From Thermincola carboxydiphila (GTDB lineage: Bacteria; Bacillota; Thermincolia; Thermincolales; UBA2595), in assembly GCA_016841045.1 (NCBI GenBank), contig JAENZX010000001.1, forward strand, positions 19,541 through 83,540: a DNA stretch of 64,000 bases. Reading direction: 5' to 3'. Shown here in pieces: positions 1-64,000 of the stretch. The position numbers and the translations under genes are program-made. Positions within the stretch are counted from its first letter, which is position 1; every line of letters begins with the position of its first letter. The notes below the pieces were generated by a model. The model was not told where the DNA came from, did not search any database, and saw only the letters and a list, made by a program, of their open reading frames with translations.

Positions 1-1
1 A

Positions 2-868
2 CCCGAGGTTCGGGACGCAATTGCCAACAATAATCTTAACTGTGAGGCCTGCCATTCAGTCGTTCATACCAGTCCTAATCCGTATCATGCTACTACTTTT
101 GTGGCTGATAAGACAATGGCTTGTGAAAAGTGCCATAACGCAGACTCGATTGCGTCCGAACATGCTAAATATAAAACTTCTACCGGACTGGCAATAACAT
201 GTCAAACGTGTCATAACAGCACAGACCTTAAAGTTCAGTCGGCAATTAGCTCAGGCAATACCGGATGTGACAGCTGCCATACAACCAGGCATACTGATGT
301 CCAAACACCGCATAAACAACTTTACATCCCTGATACAACATATAATTGTATCAGCTGTCACACAGCTACTGCCCTAGGCTACAACTTTACAGGTTCTTTC
401 CATAGGGTTTCGGGATTAACTCCAAGCAATAACCTTTTACATGGTGGTACTTTCTTAAGTCCATGGACCTCAACCAGCAATGTGGAATGCCGTGGGTGTC
501 ATGGTCCCAGTCCTCTAAATCAGGTGTATTACGGTAAGCTTTTGAAAGGAACGTACACCAGTAATACGGGTAAATACGGCTACACTTCACGAACTGAGTT
601 ATGCTTCCTTTGTCATAGTGCCAGATACTATGCGCAACTAAACTCTAACATGGTATCTGGATTTAATGACGGCATTACCAATCTGCATACAAACTATGCT
701 CATGCATATACGGGATGTCAATCATGTCATGCTAAAAAGCCGCATTCCAGCAGCCTGCCTCACTTTATTGCTCTAAACAGCAGTACTGACCCGAATTCGA
801 TACTGTACGCATACCAGCATACTTATGGTTATCGTTACTCTAACAGCTGCGGTACTTGCCACGAATAA
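2..868 (+). CDS. Multiheme c-type cytochrome, 3' part (partial)
   Basis: The reading frame is open from the window start, so the gene begins upstream; the first GTG at position 101 is internal. The visible 288 residues hold nine CxxCH heme-attachment motifs (CEACH, CEKCH, CQTCH, CDSCH, CISCH, CRGCH, CFLCH, CQSCH, CGTCH), the last one at the very C-terminus, plus many free His residues that could be distal heme ligands. Family knowledge: such proteins carry electrons across or outside the cell envelope in metal-reducing or sulfur-reducing Gram-positives. Sequence between the motifs is rich in Ser, Thr, Asn and Tyr, as in exported proteins. A strong hairpin follows the stop. CcdA and a thioredoxin-like protein, which could serve cytochrome c maturation, are encoded 3 kb away. 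The specific electron donor or acceptor cannot be told. Confidence 0.93.
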   Translation, partial: PEVRDAIANNNLNCEACHSVVHTSPNPYHATTFVADKTMACEKCHNADSIASEHAKYKTSTGLAITCQTCHNSTDLKVQSAISSGNTGCDSCHTTRHTDVQTPHKQLYIPDTTYNCISCHTATALGYNFTGSFHRVSGLTPSNNLLHGGTFLSPWTSTSNVECRGCHGPSPLNQVYYGKLLKGTYTSNTGKYGYTSRTELCFLCHSARYYAQLNSNMVSGFNDGITNLHTNYAHAYTGCQSCHAKKPHSSSLPHFIALNSSTDPNSILYAYQHTYGYRYSNSCGTCHE

Positions 869-941
869 CGGACTCTCTCAGAAGTAATGGATTGCCCATA
901 ATTGAACCTGCAATCTCCTGCAGCCGGACACCCAAATGAAG

Positions 942-982
942 AGCCCTCCTATAGTAGAATTTTAATCTACTATAGGAGGGCT
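942..982 (+). terminator. Strong hairpin terminator after the cytochrome gene
   Basis: A perfect 17-bp stem (942-958 with 966-982) encloses a 7-nt loop and is followed by a short T-rich stretch. It lies 74 bp after the cytochrome stop codon and before the convergent amidase gene, so it may act on both strands. Confidence 0.8.
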
Positions 983-1076
983 TTATTCATGGCAAAAGGT
1001 ATTAACCACATGTCAACAAAAAACAGAACCGACGCTCTGGAGAAGAGACATCAGTTCTAAGCTATCACCACATATA

Positions 1077-2786
1077 TTAATTACCGGTAAAATACTGTGT
1101 TAAACCATTTGCAATACCCTGAGCTACTTTATCCCTGAAGCCGTCTTCTTTTAGCAGCTGCTCATCATCGGCATTTGAAAGGAACGCTGATTCTACCAAA
1201 ATAGATGGCATTTGGGTTCCACGCAATACTGAGAAATTTGCCTGTAAAATACCTATATCCCTTGTTCCCAGCAGTGGGATCAGGTTATTCTGAACCAGCC
1301 TCGCCAGTCTCTCCCGCTGCTCAGCCTGGATCAAAGTATAAAAATATGTTGATGTCCCCTTTATTGCCGGGTTCACGTTAGCGTTGGCATGAATAGATAC
1401 AAATACATCAGCCTGTGCATCGTTAGCTATCCTGCTGCGTTCAGTAAGGCTTATAAAAGTATCATCCTCACGGGTCATGATTACGGTTGCCCCAAGAGCT
1501 ATAAGTTTATCCCTTAATTTCAAGGCTGTATCAAGGTTAACATCTTTTTCTTTAAGTCCTGTTACTCCTGTTGCCCCATTGTCCATCCCCCCGTGGCCGG
1601 GGTCTAATACTATAACCTTACCTCTTATTGAGGGTTTTGCCAGCGTAATTCTAAGGCTTGTCCCATCCTCCGAAATAAATGGGACGAAGTCGACGGCATT
1701 ATTTAAGTCAAAAACAATTCTGACTGCCATTGGAAAAACAGAGTACTGAGATAACCGGATATTTTGTAAAAGTCTACCGTCTGCCTCAATGTCTTTAAGA
1801 CCGTTGATTTCGCAATTTTTTATATCTATTACCAATCTTAAAGGATCTTTTAAGGAAGTTATGCTGTACTGAATCGGACCCGAACCAGTAATGACAACAG
1901 TCTCTGAATCAGGTTCACTGGTATCATAATAAATGTTGGAAAGTTTAACAACAGTATTGTGACCATTGTTATTCTGGTCCTGGTCTGGTGCAGTCCCCGT
2001 ATCATTATCGGTGCTATCCTGGTTATCACTATTATCAGAATCAGGGTTATCAGAATCATCGGGGGTATCAGGGTTATCAGGGTTATCTGAATCATCGGGG
2101 GTATCAGGGTTATCAGGTGTGTTAGAATTGTCGGGGATTTCGGAGTTATCCGGGAGCTCCGGAATATTGGTCCCTGTATCTCCCCTTGACGGTAAAGTCG
2201 GGTCTACAACCTGAGTAAGCCATCCGGCAACCCAGCCCCGGTTACCATCGTAAAGGTTTATTTTGTACCAATCTCCCTGGCGCTGGACCACCTCATATTT
2301 TTCCGGGGCCTTTACCTTTGTCACAACCGGGTAATCGGTTCCTGCACCGGAACGAACATTTACCGTACTTCCCTTAATCACAAGATATTTACCAGTCCCA
2401 GTATCACTCTCCGGGTCTTTGCTGCTATCCCCCGAGTCAGGCTTATCACTTCCCGACCCAATGTTACCGCTGGAAGTATCCGGAGCTTCAGGAACCTTAC
2501 TCTTTGTAGAAAGGAAATCATTTTTCACCCAACCATGCATCTTCCAAACCTTGACTTTGTACCACCCGTTTTTCTGTTCTATAATTTCAAGTTTCATGCC
2601 CTTTTTTACTGACCCAATTTTGGTGTATGTAATATCAGGTCCGGAGCGGATATTTAATGATGCTGTGTTAACCCGTCCTGTGCGGATTGCATGGACGTTT
2701 TCAGCAAATAAAATAGCGCTCCCGGTAAATAGGAACACGCTTAAAATTGTCAAAACGAAGACGAATTTGAATCCATTCTTAGACAA
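1077..2786 (-). CDS. N-acetylmuramoyl-L-alanine amidase with SH3b, AMIN and Amidase_3 domains
   Basis: This is a secreted cell-wall hydrolase that cleaves the bond between MurNAc and the stem peptide. Domains in order: signal peptide (about 1-30), two bacterial SH3 domains (about 36-98 and 132-195) that likely bind wall, a low-complexity Pro/Asp/Asn/Ser linker (about 200-275), an AMIN domain (about 285-380) and a C-terminal zinc amidase domain (Amidase_3). Zinc and catalytic residues are visible as His in DPGHGG, Glu in GLKEKD, His in SIHANA and Glu in VESAF. The start chosen is TTG at 2786, 6 nt after GGAGGTG; a GTG at 2795 is in frame but sits directly on the Shine-Dalgarno sequence. It may act in wall turnover or sporulation. 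The architecture is clear; the physiological role is inferred. Confidence 0.93.
   Translation of the reverse strand: MSKNGFKFVFVLTILSVFLFTGSAILFAENVHAIRTGRVNTASLNIRSGPDITYTKIGSVKKGMKLEIIEQKNGWYKVKVWKMHGWVKNDFLSTKSKVPEAPDTSSGNIGSGSDKPDSGDSSKDPESDTGTGKYLVIKGSTVNVRSGAGTDYPVVTKVKAPEKYEVVQRQGDWYKINLYDGNRGWVAGWLTQVVDPTLPSRGDTGTNIPELPDNSEIPDNSNTPDNPDTPDDSDNPDNPDTPDDSDNPDSDNSDNQDSTDNDTGTAPDQDQNNNGHNTVVKLSNIYYDTSEPDSETVVITGSGPIQYSITSLKDPLRLVIDIKNCEINGLKDIEADGRLLQNIRLSQYSVFPMAVRIVFDLNNAVDFVPFISEDGTSLRITLAKPSIRGKVIVLDPGHGGMDNGATGVTGLKEKDVNLDTALKLRDKLIALGATVIMTREDDTFISLTERSRIANDAQADVFVSIHANANVNPAIKGTSTYFYTLIQAEQRERLARLVQNNLIPLLGTRDIGILQANFSVLRGTQMPSILVESAFLSNADDEQLLKEDGFRDKVAQGIANGLTQYFTGN
2010..2150 (-). 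repeat. Degenerate short tandem repeats coding the amidase linker
   Basis: Copies of a TCAGGGTTATC / TCATCGGGGGTA type unit encode repeats of Pro-Asp-Asn and Asp-Asp-Ser in the linker between the SH3b and AMIN domains. Spurious open frames rich in Ser-Gly or Ile-Thr on both strands come from this repeat. Confidence 0.7.
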
Positions 2787-2981
2787 ATCTGTCACCTCCT
2801 CCAGGTCTAATTAGGATCACCATCAATCTTAGTAAATTTAGAAGACACATTACCTGAAGGTTCGACAGAAATTGTTATGATTCCTGCATTTTTTTCTGTA
2901 AACTTTTTACTTACCCATTATCTACAGACGAATAGCTGTGCCCTTCAATATTTGTTTTTTTGACACACCAAAAAGCAAAAA

Positions 2982-2999
2982 AGCTGCCTTCTGGCAGCT
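2982..2999 (-). terminator. Terminator overlapping the stop of the GerMN lipoprotein gene
   Basis: AGCTGCC-TTCT-GGCAGCT forms a 7-bp stem with a 4-nt loop. On the minus strand it is followed by TTTTTTGCTTTTT. It overlaps the TAG stop codon at 2998-3000. Confidence 0.8.
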
Positions 3000-3687
3000 A
3001 TTCTACACCTTTAATTATTTGACTATTTTTCATTACCGGGGCAGTTAGGTCCATATGTCCTGCAAGAGTATCTATCCTTTGACCTTCTACAAGTATTTCA
3101 ACTTCCTTCACAGTTTCAAACTGGGTCAGGGTATCAACCAGTGAATAAACAGTCAAAATCTCTCCACTGGACCCACCCCAGTGATTCTCTTTAAACTCCT
3201 TGCTCAGGTCAATCCTGCAAAGGCCGTTTTTAATATCTATCTCACGAACTTTGGTCCCCTGCGGTATGGTTCTTGTGAGATTTTTTTGTGTTGGCCCCTG
3301 TATCAGTTGCTCGACTGTTGCCTTAGCTAGACCGGGTACCATTTCGATCTGCCGTTTTTCCGCTTTCAGGTAGTCGCCGCTCTGGTCCGCGAAGTATAAG
3401 ACCACATCAACTTTGCGCTTGACGTTTTTCTTTTCGATTTCGCGGTCACTCAAAACCCCCGGTGCCTCCTCAGTACTTATCCCTGAAGCGGCAACATTCT
3501 GTCCTGTTTTTGCCGCAGCAGCCTTAACATTCTGAAGTTGCTTACCTGTTATCAATCTATAGTGGGTCTCTTTCAGCCTTTCCCACGAAAACTTTTCTGC
3601 TTTACTACAGCCGGCCGAGACCCCTAGTAGAAGTATAATTCCGGCTCCTGCCAAAACCTTTTTCCCGCTCACCTCATAAAATTTCAC
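2998..3687 (-). CDS. GerMN-domain lipoprotein (spore germination GerM-like)
   Basis: A 229-residue predicted lipoprotein with a basic N-terminus, a hydrophobic stretch and lipobox GVSAGC (lipidated Cys about residue 27). The C-terminal half (about 95-215) matches the GerMN pattern: a YFAD strand, a VEQLIQGP segment, then a GLCRIDLS strand and an LVDTLTQF helix. In Bacillus, GerM takes part in sporulation and germination; GerMN domains occur in several envelope lipoproteins. The GTG start at 3687 is preceded by GGGAGGG at 8 nt. It follows the amidase gene on the same strand but is separated from it by its own terminator. The fold is fairly certain; the role in spores is inferred from the family. 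Confidence 0.85.
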   Translation of the reverse strand: MKFYEVSGKKVLAGAGIILLLGVSAGCSKAEKFSWERLKETHYRLITGKQLQNVKAAAAKTGQNVAASGISTEEAPGVLSDREIEKKNVKRKVDVVLYFADQSGDYLKAEKRQIEMVPGLAKATVEQLIQGPTQKNLTRTIPQGTKVREIDIKNGLCRIDLSKEFKENHWGGSSGEILTVYSLVDTLTQFETVKEVEILVEGQRIDTLAGHMDLTAPVMKNSQIIKGVE

Positions 3688-3807
3688 TGCATGTCCCTCC
3701 CTGAAATAGTTTAGTAAGGTTGTCTACTAAAATATATTAAGGAGGACAAGCAAATATTCCATTTATTTTTAATCTCCTAAAAGAAATTTTAATATCAGAA
3801 AATAATT

Positions 3808-4506
3808 TCAATACCAGTGAACCAGTGCAAGAAAATAGAGACCAAGGAAAATTAGCATCACACCACTAGCAATAGTTACATATTGCGAAAACTTGTGAAA
3901 TCTTGCCATTTGTTTGACAGCAGCAGTAAAAGTACCTGCGAGTATAAGTGGTAAACCGTGGCCAAGCCCATAGACAAAGAGAAGACCAGAGCCGTAAAAA
4001 ACATTTTTGGTGGCAGCAACGTAGGTAATTATAACAGCCAGAACTGGAGTAGCACATGGAGACATTACAAGTCCAAAAGTCAAGCCAATTAAGAAGGCCT
4101 GAAAAAGACCGCCCTTTTTTAGAGGGGTAATATTTAAAGAAGGAAACCGTATGTTAATTACACCCAGAAGATGCAGTCCCATTATGATAGCAATAGCAGA
4201 AAGTATATAATACCACGCCTTGCCTACTTGACCAAAAACCCTGCCCAGAAGAACCGCAATTACACCAAAAAGGGCAAATGTCAGTGACATTCCCAACACA
4301 AATGCTAAAGATGTGAGGAACCCCCTGAACTTAGAATTATTTTCATCAGAATAACCACCGATATATCCTACGATAACCGGCACCATTGTCAGTATACAGG
4401 GGCTTATGCTGGTTAAAACCCCGCCTATATAAACAATAATAAACGTAACCGGAGATATTCCACTTAGAGCACTGGGAAGAATATTATCAAAGAAATTCTG
4501 AAGCAT
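3808..4506 (-). CDS. ccdA: Cytochrome c biogenesis protein CcdA (thiol-disulfide transporter)
   Basis: A 232-residue polytopic membrane protein with about six hydrophobic segments. The two redox cysteines expected for CcdA are visible in SISPC (Cys37) and MSPC (Cys151), each followed by a transmembrane helix; Pro and Gly around them are typical. CcdA passes electrons from cytoplasmic thioredoxin across the membrane to an extracytoplasmic thiol protein that keeps apocytochrome c or other substrates reduced. The gene lies 33 bp downstream of the membrane-anchored thioredoxin gene on the same strand, so the two very likely form an operon and a functional pair. The ATG is preceded by AAGGGG. The nearby multiheme cytochrome is a plausible client. 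Confidence 0.93.
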   Translation of the reverse strand: MLQNFFDNILPSALSGISPVTFIIVYIGGVLTSISPCILTMVPVIVGYIGGYSDENNSKFRGFLTSLAFVLGMSLTFALFGVIAVLLGRVFGQVGKAWYYILSAIAIIMGLHLLGVINIRFPSLNITPLKKGGLFQAFLIGLTFGLVMSPCATPVLAVIITYVAATKNVFYGSGLLFVYGLGHGLPLILAGTFTAAVKQMARFHKFSQYVTIASGVMLIFLGLYFLALVHWY

Positions 4507-4539
4507 AACATACCCCTTAGTTTGGTTTATGAGTTTACT

Positions 4540-4998
4540 TTACTCTTTGATTATCTTACTTATTTCCTGTTCCAACTCTTTCTGGGACTTTGCACCCACG
4601 GCAGAGTAGGTAACATTTTTATTTTTGTCTGTCAGAAAAATGGCAGGGATGGAGTTTACATTATATTGTCCAGCCAAATATCTACCTTCCTCAGTATCAA
4701 CATCAACTATGATAAATTCTACTTTACCGTGGTATTTCTTTTCAAGAGCCAGCACCACCGGCTCCATATCTACACAGGACGGTCACCACTTAGCATAAAA
4801 TTCAAGAAATACCGGTCTGCCCTGCCCCAAGGCCTGTTTAAGCTTTTCTGCCGGTTGGTCGGTAGTTGTAAATTTATTTGGAAACTGGCCTGAGTCCGTG
4901 GAACCCTTACCAAAATCCAGATAGGGAACTGCAAAAATAACTCCTACAGCTAAAATAACCAGAACAAAAATTATTAAACGTGTATTAACCTTCATCAT
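4540..4998 (-). CDS. Membrane-anchored thioredoxin-family selenoprotein (WUPSC active site)
   Basis: Two open frames, 4783-4998 and 4540-4767, are in the same frame and separated only by a TGA at 4783-4785. Read through as selenocysteine they give one 152-residue protein: an N-terminal membrane anchor (about 7-27), a short linker, then a thioredoxin fold. The active site reads FYAKW-Sec72-PSC75, exactly where thioredoxins have WCxxC. The cis-Pro region (VNSIPAIF) and the final beta strands follow normally. A SECIS-like hairpin lies at the right distance after the UGA. The protein should be an extracytoplasmic thiol reductase receiving electrons from CcdA, encoded just downstream. The start ATG at 4998 has GGAGG 6 nt upstream. 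Automated calls would split or truncate this gene. A simple nonsense mutation is the alternative, but it would have to fall exactly on the catalytic Cys codon. Confidence 0.9.
4746..4764 (-). promoter_or_regulatory. Bacterial SECIS element
   Basis: On the mRNA, GAGCCG-GUGGUGC-UGGCUC forms a 6-bp stem (five Watson-Crick pairs and one G-U) with a 7-nt apical loop that begins with G. There are 24 nt between the UGA and the loop, inside the usual bacterial range of about 16-37 nt. It lies inside the coding sequence, as bacterial SECIS elements do. Confidence 0.75.
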
Positions 4999-5013
4999 TT
5001 GCCCCCTCCATTT

Positions 5014-5083
5014 CAGTTGACAGTTGACAGTTGACAGTTAGTATTACTCTGTTATCTGTTATCTGTTATCTGTTATCTGTTAA
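5014..5083. repeat. Heptanucleotide tandem repeats (AGTTGAC)3 and (GTTATCT)4
   Basis: Two different 7-bp units are tandemly repeated upstream of the selenoprotein gene: about three copies of AGTTGAC, then about four copies of GTTATCT. Similar AGTTGAC/CAACTGT microrepeats recur near 50010-50040 and 63630-63665. This could be replication slippage or a short intergenic repeat class. No coding role is seen. Confidence 0.75.
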
Positions 5084-5163
5084 TTATTATATCATTTATA
5101 AATTTAACTAAATAGAGTTAACAAGTCTTTTTCTGCGTAAAATAAAACCGGAGGTGACTGTAA

Positions 5164-5361
5164 ATGCGTGACGATGCCAAAGAACAACTGAGAATAGTAA
5201 ATGAAAAAATCAAAAAAGCCAAGACCTCTTTTGAGGAGATGAATGAAGAGACTATTCCAAAAACAGTTTCAGCGGAGTTTGTTGATCTGCTTCCTTTAGG
5301 CCAGTTCCCGGACAATACTTCTCCCCAAAATGATGACGACAATAAACCACATCGTAGTTAA
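5164..5361 (+). CDS. Small acidic hypothetical protein
   Basis: A 65-residue protein with no recognised family. The first 30 residues are charged and helix-forming (MRDDAKEQLRIVNEKIKKAK), and the C-terminus is rich in Asp, Asn and Pro. The support for a real gene is a good ribosome binding site, GGAGGTG, 7 nt before ATG, and an isolated intergenic position between the selenoprotein operon and a convergent small membrane protein gene. No membrane segment is present. The function is unknown. Confidence 0.55.
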   Translation: MRDDAKEQLRIVNEKIKKAKTSFEEMNEETIPKTVSAEFVDLLPLGQFPDNTSPQNDDDNKPHRS

Positions 5362-5440
5362 TTCATGGGCTGATACCTTTCTTCCCGGCGAAGAAGGTGT
5401 TAGCCATTTATTTTATATACTCAATCTAATTCAAAAAAAG

Positions 5441-5458
5441 AAGGGGTATACCCCCCTT
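5441..5458 (-). terminator. Terminator of the small membrane protein gene
   Basis: On the minus strand AAGGGGGGTATACCCCTT folds into a compact hairpin and is followed by CTTTTTTT, an intrinsic terminator just after the stop at 5469. Confidence 0.75.
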
Positions 5459-5468
5459 AAAATTCCGG

Positions 5469-5654
5469 TTAAAAACAGGTTGGAACAACTGTCAGCACGT
5501 AACCTGCAAAACCCATTAATCCAAGAAATCCTCCCACCCATCGTTGCATCATGGTCCCGCTTCCTCCGAGGCCCAGCATGAAATATACCCCCATCAGTAC
5601 TATAAATCCGCTGGTTAACAGAAGTAACAGGTTTGCCGTTAAGATACTTTGCAT
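5469..5654 (-). CDS. Small two-helix membrane protein
   Basis: A 61-residue protein with two predicted transmembrane helices (about 6-28 and 37-58) joined by a Gly-rich turn (GLGGSGTM). An excellent Shine-Dalgarno sequence, AGGAGG, lies 7 nt before ATG, and a terminator follows directly, so this is a monocistronic gene. The upstream region carries a CsoR-type palindrome, which suggests control by copper, another thiophilic metal or reactive sulfur. No family is recognised with certainty; size and topology resemble other small envelope proteins such as DUF2892, but the sequence match is not convincing. Confidence 0.7.
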   Translation of the reverse strand: MQSILTANLLLLLTSGFIVLMGVYFMLGLGGSGTMMQRWVGGFLGLMGFAGYVLTVVPTCF

Positions 5655-5727
5655 AATTACTCCTCCTTTTCGATGCAGCTTAACACCCTGAAGACCTTGA
5701 AATACAAAGAATTTTCCGGGTTCGCCT

Positions 5728-5744
5728 ATACCCCTGCGGGGTAT
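5728..5744. promoter_or_regulatory. CsoR/CstR-like operator palindrome
   Basis: ATACCCC-TGC-GGGGTAT is a perfect 7-bp inverted repeat with a 3-bp centre, located 74 bp upstream of the divergently read start at 5654. Family knowledge: CsoR-type copper or persulfide repressors bind sites of the form TACCC...GGGTA. No CsoR gene is seen in this window. As RNA it could also be a hairpin, but it lacks a clean U tract directly after it. Confidence 0.5.
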
Positions 5745-5839
5745 GGTGTTTTCTTATTGTAACGTTTCAGCATCCATTTGTCAATAACATACAAAAAAAC
5801 TTTATTTCACATAAAGCAATATAACGTCGCATAAAAAAA

Positions 5840-5876
5840 AGCGAATAATCACCACACAATGCCTAGTGATTTTCGC
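5840..5876 (-). terminator. Terminator of the YfhP-like gene
   Basis: AGCGAATAATCAC pairs imperfectly with GTGATTTTCGCT across an 11-nt loop. On the minus strand the hairpin is followed by a run of eight T, 40 bp past the stop at 5916. Confidence 0.7.
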
Positions 5877-5915
5877 TTTCCCAATGGGCAAACCCTATAC
5901 ACACATATAATTTTT

Positions 5916-6863
5916 TTAACCCGAAATCTGTATCTTCGTGTTCTTGTTATATGGCTGAAAAACTGCTTCCACTATATTTTGGGTTTCATCAAAAATCACA
6001 GTGGCATTATGCAGGAAATCCTCCCTGAAAAAATACCTTAAATCACAAAACCTTACAATGTGCCTGCCTTCCTCGATACAATGATAAATATAAAAATAAG
6101 GTGTAAAGTTCTGAAATAATTGGCCTACTTTAGTGCGCATCGCCTCACGAATAAGCGAATTAGCCGGATTTTTATCCAGAACTTTTTTGACCCCAGGGTC
6201 AAGTGTAAAGCCCGGGACTTCCCCTACTATATAACAGTCTTTGGTCTCCACAAGAAAAGACCAGTTCACCAGACTAACCATTGCAGGCATTACCACTATT
6301 CTTTGAACTTTTTCGTTGTTATATTTACGCCTTAGCATCCAATGAATCTTCTGCCTCATCAGCAATCTCGCTCCGAGATAGGCCAAAACAATTAAAAACA
6401 CAATCCTGGCTGCAACCGCAGGCGAAAACGGTAGAAATGGAGTTGCTGCGAACAGAATAATAATAATCGGGTCAGCCAAAACCAGCAGGTTCAAACTGAA
6501 ACTTCTGTTGCTAAGTGGCCAGAAAATTTTAGCTCCATACGAATTTAATACATCCAACAGAACATGCGTTACGGATCCCAGCAGAGTCCATAAGAATATA
6601 GTTCCAAAGGAACCACCCCCAAATAAAACACCTAACCCCAAGGCAATTACGGCTGAGGAAAACAATATGCCTGGAAGTGAGTGGGAAGAACCCCTGTGGT
6701 GTTTGAGATAGGGCAAATGCCCGAACAGTTGAAGTACTATATCAAAGTCAGGTGCTAATGACCCCAAGACGGTTCCAAGATGAACCGAATTTATGACGGT
6801 AAAGTTTTCACCTGAAAAAGCAGTTACGCTTATTCCGACTAGTAAATGAGTCAACGGATCCAT
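5916..6863 (-). CDS. Membrane-bound metal-dependent hydrolase, YfhP / DUF457 family
   Basis: A 315-residue protein beginning MDPLTHLLVG, the signature N-terminus of the YdjM/YfhP family of membrane-bound metal-dependent hydrolases. Conserved His and Asp residues that likely bind metal are visible: His6, DFD near residue 40, HHRGSSHS near residue 55 and THVLLD near residue 103, interleaved with hydrophobic helices. The C-terminal third is soluble and carries the beta-rich region typical of Bacillus YfhP. The substrate is unknown; Bacillus yfhP lies near genes for DNA repair and stress. It is monocistronic with its own terminator. The upstream intergenic region carries a palindromic element. 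Confidence 0.85.
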   Translation of the reverse strand: MDPLTHLLVGISVTAFSGENFTVINSVHLGTVLGSLAPDFDIVLQLFGHLPYLKHHRGSSHSLPGILFSSAVIALGLGVLFGGGSFGTIFLWTLLGSVTHVLLDVLNSYGAKIFWPLSNRSFSLNLLVLADPIIIILFAATPFLPFSPAVAARIVFLIVLAYLGARLLMRQKIHWMLRRKYNNEKVQRIVVMPAMVSLVNWSFLVETKDCYIVGEVPGFTLDPGVKKVLDKNPANSLIREAMRTKVGQLFQNFTPYFYIYHCIEEGRHIVRFCDLRYFFREDFLHNATVIFDETQNIVEAVFQPYNKNTKIQISG

Positions 6864-6986
6864 TTTAGCAGTCCCTCCTCCAATATGTTTGAATTATAAC
6901 ATAGAGAGGCGGGGAGGTTCTGCAGGAAACTGTTGGTAGTTCTCATTTTTCATAAGCTGCATTATTGTGCCTATTTTGTTCGGGCG

Positions 6987-7200
6987 AAGAGTTTAGCCGT
7001 TTGCACGGTTTTCATGGGTTCCCATCTGGTCAACTAAGCCGCATCCAATTGCAAACCCTTGGGTACCCGCCCCAAGCGCCCTCCTAGCGCTGGGCGGCTT
7101 CGGACGTCGTGTCCTCCGCCCGGCGGGTTTACAATTGGATGCGGCAAGTTGACAGACGATGGTAACCCAAATGAAAACCTTAGCAAACGGCTAAACTCTT
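6987..7200. repeat. 214-bp nested palindromic element, copy 1
   Basis: The ends AAGAGTTTAGCCGTTTGC and GCAAACGGCTAAACTCTT are perfect inverted repeats. Moving inward, further stems follow: GGTTTTCAT..CCATC with GATGG..ATGAAAACC, then GTCAACT with AGTTGAC, then GCCGCATCCAATTG with CAATTGGATGCGGC. The head branches into two small hairpins (7069-7091 region, and GGAC-GTCGT-GTCC). Two related copies at 29468 and 52470 keep the fold with different arm sequences. The element lies between divergently transcribed genes. The open frame through it at 7059-7307 has no coding signature. It may be a MITE-like element or a structured RNA gene; no target-site duplication is obvious. Confidence 0.85.
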
Positions 7201-7344
7201 ATTCCATAGCGAAAAAGCGACTCTACTGTACCTTTACGAAAAATGAGAGGGGCGTTGGGGGCGTGAAAAAATGCAAGATAATAGAAGGAAATTACATATT
7301 TTTGTAGTATTAGTATTATTTAGTTAAATATTTTATTGTTCATA

Positions 7345-7435
7345 CCCGATAAAGGCAAACCTATCGAAAGGTGGGGACGCAAAGCCACGAGTCTTAGTAG
7401 TGAATACCACTAAAGATAGTCGGGCCGCCGAAGGA
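7345..7435 (+). ncRNA. c-di-GMP-I (GEMM-I) riboswitch
   Basis: The highly conserved core of the GEMM-I aptamer is present: GGCAAACC, a stem capped by a GAAA tetraloop (CTATCGAAAGGT), then GGGACGCAAAGCCACGAG, a second stem-loop, and the closing GGGCCGCCG. A Rho-independent terminator follows at 7460 and the downstream gene starts at 7533, so the element should set read-through according to cyclic di-GMP. This class senses the second messenger that governs sessile versus motile life. The downstream gene is broken. Confidence 0.93.
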
Positions 7436-7459
7436 AGTTGTTCTGACATTTACGAAAGG

Positions 7460-7497
7460 ACATCTATACTCTTTTAAGGGTATAGATGTTTTATTTT
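7460..7497 (+). terminator. Expression-platform terminator of the c-di-GMP riboswitch
   Basis: ACATCTATAC pairs with GTATAGATGT over a 10-nt loop and is followed by TTTATTTTT. It lies between the aptamer and the start codon of the LtaS-like pseudogene. Confidence 0.8.
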
Positions 7498-7532
7498 TGC
7501 GAAGGGAATATTCTATTATATGGGGGATTCTT

Positions 7533-8886
7533 ATGTCTTTGACAGCACGAAATGAAAATATTGATGAAATTGGTATCATAAAAACTGCATGTCCAGATAA
7601 ATATGTCTATAGATTTTTAACTTTCATTTACGAACTGCTTAAAACTAACCGTGGTGTCCTTTTGATCAATTTTTGTATTTTAGCAAAGCTAGAATACCTA
7701 AGTTGGTGTACTAATGGTTATTTAAAAGCACCGATACTCACTGCTTTTGGTAGTTTGCTGTTGGTCTTAGGCCCGATTATATTTTATTTTCCAAGAAGAA
7801 AAATAATTGTTTCACTTGTAATTGACCTATTTGTATCGGTTCTTATATTTATTGACTTAGTATATTTCCGATACTACAATGACGTATTTTCTCTGTCTTT
7901 TTTATCCTATGTCGGCCAAATCGGGACAGTCGTTGACGGAGTTTTGGATTTACTCAAAATCAGCGATTTATTTATTGTTGCAGATATAATTGTTCTTTTT
8001 CCTCTTTTATTTCCTAAAACAAAGATGTTAAACATCGATGTAAATATAAATCCTAAAGAAATCTTTTCTCATGCAATTACATTCGTACTGATTGCAGTGC
8101 TTTTGTTATTTTCAGGTTTGCCATATGACCGAAATGATAGAATGTTCAATATAAAACATTTTGGTATGCTTTTTTACCACGTTCAAGATCTAGGGGTTTC
8201 TGCTATTAATTTATTTTCTGTCAGTCCTCCCAGCAATGAAGAAAAAGTTCAGGTTTTTAATCGATTTAATTTTACCCCTGAATTGAAACAGAGCCAGTTA
8301 GCCGGTATTGCAAAAGGCAAAAACCTTATAGTAATTCAGGTTGAGAGCTTACAAAATTTTGTAATTAATCTTTCTGTTAACGGACAGGAAATAACCCCAA
8401 ACTTAAATAAATTAGCTCACGAAAGTCTCTACTTTTCAAACTTTTATTCGCAAGCTGCCAATTGGACTACTTCAGACGCCGAATTTATTGTTAACAATTC
8501 GCTCTACCCTATAAAAAATGCACCCGTATATCGTACTTATTATAAAAATACATACCAGTCATTAGCCAAGGTTTTAGGTGATATGGGTTATTCAACTAAG
8601 GCTATGCATGGATTTAGGTCAAGCTATTGGAATAGGGAATCTTTAAAAATTCTGTGCTGGTTATTTATTGGGTAAAGATTTACTCAATTCCAAAAATGGT
8701 ATTGTGATATTTAATGATGGGTCGTACATAGATGCGAATAACATTTATCATGCGGCTTCTAATGATGCATCAAATACTTTAGAACAGCAACAGGTCCGTA
8801 ATGAATTAAGAATTTCTGAATTGATTATTCGAGAGAACATGCTGCCAAATCTAATTAAAAACCACTCACAATATTCCAATTTTTAA
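7533..8886 (+). pseudogene. LtaS-like sulfatase-superfamily membrane protein, internally deleted
   Basis: The first frame (ATG at 7533 after GGGGG, stop at 8675) gives several N-terminal transmembrane helices, then the start of a lipoteichoic-acid-synthase / phosphoglycerol transferase domain: KNLIVIQVESLQ, ITPNLNKLA, and WTTSDAEF with the expected catalytic Thr, up to HGFRSSYWNR. There the frame breaks. The next frame reads AGYLLGKDLLNSKNGIV through 8886, which resembles the extreme C-terminus of the same family. The block of roughly 130-150 residues carrying the remaining metal ligands is missing. This is a deletion plus frameshift, so the protein is almost certainly inactive. It is preceded by an intact c-di-GMP riboswitch. 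The alternative that the two parts are separate functional genes is unlikely because the second lacks a ribosome binding site. Confidence 0.82.
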
Positions 8887-9018
8887 ATTTCTTCACAGCG
8901 CTAAGTTCTGGTCTCTTTTTTGATAATTTAGTTTTCATTGTTAAAGGAATTCTCTCCCAAAAGGGCGAACATAGCAAAGTAATAATCACAAAAAAATTTG
9001 GCAGGATGGTGAAATTCT

Positions 9019-9621
9019 TTGAAAACTAAGCTTCTCATCATTGCACTCTTAACATTATCTTTTATGGTTGGTTGCACAACTTCTAATAAGACCGGAAGTG
9101 ATAAGACAAATCCGGTAAGCTCTGAGGACACGCAATTTATAGTGTTGAAGGCTTATGATGCTCCTAAAGACTGGAAGGTTTTGAATCAGAAGGAATCTCC
9201 TATGTCTACAACTGATTGGATTGACTTCCAATCGGCAGATAATCAGGAGTCCATCGGTTATTCAATCAGTTACCCGGGTGACTGGACGCTTGAATACTCG
9301 GTATTCTTAGACAAAGAAGGTAAGAAAGTTGCTGAGCTTATACCGCCTATCGTACTATCTCAAGGTCAGCAACCCTTTGATAACTGGAAACCGGGATATG
9401 GTGATAAGCTGATATCACGTAAAGAGATTTCCCTTGATGGTCTTTCCGGTCAAAAGATCACAACTAAAACAATTCCTGATGACGGTCCTGTATGGTACCC
9501 TCATAGTTACTGTATTGCTAAGGATAATAAGGCTTTTATGATTATCTTTTATGAACAGGAATTGGATTCCGGTGAAGAAGCTCTCTTCAATCAAATTGTT
9601 TCAACCCTAAAATTTCAATAA
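9019..9621 (+). CDS. Hypothetical lipoprotein
   Basis: A 200-residue protein with a lipoprotein signal: positive N-terminus, hydrophobic core and lipobox FMVGC (Cys about residue 19). A Ser/Thr/Lys-rich linker follows, then a beta-rich domain with a SYPGDWTLEYS motif of the kind found in PsbP/LpqN-like small lipoproteins. The TTG start at 9019 follows GGATGGTG. No catalytic residues are recognised. It follows the LtaS-like pseudogene by about 130 bp and ends at a strong bidirectional terminator. The function is unknown; the surface location is well supported. Confidence 0.75.
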   Translation: MKTKLLIIALLTLSFMVGCTTSNKTGSDKTNPVSSEDTQFIVLKAYDAPKDWKVLNQKESPMSTTDWIDFQSADNQESIGYSISYPGDWTLEYSVFLDKEGKKVAELIPPIVLSQGQQPFDNWKPGYGDKLISRKEISLDGLSGQKITTKTIPDDGPVWYPHSYCIAKDNKAFMIIFYEQELDSGEEALFNQIVSTLKFQ

Positions 9622-9668
9622 AAAAGCTTGGCTTCACGCATTTTTACTTGCGGTGAAGCCAAGCTTTT
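9622..9668. terminator. Bidirectional terminator between convergent genes
   Basis: An 18-bp stem, AAAAGCTTGGCTTCACGC with GCGGTGAAGCCAAGCTTTT (one bulge), is flanked by A-rich sequence on the left and T-rich on the right. It separates the lipoprotein gene from the convergent NifX-like gene. Confidence 0.85.
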
Positions 9669-9676
9669 CGTTATTT

Positions 9677-10060
9677 CTAGTGAGAACATCCGCCTCCGTC
9701 ATGGTGGTGATGCCCCGCTCCATGGTGACTACACATCTTCCTCTCAGAAACAAACTCACCCCTGGCGAAGGTCTCGGCAACATCTTTCACCGGACCTGAA
9801 GCTCCAAACAGCACTTTCAACCCCTGGGCTTCTAGTGCCTGAACGGCTCCTGCTCCAATACCTCCTACGATTACCGTATCCACACCCTGGGCTTTCATTA
9901 ATCCTGCCAGACCCTCGTGCTTGTGTTGAAGACCGGAAGCTGATACTTCTTGGACTGATGTTACCTGTTTATTTTCGTCAATTTCGATGATGGCAAAGTT
10001 TTTGCTTTGGCCAAAATGCTGATTTACTTCTCCCTGGTTTTCCGGAATTGCAATTTTCAT
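9677..10060 (-). CDS. NifX/NafY-family (dinitrogenase Fe-Mo cofactor biosynthesis-like) protein
   Basis: A 127-residue protein with the short alpha/beta domain of the NifB/NifX/VnfX family (IPENQGEVNQHFGQSKNF at the start, VDTVIVGGIGAGAVQALEAQG in the middle). The C-terminus is rich in His and Cys (HHGAGHHHHDGGGCSH), a likely metal-binding tail. In nitrogen fixers such domains carry cofactor precursors. In anaerobes without nitrogenase they occur beside Mrp ATPases and UPF0251 proteins, as here, and probably handle iron-sulfur or other metal clusters. AAGGAGG precedes the ATG. It is the last gene of the 9.7-12 kb Fe-S cluster. Confidence 0.88.
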   Translation of the reverse strand: MKIAIPENQGEVNQHFGQSKNFAIIEIDENKQVTSVQEVSASGLQHKHEGLAGLMKAQGVDTVIVGGIGAGAVQALEAQGLKVLFGASGPVKDVAETFARGEFVSERKMCSHHGAGHHHHDGGGCSH

Positions 10061-10116
10061 ATTTTATAATCCTCCTTGTTGTTCATTTAATTAACGAGTA
10101 TCCAGGAAAGGTTTCA

Positions 10117-10581
10117 CTATGTCTTACCACAGCACCTTTTGGCACAAAATTCTCCTTTTTTACGACCACAGCACGTCAGTTCTTCGTAACCGCAGTTAGG
10201 GCATTTGTATTGTTCGTCATCTTTTGTCTTAAAATTCTCGTAGCTTTCTTCCCATTCTTTATTACATTCGGGACAAATAATTCTACAGACCTGTTGTGTA
10301 AAGTCTCCGCCACTGACTCTTATGGCCCGCCCGTTTATAAGGGCATTGGCTATCTTGGAACGGGCGTCTGACAGTATCCTTTGAAAAGTCTGTCGGGAAA
10401 TTTTCATTTTTTTTGCACACTCATCCTGGTTTAGTTCATTAAGGTCTTTGAGACGTATAGCTTCTATTTCCTCTACTTTGAGTATTTCTTCTTCAATATC
10501 ACAGCGTGATTTTCCAAAGGGAACAAAATATATTTCACCTGGAATAGATTCTACAATACGCCATTTTCTCGGCCTTGGGAT
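10117..10581 (-). CDS. UPF0251 (DUF134) HTH and zinc-ribbon protein, apparent ATC start
   Basis: The frame is open from a TAG just before 10590 to 10117. The N-terminus PRPRKWRIVESIPG directly after codon ATC (10579-10581) matches the usual beginning of UPF0251 proteins (M-x-RPRK). There is no ATG, GTG or TTG in frame until Met at 10407, which would remove the conserved first third. A purine-rich AGAAGGGGGG lies about 6 nt before the ATC, so translation from ATC is proposed; a sequence error is the alternative. The domain order is a basic N-terminus, a sigma-factor region-4-like helix-turn-helix (DLNELNQDECAKKMKIS), then a CPEC...CPNC zinc ribbon and a Cys-rich tail. Proteins of this family are probably DNA-binding regulators and commonly sit beside NifX-like and Mrp genes. 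It is 154 residues long. Confidence 0.8.
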   Translation of the reverse strand: MPRPRKWRIVESIPGEIYFVPFGKSRCDIEEEILKVEEIEAIRLKDLNELNQDECAKKMKISRQTFQRILSDARSKIANALINGRAIRVSGGDFTQQVCRIICPECNKEWEESYENFKTKDDEQYKCPNCGYEELTCCGRKKGEFCAKRCCGKT

Positions 10582-10684
10582 AGCACACCCCCCCTTCTAA
10601 GCCAGTGTATCACTTTTCATCCCGCCCACTTGGTGTTTACCTTGATTATATAGACGGCACCGCCGTCCCTTTGTTCTTTTCCTA

Positions 10685-11065
10685 TCATAATCCCGATTCC
10701 GATGTGCCCAGATAATCGTAAATAGCTTTTCTAAGCGCACCGGCGCCTAGGAGTGAACAATGCATCTTCTCATCCGGCAGACCGCCTAAGGCATCTGCGA
10801 TATCGATTTCACTTATGTTTAATGCATCAAAAACATGCTTACCTTTGGCCAACTCTGTAGTTATACTGCTGGTTGCAACTGCCACGGCACATCCTTTGAC
10901 TTGAAACATAATTTCCTCAATAATCTGCTCTGAGTTAACCTTTATAGTTATAACCAGGTAATCTCCGCATTCCTGAGAACCCATATTCCCCTGACCACTA
11001 GCTTCTTCTAATCTACCTACATTCCTGGGATTATGAAAATGATCCATCACCTTTTCAGAGTACAA
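10685..11065 (-). CDS. NifU/IscU-like iron-sulfur scaffold protein
   Basis: A 126-residue scaffold on which Fe-S clusters are assembled. The three cluster-binding cysteines of the IscU fold are visible: QECGD, KGCAVA and MHCSLLG, with the conserved LPDEKMHC segment near the end. The start is TTG at 11065, giving YSEKVMDHFHNPRNVG, the normal N-terminus of NifU-like proteins, with GGGAGGG 8 nt upstream. An upstream in-frame start at 11116 would add 17 unlikely residues. It lies 64 bp downstream of the Mrp ATPase gene on the same strand, so scaffold and carrier are probably co-expressed. No IscS/NifS desulfurase is seen in the window. Confidence 0.9.
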   Translation of the reverse strand: MYSEKVMDHFHNPRNVGRLEEASGQGNMGSQECGDYLVITIKVNSEQIIEEIMFQVKGCAVAVATSSITTELAKGKHVFDALNISEIDIADALGGLPDEKMHCSLLGAGALRKAIYDYLGTSESGL

Positions 11066-11129
11066 TTCTATTACCCTCCCGCATCTGTAAAAAATATATA
11101 CATTCATCAGGGGCAAACTTGTATTATTG

Positions 11130-11975
11130 TTAGGCTGTTCCAGAGAATTTTTTAATCAACAAATCAACTGCGTCTGTGATATTTTCTTTAATTACGCTGT
11201 CACGTTTCAGGTATTCTTCTATCATACCATTATCACAATGTTTGACAAACTCGGCGGCAAGAGGAAGCCTTCCAAGCATTGGTACACCGGTCTTTCCTGC
11301 CATTTCTTCAGTATGATTTTCACCAAATAGATTTATTCTTTTATTACAGTCAGGGCACTCTACATAAGCAAAATTCTCAATGAGTCCAATTACAGGTACA
11401 TGCATCATTGCCGCCATTTTTACAGCCTTTTGTACAATCATAGATACCAGGCTCTGTGGTGTCGTTACCACCATAATCCCATTTAGCGGCAGGGTCTTCA
11501 TGACAGTGAGGGGCACGTCCCCGGTACCAGGGGGCATGTCAATCAGCAGATAATCCAGTTCGCCCCATTCAACTTCATTCCAAAACTGGTTTATTACCCC
11601 GGCAATGACGGGTCCACGCCAAATAACAGGGTCGTCTTCATTGGGCAGAAGAAGGTTCAGTGAAATAACTTCAATACCCCCGGCAGTCTTTGCAGGAAGT
11701 ATACCCTTTGATCCGTGTTCCATCTCCCCGCCTTTTAATCCAAATATTCTTGGGATACTGGGTCCTGTCACGTCAGCATCCATTATGCCGACTTTATAAC
11801 CCTTTTGACTTAAACTTGCCCCTAACAGCGATGTTACAGAGCTTTTACCAACACCGCCCTTGCCACTCATTACAGCTATCACGTTTTTGATATTATCTTT
11901 TTTCTGCGGGCCTGGAGAACAACTTTCCCTATCACATTGAGAACTTTGACCACAGCTATTGCATTGTTCTGACAT
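11130..11975 (-). CDS. mrp: Mrp/NBP35-type Fe-S carrier P-loop ATPase
   Basis: A 281-residue member of the Mrp/ApbC/Nbp35 family, which binds and transfers iron-sulfur clusters in an ATP-dependent way. The deviant Walker A motif SGKGGVGKSS is at about 37-46, DADVTGPS marks switch I, and the LIDMPPGTGD Walker B-like segment follows. The CPDC pair near residue 207 is the subunit-bridging cluster site. The N-terminus also has a Cys cluster (CNSCGQSSQC, then C), as in the Nbp35 branch. AGGAG precedes the ATG. It heads the leftward cluster with the scaffold, the UPF0251 protein and the NifX-like protein. Confidence 0.93.
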   Translation of the reverse strand: MSEQCNSCGQSSQCDRESCSPGPQKKDNIKNVIAVMSGKGGVGKSSVTSLLGASLSQKGYKVGIMDADVTGPSIPRIFGLKGGEMEHGSKGILPAKTAGGIEVISLNLLLPNEDDPVIWRGPVIAGVINQFWNEVEWGELDYLLIDMPPGTGDVPLTVMKTLPLNGIMVVTTPQSLVSMIVQKAVKMAAMMHVPVIGLIENFAYVECPDCNKRINLFGENHTEEMAGKTGVPMLGRLPLAAEFVKHCDNGMIEEYLKRDSVIKENITDAVDLLIKKFSGTA

Positions 11976-12148
11976 ATCTCATTATCTCCTTTTTTAGGTT
12001 TTGGGCATATGCCCTTTCATAATAATATACTATTTTTATGGTTTTTGTCAAAGCCCTTAACTCAATTTTTTGGAAATTTCACATTACAGTCAGGCAAATT
12101 ACCTAAAAACTTAAAACAAAAGGAAGGTTTGACTTGCAAACCCTCCAA

Positions 12149-12550
12149 TCATCTAACTTCAGCTTCTGTTTCTGAATGCCCTTTCTTAGCATTCCCTAAA
12201 AAAACCAAATTACTCGCTACAGACACCATCAGCCATACTCCGATTGACCCGGCCAGGCCCAATGGCCACGACGAAAAAACCCTTATTAGGTAAAGCGCTG
12301 CAAATACACAGGCTGTGCATCCAATCATTCCGGAAACAGCTCCTTTTGCAACTTCTCCAGCTTCTCTGCTGCCGTCTCGAATTCCGGCCATTGTGATAGC
12401 AGCCGCCATCACTGCAGGAAAAGCAGCAAATACGCCCCCCAGGAATTTGACAGGTGAGTATACAGATATCACATAACAGAGTACAACTGCAGTCCCTCCC
12501 AGAAAAAACCGGACTGCAAAATCTTTTATAAATCCGGAGTTTATTTTCAT
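12149..12550 (-). CDS. DUF3147-family membrane protein
   Basis: A 133-residue protein with four predicted transmembrane helices. It shares with the next gene upstream the pattern RFFLGGTAV..F.GGVFAAFPAV..AAAIT..GI and a GAVSGMIGC helix, which identifies the two as paralogues of the DUF3147 family. The C-terminal tail is polar (GNAKKGHSETEAE). AGGTG lies upstream of the ATG. The function of the family is unknown. It is 61 bp downstream of its paralogue, so the two may make a heteromeric complex, in the manner of paired small membrane proteins; that is inference. Confidence 0.8.
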   Translation of the reverse strand: MKINSGFIKDFAVRFFLGGTAVVLCYVISVYSPVKFLGGVFAAFPAVMAAAITMAGIRDGSREAGEVAKGAVSGMIGCTACVFAALYLIRVFSSWPLGLAGSIGVWLMVSVASNLVFLGNAKKGHSETEAEVR

Positions 12551-12611
12551 TTATCAAGTCACCTCATTAACAATTTAAGCTGCCCGAAACAGTTAGCTAT
12601 CAGACAAGTCA

Positions 12612-12977
12612 TCAATTAAAGACCGTTTCATAAATCACTGCAACTGTAATAAGCCACACAGCAAAGGATCCTGCCAGGCCCTTTTTCCAGCCAATTTTGG
12701 GAATAAACATAACCGCTGATATGGCACAAATTATATTAGCAATCATTCCTACCAAAGCGCCTTTGGATACCTGAAGGGTTACGCCAACTGCTTCCTTAAG
12801 AGGGACACTGACTCCAACGGTAATAATAGCTGCTATATAAACTGCCGGAAAGGCCGCAAAAATTCCTCCCCAGCGCCCCCCAACCAAACGGGCCAAAATA
12901 AAGGATGCGGCAACAGCCGCACCACCCAGGATGAAGCGTATTAATATTCCCAACAAATTAACGTCTGCAGACTGCAT
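12612..12977 (-). CDS. DUF3147-family membrane protein, paralogue
   Basis: A 121-residue protein with four predicted helices. It has the same core signature as its downstream neighbour (RFILGGAAVA, GGIFAAFPAVY, SKGALVGMI). The start ATG at 12977 has GAGGTG 6 nt upstream. The two proteins are similar in length and topology but clearly diverged, so the duplication is old. There is no recognisable catalytic motif. It lies downstream of the patatin gene on the same strand, about 90 bp away. Confidence 0.8.
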   Translation of the reverse strand: MQSADVNLLGILIRFILGGAAVAASFILARLVGGRWGGIFAAFPAVYIAAIITVGVSVPLKEAVGVTLQVSKGALVGMIANIICAISAVMFIPKIGWKKGLAGSFAVWLITVAVIYETVFN

Positions 12978-13066
12978 CTACTACACCTCTTCAACACTCA
13001 TGCATCTATCATACGCCCACATCTACCATTTTTCAACCCTATAAAAAGGAAAGGCAGGAGACTTCC

Positions 13067-14665
13067 TTACTTTTTGCCAAACACCATTTGTTTAGCCACA
13101 CCAACAGTTTTATTTACCACATACCTGACCATGCTTAACGATACCATCCCGGCAAGGGTAAACATGCCTAAGTTAGGCCTTAGCACACCATTGCCCAAAA
13201 ATAACCTTGGTCCTATATCCTCCATTAGTAATGGAAATGCATTATCAAGCATCTTTTGGAATATACGAAATCTTACTTTTGGTGAAAGTTCTTGTTCATT
13301 AAAGAATAGCAGCCTGTTCATTTCATTCTCTTTGTTTAGCCACCGCCGTGCATAGGTTCGACCTACATTATAATCATGTTTCATAAATCCGCTGTCGAGA
13401 AATCCACCGAAATTACCAAAGATTTCTCCGGCAAGTTCCTTTTCCGCATCTCGAGGTCTTATCATTTCCACAGAAACTTCCTGCTTGTTTCTCAAATCAG
13501 CAACATGCTCCATAAGAAAACAGTATTTCACAAACAGGTCACTGTCATTAACTTTATTTATCTCGTCCCTGTAAGAAGTTCTTATCCGTTCCTCTTCATA
13601 TTTCATGTACCTATCATAATCAATACCCAGCATAGTCTGACCCTTGAAATCAGCAACCTCTTTGCTCAACCGCTCCAGGGCACATCTGTGTTCATCAGTT
13701 ATTCTGCAGGAATTCCACATATCAGTAACAGCAGAGATGAATGAGTTTTTCCACCTAATGCGTCTGTTGACCTTTTCCAGAAATAGCAGATCCTTGTACA
13801 GCGTTTGATTCCTGGGTATAGTCCATACCGCTTTACTTATCACATCAAAAACTTTGTAATCATTTCTGGAGGGCGCCGATGTAGGTGGGGCCGGGTCAAC
13901 AACAAGGAAGAGTCGCTCATACCCATCACTAGAATTGTTATACGGCAGATCATTTACTATTTCAATTGCTTTGTTCAGCGGCTGGTTATTAACTATTCCG
14001 CCATCAGAATAATGAAAGTAACGCTCAGGAACTGCGGTAAAATTGTATTTCGCTGTCCGTAAAAATTCACTATCGGCTCTTAATATTTTCTTGTGTTCAA
14101 ATGCTCCGGGGTAAGCGCTGGAGGCTCTAACAGCACACCTCAGTCTTTCCCATTCATTAAAACCCGGTCTGATGCAAAATTTTATAGCATCTTCATACCC
14201 TATAGCACTAATTGAAAATTTATCACTTTTTGTCCTGTGAATATGGTACTTCATCCCATCTAAGTTTGTCACCACTACTGCCAGCTTAATTTCTCTGGCA
14301 TCTGTAAAAGTAAGTGTATTTTGTGCTAACTGCGGATCGAGGTATTTTGCAATGAGTTTCTCTACCTTACTGCTAGATAGGATTGAACGGTCACCAGGAT
14401 TTAACCTCAGCAGATCTTCCAACCTAACCGATAACCATGCCTCTTCTAAGGCTGACGGATCCAGGCCAAAAACAAGCGCAAGTGCCGTCAATGCTCCCGT
14501 CAGAGCACCTGCCGAAGTACCAACTATAACATCTACCTCCAGTTCAGGTTCTTGCTTTTCCAGAATGTGCCGTACAATTTCGTAAGCCACTCCGGCCTCA
14601 AAACTACCCAACGAAACAGCCCCTGTAAATACTAAGGCAACCTTCTTTTTTCGCGTGGAGGACAT
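13067..14665 (-). CDS. Patatin-like phospholipase
   Basis: A 532-residue protein whose N-terminal half is a patatin domain. Visible features are a Gly-rich oxyanion region (GAVSLGSFEAG), the nucleophile elbow GTSAG (Ser about 51) and the catalytic Asp in DGGIVNNQPL. These form the Ser-Asp dyad of patatin lipases, which release fatty acids from membrane lipids. The C-terminal half is charged and helical, with no known domain and one hydrophobic stretch near the end (GMFTLAGMVSLSM). There is no signal peptide, so it probably acts at the inner face of the membrane. GGGGGG precedes the ATG. It is longer than typical bacterial patatins of about 300 residues; the extension may regulate or localise it. 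Confidence 0.88.
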   Translation of the reverse strand: MSSTRKKKVALVFTGAVSLGSFEAGVAYEIVRHILEKQEPELEVDVIVGTSAGALTGALTALALVFGLDPSALEEAWLSVRLEDLLRLNPGDRSILSSSKVEKLIAKYLDPQLAQNTLTFTDAREIKLAVVVTNLDGMKYHIHRTKSDKFSISAIGYEDAIKFCIRPGFNEWERLRCAVRASSAYPGAFEHKKILRADSEFLRTAKYNFTAVPERYFHYSDGGIVNNQPLNKAIEIVNDLPYNNSSDGYERLFLVVDPAPPTSAPSRNDYKVFDVISKAVWTIPRNQTLYKDLLFLEKVNRRIRWKNSFISAVTDMWNSCRITDEHRCALERLSKEVADFKGQTMLGIDYDRYMKYEEERIRTSYRDEINKVNDSDLFVKYCFLMEHVADLRNKQEVSVEMIRPRDAEKELAGEIFGNFGGFLDSGFMKHDYNVGRTYARRWLNKENEMNRLLFFNEQELSPKVRFRIFQKMLDNAFPLLMEDIGPRLFLGNGVLRPNLGMFTLAGMVSLSMVRYVVNKTVGVAKQMVFGKK

Positions 14666-14776
14666 TAATTACCCCCCTCATTTTCAATAATGATTTGTAT
14701 TATGCTATGCAAAATTTTCCCTGGAGGGAATTGCTAACCAAAATGGACAGGATTTGACACTTTATTTGTCGAAGTT

Positions 14777-14808
14777 AACCCTCACAAAGTTTTTTTCTCT
14801 ATCGTATT
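14777..14808 (+). promoter_or_regulatory. Possible SigI-type promoter of sigI-rsgI
   Basis: AACCCTC (14777-14783) and CGTATT (14803-14808) resemble the ACCC / CGTA-like elements described for SigI-dependent promoters, placed just upstream of sigI. Such operons are often autoregulated. The match is partial. Confidence 0.25.
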
Positions 14809-14830
14809 AACAATTAACGAGGTGTAAATA

Positions 14831-15553
14831 ATGACCCCGGACAACAGCGCTGTCTTAACTAAAATCATAAAAATTCAAGCTGGAGATTTATTATCCCGGG
14901 AAGATTTCATCAGGGAATATAAACCATTTGTCGCCAAAACAGCCATGAACCTATGTAAACGGCCTTTACAGTGGGGTCAGGACGATGAATTGAGTATTGG
15001 GCTAATTGCCTTTAACTCAGCAGTGGATTCGTACGATCCAAAAAAGCAGGTTCCCTTCCTGCCGTATGCCAAAGTTGTCATTCAAAACAGGTTGAAAGAC
15101 TATTTCCGAAAACAGTCGCGTTCTAACGAAGAATGTACCCTCGACACGGATGCAGACAGTAAAATGTTAAGCCCTGCGGAACTGCAGTCAGCATGGGAAG
15201 AATTTCGCGAGAGGACTATTGAGGAAGAAAGACGTGACGAGCTTATTGAGTACGAGAAAGTTCTAAACCGGTTCGGAATTGATTTTGAAGCATTGGTTAG
15301 TGTTTCCCCGAAACACAGGGATTCCCGCGAGAACCTTTTCAACGTAGCAAAAACGGTCGCTGCAAAAAAAGAATTTATGAGTTACCTTTTGGAAAGAAAG
15401 CAGCTTCCTATTAGTGATCTGGTTCGTGAAACCGGCACAAATCGGAAGACACTTGAAAGAGGCCGTAAATTCATCATAGCAACTGCTTTAGTGCTTCATT
15501 ACTATATGGAGTTTCCTTATATTCGTGCTTATATTAGCCCGGATAAGGCCTGA
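14831..15553 (+). CDS. sigI: RNA polymerase sigma factor SigI
   Basis: A 240-residue sigma factor of the SigI group. A region-2-like segment is visible (FVAKTAMNLCKRP, DDELSIGLIAFNSAVDSYDPKK, FLPYAKVVIQNRLKDYFRKQSR), and the C-terminal domain ends with a helix-turn-helix (LPISDLVRETGTNRKTLERGRKF). SigI controls heat and wall responses in Bacillus, and in clostridia senses extracellular polysaccharide through RsgI proteins. GAGGTG lies 6 nt before the ATG. The anti-sigma gene rsgI follows within 13 bp, the standard pairing. Confidence 0.93.
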   Translation: MTPDNSAVLTKIIKIQAGDLLSREDFIREYKPFVAKTAMNLCKRPLQWGQDDELSIGLIAFNSAVDSYDPKKQVPFLPYAKVVIQNRLKDYFRKQSRSNEECTLDTDADSKMLSPAELQSAWEEFRERTIEEERRDELIEYEKVLNRFGIDFEALVSVSPKHRDSRENLFNVAKTVAAKKEFMSYLLERKQLPISDLVRETGTNRKTLERGRKFIIATALVLHYYMEFPYIRAYISPDKA

Positions 15554-15566
15554 AAGGATGTTCGTC

Positions 15567-16832
15567 ATGAGTAACAAAGGTATTATTGTAAAAATTAAAA
15601 ACTCCCACTGTATAATTTTGACCAACGACGGAACTTATCATAAAATCCACCGTTCAAGGGTTAGTAATCCTACAGTAGGTGCTGAATCAGAATTCTTCCC
15701 GGTCAACTGGTCAAATCGTTTAAAACCGCTGCTGCTGGTGGCATGCCTGCTCATTGCATTTGTAAGCCTCAATTTTTACCGTGCAAACGCATTGGCTGAC
15801 CCGGCCGCTTATGTAGCCCTAGATATTAATCCAAGCCTGGAACTGGGTGTTGATAAAAACAGCAAGGTGGTTTCAGTTCAAGCCCTAAATCAGGATGCTG
15901 AAATTCTTTTAAAGGAAGTCGATATTAAAGGCAAAGATTTATATTTAGCCGTCCGTCAAATCCTTGGTGAAGCAGCCGCTTCGGGATATATCAAGCCGGA
16001 AGAGACAAATTACATCCTTTCAACGGTAACACCAGTGGAAACTTCGATTGATGTAATAGATTATGACAAGATGACTGATAATCTCCAAGATTCTATTGAA
16101 AATGAAGATCTGGACGTAAGCTTTGTAGTCCTCTCTGCAGACAGCACTACTCGGCAGGAAGCTATGAATAAAGGTATTTCCGTCGGCAAGCTTCTGGTTT
16201 ATAAAAATTCCATCAATTCCGGCAAGAAATTGTCATTGGAAGAGGTTAAGCAGAACAGTGTAACCACACTGGTAAGAAATCATAAAGTTCTTTTGCTGCC
16301 GGGCAATAAAAAAGGCTACGTTAAATTGATTCGCGTCCCGCGCAAAAACGGGCACCTGAAAAAACAGAGTTCGGCACCTAATGGTGATAACTCAACAGTT
16401 AACTCCGACCTTAATAAATCTATAAAACAGACTGACGGTAAGCAAACACCCCCGAGATCAAATGACATCGTCAAATCTAAATCCGGGAAAAAGGAAAAAA
16501 CCAAACAAGAACATTTATTCCTCCGTAAACTCCGGAATTTATTAAACCTCGATGTACAGAATAAAACAATCTTCCCTAACCAGGATTCTGGAAGCATGGA
16601 TAAAAAATCAGAGAAGCAGGGCGGCAAAAACAAAAGTAGTCGTCCTGCCAACCCTGTTGAAGAAAGTGATACAGAATCGCAAAACACGACAAACTCAGAC
16701 AACACTCATGAAAAAAATAAGGATTCGGAAACCAAAGCCAGCTCACCTGAAAAAAAGAAAAATAATGCGGAAGACAGCAGCACCCAGAACTCTAGTAAAA
16801 AAGGCGATAATTCCGCCAAATCTAGTCGTTAA
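15567..16832 (+). CDS. rsgI: Anti-sigma-I factor RsgI
   Basis: A 421-residue membrane anti-sigma factor. The short N-terminal RsgI domain (about 1-50, KGIIVKIKNSHCIILTNDG) binds SigI in the cytoplasm. One transmembrane helix lies at about 55-72. An outside domain begins YVALDINPSLELGVD (the conserved RsgI juxtamembrane region, where related proteins undergo self-cleavage), and the C-terminus of about 150 residues is low-complexity, rich in Lys, Ser, Asn and Asp. No carbohydrate-binding module is present, unlike cellulosome-type RsgI proteins, so the sensed signal is unknown. Start chosen: ATG at 15567 after AAAGGA; two earlier in-frame starts lack spacing. A 19-bp terminator follows. Confidence 0.92.
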   Translation: MSNKGIIVKIKNSHCIILTNDGTYHKIHRSRVSNPTVGAESEFFPVNWSNRLKPLLLVACLLIAFVSLNFYRANALADPAAYVALDINPSLELGVDKNSKVVSVQALNQDAEILLKEVDIKGKDLYLAVRQILGEAAASGYIKPEETNYILSTVTPVETSIDVIDYDKMTDNLQDSIENEDLDVSFVVLSADSTTRQEAMNKGISVGKLLVYKNSINSGKKLSLEEVKQNSVTTLVRNHKVLLLPGNKKGYVKLIRVPRKNGHLKKQSSAPNGDNSTVNSDLNKSIKQTDGKQTPPRSNDIVKSKSGKKEKTKQEHLFLRKLRNLLNLDVQNKTIFPNQDSGSMDKKSEKQGGKNKSSRPANPVEESDTESQNTTNSDNTHEKNKDSETKASSPEKKKNNAEDSSTQNSSKKGDNSAKSSR

Positions 16833-16852
16833 AACACCTTCCTACAAGTGTA

Positions 16853-16896
16853 AAAGGGGCTGTCTCATAAGATTTCACTTATGAGACAGCCCCTTT
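16853..16896 (+). terminator. Terminator after rsgI
   Basis: A perfect 19-bp stem (16853-16871 with 16878-16896) has a 6-nt loop and ends in CCCCTTT followed by AT-rich sequence. It also separates the convergent YkgJ gene and may serve both. Confidence 0.88.
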
Positions 16897-16912
16897 ATAT
16901 ATTAAAGCTTTT

Positions 16913-17593
16913 TTATGCACCAAAATTTTTTGATGCTTTATAGAGTCTTTTCCACAACCCGGGTGAGCATATGTTCTTCAGCCTTACCTGCCTATAATCT
17001 TCTGAGCCGGAAAAAGGTGTGACGGGATAGTCCCTGGCATCTGGTTTCGGCGAAACTCCCTCATGTATTACCAGTCGGCCGTTTGCCCCTTTTATGTTGA
17101 ACCAGCTTCTGACCAGCTCGTCCTCTCCTGCATTAACAACTTCTTCTCTTAACTCCTTTGCCGTTCGTGTAGACGGGCAGCATACGAAAGTGTGGCAGAC
17201 TAAAGGCCTGTTTAGATAATTGGAACAAATTCCTTTTTCCTTATCGAGAAAAATACATCTTCCCTCATCATCAAGCCCCATTGTTATATCTACTACTCTG
17301 CCCTCTACATAAACGTAAAGTACGTCTTTGAAGCATCTCTTTATATCGTTTCCGCAAATTTTGAGAGCATCCACCAAAGTCACCGGAATTCTCTCCTGAC
17401 AGCAAAGGTTACAGCCATAACAGGAGTCGGCAATCTCATTGCGAGAACGGTAGCAACCGCTATGTTCGATAAAATTGTCAAGGGCATCGATATAATCCTG
17501 AACCGTTGCCTGTTCACTGTTTACCCGAACATCATAACCCAATTGTCCTCTTATATTTACCGGAATAACGTCAATGTTAACCACAATCTTCAT
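16913..17593 (-). CDS. YkgJ-family cysteine-cluster protein
   Basis: A 226-residue soluble protein carrying the Cys pattern of the YkgJ/UPF0153 family: CYGCNLCCQE near residue 62, CIFLDKEKGICSNYLNRPLVC in the middle and CCPS after it. The family is thought to bind a zinc ion or an iron-sulfur cluster through these cysteines, but no enzyme activity is established. The N-terminal 50 residues are a separate segment. The stop is 16 bp past the rsgI terminator. It lies 9 bp downstream of the SLH-domain protein gene on the same strand and is probably co-transcribed with it. The ribosome binding site is weak. Confidence 0.8.
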   Translation of the reverse strand: MKIVVNIDVIPVNIRGQLGYDVRVNSEQATVQDYIDALDNFIEHSGCYRSRNEIADSCYGCNLCCQERIPVTLVDALKICGNDIKRCFKDVLYVYVEGRVVDITMGLDDEGRCIFLDKEKGICSNYLNRPLVCHTFVCCPSTRTAKELREEVVNAGEDELVRSWFNIKGANGRLVIHEGVSPKPDARDYPVTPFSGSEDYRQVRLKNICSPGLWKRLYKASKNFGA

Positions 17594-17602
17594 CCCTGCT
17601 TC

Positions 17603-20600
17603 TTAATTTAAATAATAGTTCAAAACATTTTCCATTACTGCAGTAGCTTCAGCCCGGTTAGCCATATCCTGGGGTCTGAACATGTTATCACTGCCCTTCA
17701 TAAGCCCTGAAACTTTGGTATCCCTGATAGACTGTACAGCCCACAAAGGGATAGCTCTGGCATCTTTATATGCAGAAGGTTTCTCACTATCAGGCAGGTT
17801 TAGCGCTCTATCAATTATTACAGCCATTTCAGCTCTGGTTATTACTTTGTTAGGCCAGAACTTCCCGTCATCGTAACCTTTCACGATTCCCCTATTAACA
17901 GCAGTGGCAATACTCCCCTCTGCCCAAGCCGGTATTTCATCCTTGAACACAACACCGGTTTTCTGAGAGGGCCAGCCCATTGCATTTGCAAGCAAAGTAA
18001 TAAATTCCGCCCTCGTCACACCCTTCTTAGGACGAAAACTCTTATCCGGAAAACCTTTTACTACATTACGCTCTGCCATCCTGAGTATGGTCTCTTTAGC
18101 CCAGCTCGATGCTATATCATTGAATTGAGGAGCTGGTCTTACATCTTCCATAAGACCAAAAATCCCAGTGAAGCTGGTCTTACCTTTTACAGAAAGGGAG
18201 CCTGCATCAGTTACAGACGGCACCATACTCCATTTAGCTTCTTTGTCATCCCATTTCATAAGTCTCAGCTTACCGATGTTTCTGGCATTAGTTATTTTAA
18301 GCTTGACCTGCATGGTTCCCGGTATTTGATCAAAATCGTCACCATTGGCCGAAGCCTTTATCATATATAATGGTAAAATTGGATAAAAACCTGGAGTGGG
18401 TAATTCTGTCTTCCATAACTGCCTGGCCTCAATAATATATTCTGCAGAACCGGTTGGGTTATTAATAACAACCTCAAAATCTTCTCCCACCTTAAAATCT
18501 GCAGTTTTTCCCGGCAGCGCCTCAATTGCGCCCTCCAATTCTTCCGGAGTCTCAGGCCCTTGGTCTCCCGCAGTGGGAGCAGATATTACAGTTAGCTCGT
18601 CAAAATACAGTACTCCCATATCTTGAGTACCGTTTTCAGGTTCAACTACATAGATATCAGATAATGTCACCGGTTGTTGTAAACCTGTAGGAATCAGTGC
18701 CTTCACGTGTTTCCACCCGTTCCAGTCAATATGTCTGGCAAAATCCACCAGCTTTTCACTGCCGCTGCCATCAATAATCCTGGCCCTCAGCCAGTGTCCG
18801 CTGTCATTTCCATAAACCCACAGCCCTAGCCCCAGAGCGTCAAAGGGGAGTGATAAGCCTCCTTCAAAATTACCGTACCCAGCCCGTGTTTGTGTTGTTT
18901 TGGTAAAATCATATTCCAGCCTTGCCGCAACATTTCCCCGGAATTTGGGCTCACCGGGTTCGGTAAGTCGGTAACCACCAAGGGTAAGTCCCATAGGATA
19001 ACCTCTGAATTTCAAGTTTTTTGGAGTTTCAAAATTATAATACGGTTTCTCAATTCCCCCAACGCTTATCTTTACCCTTGTAGAAGTTGAATCAACTTTT
19101 ACAACCAAATCACCTGATGACATGTGGTCTACAGCAGTGAACCTGCTGCCATTAACAGAACCAACTTCTCCATTAATTTGAATATTGTATTCGCCAGGCT
19201 GAAGGTCAATAACTTCTCCCTGTTTTGTAGTCACTTTCACTGAGATATTAACCGTTTCCCCAGGATTAAGGACAATGACTGAAGGAGTTACTTCAAGCTT
19301 TGCAATATCAGAACTACCAAGTATCTTAACCTTATATTCCTGGCTTACACCACTATATTCTGCTTTAAGCACCGCTTCTCCACTATAAGCTGCACTGAAA
19401 ACGTTTTCCTGAAAAAATCCTTTGTTAGAAGCACCGGTCCATTTAACATCCCCGGGCATCAGAGAAAAAGGGTTGTAGTAAGTATCATACCCCTTGGCAG
19501 AAAAGGCCTTTTGGGAGCCTACCAAAAGTAATCTGGGCCCCGAAATCTTCAAACCCATAAGCGGTCCCGCAGGAGCGGTCGAAAAAATACCCAGAGCCGT
19601 GGGCACTGCACGTTCTGTAGTGTATACTGGAGTATTTAGTGCTGAGACAGAAGTATCCCCAAGCTTACGTGCAACCATGGTAGAGGATCCTCCACCGTCG
19701 AGGTTAACTGCAGTCCAAGCCCCTATGGAAATCATAAAGTCGGCCAGTTCCTCCTGTGTCATGCCCCTGCTGCCGTTACCGCCTTCCACTACAACCATAT
19801 ATAAAGTTGTTCCATCCTGTGAAGCACCTATGGCAGTACGAGCCCTTTTGCCGGTAATATTCTGGCTAAACCAGTGGCGTTTTCCCTCATCCACCAGTAA
19901 TGCCTGTCCACCAAGAGCCGCCATGAGATTATCATTTTCAGGGCTGACCCTGTAGTTAACCTGAACCTGGTCCCCAACCTGAAAGTTTTCCGTCAGGAAC
20001 GTACCTGCTGCACCATGTCCAGCCAGTACATAACCGTTAGGAGGGATAGCTGCGGCAGGCTGGTTAACCCTAATTTCTTTTACCACGTCATCTTCCACTA
20101 CCATTTCAACCATACCGGTCAATCCTGAAACAATTCCACGGCTTTTTGCACCCCATCTCGGTGTGTACATAAGAAGGGTGTTTTCATCAGACCTTTTTCC
20201 CTTATCTGCTAAGTAAGTAGGTTTGTTTATACCGCTAAGTGTAAAATTTATTCCCTTGGGAGAAGTCACAGTGCCCTGAAACTTAAAAACAGTGAAAACC
20301 GGCCTGTTTTCCCTAGTCAAACCAAAGCCATACATATCATTCCTTTGCGCCGGAGAGGTTACGAGATTTCCGGACTGTACCGTTAGGCCCAGGGGAGAAT
20401 TTTCACCCATTTGAAAAAAGTCGCCATTTATTGCCGCTACAGCCCCGGCATCCCTGGCCATTTTGCCTACACCTCTGGCTGAGGTAATTGTATTACCATT
20501 TCCGACCAAAGTATCCACTTTGACATAAGGATTTGCAAGGTCAACAGTCATCACATATATATCTAAAGTGCCGTCTGTTGTCTTAATAACAGTATTGGTA

Positions 20601-20749
20601 ACATTAACACCTTCGGTAACAGGTTCAGTGTAAGAAGACTTTGAAGTCTCTGTAAACGCATACACTACTTCAGTTGGGAACAAACCCGCCATCATGCTCA
20701 GGATAGTCACCCATGAAAAAAAGGTTCTGAGAAAGCTTCTTCGAATCAA
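17603..20749 (-). CDS. S-layer-anchored phosphodiester glycosidase (NAGPA domain) with three SLH repeats
   Basis: A 1048-residue exported protein. After a signal peptide (about 1-31) comes a phosphodiester glycosidase / DUF2233 domain (about 75-390), with the conserved AAINGDFFQ, RTAIGAS and NLDGGGSSTMV motifs of the enzyme that uncovers mannose 6-phosphate in animals and of bacterial homologues acting on envelope glycans. A long beta-rich middle region (Ig-like and jelly-roll-like) follows. Three SLH repeats end the protein (about 875-1048: AERNVVKGFPDKSFRP, VNRGIVKGYDDGKFWP and a third, degenerate one), so it should be held to pyruvylated wall polymer. The start is TTG at 20749, 6 nt after GGGGAGAGG, which gives a normal signal peptide; the in-frame start at 20785 lacks a ribosome binding site. 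Confidence 0.92.
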   Translation of the reverse strand: MIRRSFLRTFFSWVTILSMMAGLFPTEVVYAFTETSKSSYTEPVTEGVNVTNTVIKTTDGTLDIYVMTVDLANPYVKVDTLVGNGNTITSARGVGKMARDAGAVAAINGDFFQMGENSPLGLTVQSGNLVTSPAQRNDMYGFGLTRENRPVFTVFKFQGTVTSPKGINFTLSGINKPTYLADKGKRSDENTLLMYTPRWGAKSRGIVSGLTGMVEMVVEDDVVKEIRVNQPAAAIPPNGYVLAGHGAAGTFLTENFQVGDQVQVNYRVSPENDNLMAALGGQALLVDEGKRHWFSQNITGKRARTAIGASQDGTTLYMVVVEGGNGSRGMTQEELADFMISIGAWTAVNLDGGGSSTMVARKLGDTSVSALNTPVYTTERAVPTALGIFSTAPAGPLMGLKISGPRLLLVGSQKAFSAKGYDTYYNPFSLMPGDVKWTGASNKGFFQENVFSAAYSGEAVLKAEYSGVSQEYKVKILGSSDIAKLEVTPSVIVLNPGETVNISVKVTTKQGEVIDLQPGEYNIQINGEVGSVNGSRFTAVDHMSSGDLVVKVDSTSTRVKISVGGIEKPYYNFETPKNLKFRGYPMGLTLGGYRLTEPGEPKFRGNVAARLEYDFTKTTQTRAGYGNFEGGLSLPFDALGLGLWVYGNDSGHWLRARIIDGSGSEKLVDFARHIDWNGWKHVKALIPTGLQQPVTLSDIYVVEPENGTQDMGVLYFDELTVISAPTAGDQGPETPEELEGAIEALPGKTADFKVGEDFEVVINNPTGSAEYIIEARQLWKTELPTPGFYPILPLYMIKASANGDDFDQIPGTMQVKLKITNARNIGKLRLMKWDDKEAKWSMVPSVTDAGSLSVKGKTSFTGIFGLMEDVRPAPQFNDIASSWAKETILRMAERNVVKGFPDKSFRPKKGVTRAEFITLLANAMGWPSQKTGVVFKDEIPAWAEGSIATAVNRGIVKGYDDGKFWPNKVITRAEMAVIIDRALNLPDSEKPSAYKDARAIPLWAVQSIRDTKVSGLMKGSDNMFRPQDMANRAEATAVMENVLNYYLN

Positions 20750-20835
20750 CTGTATCCTCTCCCCGTTCGTTAATATAACTACCAATTTTAATTATAGCGC
20801 AATTTCCATCCAGCTTGTACCTTTTTGAAATATTT

Positions 20836-21684
20836 CTACATATTTTGTAATTTTTTGAATTGTTTTAATAGTTCATAACTGATTGCCAGGTTACCTCTGC
20901 CAATGCCAACTTCAATTCCGGGTTTATGGGAACCATGAAAGTCGGTTCCCCCTGTAATTATCAGGTTATTATCGCTTGCCAGCTTATAAAATCTATCCGT
21001 TTCTTCGGGAGAATGCTCGGTATAATATACTTCGATACCCTGTAGACCATATGACATAAGCTCGTGCATAAGTCCGTCCAGATCCAGTCCTCCGCCGGTT
21101 CGGAGATATTTGGGGTGGGCGAGCACAGGCACACCGCCTGATGATTTAATGAGTTCAATCCCTTGGCGGGGTGATAGCCGGTCCTTTTTTACGTATGCGG
21201 GTTTACCTGCTCCCAGGTATAGATCAAACGCTTCAGCAGTATCCCTTACATACCCCTTTTTGACTAATACCGCCGCAAAATGAGGACGACCGATAACTTT
21301 TCCCTCCGAGGCATCTGTAACCTCTTCCATGGTAATGTCAAACCCCATTTTCCTGAGCTTTTCAACCATCTGAGGGTTTCGTTCGTCACGATAACTCCTG
21401 ACCTTCTTCAACCCATCTACTAATACCGGGTCATTATAATTGATGAAATATCCCAGGATATGCATTTCTCCTGAGTAATCCACACCAATTTCGACCCCCG
21501 GGATAACCACAATATCAGCCTCACGCCCAGCCGCTTCTGCTTCTGCTACACCATCAACTGTATCATGATCTGTCAGGGCAACTGCTTTTAATCCCCTGGA
21601 AGCAGCATGAAACACCAACTCCCGAGGGGTCATTGTCCCGTCAGAGGCAGTTGAATGAACATGCAGATCAATTAAATCCTTCAT
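20836..21684 (-). CDS. PHP-domain phosphatase (RNase AM / TrpH-like)
   Basis: A 282-residue PHP-domain protein with all the metal-binding landmarks: HVHST at the start, LTDHDTV, PGVEIG, HILGY, GRPHFA, LAHPKY and GTDFHG near the end. This order is that of the YciV/TrpH group, metal-dependent 3',5'-nucleoside bisphosphate phosphatases that also trim RNA 5' ends. It is of normal full length. A GGGTGG-like site lies upstream of the ATG. It is upstream of the SLH protein gene on the same strand with an 86-bp gap. Confidence 0.9.
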   Translation of the reverse strand: MKDLIDLHVHSTASDGTMTPRELVFHAASRGLKAVALTDHDTVDGVAEAEAAGREADIVVIPGVEIGVDYSGEMHILGYFINYNDPVLVDGLKKVRSYRDERNPQMVEKLRKMGFDITMEEVTDASEGKVIGRPHFAAVLVKKGYVRDTAEAFDLYLGAGKPAYVKKDRLSPRQGIELIKSSGGVPVLAHPKYLRTGGGLDLDGLMHELMSYGLQGIEVYYTEHSPEETDRFYKLASDNNLIITGGTDFHGSHKPGIEVGIGRGNLAISYELLKQFKKLQNM

Positions 21685-21809
21685 AAAACAGTCCCACCCT
21701 CATTTTTTGATTTCTTTTATTAATACGCCTGGTTTCTATATTTTAATACTTTGCAAAACAATTTCGAATTTCCTGCTGAAAAAAATCTTAAACCAAAAAG
21801 AAAATAAAA

Positions 21810-21852
21810 AAACAAACGTGGTTAATCTGCCTGGCAATTAACCCGTTTGTTT
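21810..21852 (-). terminator. Terminator of the YkuS-family gene
   Basis: AAACAAACG and CGTTTGTTT, with inner GGTTAAT/ATTAACC, form a long hairpin followed on the minus strand by a T-rich run. T-rich sequence on the other side suggests action in both directions. Confidence 0.75.
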
Positions 21853-21866
21853 TTAACCAACTTTTA

Positions 21867-22133
21867 CTAGATGCTTTTAAAGGTTTGCTCAATACGGTTA
21901 AGCAGCTGCTCAGGAGTCATTCCCCTTGTATCAATCACCGGAGCTTCAGTCTTAATAGTGTTCATTCCCATTAAATCCTCATCCTGCCCTGATACAACAA
22001 TAGCATCACAGTTTTTAAGTTCTATTCCGGTCTGAGTATGAGGATCAAGCTGCACAATTTCGTAACCTTTTTCAGTCAAGTAGTCCCTGAAGTTTCCAAG
22101 AGTGCTTTCTACAGCGATACGTTTTTTGGCCAT
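21867..22133 (-). CDS. YkuS family (UPF0180) protein
   Basis: An 88-residue protein with the UPF0180/YkuS pattern: KRIAVESTLGNFRDYLTEKG, a CDAIVVSGQDEDLMG core, and a final VIDTRGMTPEQLLNRI segment. The function is unknown; it is common in spore-forming Firmicutes. The start ATG at 22133 follows GGAGGTGG at 7 nt; the longer in-frame start at 22145 would precede this Shine-Dalgarno sequence. It is monocistronic. Confidence 0.88.
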   Translation of the reverse strand: MAKKRIAVESTLGNFRDYLTEKGYEIVQLDPHTQTGIELKNCDAIVVSGQDEDLMGMNTIKTEAPVIDTRGMTPEQLLNRIEQTFKSI

Positions 22134-22306
22134 TCTAAAAACCACCTCCGTAAGTTATCGTATTCCATCGGATTTAATCTACATTACAGAATTATTATAA
22201 GTATAATAGAGTGGTATTATTCACTGCTGTTTATTCAAAGCTTCATTATGCAAAGCATAAAGGTAACTATAAATGGAGAATATACCTATCAAAGGAGGCC
22301 AAGAAT

Positions 22307-22624
22307 ATGCAGCAATCAGAATTAAATGACAGAGTTTCCGAGAGACATGACAGAGCCTGGGAAGTCAATACCCTGGAAAATGAAAAAGGCAGGTGGAATG
22401 TTTATCTCGGTTTGTGTAAAGGCTGTGGGTTATGCGTAGAAAAGTGCCCGGTAAAAGTTATAGAATGGTCCAAAGAACTGGGTTTCATGGGGACCCCAAG
22501 TGTCAGGGCCCGGATGGACGGCTGTATAGTTTGCGGTATATGCCAGACAGTATGCCCTGATGCAGCCATTCACGTTGAAAAGAAAGGGAAAGGCGCACCA
22601 CCTGAAGCAGTCCCTGTATCCTGA
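22307..22624 (+). CDS. Two-[4Fe-4S] ferredoxin
   Basis: A 105-residue ferredoxin with two complete cluster motifs, CKGCGLCVEKCP and CIVCGICQTVCP, about 25 residues apart. A charged N-terminal extension of about 35 residues precedes them. The spacing and the KVIEWSKELG insert resemble the delta subunit of 2-oxoacid:ferredoxin oxidoreductases (KorD/VorD-like), but no alpha, beta or gamma subunit genes are nearby, so it is more likely a free electron carrier. AAAGGAGG lies 8 nt before the ATG at 22307. A terminator follows. Confidence 0.9.
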   Translation: MQQSELNDRVSERHDRAWEVNTLENEKGRWNVYLGLCKGCGLCVEKCPVKVIEWSKELGFMGTPSVRARMDGCIVCGICQTVCPDAAIHVEKKGKGAPPEAVPVS

Positions 22625-22631
22625 GAAATCC

Positions 22632-22660
22632 AAGGGTCCTATAAGGCTGGGGCCCTTTTT
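22632..22660 (+). terminator. Terminator after the ferredoxin gene
   Basis: AAGGGTCC pairs with GGGGCCCTT (bulged) and is followed by TTTTT. Confidence 0.65.
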
Positions 22661-22800
22661 AGTTTCTAGCTCCTGAACTTATCCCATAAGATTTTTTCAT
22701 TTATGAGACCTTCTCTTTTACTTGCCGCCTTTCCTAAAATACTGCTATTATAATACTAACAATCATAAAGACAGCAGTATACTGAAATGGGGGACTTAAT

Positions 22801-23439
22801 ATGCAGTCTGAATCTGTCTATTGTCTAGGCCTGACCACAAGCCCTAGAAAAGGTGGCAATACGGAAATTTTACTGAGAAAGGCCCTTAAAGGAGCCGAAA
22901 AGGCAGGGGCTAGAACTGAGCTGGTGGATATCAGCACCTACCGATTTTCTCCATGCCTAGCCTGTGACGGCTGTTTTAAGGAAGGCAGATGTGTTGTCAA
23001 AGATGACATGCAGGTTATCTACGAAAAAATACTGGCAGCAGATCGTATCATCCTGGCTGCACCAATATTTTCGATGGGGATGTGTGCACAGGCTAAAACC
23101 ATGGTTGACAGAACCCAGAGGTTCTGGGCAACCAAATACGTTCTAAAACGAATGGTAATTCCAGAGGCCAATGACCGCCCTCCCAGAAAAGGAATATTTA
23201 TAAGCGCCTCGGGTTCAAACCATAAAAATGTATTTGCCGGAGCCCTGCAGGTTGCAAAATATTTCTTTCTTATGATTGAAGCAGAGTTTACGGGCAGCTA
23301 TTGTTACAGTGAACTGGAAGAAAAAGGTGCTGTTTTAAACCATCCGGATATCTTGTCAGAAGTTTTTGAAGCGGGAAACAGCCTGTGCTCTGCACCGCAG
23401 AAACCCTCCATAGCTACATTAAATACTGTTGAGGATTGA
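22801..23439 (+). CDS. Iron-sulfur flavoprotein / NADPH-dependent FMN reductase family
   Basis: A 212-residue flavodoxin-fold protein. The FMN phosphate-binding loop is TSPRKGGNTE, and the compact Cys motif CLACDGC...GRC at about 50-62, followed by KDDM, is the hallmark of the Isf-type iron-sulfur flavoproteins of anaerobes, which pass electrons from ferredoxin to small acceptors. AAPIFSMG forms the usual strand near the flavin. The ATG follows GGGGGAC. Its last 26 bp overlap the 3' end of the convergent dehydrogenase gene. Confidence 0.88.
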   Translation: MQSESVYCLGLTTSPRKGGNTEILLRKALKGAEKAGARTELVDISTYRFSPCLACDGCFKEGRCVVKDDMQVIYEKILAADRIILAAPIFSMGMCAQAKTMVDRTQRFWATKYVLKRMVIPEANDRPPRKGIFISASGSNHKNVFAGALQVAKYFFLMIEAEFTGSYCYSELEEKGAVLNHPDILSEVFEAGNSLCSAPQKPSIATLNTVED

Positions 23440-24508
23440 CAGAAGTGGTATGCTCCCGGTCATACGACGGAATAAACTCAGCCTCATCATCAACCTTAAC
23501 AATTCTCTCCTCTTTTACAGATTTAATTATATCCAGCATCATTTTTGTGTCACCATACTCCATTTCAGGGGTTACAGAGATAGGTTCTTTTCCTACAGCC
23601 GCATTATAGAAATTTAGCAGTTCGTTATAATAGCCCCGCTGCGGCCGATACGCGATTTGCTCTGAACGACTGTCATTATACACAATATTTATGGTTCCAC
23701 AGTCCCTTTCCTCCAGGTAGATCATTCCCCCGGTACAGAAGATTCTTAATCCAATCAGTGGTCTCTGCATCTCAGTTCCCGAACAGTAGAAACTGAACTG
23801 ACCGGTTACTCCATTTTTGAATCTTATGTTGGCATTTATAACAGCATAGGGCGCAAATTCATCGTCCTGAGGTACTGCTATGGTATAAACTTCATCTGCC
23901 GCGCCAAAGAAATGTCTTAAGGCAGCTATATCATGAACCCCTGTGTCAAGTATAACTCCTCCAGCAAAGTCAGGGTGCTGACGCCATTCCTTTGCTGCAA
24001 ATTTGTTTTCCAGCATGTCCTTGGGGAAGTTCATTACCCTGTTCTGGATGAAATACACCGGCTTACCCACTTTTTCAGTACGCAGCATATCTCTTATCAA
24101 GTCAACTTCTTCATTATACCGGTAATTTTCGGCAATCATTATGGGAATACCGTATTTTCTGGGCAGTTCCCTGTGAGCTCTGGCCTGTTCAATATTAGGA
24201 GCCAGAGGTTTTTCACAAATAATTGGCTTACCAGCTTTGGCCGTTGCCTCGGTCACAACGTAATTTTCACTGATGGGGACCATTATGTCAAACATGTCCA
24301 AATCTGTTCTTTTTATCATTTCTCGATAATCTGCATATGCACTTTCTTCAGTTAAATTAAGCCGTTTTGCCCATTCCCTTGCCTTTTCTAGGTTATTATC
24401 TGCAAGAGCTGCAATTTCGTACTCCTGGCTAAGCTCCATATATGCCGGATAATGTAGTCGTTCAAAAGCCATTCCAGTTCCAATAATGCCGACTCTTAGT
24501 TTCTTCAC
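23414..24508 (-). CDS. Gfo/Idh/MocA-family NAD(P)-dependent sugar dehydrogenase
   Basis: A 364-residue oxidoreductase. The N-terminal Rossmann domain shows GIIGTGMAFERLHYPAY, then EKPLAPN, the catalytic Lys motif of the family, and GGVILDTGVHDIAALR in the C-terminal alpha/beta domain, with His as the likely proton relay. Members oxidise or reduce sugars and inositols; the substrate cannot be predicted. The GTG start at 24508 has GGAGGG 6 nt upstream. The final 8 codons overlap the end of the convergent flavoprotein gene. It lies downstream of the NDH-2 gene on the same strand with a 42-bp gap. Confidence 0.9.
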   Translation of the reverse strand: MKKLRVGIIGTGMAFERLHYPAYMELSQEYEIAALADNNLEKAREWAKRLNLTEESAYADYREMIKRTDLDMFDIMVPISENYVVTEATAKAGKPIICEKPLAPNIEQARAHRELPRKYGIPIMIAENYRYNEEVDLIRDMLRTEKVGKPVYFIQNRVMNFPKDMLENKFAAKEWRQHPDFAGGVILDTGVHDIAALRHFFGAADEVYTIAVPQDDEFAPYAVINANIRFKNGVTGQFSFYCSGTEMQRPLIGLRIFCTGGMIYLEERDCGTINIVYNDSRSEQIAYRPQRGYYNELLNFYNAAVGKEPISVTPEMEYGDTKMMLDIIKSVKEERIVKVDDEAEFIPSYDREHTTSVNPQQYLM

Positions 24509-24550
24509 TCAAAACCCTCCAAAGATATTTTTTTATAAGGACTCTCATTT

Positions 24551-25744
24551 TTATTTAAGAAACTTTTTGGCCACCAACTTTAGTCCGCCAATAGAATAGA
24601 GGTATTTCCACTGTATTGCCTCTTTTAAGAATCCTGCTGCCCTTCCCTTTGTCTTGTACTTCTTTCCTATTTTGCCAACTGCCACATTTCTTCCCAGAGA
24701 AATCACTCTGCCCAATTCCCTGGGGCGGAATATCTGTGGGCTTTCACTCCGTATTTCAGCCAAAATATTTAGGGCAGCAATATACCCACTCTGAATAGCT
24801 ATTTGAGCTGTTGGAGCCATAACTTCTCCAGTATCGGGATTGGTAATAAATGCATTGTCGCCAATGATGTAAACATTAGGATAGTCAACTGACTGAAGAA
24901 ACTGGTTTACCTTAGCCCGTCCGCGCACCATGGCACTAAAACCTGCCTGGGATACAATATTATTTGCCCTCATTCCTCCTGTCCAAATAAAAGTCCTCGA
25001 TTTTAGAACCTCGCCATTGGCGAGTCTTACCTCATCTGCGGTAACACTCTCAATTGCTATGTCAGTTATAATTCGCACACCCTTGTCCTGAAGGACGCGG
25101 TAAGCATTTTCCACTAAATGTCTGTCGAACCCGGTTAAAATAGACGAAGAGGCTTCTATACATGTGACCGAAACCATTTTTTTAGGAATATCATATTTTT
25201 GAACCAGCGAGGGTACCCAATCTGCAAGCTCGCCTGCCAGTTCTATGCCGGTGAAACCTGCCCCACCTACAACTATATTAAGAAATTCCCTGTGCAGTGG
25301 ATGGTTCTTATAAAATGCAAAATTATTTTCAATATGGGTTTTGATATGCTTGGCACTGTTAAGACTGCGTAATGTAAGGCTGTATTGTTCCAGGCCTGGA
25401 ATTTCAAAATACTCTGGTTCACTGCCAAGACCAACCACCAGGTAATCATAATCCAAATTACCATCTTCCAAAATAACACTATTATCCCTCGGAAAAATTT
25501 TCAGAATTTCATCTTTAATCAATTTAACCCTTCCACCATTAAAAATTTCATCAAGAGGGACTCTTATATCACGTTCGTCACTTAGACCAACAGCCGATTC
25601 ATGCAGTTGGGTAATGAACTGGTGATAGTTATGCTTGTTAACCAAAATTATTTCCACTTCACCCTTTTTAGCCTCGTGTTCAAGTGTCAAAGCACACCGA
25701 ACCCCTCCATATCCGGCTCCCAGTATAACTATCCGTTTGGCCAT
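24551..25744 (-). CDS. Type II NADH dehydrogenase (NDH-2)
   Basis: A 397-residue two-dinucleotide-fold flavoprotein. The FAD motif GAGYGGVRCALTLE lies at the N-terminus, followed by NYHQFITQLHE, an NDH-2 signature near the quinone site. IVVGGAGFTGIELAGEL binds NADH, and VYIIGDNAF is the second FAD contact. The C-terminus has an amphipathic hydrophobic helix (QWKYLYSIGGLKLVAKKF) for membrane attachment. It transfers electrons from NADH to quinone without pumping. AGGAGG precedes the ATG. Confidence 0.9.
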   Translation of the reverse strand: MAKRIVILGAGYGGVRCALTLEHEAKKGEVEIILVNKHNYHQFITQLHESAVGLSDERDIRVPLDEIFNGGRVKLIKDEILKIFPRDNSVILEDGNLDYDYLVVGLGSEPEYFEIPGLEQYSLTLRSLNSAKHIKTHIENNFAFYKNHPLHREFLNIVVGGAGFTGIELAGELADWVPSLVQKYDIPKKMVSVTCIEASSSILTGFDRHLVENAYRVLQDKGVRIITDIAIESVTADEVRLANGEVLKSRTFIWTGGMRANNIVSQAGFSAMVRGRAKVNQFLQSVDYPNVYIIGDNAFITNPDTGEVMAPTAQIAIQSGYIAALNILAEIRSESPQIFRPRELGRVISLGRNVAVGKIGKKYKTKGRAAGFLKEAIQWKYLYSIGGLKLVAKKFLK

Positions 25745-25841
25745 AACAATTTCCTCCTTGTATTAACCATACCTTTCTAAAAATATCATGTCCAAACCAG
25801 GGAAAAATTAATTAAACCTCTCATTAAATGAATATAAAATA

Positions 25842-25902
25842 GCCTCTCACTATGTACACTGGTCAGTAACATTAAAACGAACCAAGTCACAGCAGGAGAG
25901 GC
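25842..25902 (-). terminator. Possible terminator after the alcohol dehydrogenase gene
   Basis: GCCTCTC (25842-25848) can pair with GAGAGGC (25896-25902) across a long loop. On the minus strand it is followed by TATTTTATATT. The large loop makes the assignment weak. Confidence 0.35.
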
Positions 25903-25919
25903 ATATTTAGCGCAATCTT

Positions 25920-27080
25920 TTACAGTGCATTTTTGTAAATTTGAATCACATCGTCAAGAGTAGCCTTCCTCGGATTCGTCAAGTGGGTAGCATCCTTCAT
26001 TGCATTTTCAGCCATAGTTTTAAGGTCTGCTTCTTTGACACCCAGCTCAGTTAACCCTGACGGAATACCAATATCCGCTGACAACTGTCTGATAGACTCA
26101 ATAGCCACATCTGCGGCATCTCTAACAGACAGACCGTCGACATTTTCTCCAAGTGCTTCCGCGATATCAGCAAAACGCTCCGGGCAGGCAATTAGGTTAA
26201 AACTCTCGACATGTGGCAGTAAAATAGCGTTGCACACTCCATGTGGCAGGTTATAAAAACCGCCTAACTGGTGTGCCATTGCATGTACATAACCTAAACT
26301 TGCATTATTAAATGCCATTCCAGCCAAAAACTCAGCATAAGCCATTTTATCCCTGGCCTCGAAGTTATCTCCGTTGGCAACTGCATGACGAAGATTTTTG
26401 GAAATTAAATCTATGGCCATTAAGGCAGACGCATCGGTGATAGGTGTAGCCAAGGTAGATACATAGGCTTCAACGGCATGAGTGAGCGCATCCATCCCTG
26501 TAGCAGCTGTTAATGAAGGAGGCATTCCCATCATTAGCAGCGGGTCATTAATTGCTACGTTCGGAGTGCATCTCCAATCAACTATGGCCATCTTTACGTG
26601 AGTATCAGTATTTGTAATGATACAGAACCTGGTCATTTCGCTGGCTGTACCTGCTGTTGTATTTACAGCAATTAACGGTGTCATAGGTCTGCTTGATTTA
26701 TCAATACCTTCATAATCACGGATGTTCCCGCCGTTTCCGGCCACAATTCCTATGCCTTTGGCACAGTCATGGGCACTTCCGCCACCGAGTGATACTAATA
26801 CATCACAATTATTATCCTGCATGAATTTTACTCCATCATGTACGTTTTTATCCGTTGGGTTCGGTTCTGCTCCCGGATAAACCGCCACGTCCACTCCGGC
26901 TTCTTTGATATACCCCGCAATTTGGTCAGCCATTCCGCTCTTATAAAGGTAATCATCAGTAACTATTAATGCCTTTTTACCAAATGTCTTGACCTGATTC
27001 CCCAGTGATTTTGCACTGCCGGGCCCCATCAAGTTAACTGTAGGCATAAAAAATCCATAAGTCATTTCACCTAGTGCCAT
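25920..27080 (-). CDS. Iron-containing (type III) alcohol dehydrogenase
   Basis: A 386-residue Fe-ADH. The nucleotide-binding GGGSAHDCAKG and the metal-binding region GMDALTHAVEAY, then HAMAHQLGGFYNLPHG, supply the expected Asp and three His ligands. It interconverts primary alcohols and aldehydes with NAD(H). AGGAGG lies upstream of the ATG. It is the third gene of a probable operon behind the aldehyde:ferredoxin oxidoreductase and MoaD genes; together they could convert acid to aldehyde to alcohol, or the reverse, balancing ferredoxin and NADH pools. The gap to moaD is 65 bp. Confidence 0.94.
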   Translation of the reverse strand: MALGEMTYGFFMPTVNLMGPGSAKSLGNQVKTFGKKALIVTDDYLYKSGMADQIAGYIKEAGVDVAVYPGAEPNPTDKNVHDGVKFMQDNNCDVLVSLGGGSAHDCAKGIGIVAGNGGNIRDYEGIDKSSRPMTPLIAVNTTAGTASEMTRFCIITNTDTHVKMAIVDWRCTPNVAINDPLLMMGMPPSLTAATGMDALTHAVEAYVSTLATPITDASALMAIDLISKNLRHAVANGDNFEARDKMAYAEFLAGMAFNNASLGYVHAMAHQLGGFYNLPHGVCNAILLPHVESFNLIACPERFADIAEALGENVDGLSVRDAADVAIESIRQLSADIGIPSGLTELGVKEADLKTMAENAMKDATHLTNPRKATLDDVIQIYKNAL

Positions 27081-27145
27081 TTTTGCATCCTCCTATAATT
27101 TGTAGTCATTAATTGTCAGTTTCCTCTGTGACATTGATATATTCC

Positions 27146-27391
27146 TTATCCACCTCCAACCGGCGGAAAAATGCCGACTCTGTCTCCATGTGAGAGAGCA
27201 TGGTCATCTTTTTGAGCTATTCCGTTAACCAAGTTTATCAAAGGGTATTTGGATTCCAGGTTCATCAAGTTATGCAACCCTGAGATGGTAGTACCCGCAG
27301 GGACCTCCAGGTCGAACTCGTTCTTGCCAAAGCATGGCAGTTCAGGGTTGTTGCATTTTAGGCCGGCAAACAGTCTAACATCAAGTTTCAC
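27146..27391 (-). CDS. MoaD/ThiS-family sulfur carrier
   Basis: An 81-residue ubiquitin-like protein ending PPVGGG; the C-terminal Gly-Gly is the site of thiocarboxylate formation. The beta-grasp pattern is visible (KLDVRLFAGL, VPAGTTISGL, LINLVNGI, DRVGIFPP). MoaD provides sulfur for the pterin dithiolene of Mo/W enzymes. Here it sits 14 bp downstream of the AOR gene, so it probably serves W-pterin for that enzyme. The GTG start has AAGGAGG at 7 nt. Confidence 0.9.
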   Translation of the reverse strand: MKLDVRLFAGLKCNNPELPCFGKNEFDLEVPAGTTISGLHNLMNLESKYPLINLVNGIAQKDDHALSHGDRVGIFPPVGGG

Positions 27392-27405
27392 CTGCCAACC
27401 TCCTT

Positions 27406-29205
27406 TTACACATATTGCATTTCATTTGTATTTACTTTTTGCATCTCTTTATTGTCTACTTTGCCATAGTCATTTTTCTCCTCTACGAAGTTAAATACTT
27501 CATCCAGTTCTTCCCCTGAAAAATCCCAGGTAGTATTATGGGGCGGCACAGGTTCTTCAAAAAATTCCGGCAGCCTGTCATCTGCTTTTGTAAAACCGGC
27601 AGCCTCATTAAATTTACGCTCAGTAGTCAGGACGAATTTACCCAGTTCCGTGATGTCATCTTTAACTGCATCAGGACCGTTTTTGGCGTCAATCATATCA
27701 ATCATAGCCTGGTAAACCTCCGGCTTGTCCAATACACCAAAAGCCACAAAAAGGCAGAATCCTAAACTGTCTATAGCTGCTGTTGCAACCTGCAGGTTTC
27801 TTGAGAGCTCAACGTTTCCTTCTTTGGCTAAAGGACTAACGTCGCCACCTACTTTCAAAATATTGGTAGCCACAGAGTAACCTGCAGTATGATCGGCTCC
27901 CATTGGAGTAGTAGCATAAGTCACTCCGACCCCTTTAACAGCCCTTGGATCGTATGCCGGAATGGCCTGGTTTTTCACCACTGCCACTCTAGTCACCCCT
28001 AGGGCTTTACCTGCAAAAGCAGCGCCATTGCCGATTATACGGCCCAGGTAACTCCCTTTGCTAATTTCTCTGATTAAATTCAGCATCCCCTCTCCGTCAC
28101 CGAAGGGGATGACTCCGCCTTCCATAGCCGTTGAAATTGCTACTGCAGTTTCGATGGTATCAATTCCGATATCATCACATATCCGGTCTGCCTGAGCAAT
28201 TATATCAAGGTCATCCACCATACATACGGCACCAAAACCCCAAATTGTCTCATATTCAAAGCCAGCAGTAAGAAAATTGCCTTCCTTATCGTTATAAACC
28301 TGCGAACAGCTGATTACACAACCTGCATGACAATTGTGAGTTGGTTTGCCTTTTCTATCTAAAATTGTTTCATACATTGTTTCGCCACTGATTTTATTTG
28401 CCCCGGCAAATCTGCCCATGCGGAAATTGTGAGTAGGTAATCCCCCTGCTTCATTAAGTATATTTACCAACACATTCGAACCGTAAGTGGGTAGACCTTG
28501 ACCAGTCACTGGATGCTCTCTTAAGCCCTGGGCAAAAACACGACCGGCATTTTTAAACTTCTCCTGGTCAGCTACAGGCACACCGGGGCCGTTTGTTTCA
28601 TCAACAGTGATGTACTTTATCCTTTTAGAACTCATTACTGCTCCCAGGCCACCTCGTCCGGCACTTCGGATATACCCGTGAGGGTCTTTAACAGAAATGT
28701 TGGCGGCAGACATTTTATATTCACCGGCCTGTCCAATGGTAATAACCCCAATTTTGCTGCCGTACTTTTGGGACAACCTGTCAATAACTTCGTAGTTTCC
28801 TTTACCAATCAGTTCAGTCTCTTCCTGAATCTTTACTCCATTCACATCCACATGCAAATTATAAAATTTATCACCCTCTGGCATCCCTTCTATAATTAAA
28901 GCCTTAATACCAAGCCTGCCAAGTTGTTGTGCGGCCATGCCACCGGAGTTACTTTCCTTAATTCCCCCTGTCAAAGGACTTTTAGACCCCACAGACATTC
29001 GGCCGGAGCTGGGGGCCGTAGTTCCTGACAAGAGCCCCGGGGCAAATACCAATTTGTTCTTTTTCCCTAACGGGTGACAGTTTGGGTCAACCTCCTCCGC
29101 CACAATAGCCGAGGTCAAAGCCCTGCCTCCCAACCGCCGCCACTTTTCCGGAACATCTTCACTTTTGACTGTCAGATCACTCATATTAACACGATAAATT
29201 TTCAC
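27406..29205 (-). CDS. aor: Aldehyde:ferredoxin oxidoreductase (tungsten-type)
   Basis: A 599-residue AOR, normal family length. The N-terminal domain has GGRALTSAIVAEEV, and GRMSVGSKSPLTGG is a pterin-binding segment. The cluster ligands appear as CHAGCVISC near residue 300 and a later Cys in LGFCLF; DPRAVKGVGVTYAT is the other pterin segment. It oxidises aldehydes to acids with ferredoxin, or reduces acids when ferredoxin is strongly reduced. The GTG start follows AGGAGG at 7 nt. moaD and an Fe-ADH gene follow on the same strand. A palindromic element lies about 260 bp upstream. Confidence 0.95.
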   Translation of the reverse strand: MKIYRVNMSDLTVKSEDVPEKWRRLGGRALTSAIVAEEVDPNCHPLGKKNKLVFAPGLLSGTTAPSSGRMSVGSKSPLTGGIKESNSGGMAAQQLGRLGIKALIIEGMPEGDKFYNLHVDVNGVKIQEETELIGKGNYEVIDRLSQKYGSKIGVITIGQAGEYKMSAANISVKDPHGYIRSAGRGGLGAVMSSKRIKYITVDETNGPGVPVADQEKFKNAGRVFAQGLREHPVTGQGLPTYGSNVLVNILNEAGGLPTHNFRMGRFAGANKISGETMYETILDRKGKPTHNCHAGCVISCSQVYNDKEGNFLTAGFEYETIWGFGAVCMVDDLDIIAQADRICDDIGIDTIETAVAISTAMEGGVIPFGDGEGMLNLIREISKGSYLGRIIGNGAAFAGKALGVTRVAVVKNQAIPAYDPRAVKGVGVTYATTPMGADHTAGYSVATNILKVGGDVSPLAKEGNVELSRNLQVATAAIDSLGFCLFVAFGVLDKPEVYQAMIDMIDAKNGPDAVKDDITELGKFVLTTERKFNEAAGFTKADDRLPEFFEEPVPPHNTTWDFSGEELDEVFNFVEEKNDYGKVDNKEMQKVNTNEMQYV

Positions 29206-29467
29206 TATGAGGCCTCCTTTTTACTGTGTCTACTGGAATAACTTCCGTTTGCGCGTAACATTTTTCACTGCGTCAAACCTTGATTGACCTTTAAAATTAT
29301 CATTTCCAACCCGAAGAAATTTAGTAATTTTCGTAACCTAAAGCCCTGCAAGAAAACTAATGTTAGCACCACAAAGAAGCCTTCCACTTTTTCAGAAAGA
29401 TAAAGAACAACTGCCCCTTCTCGTTTTTCATAAAGTTTCAACCCCAGCGTCTTTTATGCTATAGACT

Positions 29468-29678
29468 AAGAGTTTAGCCGTTTGCGGAGGTTTTCATTGT
29501 GCCACTATCGTCTTTCAACTTACCTCCTAAAATTTCAAATCCGCAGGGCGAAGGCAGGACGCCGAGCCCGCCAGCGCCACGGACGGCGCTTGGGTGGGGT
29601 ACCCAAGGATTTGAAATTTTAGGAGGTTTAGTTGACCAGATAAGGACACCTGAAAACCGGAGTAAACGGCTAAACTCT
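29468..29678. repeat. 211-bp nested palindromic element, copy 2 (inverted)
   Basis: Same family as 6987-7200 but in the opposite orientation. The ends AAGAGTTTAGCCGTTTGC and GTAAACGGCTAAACTCT pair. The inner arm here is ACCTCCTAAAATTTCAAATCC with its exact complement, quite unlike the arm of copy 1, yet perfectly paired. The conserved internal loop reads AACTTT..TATCGTCTTTCAACT against TAGTTGACCAGAT. Head hairpins pair AGCGCC with GGCGCT and GGC with GCC. It lies between the divergent AOR and O-antigen-ligase operons. The rest of 29206-29805 shows only a promoter. Confidence 0.85.
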
Positions 29679-29735
29679 CAGCCCTAGTAAAAACACCTTC
29701 TAATGCAGCTATGAAAAATAGAACGCCCTCATCAA

Positions 29736-29765
29736 TTGTTTGCCCGCTCCAATTTGTGATATAAT
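29736..29765 (+). promoter_or_regulatory. Sigma-A-like promoter of the O-antigen-ligase operon
   Basis: TTGTTT (29736-29741) and a perfect TATAAT (29760-29765) are separated by 18 bp, 41 bp before the ATG at 29806. Confidence 0.55.
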
Positions 29766-29805
29766 ACTTTGTAATGGTTTAACAGCATGATTTGGGAGGC
29801 AAATA

Positions 29806-31056
29806 ATGTTCTGGTCTAAATCTTCTACATTTTTTGAAAAACTTAATTACCTGGTCCTTCTCGCCTTTGTATCTTTTCCTTTACTTGATTACATACTGCG
29901 CAATGTACTGTCAATACCGGTTTTGTCTTCTCTCTGGGACGAACTCCTTCTCCTTGGGGGACTGACTCTGGTAGCTCTCCGGTTGTTGTTCGGCAGTTCA
30001 GGAAAAAATACACAGTTATCAAAAACAATTTTTTATGTAATGTTAGCCGGTCTTGCATACCTGGCGCTTAATTTAACCACCCTCTCGTACAGCATCGAAG
30101 GGTGGAGGGCCGTATTTCAATATATGTTCGTATTCTTTATCGGCTTCTACCTCAGCGGCCGCCCGGAAAATACAAAGTCACTTTTATCTGCTCTTGTTGT
30201 AATAGGAACTGTGATAGCTCTGTATGGGATTTATCAGTGGCTGGTCAAAGTACCAATGCCCGGTGAATGGGTTGACGCTGCAGAATCAGTCAAAACGAGG
30301 GCTTTCTCTATAGTAGGGAGTCCTAATGCTCTTGGAAGCCACATGGCGCTAACCTCGGCAGTAGCCTTAGGGCTGGTATTGGAAGAAAAGACCTGGTTAA
30401 AAAGGCTTTTATGGTTAGCAGCTTTCACCATACTAACGCTTTGCCTGGTTCTTACCTTCTCACGCGGAGCCTGGCTGGCCTTTGCCGGAGCCCTTGGAAT
30501 AATAGGTATCATATATGACCGCAGAATCCTTTTTGCCGGGATAGCTGTAGCATTGGTTGCAGTACTTTTTGTACCTGCTGTAAGCCATCGGCTGATATAT
30601 CTTTTTTCTGAGGAATACATGATAAACAGCGCTTCCAGCGGTAGAATAAGTAGGTGGTTTCAAGCCTATGACCAAATGCGGAATAATCCTCTTTTTGGAG
30701 CCGGACTTGGCCATTTTGGCGGCGCAGTAGCAAAGAGACATTATAATACAATATATGTAGACAACTATTACATGAAAACACTGGCGGAAATGGGCCTCCT
30801 GGGTTTAAGCCTCTTCCTTTGGCTTATTGGCAGTACTCTTCGCCAGGGATATAATTCGATGAAACAACTGATCTCCCCAAGGATGAAATTTATGTCCATG
30901 GGCATGTTTACCGCAATTCTTGTAATCGTACTGCATAATGGAGTTGAAAATGTTTTTGAAATCCCTTATCTAAACAGCTACTTCTGGCTGCTAACGGGCC
31001 TTTTGCTGGCCTTGCCTTTTAACACCACTCAGGAAGGAGGCCCCGAAGGTCAATGA
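29806..31056 (+). CDS. O-antigen ligase / Wzy-type polymerase-like membrane protein
   Basis: A 416-residue integral membrane protein with about ten hydrophobic helices and a larger outer loop, the topology of the Wzy_C / O-antigen ligase family. The family signature RGAWLAF is present, and a GAGLGHFGGA...H segment lies in the long loop, matching the conserved region with the catalytic His. In a Gram-positive it would polymerise or attach a surface polysaccharide. Start ATG after GGGAGG. It overlaps the next gene by 4 bp (ATGA), so the two are translationally coupled. Confidence 0.87.
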   Translation: MFWSKSSTFFEKLNYLVLLAFVSFPLLDYILRNVLSIPVLSSLWDELLLLGGLTLVALRLLFGSSGKNTQLSKTIFYVMLAGLAYLALNLTTLSYSIEGWRAVFQYMFVFFIGFYLSGRPENTKSLLSALVVIGTVIALYGIYQWLVKVPMPGEWVDAAESVKTRAFSIVGSPNALGSHMALTSAVALGLVLEEKTWLKRLLWLAAFTILTLCLVLTFSRGAWLAFAGALGIIGIIYDRRILFAGIAVALVAVLFVPAVSHRLIYLFSEEYMINSASSGRISRWFQAYDQMRNNPLFGAGLGHFGGAVAKRHYNTIYVDNYYMKTLAEMGLLGLSLFLWLIGSTLRQGYNSMKQLISPRMKFMSMGMFTAILVIVLHNGVENVFEIPYLNSYFWLLTGLLLALPFNTTQEGGPEGQ

Positions 31057-32636
31057 CAGCAAGATTGTTGAAATTTATCTGGGGAATTACCAGTACTGCC
31101 CTGATGGCACTATATGTTTTTGTACTTTATGAGCTGGCCGTGATTCCTGCAATTCTGGATTGGTCGGTGTATGGAGTCCTGCTGGTCTTTTGTCTCGTAG
31201 GATTACTTGTACTGTCGATTCCAGCGGCAAAGCGGGTCCCTAATTTGGTCTTAGCCATTGCTTTTCTGCTGTCAGTCAGGTCCCTTGATGACATCAGCAG
31301 TTATACGACTGTTTGGAAAATCCTTTTCGGTTTATTTATTTTTTTCCTTCTTCTCATAGTGGGTAAAATTCTAGGTCGTTTTTCTGTTCGCAGTTACTTG
31401 GTGACCTTTCTTGTGGCAGTTGTCCTTACTTCTTCCATTGACCTCTCACAGGCACGACTTTGGACGGAGTTCTTTGTAAAGTGGGAGAGCCCCGCCCTTT
31501 ATAAACGCTACGCTACAGTTGATTACTTCCCGGTAATACTGGCGGATGTTGACGGGGACGGCGCCCAAGAAATTATTACCCAGCAAAACCTCGAAGAAGC
31601 TGAAAGGGAAAAACTGCTGGTTGTGGAAAGAGGCGTAAAATACGAGATTCTGACTAATGAAGAAAGCCTCTTTGCAGTATACAAATGGGATGGTGAAGTC
31701 TTTAAAGAACTAACTCCTGAGCAATATGACATCAGCAAACTCAAAGCAAATCTTCCTGTTGATTATCTTGGCTTTCCATTTTATGAGACCAAAAACCGGA
31801 TTGACCAATCCGGAGCTGTTAAACAGATCATGCGTCCATCAGCAGGAAAAACTGAACTTGTGGAATCATCCGTTAATTTCGTCGCTTTCCCATTCCAGAT
31901 TCTTAAAATAAGCGAAACGGCTCTTGAATCAAGGTTGGAAAACCAGGAGGAGCTAGGACAGGCTGCACCTACATCGTCAGTGGGACAAGGAAACCTTATA
32001 CCAGGCCCTTCCTTGGAAACTGTTGCAATTGACCATATTCTAACAGTCAGTAAGGCAAATGATAAAAAACCTATTGGCATTATTGACGAAACTATGATAT
32101 CTGATATTGGTACAAGTGAAATTATTATTGGTGACGTTGATAATGATAAAACAGATGAGATTCTTTTAACATCAGAAACTTCACGCATACTAAAACTTAA
32201 TTCTGACGGAAAGTGGCAGATTCTTTGGACAAGTATTGATAAACTGGATGAAAAAGCCCGGTTCCAGAAATTCAGGTTTGAAGATTTTGCCCCCCTTGGA
32301 CAAAGCAAATCACCACAGATTATTGCTTTATCCAAAAGTTATGTTAGAAATAACCCTACCCGTTATATGACCGGTTATGTATACAAGGATGGAGCGCTCC
32401 ACCAGCAGTGGCGGGTTTTCTCAGGACTTATTAATCTTAGAGCCGGTGACATAGACGGTGACGGGGAAAATGAACTTATTGGCTATATGTATCGTGCTCA
32501 TAGGCTGTTCGTGCTGGAAAAGCATAATGTACCTGTGGTAACCGGCATCTATGTGGTTACCGGACTTCTGATTTTATGGGGGCTGGTACGCCAGTGGCGA
32601 GGTAAAAAATATGCCGGGGGTGAACAAAATGCCTAA
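31053..32636 (+). CDS. Membrane protein with FG-GAP/VCBS-like repeats
   Basis: A 527-residue protein. The N-terminus has four to five transmembrane helices (about 1-135) and the C-terminus ends with one more helix. Between them lies an outside domain with three Asp-rich repeats of FG-GAP type: ADVDGDGAQEI, GDVDNDKTDEI and GDIDGDGENEL. These are calcium-binding loops of beta-propeller blades. It is coupled to the upstream ligase-like gene (ATGA overlap) and overlaps the downstream lipoprotein gene by 8 bp. No enzyme motif is seen. The arrangement suggests a surface complex that assembles or recognises a polysaccharide; this is inference. Confidence 0.75.
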   Translation: MTARLLKFIWGITSTALMALYVFVLYELAVIPAILDWSVYGVLLVFCLVGLLVLSIPAAKRVPNLVLAIAFLLSVRSLDDISSYTTVWKILFGLFIFFLLLIVGKILGRFSVRSYLVTFLVAVVLTSSIDLSQARLWTEFFVKWESPALYKRYATVDYFPVILADVDGDGAQEIITQQNLEEAEREKLLVVERGVKYEILTNEESLFAVYKWDGEVFKELTPEQYDISKLKANLPVDYLGFPFYETKNRIDQSGAVKQIMRPSAGKTELVESSVNFVAFPFQILKISETALESRLENQEELGQAAPTSSVGQGNLIPGPSLETVAIDHILTVSKANDKKPIGIIDETMISDIGTSEIIIGDVDNDKTDEILLTSETSRILKLNSDGKWQILWTSIDKLDEKARFQKFRFEDFAPLGQSKSPQIIALSKSYVRNNPTRYMTGYVYKDGALHQQWRVFSGLINLRAGDIDGDGENELIGYMYRAHRLFVLEKHNVPVVTGIYVVTGLLILWGLVRQWRGKKYAGGEQNA

Positions 32637-33423
32637 TTTACGCAAATACCCTTTATTGCTGTATTTTTTGTTCACTATCATGGGGGCGATAATATTCTCC
32701 GGATGCAGTCTGAAATCCGGCCCCAAATCTTTTGACATCCCGGGAAAATCATATATTAGGGAGGCTCCCGAAGCTTCCGATGTACTGGCCGAAGCCTTCG
32801 AAAAAACTACTCGGGAAAGTAAAAAGTTCTATTTTTCAGGTTGGGCAGGAACCAAAATCCAGAAGCGGTCAAACGGTTACTATGTAATCGGTTCTATGGA
32901 TAAAGAAAAAGGTTACTCTATTGATGCAACTATTTTTGGACAGCCTTTCCGTTTTTACAGGTGGGGTAATGATGTATATGTTTCTGAAGGTGAGAAATGG
33001 CGTAAAGCCTCACCTAGTGAAATCCCCCTTGAGCCTTTTACTGACTTTGCTAAGCTCAAGTTCCTGACTGGAAAAGCTGTCAGAGACCATGATGATACAT
33101 TGTACGGCCAAAAGTGCTCCAAGTATGTGATTACCCTTAACGCGGATGAAGCCATCAAAGCGGCCAGGGCAATGGGTGTCGAACTTTCCCAGGATGATGA
33201 GGCCTTAAGCACACCTTACTTAAAGCAGCTTAGAATGAAACTGTTTATTTGGGTAGGGCAAAATGATAACCTAATTTACAAATATATGACCCAGACCAAC
33301 ATGCCCGTACCCAGTGCAGGCTCAATCTTTCAGGAAGTTTCTTTTAAGTTCTGGAAATACAATCACCCTGGGCTCAATTTGCCAGGTCCAGAAAAACTTC
33401 AACCGTATCTGATTAAAGAATAA
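32629..33423 (+). CDS. Hypothetical lipoprotein of the polysaccharide operon
   Basis: A 264-residue lipoprotein with hydrophobic signal and lipobox IFSGC. The start is ATG at 32629 with GGGGGTG 6 nt upstream, overlapping the previous gene by 8 bp; an earlier in-frame ATG lies inside the Shine-Dalgarno region. The mature part is beta-rich, resembling LolA/LppX-like lipid-carrier lipoproteins (KKFYFSGWAGTKIQ, YGQKCSKYVITLNADE, LRMKLFIWVGQNDNLIYK). That similarity is structural impression only. It ends at a strong terminator. Confidence 0.78.
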   Translation: MPNLRKYPLLLYFLFTIMGAIIFSGCSLKSGPKSFDIPGKSYIREAPEASDVLAEAFEKTTRESKKFYFSGWAGTKIQKRSNGYYVIGSMDKEKGYSIDATIFGQPFRFYRWGNDVYVSEGEKWRKASPSEIPLEPFTDFAKLKFLTGKAVRDHDDTLYGQKCSKYVITLNADEAIKAARAMGVELSQDDEALSTPYLKQLRMKLFIWVGQNDNLIYKYMTQTNMPVPSAGSIFQEVSFKFWKYNHPGLNLPGPEKLQPYLIKE

Positions 33424-33475
33424 AAAAAGCGGTCTTGCTCACCTCAAATATCAGAGTTCGAGCAGACCGCTTTTT
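33424..33475. terminator. Bidirectional terminator
   Basis: AAAAAGCGGTCT and AGACCGCTTTTT, with inner GCTC/GAGC, form a long stem. A tracts and T tracts flank it on both sides, so it can end both the rightward operon and the convergent deacetylase gene. Confidence 0.88.
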
Positions 33476-33479
33476 ATCT

Positions 33480-34337
33480 TTATTTTAACACTTCAAAACT
33501 AAAGCCCTCGTTTTTCAGCATTTCTATTATTGCTGGTAGTGCCTTAAGAGTATTTAAATGACCTTTTCCGTCATGTAATAGAATTATCATATTACTCCAT
33601 ATTCTGGGATTCTTTATCTGAAGCCTGACATTTTCTATAATTTGAGGCGTTGTAGGCTGCGGGTTTCTGGAGTCATATGAATCCACATTCCACTCAACAA
33701 GCCAGTAGTTATTTTTACCTAAGGACCTTCTGACAGGCCAGTTATTTCGCACCTTCCCACCCGGGTCCCGTACTATATAAGGTCTTAAGCCAACAGTTCT
33801 GTATATCACTTCCTCATTAATTTTTAATGATTTTAAAAACCCGCCTTTCACAGAATAAAGGTCCTGGTATCTATGATTATATGTATGATTTCCAACTACG
33901 TGTCCCCGTTTTACAATGTCCTTAAGAATTTCAGGGTATTTTTCTACACAGGTTCCTATAACAAAAAAAGTTGCCTTAACACCGTAGCTATCCAAAATGT
34001 CCAGAACAGTAGGTGTAATGGAAGCTTCTGGCCCGTCATCAAAAGTAAGAAATACTTTTTTTTCAACCTTTTGATCATTTACATTCTTCTCTGTTTGATC
34101 ATTTACATTCTTCTCTGTCGGTGGTTGGGCCATTACAGGCTCTACAACCGGTCTTGTCAAATCGGTTTTGCTTTTGGGAGTTGGCTTATCTTTAACCAAA
34201 TTTTGCCTCTGCTGAATTTTATGATATTCCTTTATAATGTAGGGGATACCCGTTTCCTTACCCTCAGTCGAAGTTGTGCACCCATTAATAACGAAGCCTG
34301 TAAGCAGGATTCCCAATATGATAATAATTCTGTACAT
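33480..34337 (-). CDS. Polysaccharide deacetylase (NodB domain) lipoprotein
   Basis: A 285-residue lipoprotein (lipobox VINGC). A Lys/Thr/Pro-rich linker follows, then a NodB carbohydrate esterase domain: TFDDGP with the catalytic and metal Asp residues, GNHTYNH with the two metal His, RDPGGKVR and a final LLHDGKG with the catalytic His. It removes acetyl groups from chitooligomers, peptidoglycan or other GlcNAc polymers outside the cell. Start ATG at 34337 (GTG at 34340 also possible) after GGGGGAG. The linker holds a tandem duplication (EKNVNDQ twice). The related BH0857/PdaA group is one candidate subfamily; the substrate is uncertain. Confidence 0.92.
   Translation of the reverse strand: MYRIIIILGILLTGFVINGCTTSTEGKETGIPYIIKEYHKIQQRQNLVKDKPTPKSKTDLTRPVVEPVMAQPPTEKNVNDQTEKNVNDQKVEKKVFLTFDDGPEASITPTVLDILDSYGVKATFFVIGTCVEKYPEILKDIVKRGHVVGNHTYNHRYQDLYSVKGGFLKSLKINEEVIYRTVGLRPYIVRDPGGKVRNNWPVRRSLGKNNYWLVEWNVDSYDSRNPQPTTPQIIENVRLQIKNPRIWSNMIILLHDGKGHLNTLKALPAIIEMLKNEGFSFEVLK
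34071..34118. repeat. Perfect 24-bp tandem duplication in the deacetylase linker
   Basis: Two identical, adjacent 24-bp units (34071-34094 and 34095-34118) add eight in-frame residues to the linker, so the change keeps the reading frame. The lack of any mismatch points to a recent slippage event. Confidence 0.85.
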
Positions 34338-34562
34338 CACTGTTACTCCCCCACATTTGTATGAAATATATACTTCGACAATTTTCTCTTTTAGCCTGCA
34401 AAAAATATTTGACCGTTAAAAATAACATGTCTTTCTTATCTTTCTTTATATCCTACAACATAAAAATTGAAATTCCGATAGAAATATATTAAAATGTATT
34501 AGAATGGTAGTGTTGCCATTCCTATAGCAATTCTGTAGTTATTACTTAAGGAGGTAAAATTA

Positions 34563-35864
34563 GTGGCAAAAATAATTCCGTTTAAGGGCATTAGGTACAA
34601 CCCCGCAAAAGTTGATTTTAATGACGTGGTTACTCCACCTTATGATGTTATAGATGCATCAGGTCAGAATTTCTTTTATGAAAAAAACCCTTACAACATT
34701 ATCCGCCTCGAACTGGGTAAAAAATCAGATGATGATAACGATACCAACAACAGGTATACCAGAGCGGCCCAATACCTTAAAGAATGGTTAGCCGCAGAAG
34801 TACTGGTACATGACGAGAAACCCTCTGTCTACCTGTACGAGCAGGAATTTGAGGCCAGAGGCGAAAAGAAAGTTCGCAGCGGCTTTATATCAGGAGTACA
34901 GTCAAATGACTATAGTAAAGGAGAAGTTCTCCCTCACGAGGAAACCCTTCCTAAACATAAAGCAGACAGGCTTCAATTAATGAAGGCCACATTGGCCAAC
35001 TTCAGTCCCATCTTCGGTTTGTACGCAGACCGTGAGCATATTATTGAAAAAGCTCTCGAAGCCGCCAAAGGCGGTCGGAAGCCAGATATAGAAGTAACTG
35101 ATGAAAACGGGGTAATCAACAGGTTATGGGTTATTTCTGATGAAAAGACTGTGGAAACAGTAGTTAAGGAAATGTCCGACAAGAAAATTTTTATTGCTGA
35201 CGGCCATCACAGATACGAAACCTCCGTTGCCTTCGGTAAAGAAATGGCTGCAGAAGGTAAGCCCGGATATGACTATCTTATGGTCAGCCTGGTAAACCTG
35301 TACAACGAAGGTCTGGTTGTTTTCCCCACTCACCGCGTAGTTAACAATGTTAAAGACCTTAGTGTGGAGAAGCTGCTGCAGGATTTATCAGAGGATTTTA
35401 CCGTGGAACAGGTGGCTGACGGAACGTCCCTTGATAACTTTGTCAATCTCCTGGAACAGAAAGGTGAAACAGCGCCTTCCTTCGGCCTTTATGCCGGGGC
35501 TAACAAATATTATCTTATCAGTCTGAAAAGCATTGATAAACTAGACAGTCTCAACCTGGAAGGCCGTTCATCCGCATGGCGTCGACTTGATGTTTCCATA
35601 CTCCATACCCTCATCCTGGAAAAACTGCTGGGAATAGGCAGTCAGCAAAGGGCTGACGAAAGCAACCTTGTTTATGTCAGGGATGAGAAATCCTCCAAAG
35701 AAATGGTGGATTCAGGCGCCGCTCAACTTGTGTTTTTCATGAATTCAACCAAGGTTGAAGAAGTCACCGATATAGCTACAGGCGGCGAAAAAATGCCCCA
35801 AAAGTCAACCTTCTTCTACCCCAAAGTAATTACGGGTATGGTAATAAATGATTACGAAAGATAA
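34563..35864 (+). CDS. DUF1015-family protein (SerK/SbnI-like)
   Basis: A 433-residue soluble protein of the DUF1015 family. Typical landmarks: a TPPYDVID motif near residue 23, NIIRLELGK, a VLPHEETLPKHKADR block, and IADGHHRYETS in the middle. Some members are ADP-dependent free serine kinases (SerK) or siderophore regulators (SbnI), and HHRY/HEET residues lie in the active site there. Most bacterial members are uncharacterised, so serine kinase activity is only a suggestion. The GTG start at 34563 has AGGAGG 8 nt upstream. It is monocistronic with a hairpin after the stop. Confidence 0.88.
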   Translation: MAKIIPFKGIRYNPAKVDFNDVVTPPYDVIDASGQNFFYEKNPYNIIRLELGKKSDDDNDTNNRYTRAAQYLKEWLAAEVLVHDEKPSVYLYEQEFEARGEKKVRSGFISGVQSNDYSKGEVLPHEETLPKHKADRLQLMKATLANFSPIFGLYADREHIIEKALEAAKGGRKPDIEVTDENGVINRLWVISDEKTVETVVKEMSDKKIFIADGHHRYETSVAFGKEMAAEGKPGYDYLMVSLVNLYNEGLVVFPTHRVVNNVKDLSVEKLLQDLSEDFTVEQVADGTSLDNFVNLLEQKGETAPSFGLYAGANKYYLISLKSIDKLDSLNLEGRSSAWRRLDVSILHTLILEKLLGIGSQQRADESNLVYVRDEKSSKEMVDSGAAQLVFFMNSTKVEEVTDIATGGEKMPQKSTFFYPKVITGMVINDYER

Positions 35865-35870
35865 GTTCGC

Positions 35871-35894
35871 AGGGCTGTCAAAAAAGGCAGCCCT
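35871..35894 (+). terminator. Hairpin after the DUF1015 gene
   Basis: AGGGCTG pairs with CAGCCCT over a 10-nt loop, 7 bp past the stop. The following sequence is only weakly T-rich. Confidence 0.5.
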
Positions 35895-35907
35895 ATTCTA
35901 TTGCCTG

Positions 35908-36154
35908 GGATAGGTGTTGAGCCTCCCAAAACCGAAACTCCACTCAGGACATGACAACCAAATAACGCAAAAGAAAAATCGGCTCCCCCGCCGATAGGTA
36001 CATCCATGCGCGCTTTCGCGCGGTCCTGCGAGCCCTCGGACTACCTAACGGCGGGCGCGAAACGTCCTATTTCGCGGCCGATTTTTCTAATTGCGTTATT
36101 TCGGTCATGTCACTGAGTTCCATTAACGGTTTTGTCCGGCTAAACACCTATCCC
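35908..36154. repeat. 247-bp nested palindromic element, divergent copy 4
   Basis: The outer arms GGGATAGGTGTT and AACACCTATCCC pair perfectly. Inner stems include GCC/GGC, AACCG/CGGTT, GACATGAC/GTCATGTC, AATAACGCAA/TTGCGTTATT and AAAAATCGGC/GCCGATTTTT. The head has one long hairpin (TAGGTA/TACCTA, inner GCGCGC/GCGCG) and one short one, CGCGAAA-CGTCCTA-TTTCGCG, whose loop holds the GTCC also seen in copies 2 and 3. End sequences differ from copies 1-3, so it is a related but separate subfamily. A further inverted repeat (CGCATTTCT/AGAAATGCG, 36209-36241) follows up to the end of alr. The gene-free stretch 35865-36244 is filled by these structures. Confidence 0.75.
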
Positions 36155-36244
36155 TTTAATAGGAGGCTACCTTTTTTGAACTGGTGGGCTACCCCCGAGG
36201 AGTAAGCCGCATTTCTAAGCGTTGGTGCGTTAAGAAATGCGTAG

Positions 36245-37384
36245 TCATGAGCCTTTATACACCCGGGGGACTCGGTGGCTTACCATACAAACAATCTCAT
36301 AGTTGATAGTCCCCAAGATTTCTGCCAGTTCATCAGCAGTGATTTCCTGCTCACCCTGGCGTCCAATAAGGACTACTTCATCACCTATTTCGACCTTCGG
36401 TATAGTGCTTACATCAACCATAAATTGATCCATACATATCCTTCCTATAACAGGAACCCTGGCCCCTCTTATAAGGACATGAGCTTTGTTAGACAAGAGT
36501 CTGGTATAACCGTCTGCATAACCTACAGGTATTGTAGCTATTTTTGTTTCTTTGTCAGTTATGTATGTTCTACCGTAACTTATACTGGTTCCCGCAGGAA
36601 CGGTTTTAACATTGGCGACCCGAGCTTTAAAGCTTAATGCCGGTCTTAGATTAATTTTATCTTTGAGTACTTCGCCGGAGGGATAGAGTCCGTATAGGCT
36701 AATCCCAGCTCGGACCATATCCGCATGGAATTGAGGTAGGTCGATAATAGCTGCACTGTTGGCAAGATGTCTTATAGGTATATTAACCCCCAGCTTCTTT
36801 AACTGGTTATCAATCATAATGAATTTCTCAAATTGTTTTTTAGAATACTCTTTGTCAATAATGTCAGATACTGCAAAATGGGTGAACATACCCTCCAGCT
36901 CAAGACCCGGAAGAGACGCAATCTCCTTTATCTCCGGACCAATATCTTTATTAGTCAAAAAACCCAGCCTGCCCATCCCGGTGTCTATCTTGATATGGAC
37001 TTTAGCCTTCTTATTTAAAATTGCGGCCGCCTCGGACACGACCCGGGCCCCCTCATTATTATAGACTGTCAGAGTAATATCTTGCCTGACAGCTTCGGCC
37101 ACCTGCTCAGAGGGGGTGTACCCTAGAATAAGAATTGGGGCATTTATTCCAGCGTTTTTCAACTCCAGAGCCTCATCCAAAATGGCAACACCCAGATAAT
37201 CAGCTCCAGCAGCCAAAACAGCCCTGCTTATCTGTGCGGCGCCATGACCATATGCATTTGCTTTTACAATTGCCATGATTTTTGCTTTTTTGTCAGTTAC
37301 CCTGCGCATTTCCTTTAAGTTGTGGGTAATAGCTAATAGATCAATTTCAGCCCAGGCCGGTCTTGTAACAGAATCTGTTGTCAT
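36245..37384 (-). CDS. alr: Alanine racemase
   Basis: A 379-residue PLP enzyme making D-alanine for peptidoglycan. The PLP lysine is in VKANAYGHG (Lys about 41), the second catalytic residue is Tyr in ISYGRTYIT, and the dimer-interface GRICMDQFMVD segment follows. The start is ATG at 37384, four bases after the stop of the CBS-domain gene, with a GGAGAAG sequence upstream; a longer in-frame start at 37453 would overlap that gene by 65 bp and is rejected. It is the last gene of the leftward acpS-nnr-CBS-alr series, an arrangement common in clostridia. The 3' end merges with a palindromic region. Confidence 0.95.
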   Translation of the reverse strand: MTTDSVTRPAWAEIDLLAITHNLKEMRRVTDKKAKIMAIVKANAYGHGAAQISRAVLAAGADYLGVAILDEALELKNAGINAPILILGYTPSEQVAEAVRQDITLTVYNNEGARVVSEAAAILNKKAKVHIKIDTGMGRLGFLTNKDIGPEIKEIASLPGLELEGMFTHFAVSDIIDKEYSKKQFEKFIMIDNQLKKLGVNIPIRHLANSAAIIDLPQFHADMVRAGISLYGLYPSGEVLKDKINLRPALSFKARVANVKTVPAGTSISYGRTYITDKETKIATIPVGYADGYTRLLSNKAHVLIRGARVPVIGRICMDQFMVDVSTIPKVEIGDEVVLIGRQGEQEITADELAEILGTINYEIVCMVSHRVPRVYKGS

Positions 37385-37388
37385 CTTT

Positions 37389-37841
37389 CTACTTCTTCTC
37401 CGCCATGGATTTAATAATATCTGCCCTGGTGACAATCCCCACCAGTTTATCATCCCTGACTACAGGAACTCGGTTTATACCTTCACCTGACATAAGTGTC
37501 ACAATTTCCTCAATGGGAGTATCCTCATCAACTGTTGCAGGAACAACTGTCATTATGTCAGCTACTTTATAAGCAAAGGCTTTTCTAAGCTCTTCCCTAA
37601 AATCCTCCGGATCATCAAGATAAATAACCCCACCGAGAATCTGTATAAATGCCGGTGGCCGTATTTCTTGATTCCTGATTATTAAATCTCCTTCCGATAC
37701 AACACCTATCACTTCCTTGTTTTCGTTTATTACAGGAACCCCGCTAATTTTGTTTTCCAGAAGAATTTTTATTACATCCTCAACCGTGTCGTCAGACCCA
37801 ACTGTTATTACATCTGTGGTCATTATCTCTTTTGCCAGCAT
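37389..37841 (-). CDS. Tandem CBS-domain protein
   Basis: A 150-residue protein made of two CBS domains: one begins AKEIMTTDVITVGSDDTVEDV, the other VADIMTVVPATVDEDTPIEEI. CBS pairs bind adenosine nucleotides and report energy state. The insert between the two (QEIRPPAFIQILGGVIYLDD) is typical of stand-alone members in Firmicutes. AAGGAGG precedes the ATG. It is positioned between nnr and alr and is probably co-transcribed with them. The target is unknown. Confidence 0.92.
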   Translation of the reverse strand: MLAKEIMTTDVITVGSDDTVEDVIKILLENKISGVPVINENKEVIGVVSEGDLIIRNQEIRPPAFIQILGGVIYLDDPEDFREELRKAFAYKVADIMTVVPATVDEDTPIEEIVTLMSGEGINRVPVVRDDKLVGIVTRADIIKSMAEKK

Positions 37842-37860
37842 AAACTGTCCCTCCTTACAT

Positions 37861-39405
37861 TTAATAACCTCTAGTTGCTTCTGGCATATACTCCAGCAAG
37901 TCCCCCGCTACAAGCGAAAGCATACTTTTTTTCTCTGCTGCCAGATCGCCTGCCAGACCATGAAAGTAAACTCCTGTAACAGCCGCTTTAATAGGAGTAA
38001 GCCCCTGGCCAATAAAAGCGGCAATCATTCCAGTTAAAATGTCCCCTGTCCCCCCTGAAGCCATTCCCGGATTTCCAGTAGGATTAATATACAGGGAGCC
38101 GTCAGGATCTGCAATAACAGAACGATCCCCTTTTAAAACCACGACGGCATTCCATTTCTTTGCGGATTCTATAGTAATTTCAACTCTATTATTCTGTACT
38201 TCTTCGGTTTTTATCCCAAGGAGTCTGGACATCTCACCTGGATGGGGTGTTAATACCAGAGGTGCTTTGGATTTATTCAATATATCAGTTGACCCAGCCA
38301 GAGCATTTAATCCGTCTGCATCAACAACAACGGGTGTCTCTACCGAAAGCAGAACCTGCCTGACTAATTCCATAGTATCCCCGTTGGTTGACATCCCCGG
38401 TCCCAAAGCTAAAACATCTGCCTGGCCGGTCAGTTCTGTAATGTCCTCCAGAGCATCTAGGCTTATACTGATGTCATCAGTCTCAGGAAGAGGTTTGGTC
38501 ATGACTTCGGTCAGCTTAACTTCCATGAGGTCATGCAAACTGGTAGGCACTGCAGCAGTCACAAGACCAGCTCCCGCTGTAAGTGCTGCCATACTTGTCA
38601 TGGCCGCTGCCCCAGTAAGTCCACGGGAGCCTCCCACGACTAAAACCCTCCCGTACGTACCCTTATGGCTGTCAGCCTTTCTTTCGGGCAGTAGGGCTTT
38701 TACTATTTCATTTGTCACAAGGTACCTTTTTATTTGCTGACCTTTAACCAAACTGTCGGGGATGGATATATCGACAACAGAAAGCTTCCCCACATATTCA
38801 GGCCCAGCCCCAATTATAAGCCCAAGTTTATTTTGGCCAAAAGTAATGGTGCTGGCAGCTTTTATACAAGGTCCGTTAACCCGGCCTGTATCAGCTTCTA
38901 GTCCGGATGGAATGTCTACTGAAATCACGGGTTTTTCAGATGTGTTTATTATTTCTATGACATTCCCAATGTTGGTTGGAATCATGCCCCTAAAACCTGT
39001 TCCAAATATTGCATCAATCACCACATCCGCATATACCATCGCTAACCTTACGATATTCAGGCTATTGGGCTTTATTATAGGGAATACTTTATGTCCCATT
39101 GCTATTAGAATTTCCATGTTGGTCTTGGCATCCCCCGTCATTTCTTCGGGCTCTGCCAACAGAAAAACCTTTACTTCAGCTCCCGCGTTTAAAAGATGTC
39201 GGGCAACAACAAATCCATCCCCTCCGTTATTACCTCTGCCTGCAAAAATAGTGACTGTTTTGCCTTTAGGATTACCGATTAAATTAAAGACTTCCTGCAC
39301 AATCTTGAGACCGGCGTTTTCCATCAGCACTATACCCGGAATTCCCAGTTGGTTTATTGCTGCGTGGTCAAGTTTGCGCATTTCTTCGGCAGTTAACAAA
39401 TACAA
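37861..39405 (-). CDS. nnr: Bifunctional NAD(P)H-hydrate epimerase / ADP-dependent dehydratase
   Basis: A 514-residue repair enzyme for damaged NAD(P)H hydrates. The N-terminal YjeF_N domain (about 1-215) is the epimerase, with GRGNNGGDGFVVARHL and SVDIPSGL. The C-terminal YjeF_C domain (about 230-510) is the dehydratase, with VVGGSRGLTGAAAM, ALGPGM, LTPHPGEM and the GTGDILTGMIAA loop with its catalytic Asp. The TTG start at 39405 has GGGGTG 7 nt upstream and gives the standard YLLTAEEM N-terminus. The acpS gene lies 22 bp upstream, a pairing conserved in many Firmicutes. Confidence 0.95.
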   Translation of the reverse strand: MYLLTAEEMRKLDHAAINQLGIPGIVLMENAGLKIVQEVFNLIGNPKGKTVTIFAGRGNNGGDGFVVARHLLNAGAEVKVFLLAEPEEMTGDAKTNMEILIAMGHKVFPIIKPNSLNIVRLAMVYADVVIDAIFGTGFRGMIPTNIGNVIEIINTSEKPVISVDIPSGLEADTGRVNGPCIKAASTITFGQNKLGLIIGAGPEYVGKLSVVDISIPDSLVKGQQIKRYLVTNEIVKALLPERKADSHKGTYGRVLVVGGSRGLTGAAAMTSMAALTAGAGLVTAAVPTSLHDLMEVKLTEVMTKPLPETDDISISLDALEDITELTGQADVLALGPGMSTNGDTMELVRQVLLSVETPVVVDADGLNALAGSTDILNKSKAPLVLTPHPGEMSRLLGIKTEEVQNNRVEITIESAKKWNAVVVLKGDRSVIADPDGSLYINPTGNPGMASGGTGDILTGMIAAFIGQGLTPIKAAVTGVYFHGLAGDLAAEKKSMLSLVAGDLLEYMPEATRGY

Positions 39406-39427
39406 ATGTATTCACCCCGTCTATATA

Positions 39428-39796
39428 TTAATATGCTATAGCGAATGCAATGGCATAATCACGACTATGACTAAGCGAAATTTCTATTGTGGAAATACCA
39501 AGCTCAAACATCTTGTCTTTTGCTCTGCCATGTAAAAAAATTTCCGGTTTTCCACTCTTCTGATTAGTTATTTCTATATCAGTCCATTTAATTTTTCCTA
39601 TCCCCGCCCCCAGCGCTTTAGAAACCGCTTCCTTTGCTGCGAATCTTGCTGCTAGCGAGGGAGTACGTGACTTTTCAGCCATACAATCTTCCAGTTCCCT
39701 GGCAGTGTAAACCCGTCGAAAAAATCCGCTATGACGACTTATTGCTTTTTCAATCCTTGAAATCTCAACTATATCAACGCCTGTTCCTTTAATCAT
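39428..39796 (-). CDS. acpS: Holo-[acyl-carrier-protein] synthase
   Basis: A 122-residue phosphopantetheinyl transferase that moves 4'-phosphopantetheine from CoA to ACP. The motifs GTGVDIVEI (Mg-binding Asp) and ARFAAKEAVSKALG (Glu and Lys) are complete, and the final SLSHSRDYAIAFAI strand is normal. GAGGTA precedes the ATG. It is the first gene of the acpS-nnr-CBS-alr series. Confidence 0.96.
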   Translation of the reverse strand: MIKGTGVDIVEISRIEKAISRHSGFFRRVYTARELEDCMAEKSRTPSLAARFAAKEAVSKALGAGIGKIKWTDIEITNQKSGKPEIFLHGRAKDKMFELGISTIEISLSHSRDYAIAFAIAY

Positions 39797-39880
39797 AACT
39801 CTTACCTCTTTATTATCATTATCATCTAAGTAGAATTGCCATTATTGACCAATGTATTCATTCTTCAAAAAAAGATAAAA

Positions 39881-39899
39881 CCCTGCAAGTTATGCAGGG
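39881..39899 (-). terminator. Terminator after the cheW gene
   Basis: CCCTGC-AAGTTAT-GCAGGG hairpin followed on the minus strand by TTTTATCTTTTTTT, 15 bp beyond the stop at 39914. Confidence 0.85.
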
Positions 39900-39913
39900 A
39901 AGTAATTTAATCG

Positions 39914-40399
39914 TTATGCTGATTGTTCATTTACAGTGTTGAGCTGTGTTTTCTCTTCATCAGTTAAAAGCTTATCTAAGTCAAGCATAATTAAAAGCCG
40001 TTCCTCTACTTTGGCAACCCCTGTGATATACCTGGAATCAATCCCACTCACAATATTAGGTGCCGGTTCGATATCCGAAGTGTTTATCCTAAGCACTTCC
40101 GAAACTGAGTCAACCTGAACCCCAAAGGTGCTGCCATTCACCTGAATGACGATTATCCTGGCATCTCCGGTGTATTCAGTTAACTCGAGGTCAAATCTCT
40201 TTTTCAGATCCACTATAGGGATAATCTGGCCCCGCAGGTTAATGATTCCCTCAATGAACTTGGGGGACTTTGGAACCTTTGTCGCAGTTGTGAGTCTGTT
40301 AATTTCCTTTATTTGTGTAATTGGGACACCATACTCTTCTGTCCCTATTCCAAAAACCACAAACTGACATTCTGCACCAGCGGAACTGTTATGTTCCAT
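39914..40399 (-). CDS. cheW: CheW-like chemotaxis coupling protein
   Basis: A 161-residue CheW domain. Family patterns are visible: QFVVFGIGTEEYGVPI at the start, IKEINR, then GIINLRGQIIPIVDLKKRF and a final GVAKVEERLLIMLDLDKLL. CheW bridges chemoreceptors and the CheA kinase; stand-alone genes away from the main chemotaxis cluster are common. AGGAGG precedes the ATG. It lies downstream of the LytS/LytTR pair but a 63-bp gap separates them; co-transcription is possible. Confidence 0.93.
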   Translation of the reverse strand: MEHNSSAGAECQFVVFGIGTEEYGVPITQIKEINRLTTATKVPKSPKFIEGIINLRGQIIPIVDLKKRFDLELTEYTGDARIIVIQVNGSTFGVQVDSVSEVLRINTSDIEPAPNIVSGIDSRYITGVAKVEERLLIMLDLDKLLTDEEKTQLNTVNEQSA

Positions 40400-40462
40400 A
40401 TAATCCCCTCCTAGAAATCAAACTCTTTCTAGGCATTCGACAAATGTTGCCAAATTCCTTCA

Positions 40463-41287
40463 TCACATACCCAAAATCTTCCTAAGTTTTTTCGCCTGAG
40501 CCCGGCTGACCGGCACTTCACTCTTGTCGTTATCTTCTACTATAAGGGTATAAGTACCGTTAAAAAACGGAATGATTTCTTTGACTTTATGAAGGTTTAC
40601 AAGATAACACCGATGAGTCCTAAAAAACATAGACGAATTCAAGCGGCTTTCGAGTTCTTTAAGAGTAAATCTTGTAAAAAGCTTATCGGTAAAAGTTTTG
40701 ATATAAACATAATCCTGTTCGGTAAAGGCATATATTATATCAGATTCGTTTACCAGTATGGTCTTACCCTGCTTTTCCGCCGGAATCCTATCTATTTTTA
40801 TCTGTGATTTAGTGGCTGTTCCGTTTTGTTCTCCCTCTGATGCAGCCTGAGACTGGTCCTGCTTTGAATTTTCATCACCGGCCGTCTGCTCGGCTTCAAT
40901 TTTAGACTGCTGTTTTTGCTGTTGGTTTATTTTTTCTATCTTTCGTATAGTTTGTGTAAGACGTTTTTCATCAAAAGGTTTAAGGATATAATCCACAGCA
41001 TTAACTTCGAAGGCCCTGACTGCATATTCATCATAAGCAGTTACAAAAACCACATGAGGGGGATTTGGCATTTCCTGCACCTTTGCCCCGACCTCAAGCC
41101 CGTTCATGCCCGGCATTTCAATATCAATAAATAAAATAGAATAATCCAGGGCTTGTATAAGGGTCAAAGCTTCCTGGGCATTAGTTGCTTCACCCACAAC
41201 CTCAATATTATCAAACGCATTCAAATGATATCTGAGTTCTTTTCTTGCCGGATACTCATCGTCAACGATAAGGGCCTTAAGCTTCAT
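40463..41287 (-). CDS. LytTR-type response regulator
   Basis: A 274-residue response regulator: a receiver domain (about 1-120, acidic DD at 9-10, phospho-acceptor Asp55 in FIDIEMPG, Lys in LKPFDEK), a Gln/Glu/Ser-rich linker (about 130-172) and a LytTR DNA-binding domain (about 178-272, with FFRTHRCYLVNLHKV). It is the partner of the kinase gene just upstream, which it overlaps by 11 bp. Members control autolysin, carbon-starvation or pyruvate responses (LytR, YpdB, BtsR). AGGAGG lies upstream of the ATG. The linker is longer than usual. Confidence 0.94.
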   Translation of the reverse strand: MKLKALIVDDEYPARKELRYHLNAFDNIEVVGEATNAQEALTLIQALDYSILFIDIEMPGMNGLEVGAKVQEMPNPPHVVFVTAYDEYAVRAFEVNAVDYILKPFDEKRLTQTIRKIEKINQQQKQQSKIEAEQTAGDENSKQDQSQAASEGEQNGTATKSQIKIDRIPAEKQGKTILVNESDIIYAFTEQDYVYIKTFTDKLFTRFTLKELESRLNSSMFFRTHRCYLVNLHKVKEIIPFFNGTYTLIVEDNDKSEVPVSRAQAKKLRKILGM

Positions 41288-42599
41288 TTACTTTCCTCCC
41301 CTCTTCTTCCATATCAAGCATTAAAGGCAGTCTCACGTGCATTGTAGTACCTTTGCCTACCTCACTGGAAATCTTTAACCCATATTCTTCGCCAAATAAA
41401 CTCTTCAGCCTTTCGTGAACATTTGAAAGACCTACCCCGTTACCTGAACCAACACCGGGAAGCAGTACCTTATCAATTTGATCCGGTGGAATCCCAACCC
41501 CGTCATCCTTAACCATAATTTCCAATTCACCGTGAACTTTTTTAACAATTATTTGTACTGCACCTGCTCCAACCTTTGGCGTAACACCATGCTTCACTGC
41601 GTTTTCCACTAATGGTTGTAAGGTTAATACAGGAATCTGATAGTTCATAAGACTTTTGTCAATGTCTCTAAGAATTCGCAGTTTCTCTCTAAACCTGGCT
41701 TTTTCCAAAACCAGATAGGTGTTAATATATTCAAGTTCTTCCTTAAGTGTATTAAAATGTCCATGCCGTTTAAGGGTCTGCCGGAAAAATGTAGCCAGGC
41801 GTATCAACAACCTGCGAGCCGTCTCCGGGTTTGTACGACTGAACATTATAATAGTATTCAGTGTATTAAAGAGAAAGTGCGGGTTAATCTGTGCATGCAG
41901 GGCCTGAAGCTCGGCTTTAGTGACTAGCTGGCTTTGCCTGTCGAGTTCAGCAAGTTCCATCTGCACCCCTAACAGTTGGGCAATACCTACTGCTAGCTTT
42001 ACAACGTGCGGCGGCATTTTTCCTTCTCTGGTCTGATAAATTTTTACACAGCCTTCTATCTGACCTCTGCACCTAAGCGGTGCAATAACAGCTGCTTCCA
42101 GAGGACAGTTGCAGTCCTTGACAGCGCATTTGAGCTTAGCCTTATTATCAACAATTTTAAGCTCACCGTTTTGAAGCACCTGTCTTGTAGCCTCAGTAAG
42201 AATAAGCCGACCTGGCTGGTTGCGTTCACATCCCCCTCCCACATACGCCAGAACCCGTTCCCGGTTAGTTATGGCTACAGCTGCTACATCACTTATCTTA
42301 AGTATGATCTCAGCTGCTCTTTGTGCGGTCTCTTCGTTTAAGCCCTGTCTTAGAAACGGCAGTGTTTCATTAGCAATCTTGAGAGTAGAATCAATCTGTT
42401 CTTCAGCGTCTTCAAGTCTGATTTCAATTTTTCTTGACTTCACATAATCAAAAAGCAGATGAGTCCCTATAGCGTTAAATAAGAAAAACACAGCAGAAAT
42501 GACAAATGGATGTGGTGTAACCCCAGCAGCGACGAAAACAACACCAAACTGGACTACGGTCATTCCGGCAGCAATAGCAGCAATTCTCAGAAGCTGCAT
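41277..42599 (-). CDS. LytS/YpdA-type sensor histidine kinase
   Basis: A 440-residue kinase: two N-terminal transmembrane helices (about 5-50), a GAF-like domain (about 80-205) with three Cys (CAVKDCNCP), then the His_kinase domain with phospho-acceptor His in QINPHFLFNTLN and a HATPase region (LVENAVKHG, VKDDGVGIP, GVGLSNVHERL). It has only two membrane helices instead of the 5TM-5TMR module of classical LytS, so sensing probably rests on the GAF domain; the Cys trio hints at metal or redox sensing, which is inference. It overlaps the response regulator gene by 11 bp. Confidence 0.92.
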   Translation of the reverse strand: MQLLRIAAIAAGMTVVQFGVVFVAAGVTPHPFVISAVFFLFNAIGTHLLFDYVKSRKIEIRLEDAEEQIDSTLKIANETLPFLRQGLNEETAQRAAEIILKISDVAAVAITNRERVLAYVGGGCERNQPGRLILTEATRQVLQNGELKIVDNKAKLKCAVKDCNCPLEAAVIAPLRCRGQIEGCVKIYQTREGKMPPHVVKLAVGIAQLLGVQMELAELDRQSQLVTKAELQALHAQINPHFLFNTLNTIIMFSRTNPETARRLLIRLATFFRQTLKRHGHFNTLKEELEYINTYLVLEKARFREKLRILRDIDKSLMNYQIPVLTLQPLVENAVKHGVTPKVGAGAVQIIVKKVHGELEIMVKDDGVGIPPDQIDKVLLPGVGSGNGVGLSNVHERLKSLFGEEYGLKISSEVGKGTTMHVRLPLMLDMEEEGRKVNEA

Positions 42600-42991
42600 A
42601 CAATCTCCCCCAATAGTTTTCCGGAACTTATCATTCCGTTAATTAGCGCAATCCCGTAGATTCAATTCTTATTTTTATTAATATTATCTAATTATTCTAT
42701 ATTTTTTTTAATATTCCTTTAATTCATTATCTAAATTCACTGGGAAAGCTGGAAATCAAAGATAATTTATGGTTTCCCCTTTCTACTTAAATTCTTCTCT
42801 ACACCGGTACAATAAAGGAAAATAATGAAATTAATTCAGTTTATGGTTATTTAACCTTTATCTGCCACAAAAACCAAACCTGTCTTTAGCTCATACAATT
42901 AAATATTTTTTTTCTTAAAAATGTAGTATAATCTTTATGTGTTTAGTTTGTTTCCTATATATTAAACTTTGCAACGGAGGGACTTCATATT
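42600..42991. other. 392-bp AT-rich intergenic region with a promoter-like TATAAT
   Basis: The region lies between the divergent kinase and cysteine synthase genes. It is strongly AT-rich and has no supported gene. TATAAT at 42927-42932 lies about 60 bp before the cysteine synthase ATG and could be its -10 element; no clear -35, T-box or S-box structure is recognised. Confidence 0.5.
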
Positions 42992-43930
42992 ATGGACATC
43001 AAAAACAACATTTTAGAAGCTATAGGAAATACCCCTATGATAAAGATTAACCATTTATGTCCTAATTCAAATGTATTAATTGCAGCAAAGCTTGAAGGAA
43101 ATAACCCAGGTGGCAGTGTGAAGGACAGGCCCGCTTTACATTTGATAGAAATGGCCGAAAAATCCGGTCGGCTGACTAAAGACAAGATTATCGTCGAGCC
43201 TACCAGTGGTAATACCGGTATCGGGTTAGCCATGGTCGCGGCAGTGAAAGGTTACAAGCTGATTGTCACCATGTCCGAATGGATGAGTATGGAACGCCAA
43301 AAGACCCTCGCCGCCTTCGGAGCTGAAATAATTCTTACCCCTGGCGAAAAGGGTACTGACGGTGCCATAGAAAAAGCTATTGAAATGTGTACAGAGAATC
43401 CTGACTTATACTTTATGCCAAATCAGTTTGATAACGAAGATAACCTTATGGCTCATTATTATTCAACGGCAAATGAAATCTGGGAACAAACCGACGGAAA
43501 GATAACTCACTTTGTAGCCGGCATGGGTACAACCGGAACACTAATGGGAATTTCCAAGAGGCTTAAGGAACTTAATCCTCAAATAAAAATAATTGGTGTT
43601 GAGCCTAACATGAGCCATAAGGTTCAGGGACTTAAGAATATGGAAGAAGCAAGAGTCCCTCATATTTATGATCTCTCCTCGCTAGATGAAAAAATACGTA
43701 TTGCTGATGAAGATGCTTTTGAAATGGCCAGAGCTCTGACAAAGTACGAGGGAATCTTCGCCGGAATCAGCGCGGGAGCAGCAATGCACGTAGCTGCCGA
43801 AGTAGCAAAGGGACTGGATCAGGGTATTATCGTTGTTATCATCCCTGATAGAGGAGATAGGTATCTCTCCACCGATCTTTTCTGCTTTAACCCCTGCGGC
43901 AACCCCAACTGTGCCATCAAAGGAGAGTAA
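42992..43930 (+). CDS. cysK: Cysteine synthase (O-acetylserine sulfhydrylase)
   Basis: A 312-residue PLP enzyme that makes cysteine from O-acetylserine and sulfide. The PLP lysine is Lys44 in NPGGSVKDRPA, the phosphate-binding loop is EPTSGNTGIG, and GMGTTGTLMG binds the cofactor phosphate. The C-terminus has an extra Cys-containing tail (CFNPCGNPNC) that could bind metal. Overall it looks closer to the CysM-type branch, so the acceptor could also be O-phosphoserine. GGAGGG lies upstream of the ATG. It is monocistronic and ends at a perfect hairpin. Confidence 0.93.
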   Translation: MDIKNNILEAIGNTPMIKINHLCPNSNVLIAAKLEGNNPGGSVKDRPALHLIEMAEKSGRLTKDKIIVEPTSGNTGIGLAMVAAVKGYKLIVTMSEWMSMERQKTLAAFGAEIILTPGEKGTDGAIEKAIEMCTENPDLYFMPNQFDNEDNLMAHYYSTANEIWEQTDGKITHFVAGMGTTGTLMGISKRLKELNPQIKIIGVEPNMSHKVQGLKNMEEARVPHIYDLSSLDEKIRIADEDAFEMARALTKYEGIFAGISAGAAMHVAAEVAKGLDQGIIVVIIPDRGDRYLSTDLFCFNPCGNPNCAIKGE

Positions 43931-43938
43931 TTTATACC

Positions 43939-43968
43939 AAACAGAGAAGCTATTTGGCTTCTCTGTTT
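43939..43968. terminator. Bidirectional terminator between cysK and the rhomboid gene
   Basis: A perfect 12-bp stem, AAACAGAGAAGC/GCTTCTCTGTTT, with a 6-nt loop. It overlaps the last codons of the convergent rhomboid gene. Confidence 0.8.
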
Positions 43969-44645
43969 ACATTTCTTCTTCTTTTTGCAGGAGCAAGGAG
44001 TAACATCACTACCGCCCCTGCCGCGAAGCCCCCGATATGAGCCCACCATGCCACCATATTTCCGGGTACTCCTAAAGTCAGATATCCACTAAGCCATTGT
44101 GTCAAAAACCATATTAATAAAAATATAAACGCAGGTATCTCAATAAATGTAAAGAAAAAGAAAATCGGCAGTAACGTAAGCACTTTAGCCCTGGGATAAG
44201 TTACAAAGTATGCCCCAAGAACACCGGCAATAGCGCCGCTTGCACCTATAATAGGCTCTACTGCCACAGGGTTGGCCCAAACCTGTGCCAATGCGCCAAT
44301 TACACCTGCCGCCAGATACATTAAAATGAACCGATGTCTTCCCAGCCTATCCTCAACATTATCGCCAAAAATCCAGAGGTACAACATATTACCCAGTAAG
44401 TGCAGCCAGCCTCCATGCAGAAAAATTGACGTAAGCAGCGGAAAAACGGCAGGAACAAAATTTGATTGGCCGTTTACAAGATAAAACAATCTTCTTGGAA
44501 CAACGCCAAAGTTTACTGCGAAAGAATTCAACTCACCCTGACTCAGTGAAAGCTCATAAATAAAGACCGCAATGTTTAAGAAAATTAGCGTCACAGTCAC
44601 TACAGGAAATCGACGTGACCTAATGTTATCTCTGATAGGTATCAT
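43950..44645 (-). CDS. Rhomboid-family intramembrane serine protease
   Basis: A 231-residue protein with six to seven transmembrane helices. The catalytic Ser136 is in GASGAIAG and the catalytic His is in WWAHIGGF, forming the rhomboid dyad. The HGGWLHLLGNMLYLWIFG segment with its Asn is the second conserved block. Such proteases cut transmembrane substrates; the Bacillus homologue GlpG/YqgP helps membrane protein quality control. GGAGG precedes the ATG. The terminal stem-loop overlaps its stop codon. Confidence 0.93.
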   Translation of the reverse strand: MIPIRDNIRSRRFPVVTVTLIFLNIAVFIYELSLSQGELNSFAVNFGVVPRRLFYLVNGQSNFVPAVFPLLTSIFLHGGWLHLLGNMLYLWIFGDNVEDRLGRHRFILMYLAAGVIGALAQVWANPVAVEPIIGASGAIAGVLGAYFVTYPRAKVLTLLPIFFFFTFIEIPAFIFLLIWFLTQWLSGYLTLGVPGNMVAWWAHIGGFAAGAVVMLLLAPAKRRRNVNREAK

Positions 44646-44777
44646 TTTATCCTCCCATGTGTTTTCTCTACAAGATAGTATATATAATACCCTGTTAAAA
44701 GGAAATATAAAATAAGCTGTCGATTAAAAAACAAGAGCTGTGACAAATATTTAACGAATTCGACAGGAGTTATTTGG

Positions 44778-44783
44778 TATAAT
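44778..44783 (+). promoter_or_regulatory. -10 element before the reduced c-di-GMP aptamer
   Basis: A perfect TATAAT lies about 24 bp before the aptamer-like sequence at 44806. No good -35 at 17 bp is seen. Confidence 0.45.
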
Positions 44784-44805
44784 TTTCTTGGTGAGAAATT
44801 ATTAC

Positions 44806-44855
44806 TCCCGATAATAGCAAACCTATCGAAAGGTAGGGACGCAAAGGTAGAACCG
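44806..44855 (+). ncRNA. Reduced c-di-GMP-I (GEMM) aptamer: only the first stem domain
   Basis: AGCAAACCTATCGAAAGGTAGGGACGCAAAG matches the first stem and joining regions of the GEMM-I aptamer, and is nearly identical to the full riboswitch at 7345. After GCAAAG the expected CC and second stem (tetraloop receptor and the closing GCCGCC) are missing; the sequence goes straight into a terminator hairpin. It may be a truncated, dead riboswitch, or a variant whose second stem doubles as the terminator. Confidence 0.6.
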
Positions 44856-44887
44856 CACCTGCCTCGAAACTCGGCAGGTGCTTTTTC
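44856..44887 (+). terminator. Terminator joined to the reduced aptamer
   Basis: GCACCTGCC-TCGAAACTC-GGCAGGTGC makes a 9-bp GC-rich stem followed by TTTTTCTC. It lies 130 bp before the UPF0182 gene. Confidence 0.85.
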
Positions 44888-44936
44888 TCTTTAGCGGAGA
44901 TTCGTGCTTCCTTGGAGTTATTACTGGAGGTGGGGG

Positions 44937-44999
44937 ATGAAAATCATAGCCATTTGGCTATCTGAAGGACACTTCGGCCTTGCCGAGCAAAACGATTAG
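44937..44999 (+). CDS. Candidate 20-residue leader ORF before the UPF0182 gene
   Basis: An ATG at 44937 has a strong GGAGGTGGGGG just upstream, and the frame runs 20 codons (MKIIAIWLSEGHFGLAEQND) to TAG at 44997, ending 17 bp before the UPF0182 start, which has its own Shine-Dalgarno sequence. It may be a leader peptide, a translational coupler or chance. No known family. Confidence 0.35.
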   Translation: MKIIAIWLSEGHFGLAEQND

Positions 45000-45016
45000 T
45001 GAAGGGGGGCCTATAG

Positions 45017-47770
45017 ATGAAAAAACCCGGACTTTTCCAAATAGTTTTAATTTTACTTGTAATGGCAGCAGTGATAATCAAAACTTTTTCGACCTTGTAC
45101 ATCGATTTTCTCTGGTTCAAAGATTTGGGTTACAGCCAGCTATTCACCATTCCAATCATAACCAAGCTTCAAATTGGAGTAGTGTCTTTTTTAATTTACC
45201 TTGTGTTAATATTCGCAATGGGCCTAATTGCCTTCAGGGTTTTCGTGAATGCCGCAGCACAAGGAGAAAGGGCTAAAAACAAACTTCGTCTTTATGTTAT
45301 TGACAACCTTAGACCTCCTAAGGAAGAGGATGTTACTCCTATTGCCAATAAAAAAGCTGTCTTAATTATTTTTGTAATTAGTTTTATAGTCAGTTTTTTA
45401 ATTTCTCTCGGAGTAACCAAGAGCGGCTGGATGACACTACTGGAATATAGGCATGCCAGCAGCTTTGGGGTCAAGGAATTGGTATTTAACAAAGACGTAT
45501 CCTTCTATATATTCAAAATGCCACTTTATCTCTGGGTGTTGAATTCGCTTTCGTTCTCAATTACAACAGCTTTTCTAACTAGCCTTCTCTCTTACCCTCT
45601 GATGGGCTTAATCAAACTAAAGGGCAGCATTTTCAAAAAACGCAGTGTACACATTCCCCGACCTCTCCGAAGGTTTTGGGCTACACTGACAGGACTTCTC
45701 TTTATCCTTATAGGTATAAAAAAATATTTATCTATCTATGCCATTATGTATTCACAAACAGGTTATGTGTACGGTGCCGGGTATACGGATATTCATGTCA
45801 CGGTACCACTAGCAAAAATAATGACAGTTCTGGCATTCTTATGTGCAGCTATATGTTATCTATACATATTTCTTGATGACCACAGGCTAATTCTCGGTGC
45901 ATTCTCCGTTTACCTGGCGGCCGCAGGTATTGGGTTGGCCGCTTTTGGGCTTATCCAATATAATGTCAGTAATAACGAGTTTGTAAAAGAAAAACCTTAT
46001 ATTGAACAGGAAATTCGTTTTACCAGGATGGCCTACAATCTGGATAAGATAAAAGTAAAAGACTATCCCGGAACAGCAGCAATTACTCCCAAGAACATCA
46101 GCAACAATAAATCAACTATGGAAAATATCAGGCTTAATGACCCCAAGCCACTAAAGACCGTGCTTTCTCAGAATCAAGGCTTAAGGTACTATTATAGGTT
46201 TAATGACATTGATATTGACAGATATAACTTAGACGGCAATTACCGCCAGGTTCTCTTGACAGCCCGTGAACTATCAAAAGAAGCACTTACTGATGACAAA
46301 GCGGCTACCTTTGTTAATCTCACCATGAGATATACCCACGGGTATGGTGTATCAGCCACCCTGGCAAATGAGATTGATGAATCGGGCTATGCAAAATTAA
46401 TAATAAAAGATATCCCGCCGAAGTCTCAGGTAAAGGGAATTCAGATAAAAGAGCCACGAATCTACTTCGGAGAGCTAACTAATGACACTCAGTATGGCTA
46501 CGTTATAGGTAATACAGCTGCGAAAGAGTTCGATTATCCCCAGGGAGACAATAATGTTGAAAATACGTATAAAGGTAAAACAGGCCTTTACCTAACAGGG
46601 CTGAATAAGCTTTTTCTAAGTGCCTACTTTGACACATTTCGCTTTTTTATGGCCAGTGAAATTAATGATAAAAGCAAACTACTAATGAGAAGGAACATTA
46701 AGGACCGGGTCAGGACCCTCATGCCATATCTGAAGTATGACAGCGACCCTTATATTGTCGTTGCTGATAATGGAAAGTTGCACTGGATTATTGATGCTTA
46801 CACATATTCTGATAAATTCCCCTATTCAACCCCCGTGGGAGGCTTGAATTATATACGTAACTCAGTGAAAGTAGTTGTTGACCCTTATGACGGTACCGTT
46901 GATTTTTATTCCTTGGATAATACAGACCCTGTTTTAAAAACTATTTCCAGCATATTTCCCGGGGTGTTCAAAGACCCTGCTGATATGCCAAGTAATCTCA
47001 AAGAACATATAAGGTATGCTGAAGACTACTTCAACATACAAGCCAAAGTGCTGTTGAATTTTCACGTGAATAATCCCTCTGTGTTCTATAATAAAGAAGA
47101 TACCTGGGATGTGGCAAAGAAAATTGAAGAAGGATCAACTGTAAATATCGAACCCTACTATTCTGTAATGAAACTCCCTGGCGAGAAGGAAAGCGAATTT
47201 ACCCTGATGCTTCCTTTCACGCCTGCCAGCCGGCAGGAGCAGCACCGCAACAATCTGGTATCATGGCTTGCAGCCCGTAATGATGGAAAACATTACGGAG
47301 AACTTATCCTTTACAAGGTTCCAAAAAACGTAGAGGTTCAGGGTCCTCTAATGATTGAAAGCCTTATCGACCAAGATACTACAATTTCAACTAAGATGAC
47401 CCTCTGGGGACAAGGGGGTTCTGAGGTGATTAGGGGTAACCTCCTGGCAGTCCCCGTAGACGGAGGCTTTATCTATGTTGAACCTATATACATCAGAGCT
47501 CAGCAGCAGGGAGCATCTATTCCTCAAATGCAGGCTATTGTATTTGCCATTGACAAGAAGATTATCATGGTCGAGACCAAATCCCTCGATAAAACAATTG
47601 CCGCATTCTTTGCCCTTGAAGGCGCTCCGCCAACTCCCGGTGCTGATATTGCAGGCAAAAACAATACCGGAGAACCACGGGTCATAAATCCGAAAGATTC
47701 TATTCTGAAAAAAATCCAACTTCTGAAACAACAGCTTCAGGACTTGGAAAATCAGGTTAAATCCTTATAA
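45017..47770 (+). CDS. UPF0182 (COG1615) large membrane protein
   Basis: A 917-residue protein of the UPF0182 family, normal length. About seven transmembrane helices fill the first 310 residues (FLWFKDLGYSQLF near residue 31 is a family signature). The rest is a large extracytoplasmic domain with NIRLNDPKPLKTVLSQNQGLRYYYRF, RVRTLMPYLKYDSDPYIVV and ETKSLDKTIAAFF typical of the family, ending in a short coiled-coil tail (LKKIQLLKQQLQDLENQV). The function is unknown. GGGGGG lies 7 nt before the ATG. A riboswitch-like leader and terminator precede it. Confidence 0.93.
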   Translation: MKKPGLFQIVLILLVMAAVIIKTFSTLYIDFLWFKDLGYSQLFTIPIITKLQIGVVSFLIYLVLIFAMGLIAFRVFVNAAAQGERAKNKLRLYVIDNLRPPKEEDVTPIANKKAVLIIFVISFIVSFLISLGVTKSGWMTLLEYRHASSFGVKELVFNKDVSFYIFKMPLYLWVLNSLSFSITTAFLTSLLSYPLMGLIKLKGSIFKKRSVHIPRPLRRFWATLTGLLFILIGIKKYLSIYAIMYSQTGYVYGAGYTDIHVTVPLAKIMTVLAFLCAAICYLYIFLDDHRLILGAFSVYLAAAGIGLAAFGLIQYNVSNNEFVKEKPYIEQEIRFTRMAYNLDKIKVKDYPGTAAITPKNISNNKSTMENIRLNDPKPLKTVLSQNQGLRYYYRFNDIDIDRYNLDGNYRQVLLTARELSKEALTDDKAATFVNLTMRYTHGYGVSATLANEIDESGYAKLIIKDIPPKSQVKGIQIKEPRIYFGELTNDTQYGYVIGNTAAKEFDYPQGDNNVENTYKGKTGLYLTGLNKLFLSAYFDTFRFFMASEINDKSKLLMRRNIKDRVRTLMPYLKYDSDPYIVVADNGKLHWIIDAYTYSDKFPYSTPVGGLNYIRNSVKVVVDPYDGTVDFYSLDNTDPVLKTISSIFPGVFKDPADMPSNLKEHIRYAEDYFNIQAKVLLNFHVNNPSVFYNKEDTWDVAKKIEEGSTVNIEPYYSVMKLPGEKESEFTLMLPFTPASRQEQHRNNLVSWLAARNDGKHYGELILYKVPKNVEVQGPLMIESLIDQDTTISTKMTLWGQGGSEVIRGNLLAVPVDGGFIYVEPIYIRAQQQGASIPQMQAIVFAIDKKIIMVETKSLDKTIAAFFALEGAPPTPGADIAGKNNTGEPRVINPKDSILKKIQLLKQQLQDLENQVKSL

Positions 47771-47805
47771 TCTTCTTTACCAATTTAAATCGTTCTTATA
47801 TTACT

Positions 47806-47834
47806 GGCGCCTTTGGTACATATCCATAGGCGCC
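47806..47834. terminator. GC-rich hairpin between convergent genes
   Basis: GGCGCCT pairs with AGGCGCC around a 15-nt loop, between the ends of the UPF0182 and CoA-disulfide reductase genes. It lacks a U tract, so intrinsic termination is uncertain. Confidence 0.35.
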
Positions 47835-47869
47835 ATTGTATCAGAACTCAGGTTTTTTCAACCGTTGGG

Positions 47870-49519
47870 TTATTGCTCACTTTCTATACCTAAAATATAA
47901 ATGTTATATCCCCCACTAAGGTTCTTTACACTAAATCCCTTCTGCATCAGAACCCTTGCAGCCACGTACGCCCTAAGTCCAACCTGGCAGTAGACAACAA
48001 TTTGCTTATCTTTGGGAATGTCGCTTATCCTGTCTCTGATATCATCGACAGGAATATTTACCGACCCTTCGATATGACCATCAGAATATTCTTTGGACGT
48101 CCTTACATCCAGCAAAATAGTTTTATTTGGATCAAGGTCCTTTATTTCATGCCAATGTATAACGTCCATATCCCCTTTGAGAATGTTTGCAGCCACAAAG
48201 CCGGCCATATTAACAGGGTCTTTAGCGGAAGAAAATGGCGGTGCATATGCCAGTTCAAGTTCTTCGAGATCGTATACAGTTAACCCTGCACGAATGGCAG
48301 TGGCCAGGACATCTATTCTCTTATCAACACCCTTTATACCAACTGCTTGTGCTCCCAGTATCTTACCGTCTGAGTCAAAGAGCAGCTTAATATTTATCGG
48401 AATCGCCCCGGGGTAGTAACCGGCATGGGAGGCGTTAACGGTATACGATTTCTCGTATGACATACCCAATCTAGTAAGAGTTTTCTCATTATTTCCTGTA
48501 CTGGCAACCACCAGGTCAAAGACTTTGGCAATAGACGTACCCTGAGTCCCTTTATAAGCTGCCTTCCTCCCGGCGATATTATCTGCGGCAATACGCCCCT
48601 GACGGTTTGCCGGTCCAGCCAGAGGTATATATGTCTTATTTCCGTTAACAAAATCAACAACTTCTACCACGTCACCTACCGAATATATACTAGAATCAGA
48701 TGTCTGCATGTACTCATTAACTCTTACAGTACCCCGTTCTCCCAGTTCAAGCCCAGCTTCCCGGGCAAGTTCCGATTCGGGCTTGACCCCTATGGCAAGG
48801 ATAACCGCATCTGCACTTATTACCTCGCCACTTTGAAGAGTTAATTTTTTCAAACCGTTCTCGTCTGCAAAGGATGTAACTCCCTGACTAAGTAACAGCC
48901 TTACACCTTTATCATTTATATGCCGGTAAATAATGCTGGCCATTTCCGGGTCCAGTGGAGCCATTACCTGGCTTGCCGCTTCTACTACAGTTACATTAGT
49001 TCCGAGAGCGTGAATATTTTCAGCCATTTCAAGACCAATAAACCCCCCACCCACAATTATTACCGAGTTAACTCTAGCCTGTGTGAGGTAGAGGGATATT
49101 CTATCGGTGTCGTCCAAAGACCGCAGAGAAAAGATATTTTGCCCATCAATACCGGGAATAGCTGGTCTCACAGGTTCTGCACCCGGTGAGAGGACAATAT
49201 AATCGTATGATTCAATATAGGTTTCACCGGTTTTAGTATTCTTCACTTGTACTGCTTTAGCCTGACGGTCGATTTTTACTACTTCGCTGTTAATCCTTAC
49301 ATCAATGTTAAACCTGGCATCCATACCTGCCGGGGTCTGGACCAGCAGCTCTTCCCTGTCCCTGATAGTACCCCCTATATAGTAAGGCAGACCGCAGTTA
49401 GCAAAAGATATATATTCTCCCCGCTCAAACATCACTATTTGTGCATCTTCATTTAGTCTCCTCAGTCGGGCCGCCGCCGATGCACCGCCGGCAACTCCCC
49501 CGATAACAAGAACCTTCAT
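47870..49519 (-). CDS. CoA-disulfide reductase with C-terminal rhodanese domain
   Basis: A 549-residue flavoprotein. The FAD motif GGVAGGASAAARLRR begins the protein; the single redox Cys is Cys42 in FANCGLPYY, as in CoA-disulfide reductases and NADH oxidases; VGGGFIGLEMAENI binds NAD(P)H. The C-terminal rhodanese domain (about 450-545) has LLDVRTSKEYSDGHIEGSVNIP and active-site Cys in VYCQVGLRAY. CDR-rhodanese fusions (CoADR-RHD) reduce CoA disulfides, per- and polysulfides, fitting sulfur metabolism. The ATG has AGGAG with long spacing upstream. It is complete and intact. Confidence 0.94.
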   Translation of the reverse strand: MKVLVIGGVAGGASAAARLRRLNEDAQIVMFERGEYISFANCGLPYYIGGTIRDREELLVQTPAGMDARFNIDVRINSEVVKIDRQAKAVQVKNTKTGETYIESYDYIVLSPGAEPVRPAIPGIDGQNIFSLRSLDDTDRISLYLTQARVNSVIIVGGGFIGLEMAENIHALGTNVTVVEAASQVMAPLDPEMASIIYRHINDKGVRLLLSQGVTSFADENGLKKLTLQSGEVISADAVILAIGVKPESELAREAGLELGERGTVRVNEYMQTSDSSIYSVGDVVEVVDFVNGNKTYIPLAGPANRQGRIAADNIAGRKAAYKGTQGTSIAKVFDLVVASTGNNEKTLTRLGMSYEKSYTVNASHAGYYPGAIPINIKLLFDSDGKILGAQAVGIKGVDKRIDVLATAIRAGLTVYDLEELELAYAPPFSSAKDPVNMAGFVAANILKGDMDVIHWHEIKDLDPNKTILLDVRTSKEYSDGHIEGSVNIPVDDIRDRISDIPKDKQIVVYCQVGLRAYVAARVLMQKGFSVKNLSGGYNIYILGIESEQ

Positions 49520-49540
49520 TCATAAGCCATCTCCTTTTAA

Positions 49541-49912
49541 CTAAACCATTAAATTCCTGACTTCCTGCTCTGCTGCCTGCATCTTTAGGAGGTAACCGGC
49601 ACGTTTGGTTTGCCAATACGAGTCATTAAGATTTCCTAACACCCGGTCGGCGGAAAACCTTTTTTCAAAAGACTCCCTCAGATCCTCAAGAGCCTCAATC
49701 ATTAGAAGCCTACACCGGTATGATTCCTCATCTTTACCCGGCAGGCCAATAACCTGCTCAAAAAACCGGTCAGTTTCGCCAAGAGCAAATTCTGTCAGAC
49801 TCACTAATTCTGTATTATTTTGTCCACTAACCTGTACTTTTCTTTCTTTTTCAATTAACGATAAAACATCAGTTTTGATATTTTCAATAGTCTCCAGATA
49901 TATCTTCAACAA
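49541..49912 (-). CDS. Hypothetical helical protein
   Basis: A 123-residue, highly charged, probably all-helical soluble protein (SLIEKERKVQ, LGETDRFFEQVIG, RLLMIEALEDLRESFEKRF). No family is recognised. The start is taken as TTG at 49912, 6 nt after GGGGGAG; an ATG at 49927 is in frame but has no ribosome binding site. It lies 21 bp upstream of the CoA-disulfide reductase gene on the same strand and may be co-transcribed. Its length and composition recall small flagellar or secretion chaperones, which is weak evidence only. Confidence 0.6.
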   Translation of the reverse strand: MLKIYLETIENIKTDVLSLIEKERKVQVSGQNNTELVSLTEFALGETDRFFEQVIGLPGKDEESYRCRLLMIEALEDLRESFEKRFSADRVLGNLNDSYWQTKRAGYLLKMQAAEQEVRNLMV

Positions 49913-49942
49913 CTTCCGCTCCCCCATATACTAAACAAAAGT

Positions 49943-49972
49943 TTGAAAGGTTTGCTTTTGCAAACCTTTCAA
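49943..49972 (-). terminator. Terminator after the RlmL-like methyltransferase gene
   Basis: A perfect 13-bp stem (TTGAAAGGTTTGC/GCAAACCTTTCAA) with a TTTT loop, followed on the minus strand by ACTTTTGTTT. It lies 70 bp beyond the stop at 50041. Confidence 0.65.
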
Positions 49973-50040
49973 TTACCCGTTGTCACTATTCACCCGTTAA
50001 TTGTTACTGCCAACTTCAACTATCAACTGTCAACTTTCCA

Positions 50041-51231
50041 CTACTTAACAGGTGCTAGACTCGCGCTTTCCGGTGTGTCTGCCGCACCAGTCTCCTGCCT
50101 GCGTGGCGGGCGAGGTCCCGGGTATTGATAATATTGGCACTCTATCCGCCCATTATACAGCTTTCTACGTTTGACAGCCTTTCTGCCAAAAAACTTTTCA
50201 AAGCCGGGGTGGGCAGTTATCACATAAAAAGACCAGGTATCAAGGGCTCTCGATACCTCTCCCATTTCCTTATACAATTTTTCCACTTCTTTGTCATCGC
50301 CAAGCCTTTCCCCGTAAGGAGGGTTGCATATTACATATCCGTATTTGGATTTTGTCCTGACCTCTGACATAGGCAGCCGCTGGAAATGAATCTGATCCTC
50401 GACTCCGGCTTCCCTTGCATGATATCTGGCCATACTCAAAGCCTTCTCATTTATATCGGTTCCTATTATTTTTAACTTCCTGTCTCTTTTTTCCAGAGAT
50501 AAAGCTTCCTGTCGGGCCGTCTGCCAAATCTTCTTCGGTACCGTCGGCCAGGTTTCAGCCACAAAATTCCTTTCAATTCCAGGTGCTATGTTCAGCCCGA
50601 TAAGGGCAGCCTCCACAGGTATTGTACCTGTCCCACATAACGGATCCATCAGTATTCTGTCATGAAACCAGTGGCCTAAAGTGATAAGAGCCGCGGCCAA
50701 TGTCTCTTTTAAAGGGGCTTCTCCAGTTAATTTTCGGTATCCCCTCTTATGCAACCCCTGACCGCTTGTATCAATTGTCAGAGTTACCTCATCTTTTAAC
50801 AAGGCCACTTCTACCGCATAACGTGGACCATCTTCCGCAAACCATTCCTGCTTATATGCGCTCTTCATCTTTTCCACGATAGCCTTTTTTACAATTGCCT
50901 GGCAGTCAGGTACACTAAAAAGCTTTGAATTTATTGACTTGCCGGAAACAGGAAAACTAGCATTCCGAGGAAGCCAGTCAGGCCAGGGCAGCGATTTTGT
51001 CTGCTGAAACAGTTCTTCAAAGGTGGTGGCTTTAAATGACCCCATCTTGACCAGGACTCTATCGGCACTCCTCAGCCAGAGGTTTGCCCTGCACAAGGCC
51101 ATTTCATCGGCAGTAAATGTCACTTTTGCATTTTCCACTGTCACGTCTTCATAACCTAAAGCTTTTACTTCCCTTGCCACTACAGCCTCCAGGCCAAATG
51201 TGGCTGTTGCAATCAACTTTATTTTTGACAT
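50041..51231 (-). CDS. THUMP-domain class I RNA N2-guanosine methyltransferase (RlmL/YpsC-like)
   Basis: A 396-residue rRNA methyltransferase. N-terminal ferredoxin-like and THUMP domains (about 1-160) bind RNA; the C-terminal Rossmann domain has MDPLCGTGTIPVEAAL for SAM and VICNPPYGERLG, the NPPY catalytic motif. The family makes m2G in 23S rRNA. The start is ATG at 51231 (MSKIKLIATATFG) with AGGAG 7 nt upstream; an in-frame ATG at 51249 overlaps the upstream gene. A Pro/Arg-rich tail of about 25 residues extends beyond the family's usual end. Confidence 0.9.
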   Translation of the reverse strand: MSKIKLIATATFGLEAVVAREVKALGYEDVTVENAKVTFTADEMALCRANLWLRSADRVLVKMGSFKATTFEELFQQTKSLPWPDWLPRNASFPVSGKSINSKLFSVPDCQAIVKKAIVEKMKSAYKQEWFAEDGPRYAVEVALLKDEVTLTIDTSGQGLHKRGYRKLTGEAPLKETLAAALITLGHWFHDRILMDPLCGTGTIPVEAALIGLNIAPGIERNFVAETWPTVPKKIWQTARQEALSLEKRDRKLKIIGTDINEKALSMARYHAREAGVEDQIHFQRLPMSEVRTKSKYGYVICNPPYGERLGDDKEVEKLYKEMGEVSRALDTWSFYVITAHPGFEKFFGRKAVKRRKLYNGRIECQYYQYPGPRPPRRQETGAADTPESASLAPVK

Positions 51232-51245
51232 AATCCAGCTCCTGT

Positions 51246-51950
51246 TCAACCAGTCATTTTCTTATAAACTCCTATGAGCAAAATCAGCAACGGTTGGTGT
51301 ATTAGATAGATAATTAGCGTATGTCTCCCTAGAAAACCCAAGAAACTAAACAGCCTTAGCTCTGGCTCTGAAATAAGCAGGCTTGTCTTAGCAGGATATA
51401 AAGCCCTGCCCAGAATTACTCCATATAAAAATACCCCAAACCATGGAAAAAGGGGGTAATAATCAGCCGATACCCAGCCGGTCCCAGTCATATTAAACAA
51501 AAACAAGTAGTTGTTATCAAAGGCTATTGGCCCCAAATATATTCCGGCAGCGATTATAAGGATTCCAAGTAAAGCTAAAAGGTAACTGTTGAGTTTAATA
51601 AAAAGCGGTGCTAACAGCACACTTAGACCAAGAAAATGAATTATCCCAAACTTAATCCCGAAGGCCGGGTTATAAAGGTGTGTTACTACTGTAATAATAG
51701 CTGCCACAGCAAAAAATTTCAAAGCCCTTCGGGTATTGTTTCGGCTAAAGGAACTGCTGATGGCTGAAATAATTATAAACAGAATTGCCGAGGTTTTTCC
51801 AATGTAATAATATATCCCCTGGTTGTAGTGTACATCATAGCCGTAAAATTCTTTCAAAGAAAAAAGAAAATGAAAAAACACCATCAGTACCAGGGCTACA
51901 CCCCTAATTATATCAATTTCCCACAGCCGTTTCCGACCTGTCCTATTCAT
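51246..51950 (-). CDS. DUF1624 / heparan-alpha-glucosaminide acetyltransferase-like membrane protein
   Basis: A 234-residue membrane protein with about seven helices. It has the DUF1624 start RLWEIDIIRGVALVLMVFFHF, where the Arg-Gly and His are conserved in acyltransferases of the HGSNAT/YeiB group, and PLFPWFGVFLYGVILGR near the end. It may acetylate a sugar or lipid across the membrane. The start ATG at 51950 overlaps the upstream hypothetical gene by 8 bp, implying translational coupling. The terminal helix LLILLIGVYKKM ends 15 bp before the methyltransferase start. Confidence 0.85.
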   Translation of the reverse strand: MNRTGRKRLWEIDIIRGVALVLMVFFHFLFSLKEFYGYDVHYNQGIYYYIGKTSAILFIIISAISSSFSRNNTRRALKFFAVAAIITVVTHLYNPAFGIKFGIIHFLGLSVLLAPLFIKLNSYLLALLGILIIAAGIYLGPIAFDNNYLFLFNMTGTGWVSADYYPLFPWFGVFLYGVILGRALYPAKTSLLISEPELRLFSFLGFLGRHTLIIYLIHQPLLILLIGVYKKMTG

Positions 51951-52314
51951 TGTCTCCAAAAGTTATAGCAACAATCCGCAAAGATTTCCAGGCTCGGGGA
52001 TTTGCATAAAATAGATCCCATTCCCGGTCATTGATTAATGCAGCACTAAGAAGTTCTGACCTATATTCAGATTCATCTGCTGACCCACGTGTAAGTGGGA
52101 CAATTTTGCTTAATCTATCCTCCGGCACTGTTAAGGTTTCCCCTGAGTAACTGTAGCTGCCCGATGGTAACTTATAAGCACCCTGATACTCAGGGTCCTC
52201 TGAAAGGCTTATTACATTAATATCCCCATTTTCGAAAAAAACCAGTTTTACAGGCTCCGGCCTGCCCTCCTGTCCGTCAGCAGGATTAACTACCCAAAAA
52301 CTATAGAGTTCCAT
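51943..52314 (-). CDS. Hypothetical protein
   Basis: A 123-residue soluble protein without a recognised domain. The first part is beta-rich (SFWVVNPADGQ, VKLVFFENGDINVISL), followed by an acidic loop and a C-terminal strand-helix region with NDREWDLFYANPRAWKSLRIVAI. AAGGAGG lies 8 nt before the ATG, and the gene overlaps the DUF1624 gene by 8 bp, both of which argue that it is real. No signal peptide. Function unknown. Confidence 0.7.
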   Translation of the reverse strand: MELYSFWVVNPADGQEGRPEPVKLVFFENGDINVISLSEDPEYQGAYKLPSGSYSYSGETLTVPEDRLSKIVPLTRGSADESEYRSELLSAALINDREWDLFYANPRAWKSLRIVAITFGDNE

Positions 52315-52415
52315 CTTAATTTCCTCCTTGAAATCTCTTTCATTAAATAATTTCTAAAAGATTTTCCTAGTTATTTTACCATGTTCTGCCGTAAAAAATA
52401 AGCTATAAAAATGAT

Positions 52416-52436
52416 AAAGCCCAGAGTTTGGGCTTT
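52416..52436 (-). terminator. Terminator upstream of the hypothetical gene, on the aprX side
   Basis: AAAGCCCA pairs with TGGGCTTT around a 5-nt loop. T-rich sequence follows on both strands. It probably ends leftward transcription from the subtilase gene and the palindromic element. Confidence 0.7.
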
Positions 52437-52469
52437 CTTAGTTTATATTTTTATCTTTTTACTCGAGCA

Positions 52470-52683
52470 AAGAGTTTAGCCATTTACTCCAGTTTCATGG
52501 ATTCCTATCTGGTCAACTAAACCGCCTCAATTTTCAAATCCTTGGGTCCCCGCCAATTCACCGTCCATGGCTCAATGGCGGCTCCGGCCGTCCATGGCCT
52601 CCGCCCGGCGGATTTGAAAATTGAAGCGGTAGTTGACAGACGATAGTAATCCCAATGAAACCTCCGCAAACGGCTAAACTCTT
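52470..52683. repeat. 214-bp nested palindromic element, copy 3
   Basis: Same orientation and length as copy 1. Ends AAGAGTTTAGCCATTTAC and GCAAACGGCTAAACTCTT pair with two mismatches. Inner stems GTTTCAT..GGATT..CTATC and GATAG..AATCC..ATGAAAC carry compensatory changes relative to copy 1 (GGATT/AATCC instead of GGGTT/AACCC; CTATC/GATAG instead of CCATC/GATGG). The arm CCGCCTCAATTTTCAAATCC pairs with GGATTTGAAAATTGAAGCGG. Head hairpins have GTCC and GTCCAT loops. The rest of 52315-52810 holds one terminator and no gene. Confidence 0.85.
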
Positions 52684-52810
52684 AACTTTCAGTAATAACA
52701 AAAAACCATTAAACAAGGGATATAGTGAAAGGGCCAGTGTAGCCTTTATATTTTAGGGCGCTTGGTGTAAAAAAATAACTCTAATATCTTTCATTAGCCA
52801 CTCCTCACTC

Positions 52811-54130
52811 TCAACTCTCCACTGCCATCGCCGCTGCCTGCCTAATGGCCTCCTTGGCATCAATAAGTCCTGCCCCCTGAGAGTTTTGGTCAAGGCTGAC
52901 TGTCCGACAGGTGGAGGTTAGGATTCTCTTTACCACTCTCGGCTTTAAGCCCGGTCTTTTCTGTAAAATCAAGGCTGCCACCCCTGCACAAATGGGTGTT
53001 GCCATGGAGGTTCCTGAAAGGCTTATATACCATTTTCCTACTCTAGCCTTTCTGCTATACTTGTCTAAGGTTGAGTCCGGGGAGCGAAGAGCAATTATGT
53101 TGGCACCAGGAGCGACCAAATCAGGTTTTATCCGGCCGTCTAAAGTTGGCCCCCTGCTGGAAAAGTAAGCAACCGAATCATCGTTTAGAGAGATTGTTTT
53201 TTTGTCGTCCAGAGCTCCAACAGTTATTACAGCCGGATCAATACCGGGGCTGTTCACGGTCTTTTTATCCGGGCCATCATTGCCGGCAGCGACACAAACA
53301 CATAATCCGGCCTCCCAGGCTTTACGTACCGCCCTGCAAAGAGGATCTTCTTTGTAGGAAATAGATGCCTGTGCTCCTAGTGACATTGACATAATCCTGA
53401 TATTGTATTTTTTCCTATTTTTGATACACCATTGTATTCCAGCAAGTATAGCAGACATCCTGCCCGCACCCTGCCTGTTAAGTACTTTTACTCCTATCAG
53501 GTTTGCTTCCGGTGCAGGTCCGCGGTATTTACCATTGGATTTGCTGCCGTTTCCGGCGGCATCACCGGCACAGTGTGTGCCATGGCCATTATCATCATAT
53601 GGCTGGGAACGGTAATTTATAAAATCTTTAAAGGCTTTTATCCGGTTTACGGGTAAAGTTAAGTCAGGATGGGGATAAATCCCTGTATCCAATATGGCGA
53701 TTCCCACTCCTTTACCGCCTAAATTGCTCTTCCAGACCGATGGTGCGTTAACCACCGGTGAGGCAACGTCCAGAACAGCCTTCACATCTCTATCCATCCA
53801 GACCTTCTTCACGGCTTCATTATTTACCAGCCTTTTTAGGGTTTTAGTATTGACCACCGTTGAAAACCCATTCACGAGTTCCAATTTGTGGTCTGCATTG
53901 ACATTAAAAACTCCGCCCATGTTATCTTTATTTAACCTGGAAAAAGAGTGACTGGGATCAACTTCTACCACCACTGGAATTTGCTTAACTCTTTTTTTGA
54001 CACCCCTAACAGGTATAGATACTATAGAAGGCATCCATTCAGGAGTGGAATAAACGCCATTTATAACTTTCTGCAATTCCGGACAGATTTTTTCTAAATG
54101 ATCACTTAACCACTGAACTTTATAACTCAT
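52811..54130 (-). CDS. aprX: AprX-like subtilisin-family serine protease
   Basis: A 439-residue S8 protease. The catalytic triad is visible as Asp in ILDTGIYPH, His in GHGTHCAG and Ser in SGTSMATPICAG, with the oxyanion Asn in AAGNDGP. There is an N-terminal region of about 120 residues similar to the propeptide-like part of Bacillus AprX, and no signal peptide, so it is probably cytoplasmic, like AprX. Length matches AprX (about 440). GGGGATG lies upstream of the ATG. It is monocistronic. Confidence 0.92.
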   Translation of the reverse strand: MSYKVQWLSDHLEKICPELQKVINGVYSTPEWMPSIVSIPVRGVKKRVKQIPVVVEVDPSHSFSRLNKDNMGGVFNVNADHKLELVNGFSTVVNTKTLKRLVNNEAVKKVWMDRDVKAVLDVASPVVNAPSVWKSNLGGKGVGIAILDTGIYPHPDLTLPVNRIKAFKDFINYRSQPYDDNGHGTHCAGDAAGNGSKSNGKYRGPAPEANLIGVKVLNRQGAGRMSAILAGIQWCIKNRKKYNIRIMSMSLGAQASISYKEDPLCRAVRKAWEAGLCVCVAAGNDGPDKKTVNSPGIDPAVITVGALDDKKTISLNDDSVAYFSSRGPTLDGRIKPDLVAPGANIIALRSPDSTLDKYSRKARVGKWYISLSGTSMATPICAGVAALILQKRPGLKPRVVKRILTSTCRTVSLDQNSQGAGLIDAKEAIRQAAAMAVES

Positions 54131-54345
54131 TATCTCATCCCCTTTTTTAACCTACTACATTTTATCGGGGATAGAGGTTAATGGTTCCTTGGCTTGACCA
54201 ATAAAAAATACGTGCCCTATTCGGCCACGCTTCCTTGTTATTGATGGGAACATTATACTATTGCATTTTTCATGAGAATATATTTGGACCATGAAAAGGT
54301 CCGATGGATTGACCAGATCGGAGTATTCTATAACTTCTTGAGTTA

Positions 54346-54447
54346 TTATTTCAGATAGTCCCACTGGGGCTTTTCCCCAACGATTTTTTTGTTTGATGTA
54401 CCGATTTCTTTTTCATATGCCTTTTCAGTTTCAGCTCTCCTGGCCAT
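54346..54447 (-). CDS. Candidate 33-residue ORF (doubtful)
   Basis: ATG at 54447 opens a short, charged frame (MARRAETEKAYEKEIGTSNK, ending KPQWDYLK). It has a weak Shine-Dalgarno-like GGAAAT sequence. It could be a small helical protein or part of a decayed gene continuing in another frame to 54155. No family is recognised. Confidence 0.2.
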   Translation of the reverse strand: MARRAETEKAYEKEIGTSNKKIVGEKPQWDYLK

Positions 54448-54698
54448 TATTTCCAATAAACCGCCAATTTAGAATACACTATGTCGTTCATTTCAATCTG
54501 ACCACATTTTTATCAATTCCATAATGCCTTTCTTCTAACCAGCTGCGGATAAATCCGAATAGGTAGTTTATGGTAAACACTGTTCATTCATATTTAGCGT
54601 AATCTGTTAATTCTATTTAAGCAGTTACAGAGGGGAGAAGATTAAAAACACTTCAAGGTTCATAGCCTTAAAATTATCTCAAATGCGAGGATAAATTT

Positions 54699-54740
54699 AA
54701 ATCTGGTAGGAGGGATATTTCATTGCCTTCTACCAGATTT
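54699..54740. terminator. Hairpin after the secreted-protein gene
   Basis: AAATCTGGTAG pairs with CTACCAGATTT, 8 bp beyond the stop codon at 54748. T-rich stretches occur on both sides. Confidence 0.65.
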
Positions 54741-54747
54741 AGGTTTT

Positions 54748-55527
54748 TTAGAAAGAAAAAATAGCGTTTATTTGTCCATAATTATAACCATGCCAATCCC
54801 AAATCTCAGCCGTAGCACCAGTAGTATTTGATAAATACTGCCCATAAGTGATTGATATAGGTGTTGCGAAGTTATCCCAGTGGTACGAGGGTGCATGAAG
54901 GCTTTCTGTTTCTTTATAATTAGAGCCACTGGTCCAAGATGCTTGGGACCACATAAATGTGTCCTTCTTATAATATTCATCCGTGTCATCTGGATAACTC
55001 CAGCCATGCCAACTATAGCCGTAATAACAATTTTCCAAAGAGTACATGGTGGATCCCCGTTCCCAGTGAACTGATTGGTCGTATACCTGTATATACGTAC
55101 CACCATTTTGATAAGAGGCATTATACCAAATAGATACATAACCTGTAATGGTTGATTTGGATTCCCCTGGATGGTCAATAATTGCAGCGGCATAGGCAGC
55201 AGGGCTTCCAAAAGAAATTAGTGGTTTTTTCTCTTTAATTTTCATCTTAATAACAGCGGTACTTTTTATTTTATAACTTGTTTGATCTTTATTAACCTTT
55301 TTATCAAGAATCTTGTGAGAGACTTCAGCTTCACCGTCAAAATCTTTTGGAAGGCGTACCTTAAGGTCTGGACCTTTAAACGGGAGTTTATCAGATTTGT
55401 CGGAAATTTTGTATAAAATTGTTTGATTTTCGTTTTTTGCAAAAGCCAAATTGATGTTGAAACTGGAAACCATTAACATGGCCACCAAAAAAAAGATTAA
55501 GAACAACCTGGTTTTTTTCATCTTCAT
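54748..55527 (-). CDS. Secreted hypothetical protein
   Basis: A 259-residue exported protein: signal peptide MKMKKTRLFLIFFLVAML... ending near AFA (about residue 30), a Lys-rich region, then a Tyr/Trp/Ser-rich C-terminal domain (YVSIWYNASYQNGG, YYGYSWHGWSYPDD, AEIWDWHGYNYGQ). The aromatic-rich beta pattern suggests a surface or bacteriocin-like fold but no family is recognised. The start is ATG at 55527; the frame is open further upstream to 55695 but this overlaps the neighbouring gene and lacks a signal. A hairpin follows the stop. Lower-complexity, AT-rich sequence in 54.7-58 kb suggests recently acquired DNA. Confidence 0.65.
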   Translation of the reverse strand: MKMKKTRLFLIFFLVAMLMVSSFNINLAFAKNENQTILYKISDKSDKLPFKGPDLKVRLPKDFDGEAEVSHKILDKKVNKDQTSYKIKSTAVIKMKIKEKKPLISFGSPAAYAAAIIDHPGESKSTITGYVSIWYNASYQNGGTYIQVYDQSVHWERGSTMYSLENCYYGYSWHGWSYPDDTDEYYKKDTFMWSQASWTSGSNYKETESLHAPSYHWDNFATPISITYGQYLSNTTGATAEIWDWHGYNYGQINAIFSF

Positions 55528-55609
55528 AAACAACACCCTTTGTATTAGTTTTAATTTTCTGCTGTTTTTATAACCTTCACCTCCTTCTCCTTTATGGGTT
55601 TTTCCTAAT

Positions 55610-56068
55610 TCAAAAAAACATTTTTTTAACGGTTTCGTTGTTTGAATTAGGCCATAAAATACTTTCACACAAGATTTTGCCAAACCATACACCAAATGTC
55701 ATGTTTAATAGAGCAAATTGAGATTGAAAATGAAAAGGATAAGTCAAGATTCCAGTGTTTACGTGATTAATTCCCGTTAATCTTAAATATAAAAATATTA
55801 GCGCGTCAAATGGAATTCCAAGAATGAACGCCGGGATTCCTTGAAGTAATAATTTTGGCCAAAAAATTGTAAGTTTGCTATTATCTGATTTTTTTATAGG
55901 CAAAGAAATAAAAAAACCAAAAAATACTGGAAATAAAATTGCAATTAAAAGTTTTAACGTTGCACCGTCAAATTGTTTATCAAGAATGCTCAGACATTGA
56001 TGTAATATTAGAAAAATGGCTACTGATGTTAAAGCTATTATTGTATGCCAAACAATTGACTTTTTCAT
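55610..56068 (-). CDS. Four-helix hypothetical membrane protein
   Basis: A 152-residue protein with about four transmembrane helices (SIVWHTIIALTSVAIFLILH, LLIAILFPVFFGFFISL, IPAFILGIPFDALIFLYL, and a shorter one near the end). The start is taken as ATG at 56068 (KKSIVWH); ATG at 56080 is also possible with AAAGG near it. It lies 82 bp upstream of the secreted protein gene on the same strand, so the two may be co-expressed, for instance an exported product with an immunity or export partner; that is speculation. No family recognised. Confidence 0.6.
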   Translation of the reverse strand: MKKSIVWHTIIALTSVAIFLILHQCLSILDKQFDGATLKLLIAILFPVFFGFFISLPIKKSDNSKLTIFWPKLLLQGIPAFILGIPFDALIFLYLRLTGINHVNTGILTYPFHFQSQFALLNMTFGVWFGKILCESILWPNSNNETVKKMFF

Positions 56069-56159
56069 AAAAAGTTCCATTCCTTTCGCTGTGCTCAAGG
56101 CACAAATATTTAATGAAAGTGATCTCCGACCCCTCTCATGGGTGATATAATATAATTTG

Positions 56160-56377
56160 GATAAGCAGATACACTACAATAGCACGGGGAGGTGAGTGGT
56201 GCAGTTCATTACTGCCCGCATAAAAAGATGTAAAAGATGTGCCGTTTGCTCTTTTCAAGTACAAATAAGTGTGCCATGAGCACGTAAACTAATCTTTGTA
56301 TAAACAATTCCCGTTTATTTAGTAGCAAACAGTCAATGTCTGCTTTATCCACTATAATCCGCAGAGGGGAAGTGTTT
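56160..56377 (+). ncRNA. Candidate IS110 bridge-RNA leader
   Basis: About 218 bp of non-coding sequence precedes the IS110-type transposase. It starts with a GCAGT-TCATT-ACTGC hairpin (56201-56215) downstream of TATAAT-like boxes near 56145-56155. Family knowledge: IS110 elements encode a structured bridge RNA in the region upstream of the transposase that pairs with target and donor DNA. The position and length fit; target- and donor-binding loops were not verified. Since the transposase is dead the RNA may be a relic. Confidence 0.4.
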
Positions 56378-57695
56378 ATGCTTAAAATTGTTTACCCTAT
56401 TTGCTGTGGCATTGATGTCCACAAAAAGTTTGTTGTTGCTGCGGTTGATACTACTAACAAATCAGGTGTTACAGACTACCATACGAAGTAATTTTCAACT
56501 TTTACTGAGGATTTATACCGTCTTTTAGATTGGTTAAAATCTCAATCTTGTATTAATGTCTGCATGGAGTCTACCGGCAAATACTGGCATCCTGTTTATC
56601 TTGGAAGACTACTGTGATGTCGTAGTTGCTAATCCTAAATATGTTAAGGGCATTCGTGGCAAGAAAACCGATAAAAAAGATTCTATTTGGCTTTGCGATT
56701 TACACAAGCACGGTTTAGTTCCCGGTAGCTTTATACCACCCTTATTAGTCCGTCAAATACGTGATTTAATGCGGTATAGATTTAAACTCATTAACTTTAA
56801 GTCAAGTGAGAAAAACCGTATTCAAAACTCTCTTACTGTTTCAAATATAATGATTTCCAGTGTTGTTTCTGATACTTTTGGGGTAAGCTCTATGAAAATT
56901 ATTAATCATATCCTTGAAAATCCTGATGTTAAGGATTTCGATGTTTCATCAATGTTACACGCAAGTATGCAAGGTAAAGCAGAAATGATAACAAAATCAA
57001 TCAATGGAAATTTGACTAAGCCACAAGCAGATAAAATGCGTGTCTGTCTTGATCATTTCGACAACATTGAGAAACACATAGCAAATATTGAATCTGTTAT
57101 TTTAGATTTAGCTCAGCCATATTTACCACAAATAGAATTAATTTTATCATTGCCAAGCATCAAGGATGTTTTCACTGCTATTGCCATAATCGGTGAGATA
57201 GGTACTGATATGTCAGTTTTCCACTCCTCAAAGCACCTATGCTCATGGGCTGGACTTACTCCGCAAAATAATGGAAGTGCCGGTAAGAAAAAATCTGTCC
57301 GTGATTCACGAGCTGGCGTATATATCAAGCCATTACTTGTTCAATGTGCAAACGCTGCAATTAAAAGTAAAAAGTATCCTTATTTTAAAATCCGTTATGA
57401 CCAAATTAAGAAGCGCCGAGGTCACAAAAAAGCTGTTGTTGCTATTGCACATACACTGCTGAATTGTATTTACCATATGCTTGATTAGAATGAGACATTT
57501 AACTATGATCTATACACAATTAACTCCAAACCAAAACAGACTTATTCACCTCAAATAACTGAGGAAATGGCTTTGCGTTACTTGCAAACATTAGGCTACC
57601 AAATACCTGATATGCGTAATACACATTTAGCACAATATTTATTTCCCGAAAATCCGCTTCCCAGTGGGTTTATTTTGTTATGTCTTCTTTTTTAA
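56378..57695 (+). pseudogene. IS110-family transposase, inactivated
   Basis: The N-terminal RuvC-like part begins at ATG 56378 with CGIDVHKKFVVAAV, is interrupted by TAA at 56489, continues in frame through CMESTGKYWHPVY, then shifts frame near 56600. The next frame runs through EDYCDVVVANPKYVKGIRGKK...DKKDS (DEDD-motif acid residues) and the C-terminal Tnp_20 region with LPSIKDVFTAIAIIGEIGTD and SWAGLTPQNNGSAGK to a TAG at 57486. In-frame sequence continues past that stop (NETFNYDLYTINSKPKQTYS) to a TAA at 57693. Three lesions mean the element cannot encode an active enzyme. Short similar sequences (CCAGTGGGTTT at 57661 and CAAGTGGGTTTG near 57942) may mark an element end. Confidence 0.88.
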
Positions 57696-58089
57696 AAAAA
57701 CATTTATTAAGTTCTTTCAAACTAAATACCTCCCCTAAAATAAAACCCAGTAAATATTTTTACAAAACGACAAAATTAGATTTTTTCACATTATCCTGCT
57801 ATTTGGTAACATCTTTTCTTAAATATTATATATAATATCGTAATCTTATTTCTGGAGGTATTGTTTTTTAATTGGTTCGATTATACTAAAAATGGAAATT
57901 GTTGTCAACCAAAACTGATAACCGGGCCATATTTTATACCAAGTGGGTTTGTTTAAAAATTTATGTAATAAGTTTGTTTAGTTCCCTCTAGATAAAGATA
58001 ATTTTCTGGAGTTGAGAGCAAGTATGTAACGGGAATCGGGGTATTCCAGGATAGAAGTGCAGTTCTATAAATTCCTAGGCAAAAATAAA
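57696..58089. other. 394-bp AT-rich region after the IS110 remnant
   Basis: Strongly AT-rich sequence with no supported gene, followed by the coat-protein terminator. Part may be the right flank of the IS110 element. Confidence 0.4.
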
Positions 58090-58107
58090 AGCGGCCTTTC
58101 GGCCGCT
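58090..58107 (-). terminator. Terminator after the CotF-like gene
   Basis: AGCGGCC-TTTC-GGCCGCT is a compact GC-rich hairpin followed on the minus strand by TTTATTTTT, 8 bp past the stop at 58115. Confidence 0.85.
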
Positions 58108-58114
58108 TCACTAG

Positions 58115-59245
58115 CTACTGAAACATTGGTCTTGATCCGGTTTGATAAGTATTCATTATTGTCTGAGTAGTCTGCTCAGTTAACGTGGGAATCTGGTACA
58201 TCCCCTTCTGATTCATGTACTGGAACAGTTCATATGCCTGGTTAATAGCTGAAACCGTACAATTGGTCATCATACTCCGAAGGTTCTGGTCTGCGCACTC
58301 AAGGGCAGCGTTTGCACAAAGTACAGCACTGGCTTTAGCACATCCCATCATACCAGATGCAACATCCCTGTCATCCATTGCATTAACATCGGTATTAGGT
58401 TCAACTGGAGAAGGCTGACGCAGGCCGTATTTGACACTGCTGCTTTTGGGAGCCCTGTAAGGCGCCGCTGAGCCCATACCCTGATTGTGAAGGTAATTGA
58501 CAACGTTTTGGTAACTGTTGTACATGTGGTTAATCTGGCTGTCAAGTATCTGCATCAATGCTTGGTCCTTCACATGCGGCTTATAAAGTTCAAACTGATT
58601 AATTCCATCAATATGGTCGGTCAGTACTTCATGAACCATCATCAATTCAGGAGCACCAAACTTGGGAATTGCCCACTGGCTCTGCTGCCCGGTTTGGCCT
58701 ATTTGCTGGCCCATCTGGCCACCCATGCGTTGGCCCATCTGCTCACCCATTTGCTGGCCTATTTGTCCACCCATGGGCTGTCCCATCTGGCCACCTATTT
58801 GTTGGCCTATTTGGCCACCCATGGGTTGTCCCATCTGGCCACCTATTTGTTGGCCTATTTGGCCGCCCATGGGTTGTCCCATCTGGCCACCTATTTGTTG
58901 GCCTATTTGGCCACCCATGCGTTGGCCCATTTGTTGTCCTGTCTGAGTTCCTATTGATGATCCCAGGGTTTGACCCATTTGATAACCTTGTTGGCCGGAA
59001 TGTTGGCCCATCTGTGAACCAGTCTGCTGGCCCATCTGTGAACCGATCTGCTGGCCGGTCTGACCTGCATTAGTTCCAAACTGGCTACTCAAGTTACTGC
59101 CGGTATGATTCCCAAAAGGATTTCCACCCATCGAACCCCATTTATGGGTATCCTGCGAATCTGACTGCTGTCCTAATTCATTAGTCTTGCGGGTACCATG
59201 AATATCTTCCGGGTTACCGGAAAAATTATTTTCTTTTCTTTGCAA
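58115..59245 (-). CDS. CotF-domain spore coat protein with Gln/Gly/Met repeats
   Basis: A 376-residue protein. The N-terminal half is low-complexity (QTGQQIGSQMGQQTGSQMGQ and three near-identical 16-residue repeats of the GGQMGQPMGGQIGQQI type, about 115-180). The C-terminal part has the two coat F helical regions: MVHEVLTDHIDGINQFELYKPHV...QHIL-like, and MMGCAKASAVLCANAALECADQNLRSMMTN with several Cys. CotF-domain proteins form part of the clostridial and Bacillus spore coat. The start is TTG at 59245 with AAGGAGG 8 nt upstream; the in-frame start at 59263 precedes this site. Repeats like these may favour cross-linking or self-assembly. Confidence 0.88.
   Translation of the reverse strand: MQRKENNFSGNPEDIHGTRKTNELGQQSDSQDTHKWGSMGGNPFGNHTGSNLSSQFGTNAGQTGQQIGSQMGQQTGSQMGQHSGQQGYQMGQTLGSSIGTQTGQQMGQRMGGQIGQQIGGQMGQPMGGQIGQQIGGQMGQPMGGQIGQQIGGQMGQPMGGQIGQQMGEQMGQRMGGQMGQQIGQTGQQSQWAIPKFGAPELMMVHEVLTDHIDGINQFELYKPHVKDQALMQILDSQINHMYNSYQNVVNYLHNQGMGSAAPYRAPKSSSVKYGLRQPSPVEPNTDVNAMDDRDVASGMMGCAKASAVLCANAALECADQNLRSMMTNCTVSAINQAYELFQYMNQKGMYQIPTLTEQTTQTIMNTYQTGSRPMFQ
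58720..58935 (-). repeat. 48-bp tandem repeats in the CotF-like gene
   Basis: About three nearly identical 48-bp units plus degenerate flanking units encode the 16-residue Gln/Gly/Met repeats. All six frames are open over this stretch, producing false Leu-Ala-His and Trp-Pro-Ile-Cys frames on the plus strand. Confidence 0.85.
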
Positions 59246-59330
59246 ATGACATTCCTCCTTCAAACATTTATGTTATTAGGTTTTCCATCAATTTTCATTT
59301 AATGTATAAATTTAATTACTTTTAGCAAAT

Positions 59331-60065
59331 TTAAGTAACATTTTTTATCCCAAAAGCCCGAAGAGCCTCCTTTGCCTTTTCTACCTCCTCTGTCGACGCA
59401 GCCGGTATATCGGCCAACGGGTCACTACAGCCTTTTAACTCCCATTTGTGACTCCCCATTTTATGGTAACCAAGAAGCTCGACCCTTTCTATGATACTAA
59501 ATTGGCTGATAAATTCCCCCAATTGTCGAATACTTTCACTGCTCCCGGTAATACCGGGGATTATAACATGTCTTATCCACATAGGTATTCTTAGTTTCTC
59601 AACCTCATTAGCAAAATTCTGAATCAGCGTATTATCAACACCTGTCAGGTCCCTATGTGCTTCTTGGCTGATTTCCTTGATATCAAGAATGACAAGGTCT
59701 GTCAGCTTTAGAAGGCCTTCGATTTTATCCGGTTCAACAAACCCTGAGGTATCAAGGGCGGTATTAAGTCCAAGCTCCCTTACTCCTGAGAAAACAGCTT
59801 TTACAAACTCCGGCTGCAGGGTAGGTTCGCCTCCCGAAGCAGTAACACCTCCGCCGGAGGATTCATAGAATGACCGGTATTGGTTTATTTCCTCAATGAT
59901 TTGGTCAGAGTTCATTACAGACCCCTGCCCTTTTTCCCAGGTGTCGGGATTATGACAATACTTACACCTTAAAGGGCAGCCCTGGAGGAACATGACATAC
60001 CTTATACCCGGTCCATCAACAGTGCCAAAGGTTTCTACAGAATGGACATTGCCCTCTTTACCCAT
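59331..60065 (-). CDS. pflA: Pyruvate formate-lyase activating enzyme
   Basis: A 244-residue radical SAM enzyme that makes the glycyl radical on PflB. The cluster motif CPLRCKYC lies near residue 30, after ETFGTVDGPGIRYVMFLQG, the PflA signature. GGGVTASGGEPTLQ is the SAM-binding GGE region. The start ATG at 60065 follows GGGGCGG at 7 nt and the stop of pflB by 17 bp, so the two are co-transcribed. Length matches E. coli PflA (246). Confidence 0.95.
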   Translation of the reverse strand: MGKEGNVHSVETFGTVDGPGIRYVMFLQGCPLRCKYCHNPDTWEKGQGSVMNSDQIIEEINQYRSFYESSGGGVTASGGEPTLQPEFVKAVFSGVRELGLNTALDTSGFVEPDKIEGLLKLTDLVILDIKEISQEAHRDLTGVDNTLIQNFANEVEKLRIPMWIRHVIIPGITGSSESIRQLGEFISQFSIIERVELLGYHKMGSHKWELKGCSDPLADIPAASTEEVEKAKEALRAFGIKNVT

Positions 60066-60082
60066 AATTTTACCGCCCCTTA

Positions 60083-62311
60083 TCAAACTTTCGTATGCAT
60101 GGTTCTGTTTATGACATCAAGCTGCTGTTCACGGGTCAAGCTGATAAAATTGACTGCATAACCAGACACTCTGATGGTCAGCTGGGGATACTTCTCAGGA
60201 TGCTCCATTGCCTCCATAAGTGTTTCCCTGTCAAAAACATTTACATTCATATGATGGCCATCTCTTGCAAAATAGCCATCCAACAGAGTCGAGAGATTAT
60301 TGACCATATCTTCTCTGGTTTTTCCGAGAGCTTTAGGTATAAGGGAAAAAGTAAAAGATATACCGTCCCGCGAATAATCATAAGGAAGCCTGGCCACTGA
60401 GCTCATGGAAGCTAAAGCTCCTTTCCTGTCCCTCCCATGCATTGGATTCGCTCCCGGGGCAAACGGTTCTCCCGCTTTTCGACCATCAGGAGTACTCCCT
60501 GTCTTCTTTCCATAAACCACATTTGAAGTTATTGTTAGAATTGAGAGAGTCGGTTCAGCTCCACGATAGGTCTTCTGTTTCTTCAATTTGTGCATGAACC
60601 GGATGACCAAATCCACTGCCAGGCTGTCAACCCGTTCATCATTGTTACCCATCTGTGGGAAATCGCCCTCGGTTTCGTAGTCGATGACGTAACCCTTTTC
60701 GTTTCTTACCGTCTTTACCCGCGCGTACCGTATTGCACTTAATGAATCTGCGACTACAGAAAGCCCGGCAATGCCGCAGGCCATGGTTCTCTCAATATCC
60801 AGATCGTGTAAGGCAAACTGAAGTTTTTCATAATAATACCGGTCATGCATAAAGTGAATGATATTAAGTGTATTTATGTAAAGCCGGGCTAACCAGTCCA
60901 GAATATTATCGAATCTTTCCATAACTTCATCATAGTCCAAATAATCAGAAGTTATAGGTGCAAACCGAGGCCCTACCTGAAGACCCAGGTTTTCATCCCA
61001 GCCGCCGTTAACAGCATAAAGCAGTGCTTTGGCCAGGTTTGCCCTGGCACCAAAAAACTGCATTTGCTTACCCAGGGTCATTGCGGAAACACAGCACGCA
61101 ATCCCATAGTCGTCACCCCATCGGGGCCTCATTAAATCATCATTTTCATACTGAATAGAGCTTGTTTCTATTGATAGATTAGCAGCAAATTTTTTAAACG
61201 CTGCCGGAAGTAAAGTGGACCATAAAACTGTCATGTTAGGCTCTGGAGCAGGCCCAAGGTTATTCAGAGTATGAAGGAACCGGAACGAATTCTTAGTTAC
61301 CAGTGTCCGCCCATCCAGACCCATCCCCCCAATTGATTCGGTAACCCATGTCGGGTCGCCGCTGAACAGCTCGTTATATTCCGGAGTCCTCAAAAAACGG
61401 ACTATCCTAAGTTTTATTATTAATTGGTCAACTAATTCCTGAGCTTCCTTCTCTGTGATTACACCATTTCTTGAGTCTCTTTCAATATAAATGTCAAGAA
61501 AGGTTGAGACACGCCCCAAACTCATAGCCGCTCCATTTTGCTCCTTGATTGCCGCAAGATAACCAAAATAGAGCCACTGAACTGCTTCACGGGCATTTTG
61601 GGCCGGTCCCGAGATGTCAAAACCATAATCTGCGGCCATTATCTTAAGTTCCTCTAAGGCCCTAATCTGCTCACTTACTTCTTCCCTGGCTTTGATTAGG
61701 TCTTGTTCCATAATGTCATATTCAATATTTTTCAAGCTTTTCTGTTTATCTGTTATAAGGTAGTCCACACCGTAAAGTGGAACCCTTCGGTAATCTCCTA
61801 TAATCCTTCCCCTTCCGTACGCATCGGGAAGGCCGGTGATTATTCCAGCTTTTCTCACCCTTTTCATTTCTTCCGTATATGCGTCAAAAACAGCCTGATT
61901 ATGGGTCTTCCTGTGTTCTGTATAAAACTGCTCTAGATCCTGCCGAACTTTGTAACCATAGGCCTCCGCAGCACCAACTACCATCCGGATACCCCCGTTG
62001 GGCATTAGCGCCCGTTTCAGCGGTTCGTCTGTCTGCAGCCCCACAATTATTTCATTTTCCCGATCGATATAGCCGGGTGGATGTGAACTTATCGAGGCAA
62101 TTATCTCCGTATCAACATTTAAGCACCCGCCTTTTTTACGTTCTTCTGTAAGCAGCTCAACTACCTTCTGCCACACTGCCTGCGTTCTGGAAGTAGGCTT
62201 CTCTAGAAACCCGCCGTCTCCCTTGTAGGGTATATAATTTCTCTGGATAAAATCTCTGACATCTATCCTCTCACTCCATGCGCCATTATTAAAACCGTCC
62301 CATTGTTTCAT
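60083..62311 (-). CDS. pflB: Formate C-acetyltransferase (pyruvate formate-lyase)
   Basis: A 742-residue glycyl radical enzyme splitting pyruvate and CoA to acetyl-CoA and formate. The two adjacent active-site cysteines are in GIACCVSAM (near residue 410) and the radical-bearing Gly is in RVSGYAVNF near the C-terminus. The length and both motifs match true PFL rather than a diol dehydratase or benzylsuccinate synthase. The start ATG at 62311 has GAGGAGG 7 nt upstream. pflA follows. In strict anaerobes it can also run in the biosynthetic direction to supply formate for one-carbon metabolism. Confidence 0.96.
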
Positions 62312-62399
62312 TGAAAAGCCTCCTCTGAGGCTATTATTTCGCGGCATGTAAAAAATTATAAAATAACAACGATATCCGTGGCTTCTCTAAAAAATAAAA

Positions 62400-62422
62400 A
62401 GCATAGTCTAAATGACCATGCT
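62400..62422 (-). terminator. Terminator after the small membrane ORF
   Basis: AGCATAGTC pairs with GACCATGCT (one mismatch) around a short loop, followed on the minus strand by TTTTATTTTT. It ends the transcript that carries the ORF at 62519-62590 before pflB. Confidence 0.65.
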
Positions 62423-62490
62423 AACTGCTAACGCACACTCTATGTTGGCAATGTACTGACTCTATGCTCTGCGTTTCATCTTTCTTCTTT

Positions 62491-62509
62491 GAGCTTTCAC
62501 CGAAAGCCC
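62491..62509 (-). promoter_or_regulatory. SECIS-like hairpin after the small membrane ORF
   Basis: On the mRNA, GGGCUUUC-GGU-GAAAGCUC forms an 8-bp stem with one G-U pair and a GGU loop, 17 nt after the UGA at 62519-62521. The position and G-rich loop fit a bacterial SECIS, but it could be an ordinary hairpin near the end of the transcript. Confidence 0.35.
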
Positions 62510-62518
62510 TAATCAACA

Positions 62519-62590
62519 TCAGCCGCCGCCCCGCCTGGAGATCCATACCAATAGAATAGCCAGCCCTATCCAAATCAAGTAGTCTTCCAT
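62519..62590 (-). CDS. 23-codon membrane-protein ORF ending GGG-UGA-UGU-UGA (possible selenoprotein)
   Basis: ATG at 62590 has GAGGTG 8 nt upstream. It encodes MEDYLIWIGLAILLVWISRR followed by GGG: one N-terminal transmembrane helix and a basic Gly-rich end, stopped by TGA. The next codons are TGT TGA. Small single-helix proteins ending in GGGCC-like motifs are known in Firmicutes, so the first UGA may be selenocysteine (GGG-Sec-Cys-stop). A SECIS-like hairpin supports this, but ordinary termination at the first UGA is the default. It stands alone between the XRE regulator and pflB, with its own terminator. It is too short for routine gene finding. Confidence 0.5.
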   Translation of the reverse strand: MEDYLIWIGLAILLVWISRRGGG

Positions 62591-62641
62591 TATAATAACA
62601 CCTCACAAATCAAAAATATTGAGAACGTCTTAGCCTTCCTG

Positions 62642-63112
62642 CTACTGTTGGTATATTTCCTTTAAAATGTTCATAATATGGTCCCTGTTAAATGAACTGC
62701 ACCAACGATAGTCATCATCATCCAGTATACGGTAATGACCTGAAATCACGTTTCTCTGAAGTCGGAATCTGCCCATCTGTTTTTCGACTTTCCACCATAT
62801 CTTGCCACCCAATGTTTTTTCTTTGCGGCTTGGAGACCCAATATCCATTAGAGCCTCAACTACCTCAAAAGGATTACCTCCACAGGCAGACTGCAATACC
62901 TCACTTTCCCTAAAAAGAGAACATACTGCTATACAGACAGACCAATTAGCCAGAGCCCTGCCTTTCTCTATCTGAACCAGGGTTTTCTTGGACAGACCCA
63001 ATAGATCAGCCATTTTCTCCTGGGATAAATCATTCTCGGCACGGATTATTTTTAACTTCTGTGATACAAGCTGTATAAGATGATCCTTTGTCATAGCTTG
63101 ATCTACCGGCAT
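62642..63112 (-). CDS. XRE-family transcriptional regulator
   Basis: A 156-residue protein with an N-terminal Cro/C1-type helix-turn-helix (about 10-65: LKIIRAENDLSQEKMADLLGLSKKTLVQIEKGR). The C-terminal 90 residues are not recognised. It contains WKVEKQMGRFRLQRNVISGHYRILDDDDYRWCSSF, similar to stand-alone clostridial regulators of this size. GGGGG lies upstream of the ATG at 63112. It is divergent from the membrane protein gene at 63287; two related 14-bp sites between them are likely its operators. Confidence 0.88.
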   Translation of the reverse strand: MPVDQAMTKDHLIQLVSQKLKIIRAENDLSQEKMADLLGLSKKTLVQIEKGRALANWSVCIAVCSLFRESEVLQSACGGNPFEVVEALMDIGSPSRKEKTLGGKIWWKVEKQMGRFRLQRNVISGHYRILDDDDYRWCSSFNRDHIMNILKEIYQQ

Positions 63113-63141
63113 GTCACGCCCCCAATCTGAGCTTCATTTAA

Positions 63142-63155
63142 GTGTAATAATACAC
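63142..63155. promoter_or_regulatory. Operator-like site A
   Basis: GTGTAATAATACAC, an almost perfect palindrome, 30 bp upstream of the XRE regulator start. Its reverse complement occurs at 63204. Confidence 0.6.
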
Positions 63156-63203
63156 TTTTTGAACAAAAAGCGCAATATTAATATTGATATTTTTTCACAA
63201 ATA

Positions 63204-63217
63204 GTGTATTATTACAC
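63204..63217. promoter_or_regulatory. Operator-like site B
   Basis: GTGTATTATTACAC is the exact reverse complement of site A, 62 bp away, on the side of the divergent membrane protein gene. The XRE regulator may bind both and repress the two promoters. Confidence 0.6.
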
Positions 63218-63286
63218 CATGAAATACATATTAATGTTATAATCTATCTAATGAAATCTATAATGATTAAAGGAAGGAGGAAGTTT

Positions 63287-63631
63287 ATGACTGGGAAATG
63301 GGATATTCGCAGGATCTATCTTTACCTTGTCAGCTTCGCAACACTAATGATGATGGTTTTCGGAATGGTAGAATTTCTGCAGGGAATTGTAAACTTAACT
63401 TATCCAAAACCGGGACCAACATACTACGAAATTGAGATGAAATATGGTCCCAACGCCACTGATAAACCTACACCGGCCGAACTAAAGGAGCGGGCTGAAG
63501 CTGAGAAAGTCCAGCAAAGATACTATGAAATAAGAAGTATGATTAATAGCCTGATACTTCTACTGGTTGCCTTACCGGTTTACCTATACCACTGGCGTAA
63601 GATACAGTCCTCGGAACAGTTGATACAGTAG
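63287..63631 (+). CDS. Two-helix hypothetical membrane protein
   Basis: A 114-residue protein with two transmembrane helices (about 12-35, RIYLYLVSFATLMMMVFGMV, and 88-103, LILLLVALPVYLYHW) and a charged, Pro-containing loop between them. The start is ATG at 63287 with AAGGAGG 6 nt upstream; an earlier in-frame start at 63251 lies before that site. It resembles the DUF5671-like group of small membrane proteins only in topology. Its divergent partner encodes an XRE regulator. Confidence 0.75.
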   Translation: MTGKWDIRRIYLYLVSFATLMMMVFGMVEFLQGIVNLTYPKPGPTYYEIEMKYGPNATDKPTPAELKERAEAEKVQQRYYEIRSMINSLILLLVALPVYLYHWRKIQSSEQLIQ

Positions 63632-63711
63632 TTGAGAGTTGACAGTTAGCAATTGGCAGTTAGCAGATGAAAACATTTTCCGGGTGTGAGACTCGGAAGA
63701 TACCGAAAGGC

Positions 63712-63745
63712 GAGCCTGATTTCATTAACAGGCTTGTCTTTCTTT
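63712..63745 (+). terminator. Terminator after the two-helix protein gene
   Basis: GAGCCTG pairs with CAGGCTT over a 10-nt loop, followed by TGTCTTTCTTT. It is about 80 bp past the stop, after an AGTTGACAGTTAGCAATTGG-type microrepeat. Confidence 0.55.
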
Positions 63746-63813
63746 GCGAATGTTATTTTATACTTATCTTATATCCGGCTTTGCGCAGGCAAACCTTCCA
63801 CTTTCACTACCCA

Positions 63814-64000
63814 CTAATCACTACTTTCACTCGACTTGTTCTTGTTCAAATATGTAAACACTACTCCAACTATCAAAGCTGCGCCAACATTCCACATAGT
63901 TAAACCAGCTATTAAAGTAAGAATAGAGAAGTCGGCCTTACTCATTTCACTTACATAGCTCGAAAAGGCAAGCTCGGTTCCTGCTAAAAGCATAATTATC
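63814..64000 (-). CDS. Integral membrane protein, C-terminal end (partial)
   Basis: A frame open from the window end to TAG at 63814-63816 gives 61 residues: two hydrophobic stretches (LLAGTELAF, and ILTLIAGLTMWNVGAALIVGVVFTYL) and a short polar tail (NKNKSSESSD). It is the end of a transporter-like membrane protein beginning outside the window. The family is not recognised; the terminal helix and Lys/Ser tail are common in secondary transporters. Confidence 0.55.
   Translation of the reverse strand, partial: IIMLLAGTELAFSSYVSEMSKADFSILTLIAGLTMWNVGAALIVGVVFTYLNKNKSSESSD

Follow-up and report, generated by a model that had tools for sequence, protein, structure and literature searches.

The intergenic palindromes repeated in this 64-kb window (the whole stretch of Thermincola carboxydiphila DNA analysed here) appear from their sequence to be divergent, high-copy, apparently mobile RNAs resembling the TwoAYGGAY family (RF01731), and they probably bind CsrA. 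We consider it rather likely that they specify a long-hairpin noncoding RNA akin to TwoAYGGAY and encoded on the strand opposite to that on which a sequence-only reading had described them, with CsrA binding or titration as the most likely action. The TwoAYGGAY family and the prediction that it binds CsrA are already known; what is added here is a divergent, high-copy, dispersed branch.

The sequence-only reading had reported three intergenic nested palindromes of 211-214 bp, and all three (copies 1-3) were found where it had placed them and could be aligned across their full length (Table 1). That length proved too short, since outer inverted arms common to copies 1 and 2 (TTCTCATTTTTCAT ... 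ATGAAAAATGAGA) carry the palindrome beyond those limits to ~310 nt in both. The predicted fold of copy 1 has an energy of -130.7 kcal/mol, against -66.0 +/- 4.6 in dinucleotide shuffles (z = -13.9), and the minus-strand fold of 6935-7265 reaches -166.7 kcal/mol. A covariance model, R1, was built from 21 copies and scored copy 1, one of its training sequences, at 148.5 bits (7165-7016, minus), copy 2 at 135.8 bits (29502-29649, plus), and copy 3 at 130.1 bits (52649-52499, minus). The conserved internal loop and two-hairpin head that had been noted in the window were also found in relatives. As a type copy, copy 1 stands in having a two-hairpin head but fails in the integrity of its loops: the head is partly degenerate, and hairpin 1 (GGACACGACGUCC) has lost its GGA. 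A long ORF spanning the element was absent in the copies checked, and we rejected the palindromes as coding DNA.

Table 1. Coordinates of the three window copies and their structural parts (window positions; strand is that of the RNA).
Feature	Position	Strand	Remarks
Copy 1, entire nested palindrome with outer arms	6940..7248	-	core as first described, 6987-7200
Copy 1, outer inverted repeat	6940-6960 and 7232-7248		TTCTCATTTTTCATAAGCTGC (6940-6960) and CTTTACGAAAAATGAGA (7232-7248)
Copy 1, head hairpin 1	7102..7114	-	GGAC-ACGAC-GUCC, GGA loop lost
Copy 1, head hairpin 2	7075..7091	-	AGCGCUAGGAGGGCGCU, loop with GGA
Copy 1, internal-loop motif, 5' half	7142..7160	-	conserved motif AUCGUCUGUCAACUUGCCG
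Copy 1, internal-loop motif, 3' half	7024..7042	-	GCGGCUUAGUUGACCAGAU
Copy 2, entire nested palindrome with outer arms	29417..29723	+	core as first described, 29468-29678
Copy 2, head hairpin 1	29553..29563	+	GGC-AGGAC-GCC
Copy 2, head hairpin 2	29573..29590	+	AGCGCC-ACGGAC-GGCGCU (CANGGANG)
Copy 2, conserved internal-loop motif, 5' half	29507..29524	+	
Copy 2, conserved internal-loop motif, 3' half	29625..29641	+	
Copy 3, conserved palindrome	52470..52683	-	weaker pairing may extend to about 52446-52717
Copy 3, head hairpin 1	52586..52599	-	GGCC-AUGGAC-GGCC
Copy 3, head hairpin 2	52559..52573	-	around CAUGGACG
Copy 3, conserved internal-loop motif, 5' half	52627..52644	-	
Copy 3, conserved internal-loop motif, 3' half	52507..52525	-	

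Several other features were seen in the window. Two c-di-GMP-I riboswitches are present, one at 7345-7433 (+), after copy 1 and before a sulfatase-domain ORF (7497-8675), and the other at 44806-44866 (+), upstream of a UPF0182 ORF (45017-47770). Tandem repeats of 24 bp at 58674-59005, within ORF 58115-59263 (-), encode a Gly/Gln/Met-rich repeat (GGQIGQQIGGQMGQPM). A sub-threshold Rfam match to Vibrio AS7 at 49332-49500 (+; 49.1 bits, cut-off 90) is on the strand opposite ORF 47870-49519 (-) and is probably due to coding similarity.

The two strands of a perfect palindrome have the same fold, but since a G.U pair on one is an A.C mismatch on the other, mismatches distinguish them. In the orientation of the sequence-only reading, early mismatch counts gave more A.C than G.T, and the opposite strand was therefore assigned as RNA. 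Among isolated transition mismatches in the arms of ~90 copies, counted in this RNA orientation, 101 distinct contexts were G.U and 47 were A.C (p = 1e-5), and the same count in the T. carboxydiphila genome (G000) alone gave 30 vs. 8 (p = 5e-4). By genome, the G.U excess was marked in G000, G003, and G004 and slight in G001 and G008; in G005 it was reversed, with few counts. RF01731, a model built independently, scores the same strand as the one with the G.U excess. The RNA strand is minus for copies 1 and 3 and plus for copy 2, i.e., the opposite of the printed strand on which the fold had been described. The excess could stem in part from a mutational strand bias; such a bias, if it were the cause, would in turn point to transcription or exposure of one particular strand.

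That the paired arms change in concert, as had been claimed from the three window copies, was confirmed in an alignment of 21 sequences with 42 structure pairs and 879 pair cells. Standard pairs filled 95.1% of these cells, 23 of the 42 pairs were altered on both sides with pairing kept, and 116 cells were changed on both sides. None of 500 shuffles matched the observed pairing values, and pairing fell to 45-52% when partners were displaced by a single column (31-52% for slides of one to three columns). Because related sequences can exceed shuffles, we also built a tree-aware null, in which substitutions inferred by parsimony on a FastTree phylogeny were re-dealt along the branches and pairs were scored by a G-test with average product correction. 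Under this null, which approximates R-scape from 12 null alignments with the tail extrapolated, five of the 42 structure pairs were significant at E<0.05 over all pairs, compared with none of the 10,836 other pairs. Together, the shuffle, slide, and tree-aware controls amounted to a genome-wide search for stem changes lacking compensation, and the covariation withstood it. Orthologous copies also display uncompensated decay and internal deletion, so single copies are dispensable.

The count of three copies was an underestimate. BLAST of the T. carboxydiphila genome (4.16 Mb, 75 contigs) returned around twelve complete copies along with numerous fragments, and the R1 profile search found at least 29 loci. 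R1 matched eight of the nine genomes of the bacterial family and gave no match in the single sister-family genome searched. An exact-pattern scan found matches in two related MAGs, HGW-Firmicutes-8 and HGW-Firmicutes-14; the former holds 39 R1 matches, a few of which are the opposite strand of the same site. Between genera, the stems have been replaced yet still pair and the head is kept, and fixed mismatches and internal loops persist. The outer arms are paired in most copies and end in terminal inverted repeats, the terminal sequence varying among subfamilies. Plasmid and phage records and viral contigs gave no element match (viral contigs by exact pattern, 0), and at this sensitivity we discarded a phage or plasmid origin.

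Read in the RNA orientation, the head forms a junction that carries two hairpins. Predicted hairpin loops containing GGA were found at least once in 89 of 90 copies and at least twice in 71, and CANGGANG, the textbook CsrA/RsmA site, occurred in 80 of 90. The head hairpins comprise 109 distinct sequences with widely different stems, while their loops keep ACGGAU, ACGGAC, AUGGAU, AGGAC, AGGAG, and similar motifs; the commonest GGA contexts were CACGGAUG, CACGGACG, and CAUGGAUG. In the window, side-by-side GGA loops occur in copy 3 (AUGGAC twice) and copy 2 (AGGAC and ACGGAC), and copy 1 has only one. The GGA-to-GGA distance was 24-28 nt in 61 of the 71 two-loop copies, and a spacing of ~25 nt would be suited to a single CsrA homodimer.

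Some heads contain additional sequence. Two genera share a type of ~60-nt module (CUGCGGAGC...GCGCUUUAGCGC...) within head hairpin 1 or 2 (loci L013, L015, and L170 of G000 and L105-L107 of G008). Four HGW-Firmicutes-8 loci (L051, L052, L058, and L062) carry a ~100-nt palindrome (CCCCATTTTATTACCGGAACC ... CGTTCCGACAAAATGGGG) in place of head hairpin 1, and in L185 and L192 the same palindrome directly follows the 3' arm. At L055 (2549-2745, HGW-Firmicutes-8), the normal head is replaced by an AT-rich palindrome of CAATTGTCAATTGTC repeats within the usual shell (CCGCCACTAACC ... GGTAAGTGGCGG).

An Rfam scan of the window at gathering level gave no match at the elements, and a permissive scan of relatives led to RF01731, TwoAYGGAY, a family listed by Weinberg et al. 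(2010; PMC2864571). Relatives in three sister genomes pass the RF01731 gathering cut-off of 43 bits (L134, 46.3; L140, 43.2; L138, 43.1 bits). Scores in the window were 40.5 bits for copy 3 (52655-52496, minus) and 36.3 bits for copy 2 (29508-29642, plus), copy 1 fell below the report level, and the best score in the T. carboxydiphila genome was 40.6 bits. Since the window copies are below 43 bits, we call them TwoAYGGAY-like rather than formal members of the family. In other families of the phylum, distant RF01731 members likewise fold into long hairpins of the same plan. An RNA family, with the elements as divergent relatives of TwoAYGGAY, is well supported. The Rfam model appears to span only the inner portion of a longer hairpin, and at its cut-off it misses most of the copies described here.

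T. carboxydiphila has one CsrA (PF02599, 1e-25), whose translated product keeps L4, R6, and R44, residues known to contact RNA. We surveyed csrA in 398 Bacillota genomes, 40 of which, in 21 families, had RF01731 matches. The gene was present in 39 of the 40 positive and 242 of the 358 negative genomes (Fisher p = 1.2e-5, uncorrected for relatedness). When genomes with R1 matches only were added, it was present in 42 of 47 (p = 0.002), or in 42 of 45 after removal of two incomplete genomes, again uncorrected for relatedness. CsrA was undetected in three well-completed matching genomes, all multi-contig: G186 (RF01731), G143, and G312 (both R1). The clan in which Rfam places TwoAYGGAY, CL00106, is that of the CsrA sponges. 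Proven CsrA-sequestering RNAs are those of Gammaproteobacteria, and we know of no CsrA sponge RNA proven in the bacterial group considered here. The RMfam paper proposed that TwoAYGGAY binds CsrA, potentially as the first such RNA beyond Gammaproteobacteria, with validation still pending, and named it a testable CsrA-binding candidate for Clostridia (PMC4333381).

The elements are dispersed and apparently mobile. In a sister species (G004), three copies are 98.2-99.3% identical over 282 nt with an identical 3' end and unrelated 3' flanks; one of the three diverges immediately ahead of their common 5' part, and no target-site duplication was apparent at any of them. Across three species of one genus, copies at orthologous sites were co-inherited and later lost the middle or one arm. 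Most orthologous sites keep remnants, with no clean empty site, and candidate empty sites in sister species were mostly deletion remnants or held a different core within the same outer arms. Only at the G004:C36 site does an element seem to be missing from both G003 and G005, and the junction there has diverged too far to be defined. Exchange of heads within shared shells was seen at some orthologous sites, where outer arms are common and cores differ, a pattern probably best explained by conversion between paralogues or by insertion at hairpin tips. In two species of one genus, G004:C46 (L278) and G003:C3 (L226) are orthologous shells with entirely different interiors. At another orthologous pair, G003:C16 and G005:C21, the flanks differ by 7% and the element by 16%, and all eight double changes are paired. 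Whether these palindromes were an RNA family or a mobile element had been posed as alternatives, and both halves gained support: the first from kinship with RF01731, the second from the near-identical G004 copies in unrelated flanks and from the dispersed copy number.

Relative to neighbouring genes, elements lay in sense (20), antisense (25), convergent (20), and divergent (10) arrangements; orientation shows no preference, and a role as cis-regulatory element of adjacent genes was rejected. Pfam checks of ten window ORFs turned up no transposase. No promoter could be assigned to the elements. A tmRNA at L006 (2289-2616, G000:C60), some 600 nt past an element copy, has a T-loop (GGGGTTCGATC) followed by unrelated sequence, and ARAGORN reports no complete gene there; the interruption looks like a group I intron in the T-loop.

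In the mechanism that we favour, each element would be a gene or insertion that specifies a noncoding long-hairpin RNA, transcribed opposite to the strand first described. Its imperfect arms, as long as about 110 bp and interrupted by fixed internal loops, would lead to a head built as a three-way junction and bearing two hairpins. With A(N)GGA in each head loop and the GGA pair ~25 nt apart, this head could dock one CsrA homodimer, and the transcripts might jointly titrate CsrA, as do CsrB and RsmZ in Gammaproteobacteria. Copies would spread to new intergenic sites and swap heads, and single copies would decay by deletion. A bolder version, which we entertain only tentatively, is that these are mobile CsrA sponges, i.e., a self-spreading Bacillota RNA whose dozens of copies buffer CsrA and whose spread may itself need CsrA binding.

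An unlikely alternative is a plain non-autonomous, MITE-like DNA element, mobilized by an enzyme acting on a folded single DNA strand, with the GGA loops as its recognition marks. Terminal inverted repeats, dispersal into unrelated sites, the identical 3' end of the three recent G004 copies, and decay via deletion are all consistent with such an element, and the one-strand G.T excess would also fit folded single-stranded DNA. However, the elements are kin to an Rfam RNA family, and their loops fit the CsrA consensus although the stems below them differ greatly, both of which argue for RNA. No target-site duplication was seen at the three recent copies, and plasmids, phages, and viral contigs gave no match. 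It is still less likely that covariation arose without selection on folding, through palindromes inserting into palindrome tips and paralogues converting so that both arms change. Shared shells with different interiors, such as L055, the palindromes located within head hairpins, and the comparison of G003:C16 with G005:C21, where the element has diverged more than its flanks and all double changes are paired, could be read in this way. Arm-to-arm copying, however, would wipe out the fixed mismatches and loops that persist across genera, and the G.U excess on one strand and the absence of significant covariation among non-structure column pairs also speak against it.

We give a low probability to a folded RNA with another partner, whose GGA loops would have some other protein, or the anti-Shine-Dalgarno region, as their target, or which would serve its own RNA-mediated spread. 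Some loops are AGGAGG, which is Shine-Dalgarno-like, csrA was undetected in the three matching genomes named above, and the upstream divergence of one recent G004 copy is what 5' truncation might leave; against this, the CANGGANG loop consensus and narrow spacing fit CsrA closely and csrA is present in 39 of 40 positive genomes. Bidirectional terminators or 3'-end stabilizers retained at gene ends seem highly improbable. Convergent sites do outnumber divergent ones (20 vs. 10), but 10 copies are flanked by divergent genes and 45, in both orientations, by codirectional ones, and the conserved loops, internal-loop motif, and 25-nt spacing would be left unexplained. Our preferred reading remains a TwoAYGGAY-like RNA that probably binds CsrA. 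The strand, the loop consensus over ~90 divergent copies, the 25-nt spacing, and the co-occurrence with csrA provide sequence support for testing the TwoAYGGAY-CsrA proposal, and the CsrA question for TwoAYGGAY-like RNAs becomes directly testable. These RNAs may be dispersed, modular, and apparently mobile, which, if true, would be an unusual way of setting the level of a global regulator.

Like TwoAYGGAY, the elements have a long stem, on the same strand, around two hairpins with AYGGAY-type loops, and their hosts are Bacillota; they differ in having arms some 75 nt longer per side than the Rfam model, loops that include AGGAC and AGGAG types, a copy number of at least 29 in T. carboxydiphila, and heads that can hold inserted modules. 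CsrB, CsrC, RsmX, RsmY, and RsmZ likewise have hairpin loops with CANGGANG or CAGGACG and paired sites fit for a CsrA dimer. Those RNAs, however, occur in Gammaproteobacteria as one or a few genes with many sites each, whereas the window-type elements have two sites per RNA, dozens of dispersed copies, and very long arms. MITEs, REPINs, and mitochondrial double-hairpin elements are also short, noncoding, dispersed, palindromic, and gene-free. For the present elements, by contrast, no target-site duplication (beside three G004 copies) or partner enzyme (among ten window ORFs) was found, and they keep their loops and one-strand wobble bias across genera.
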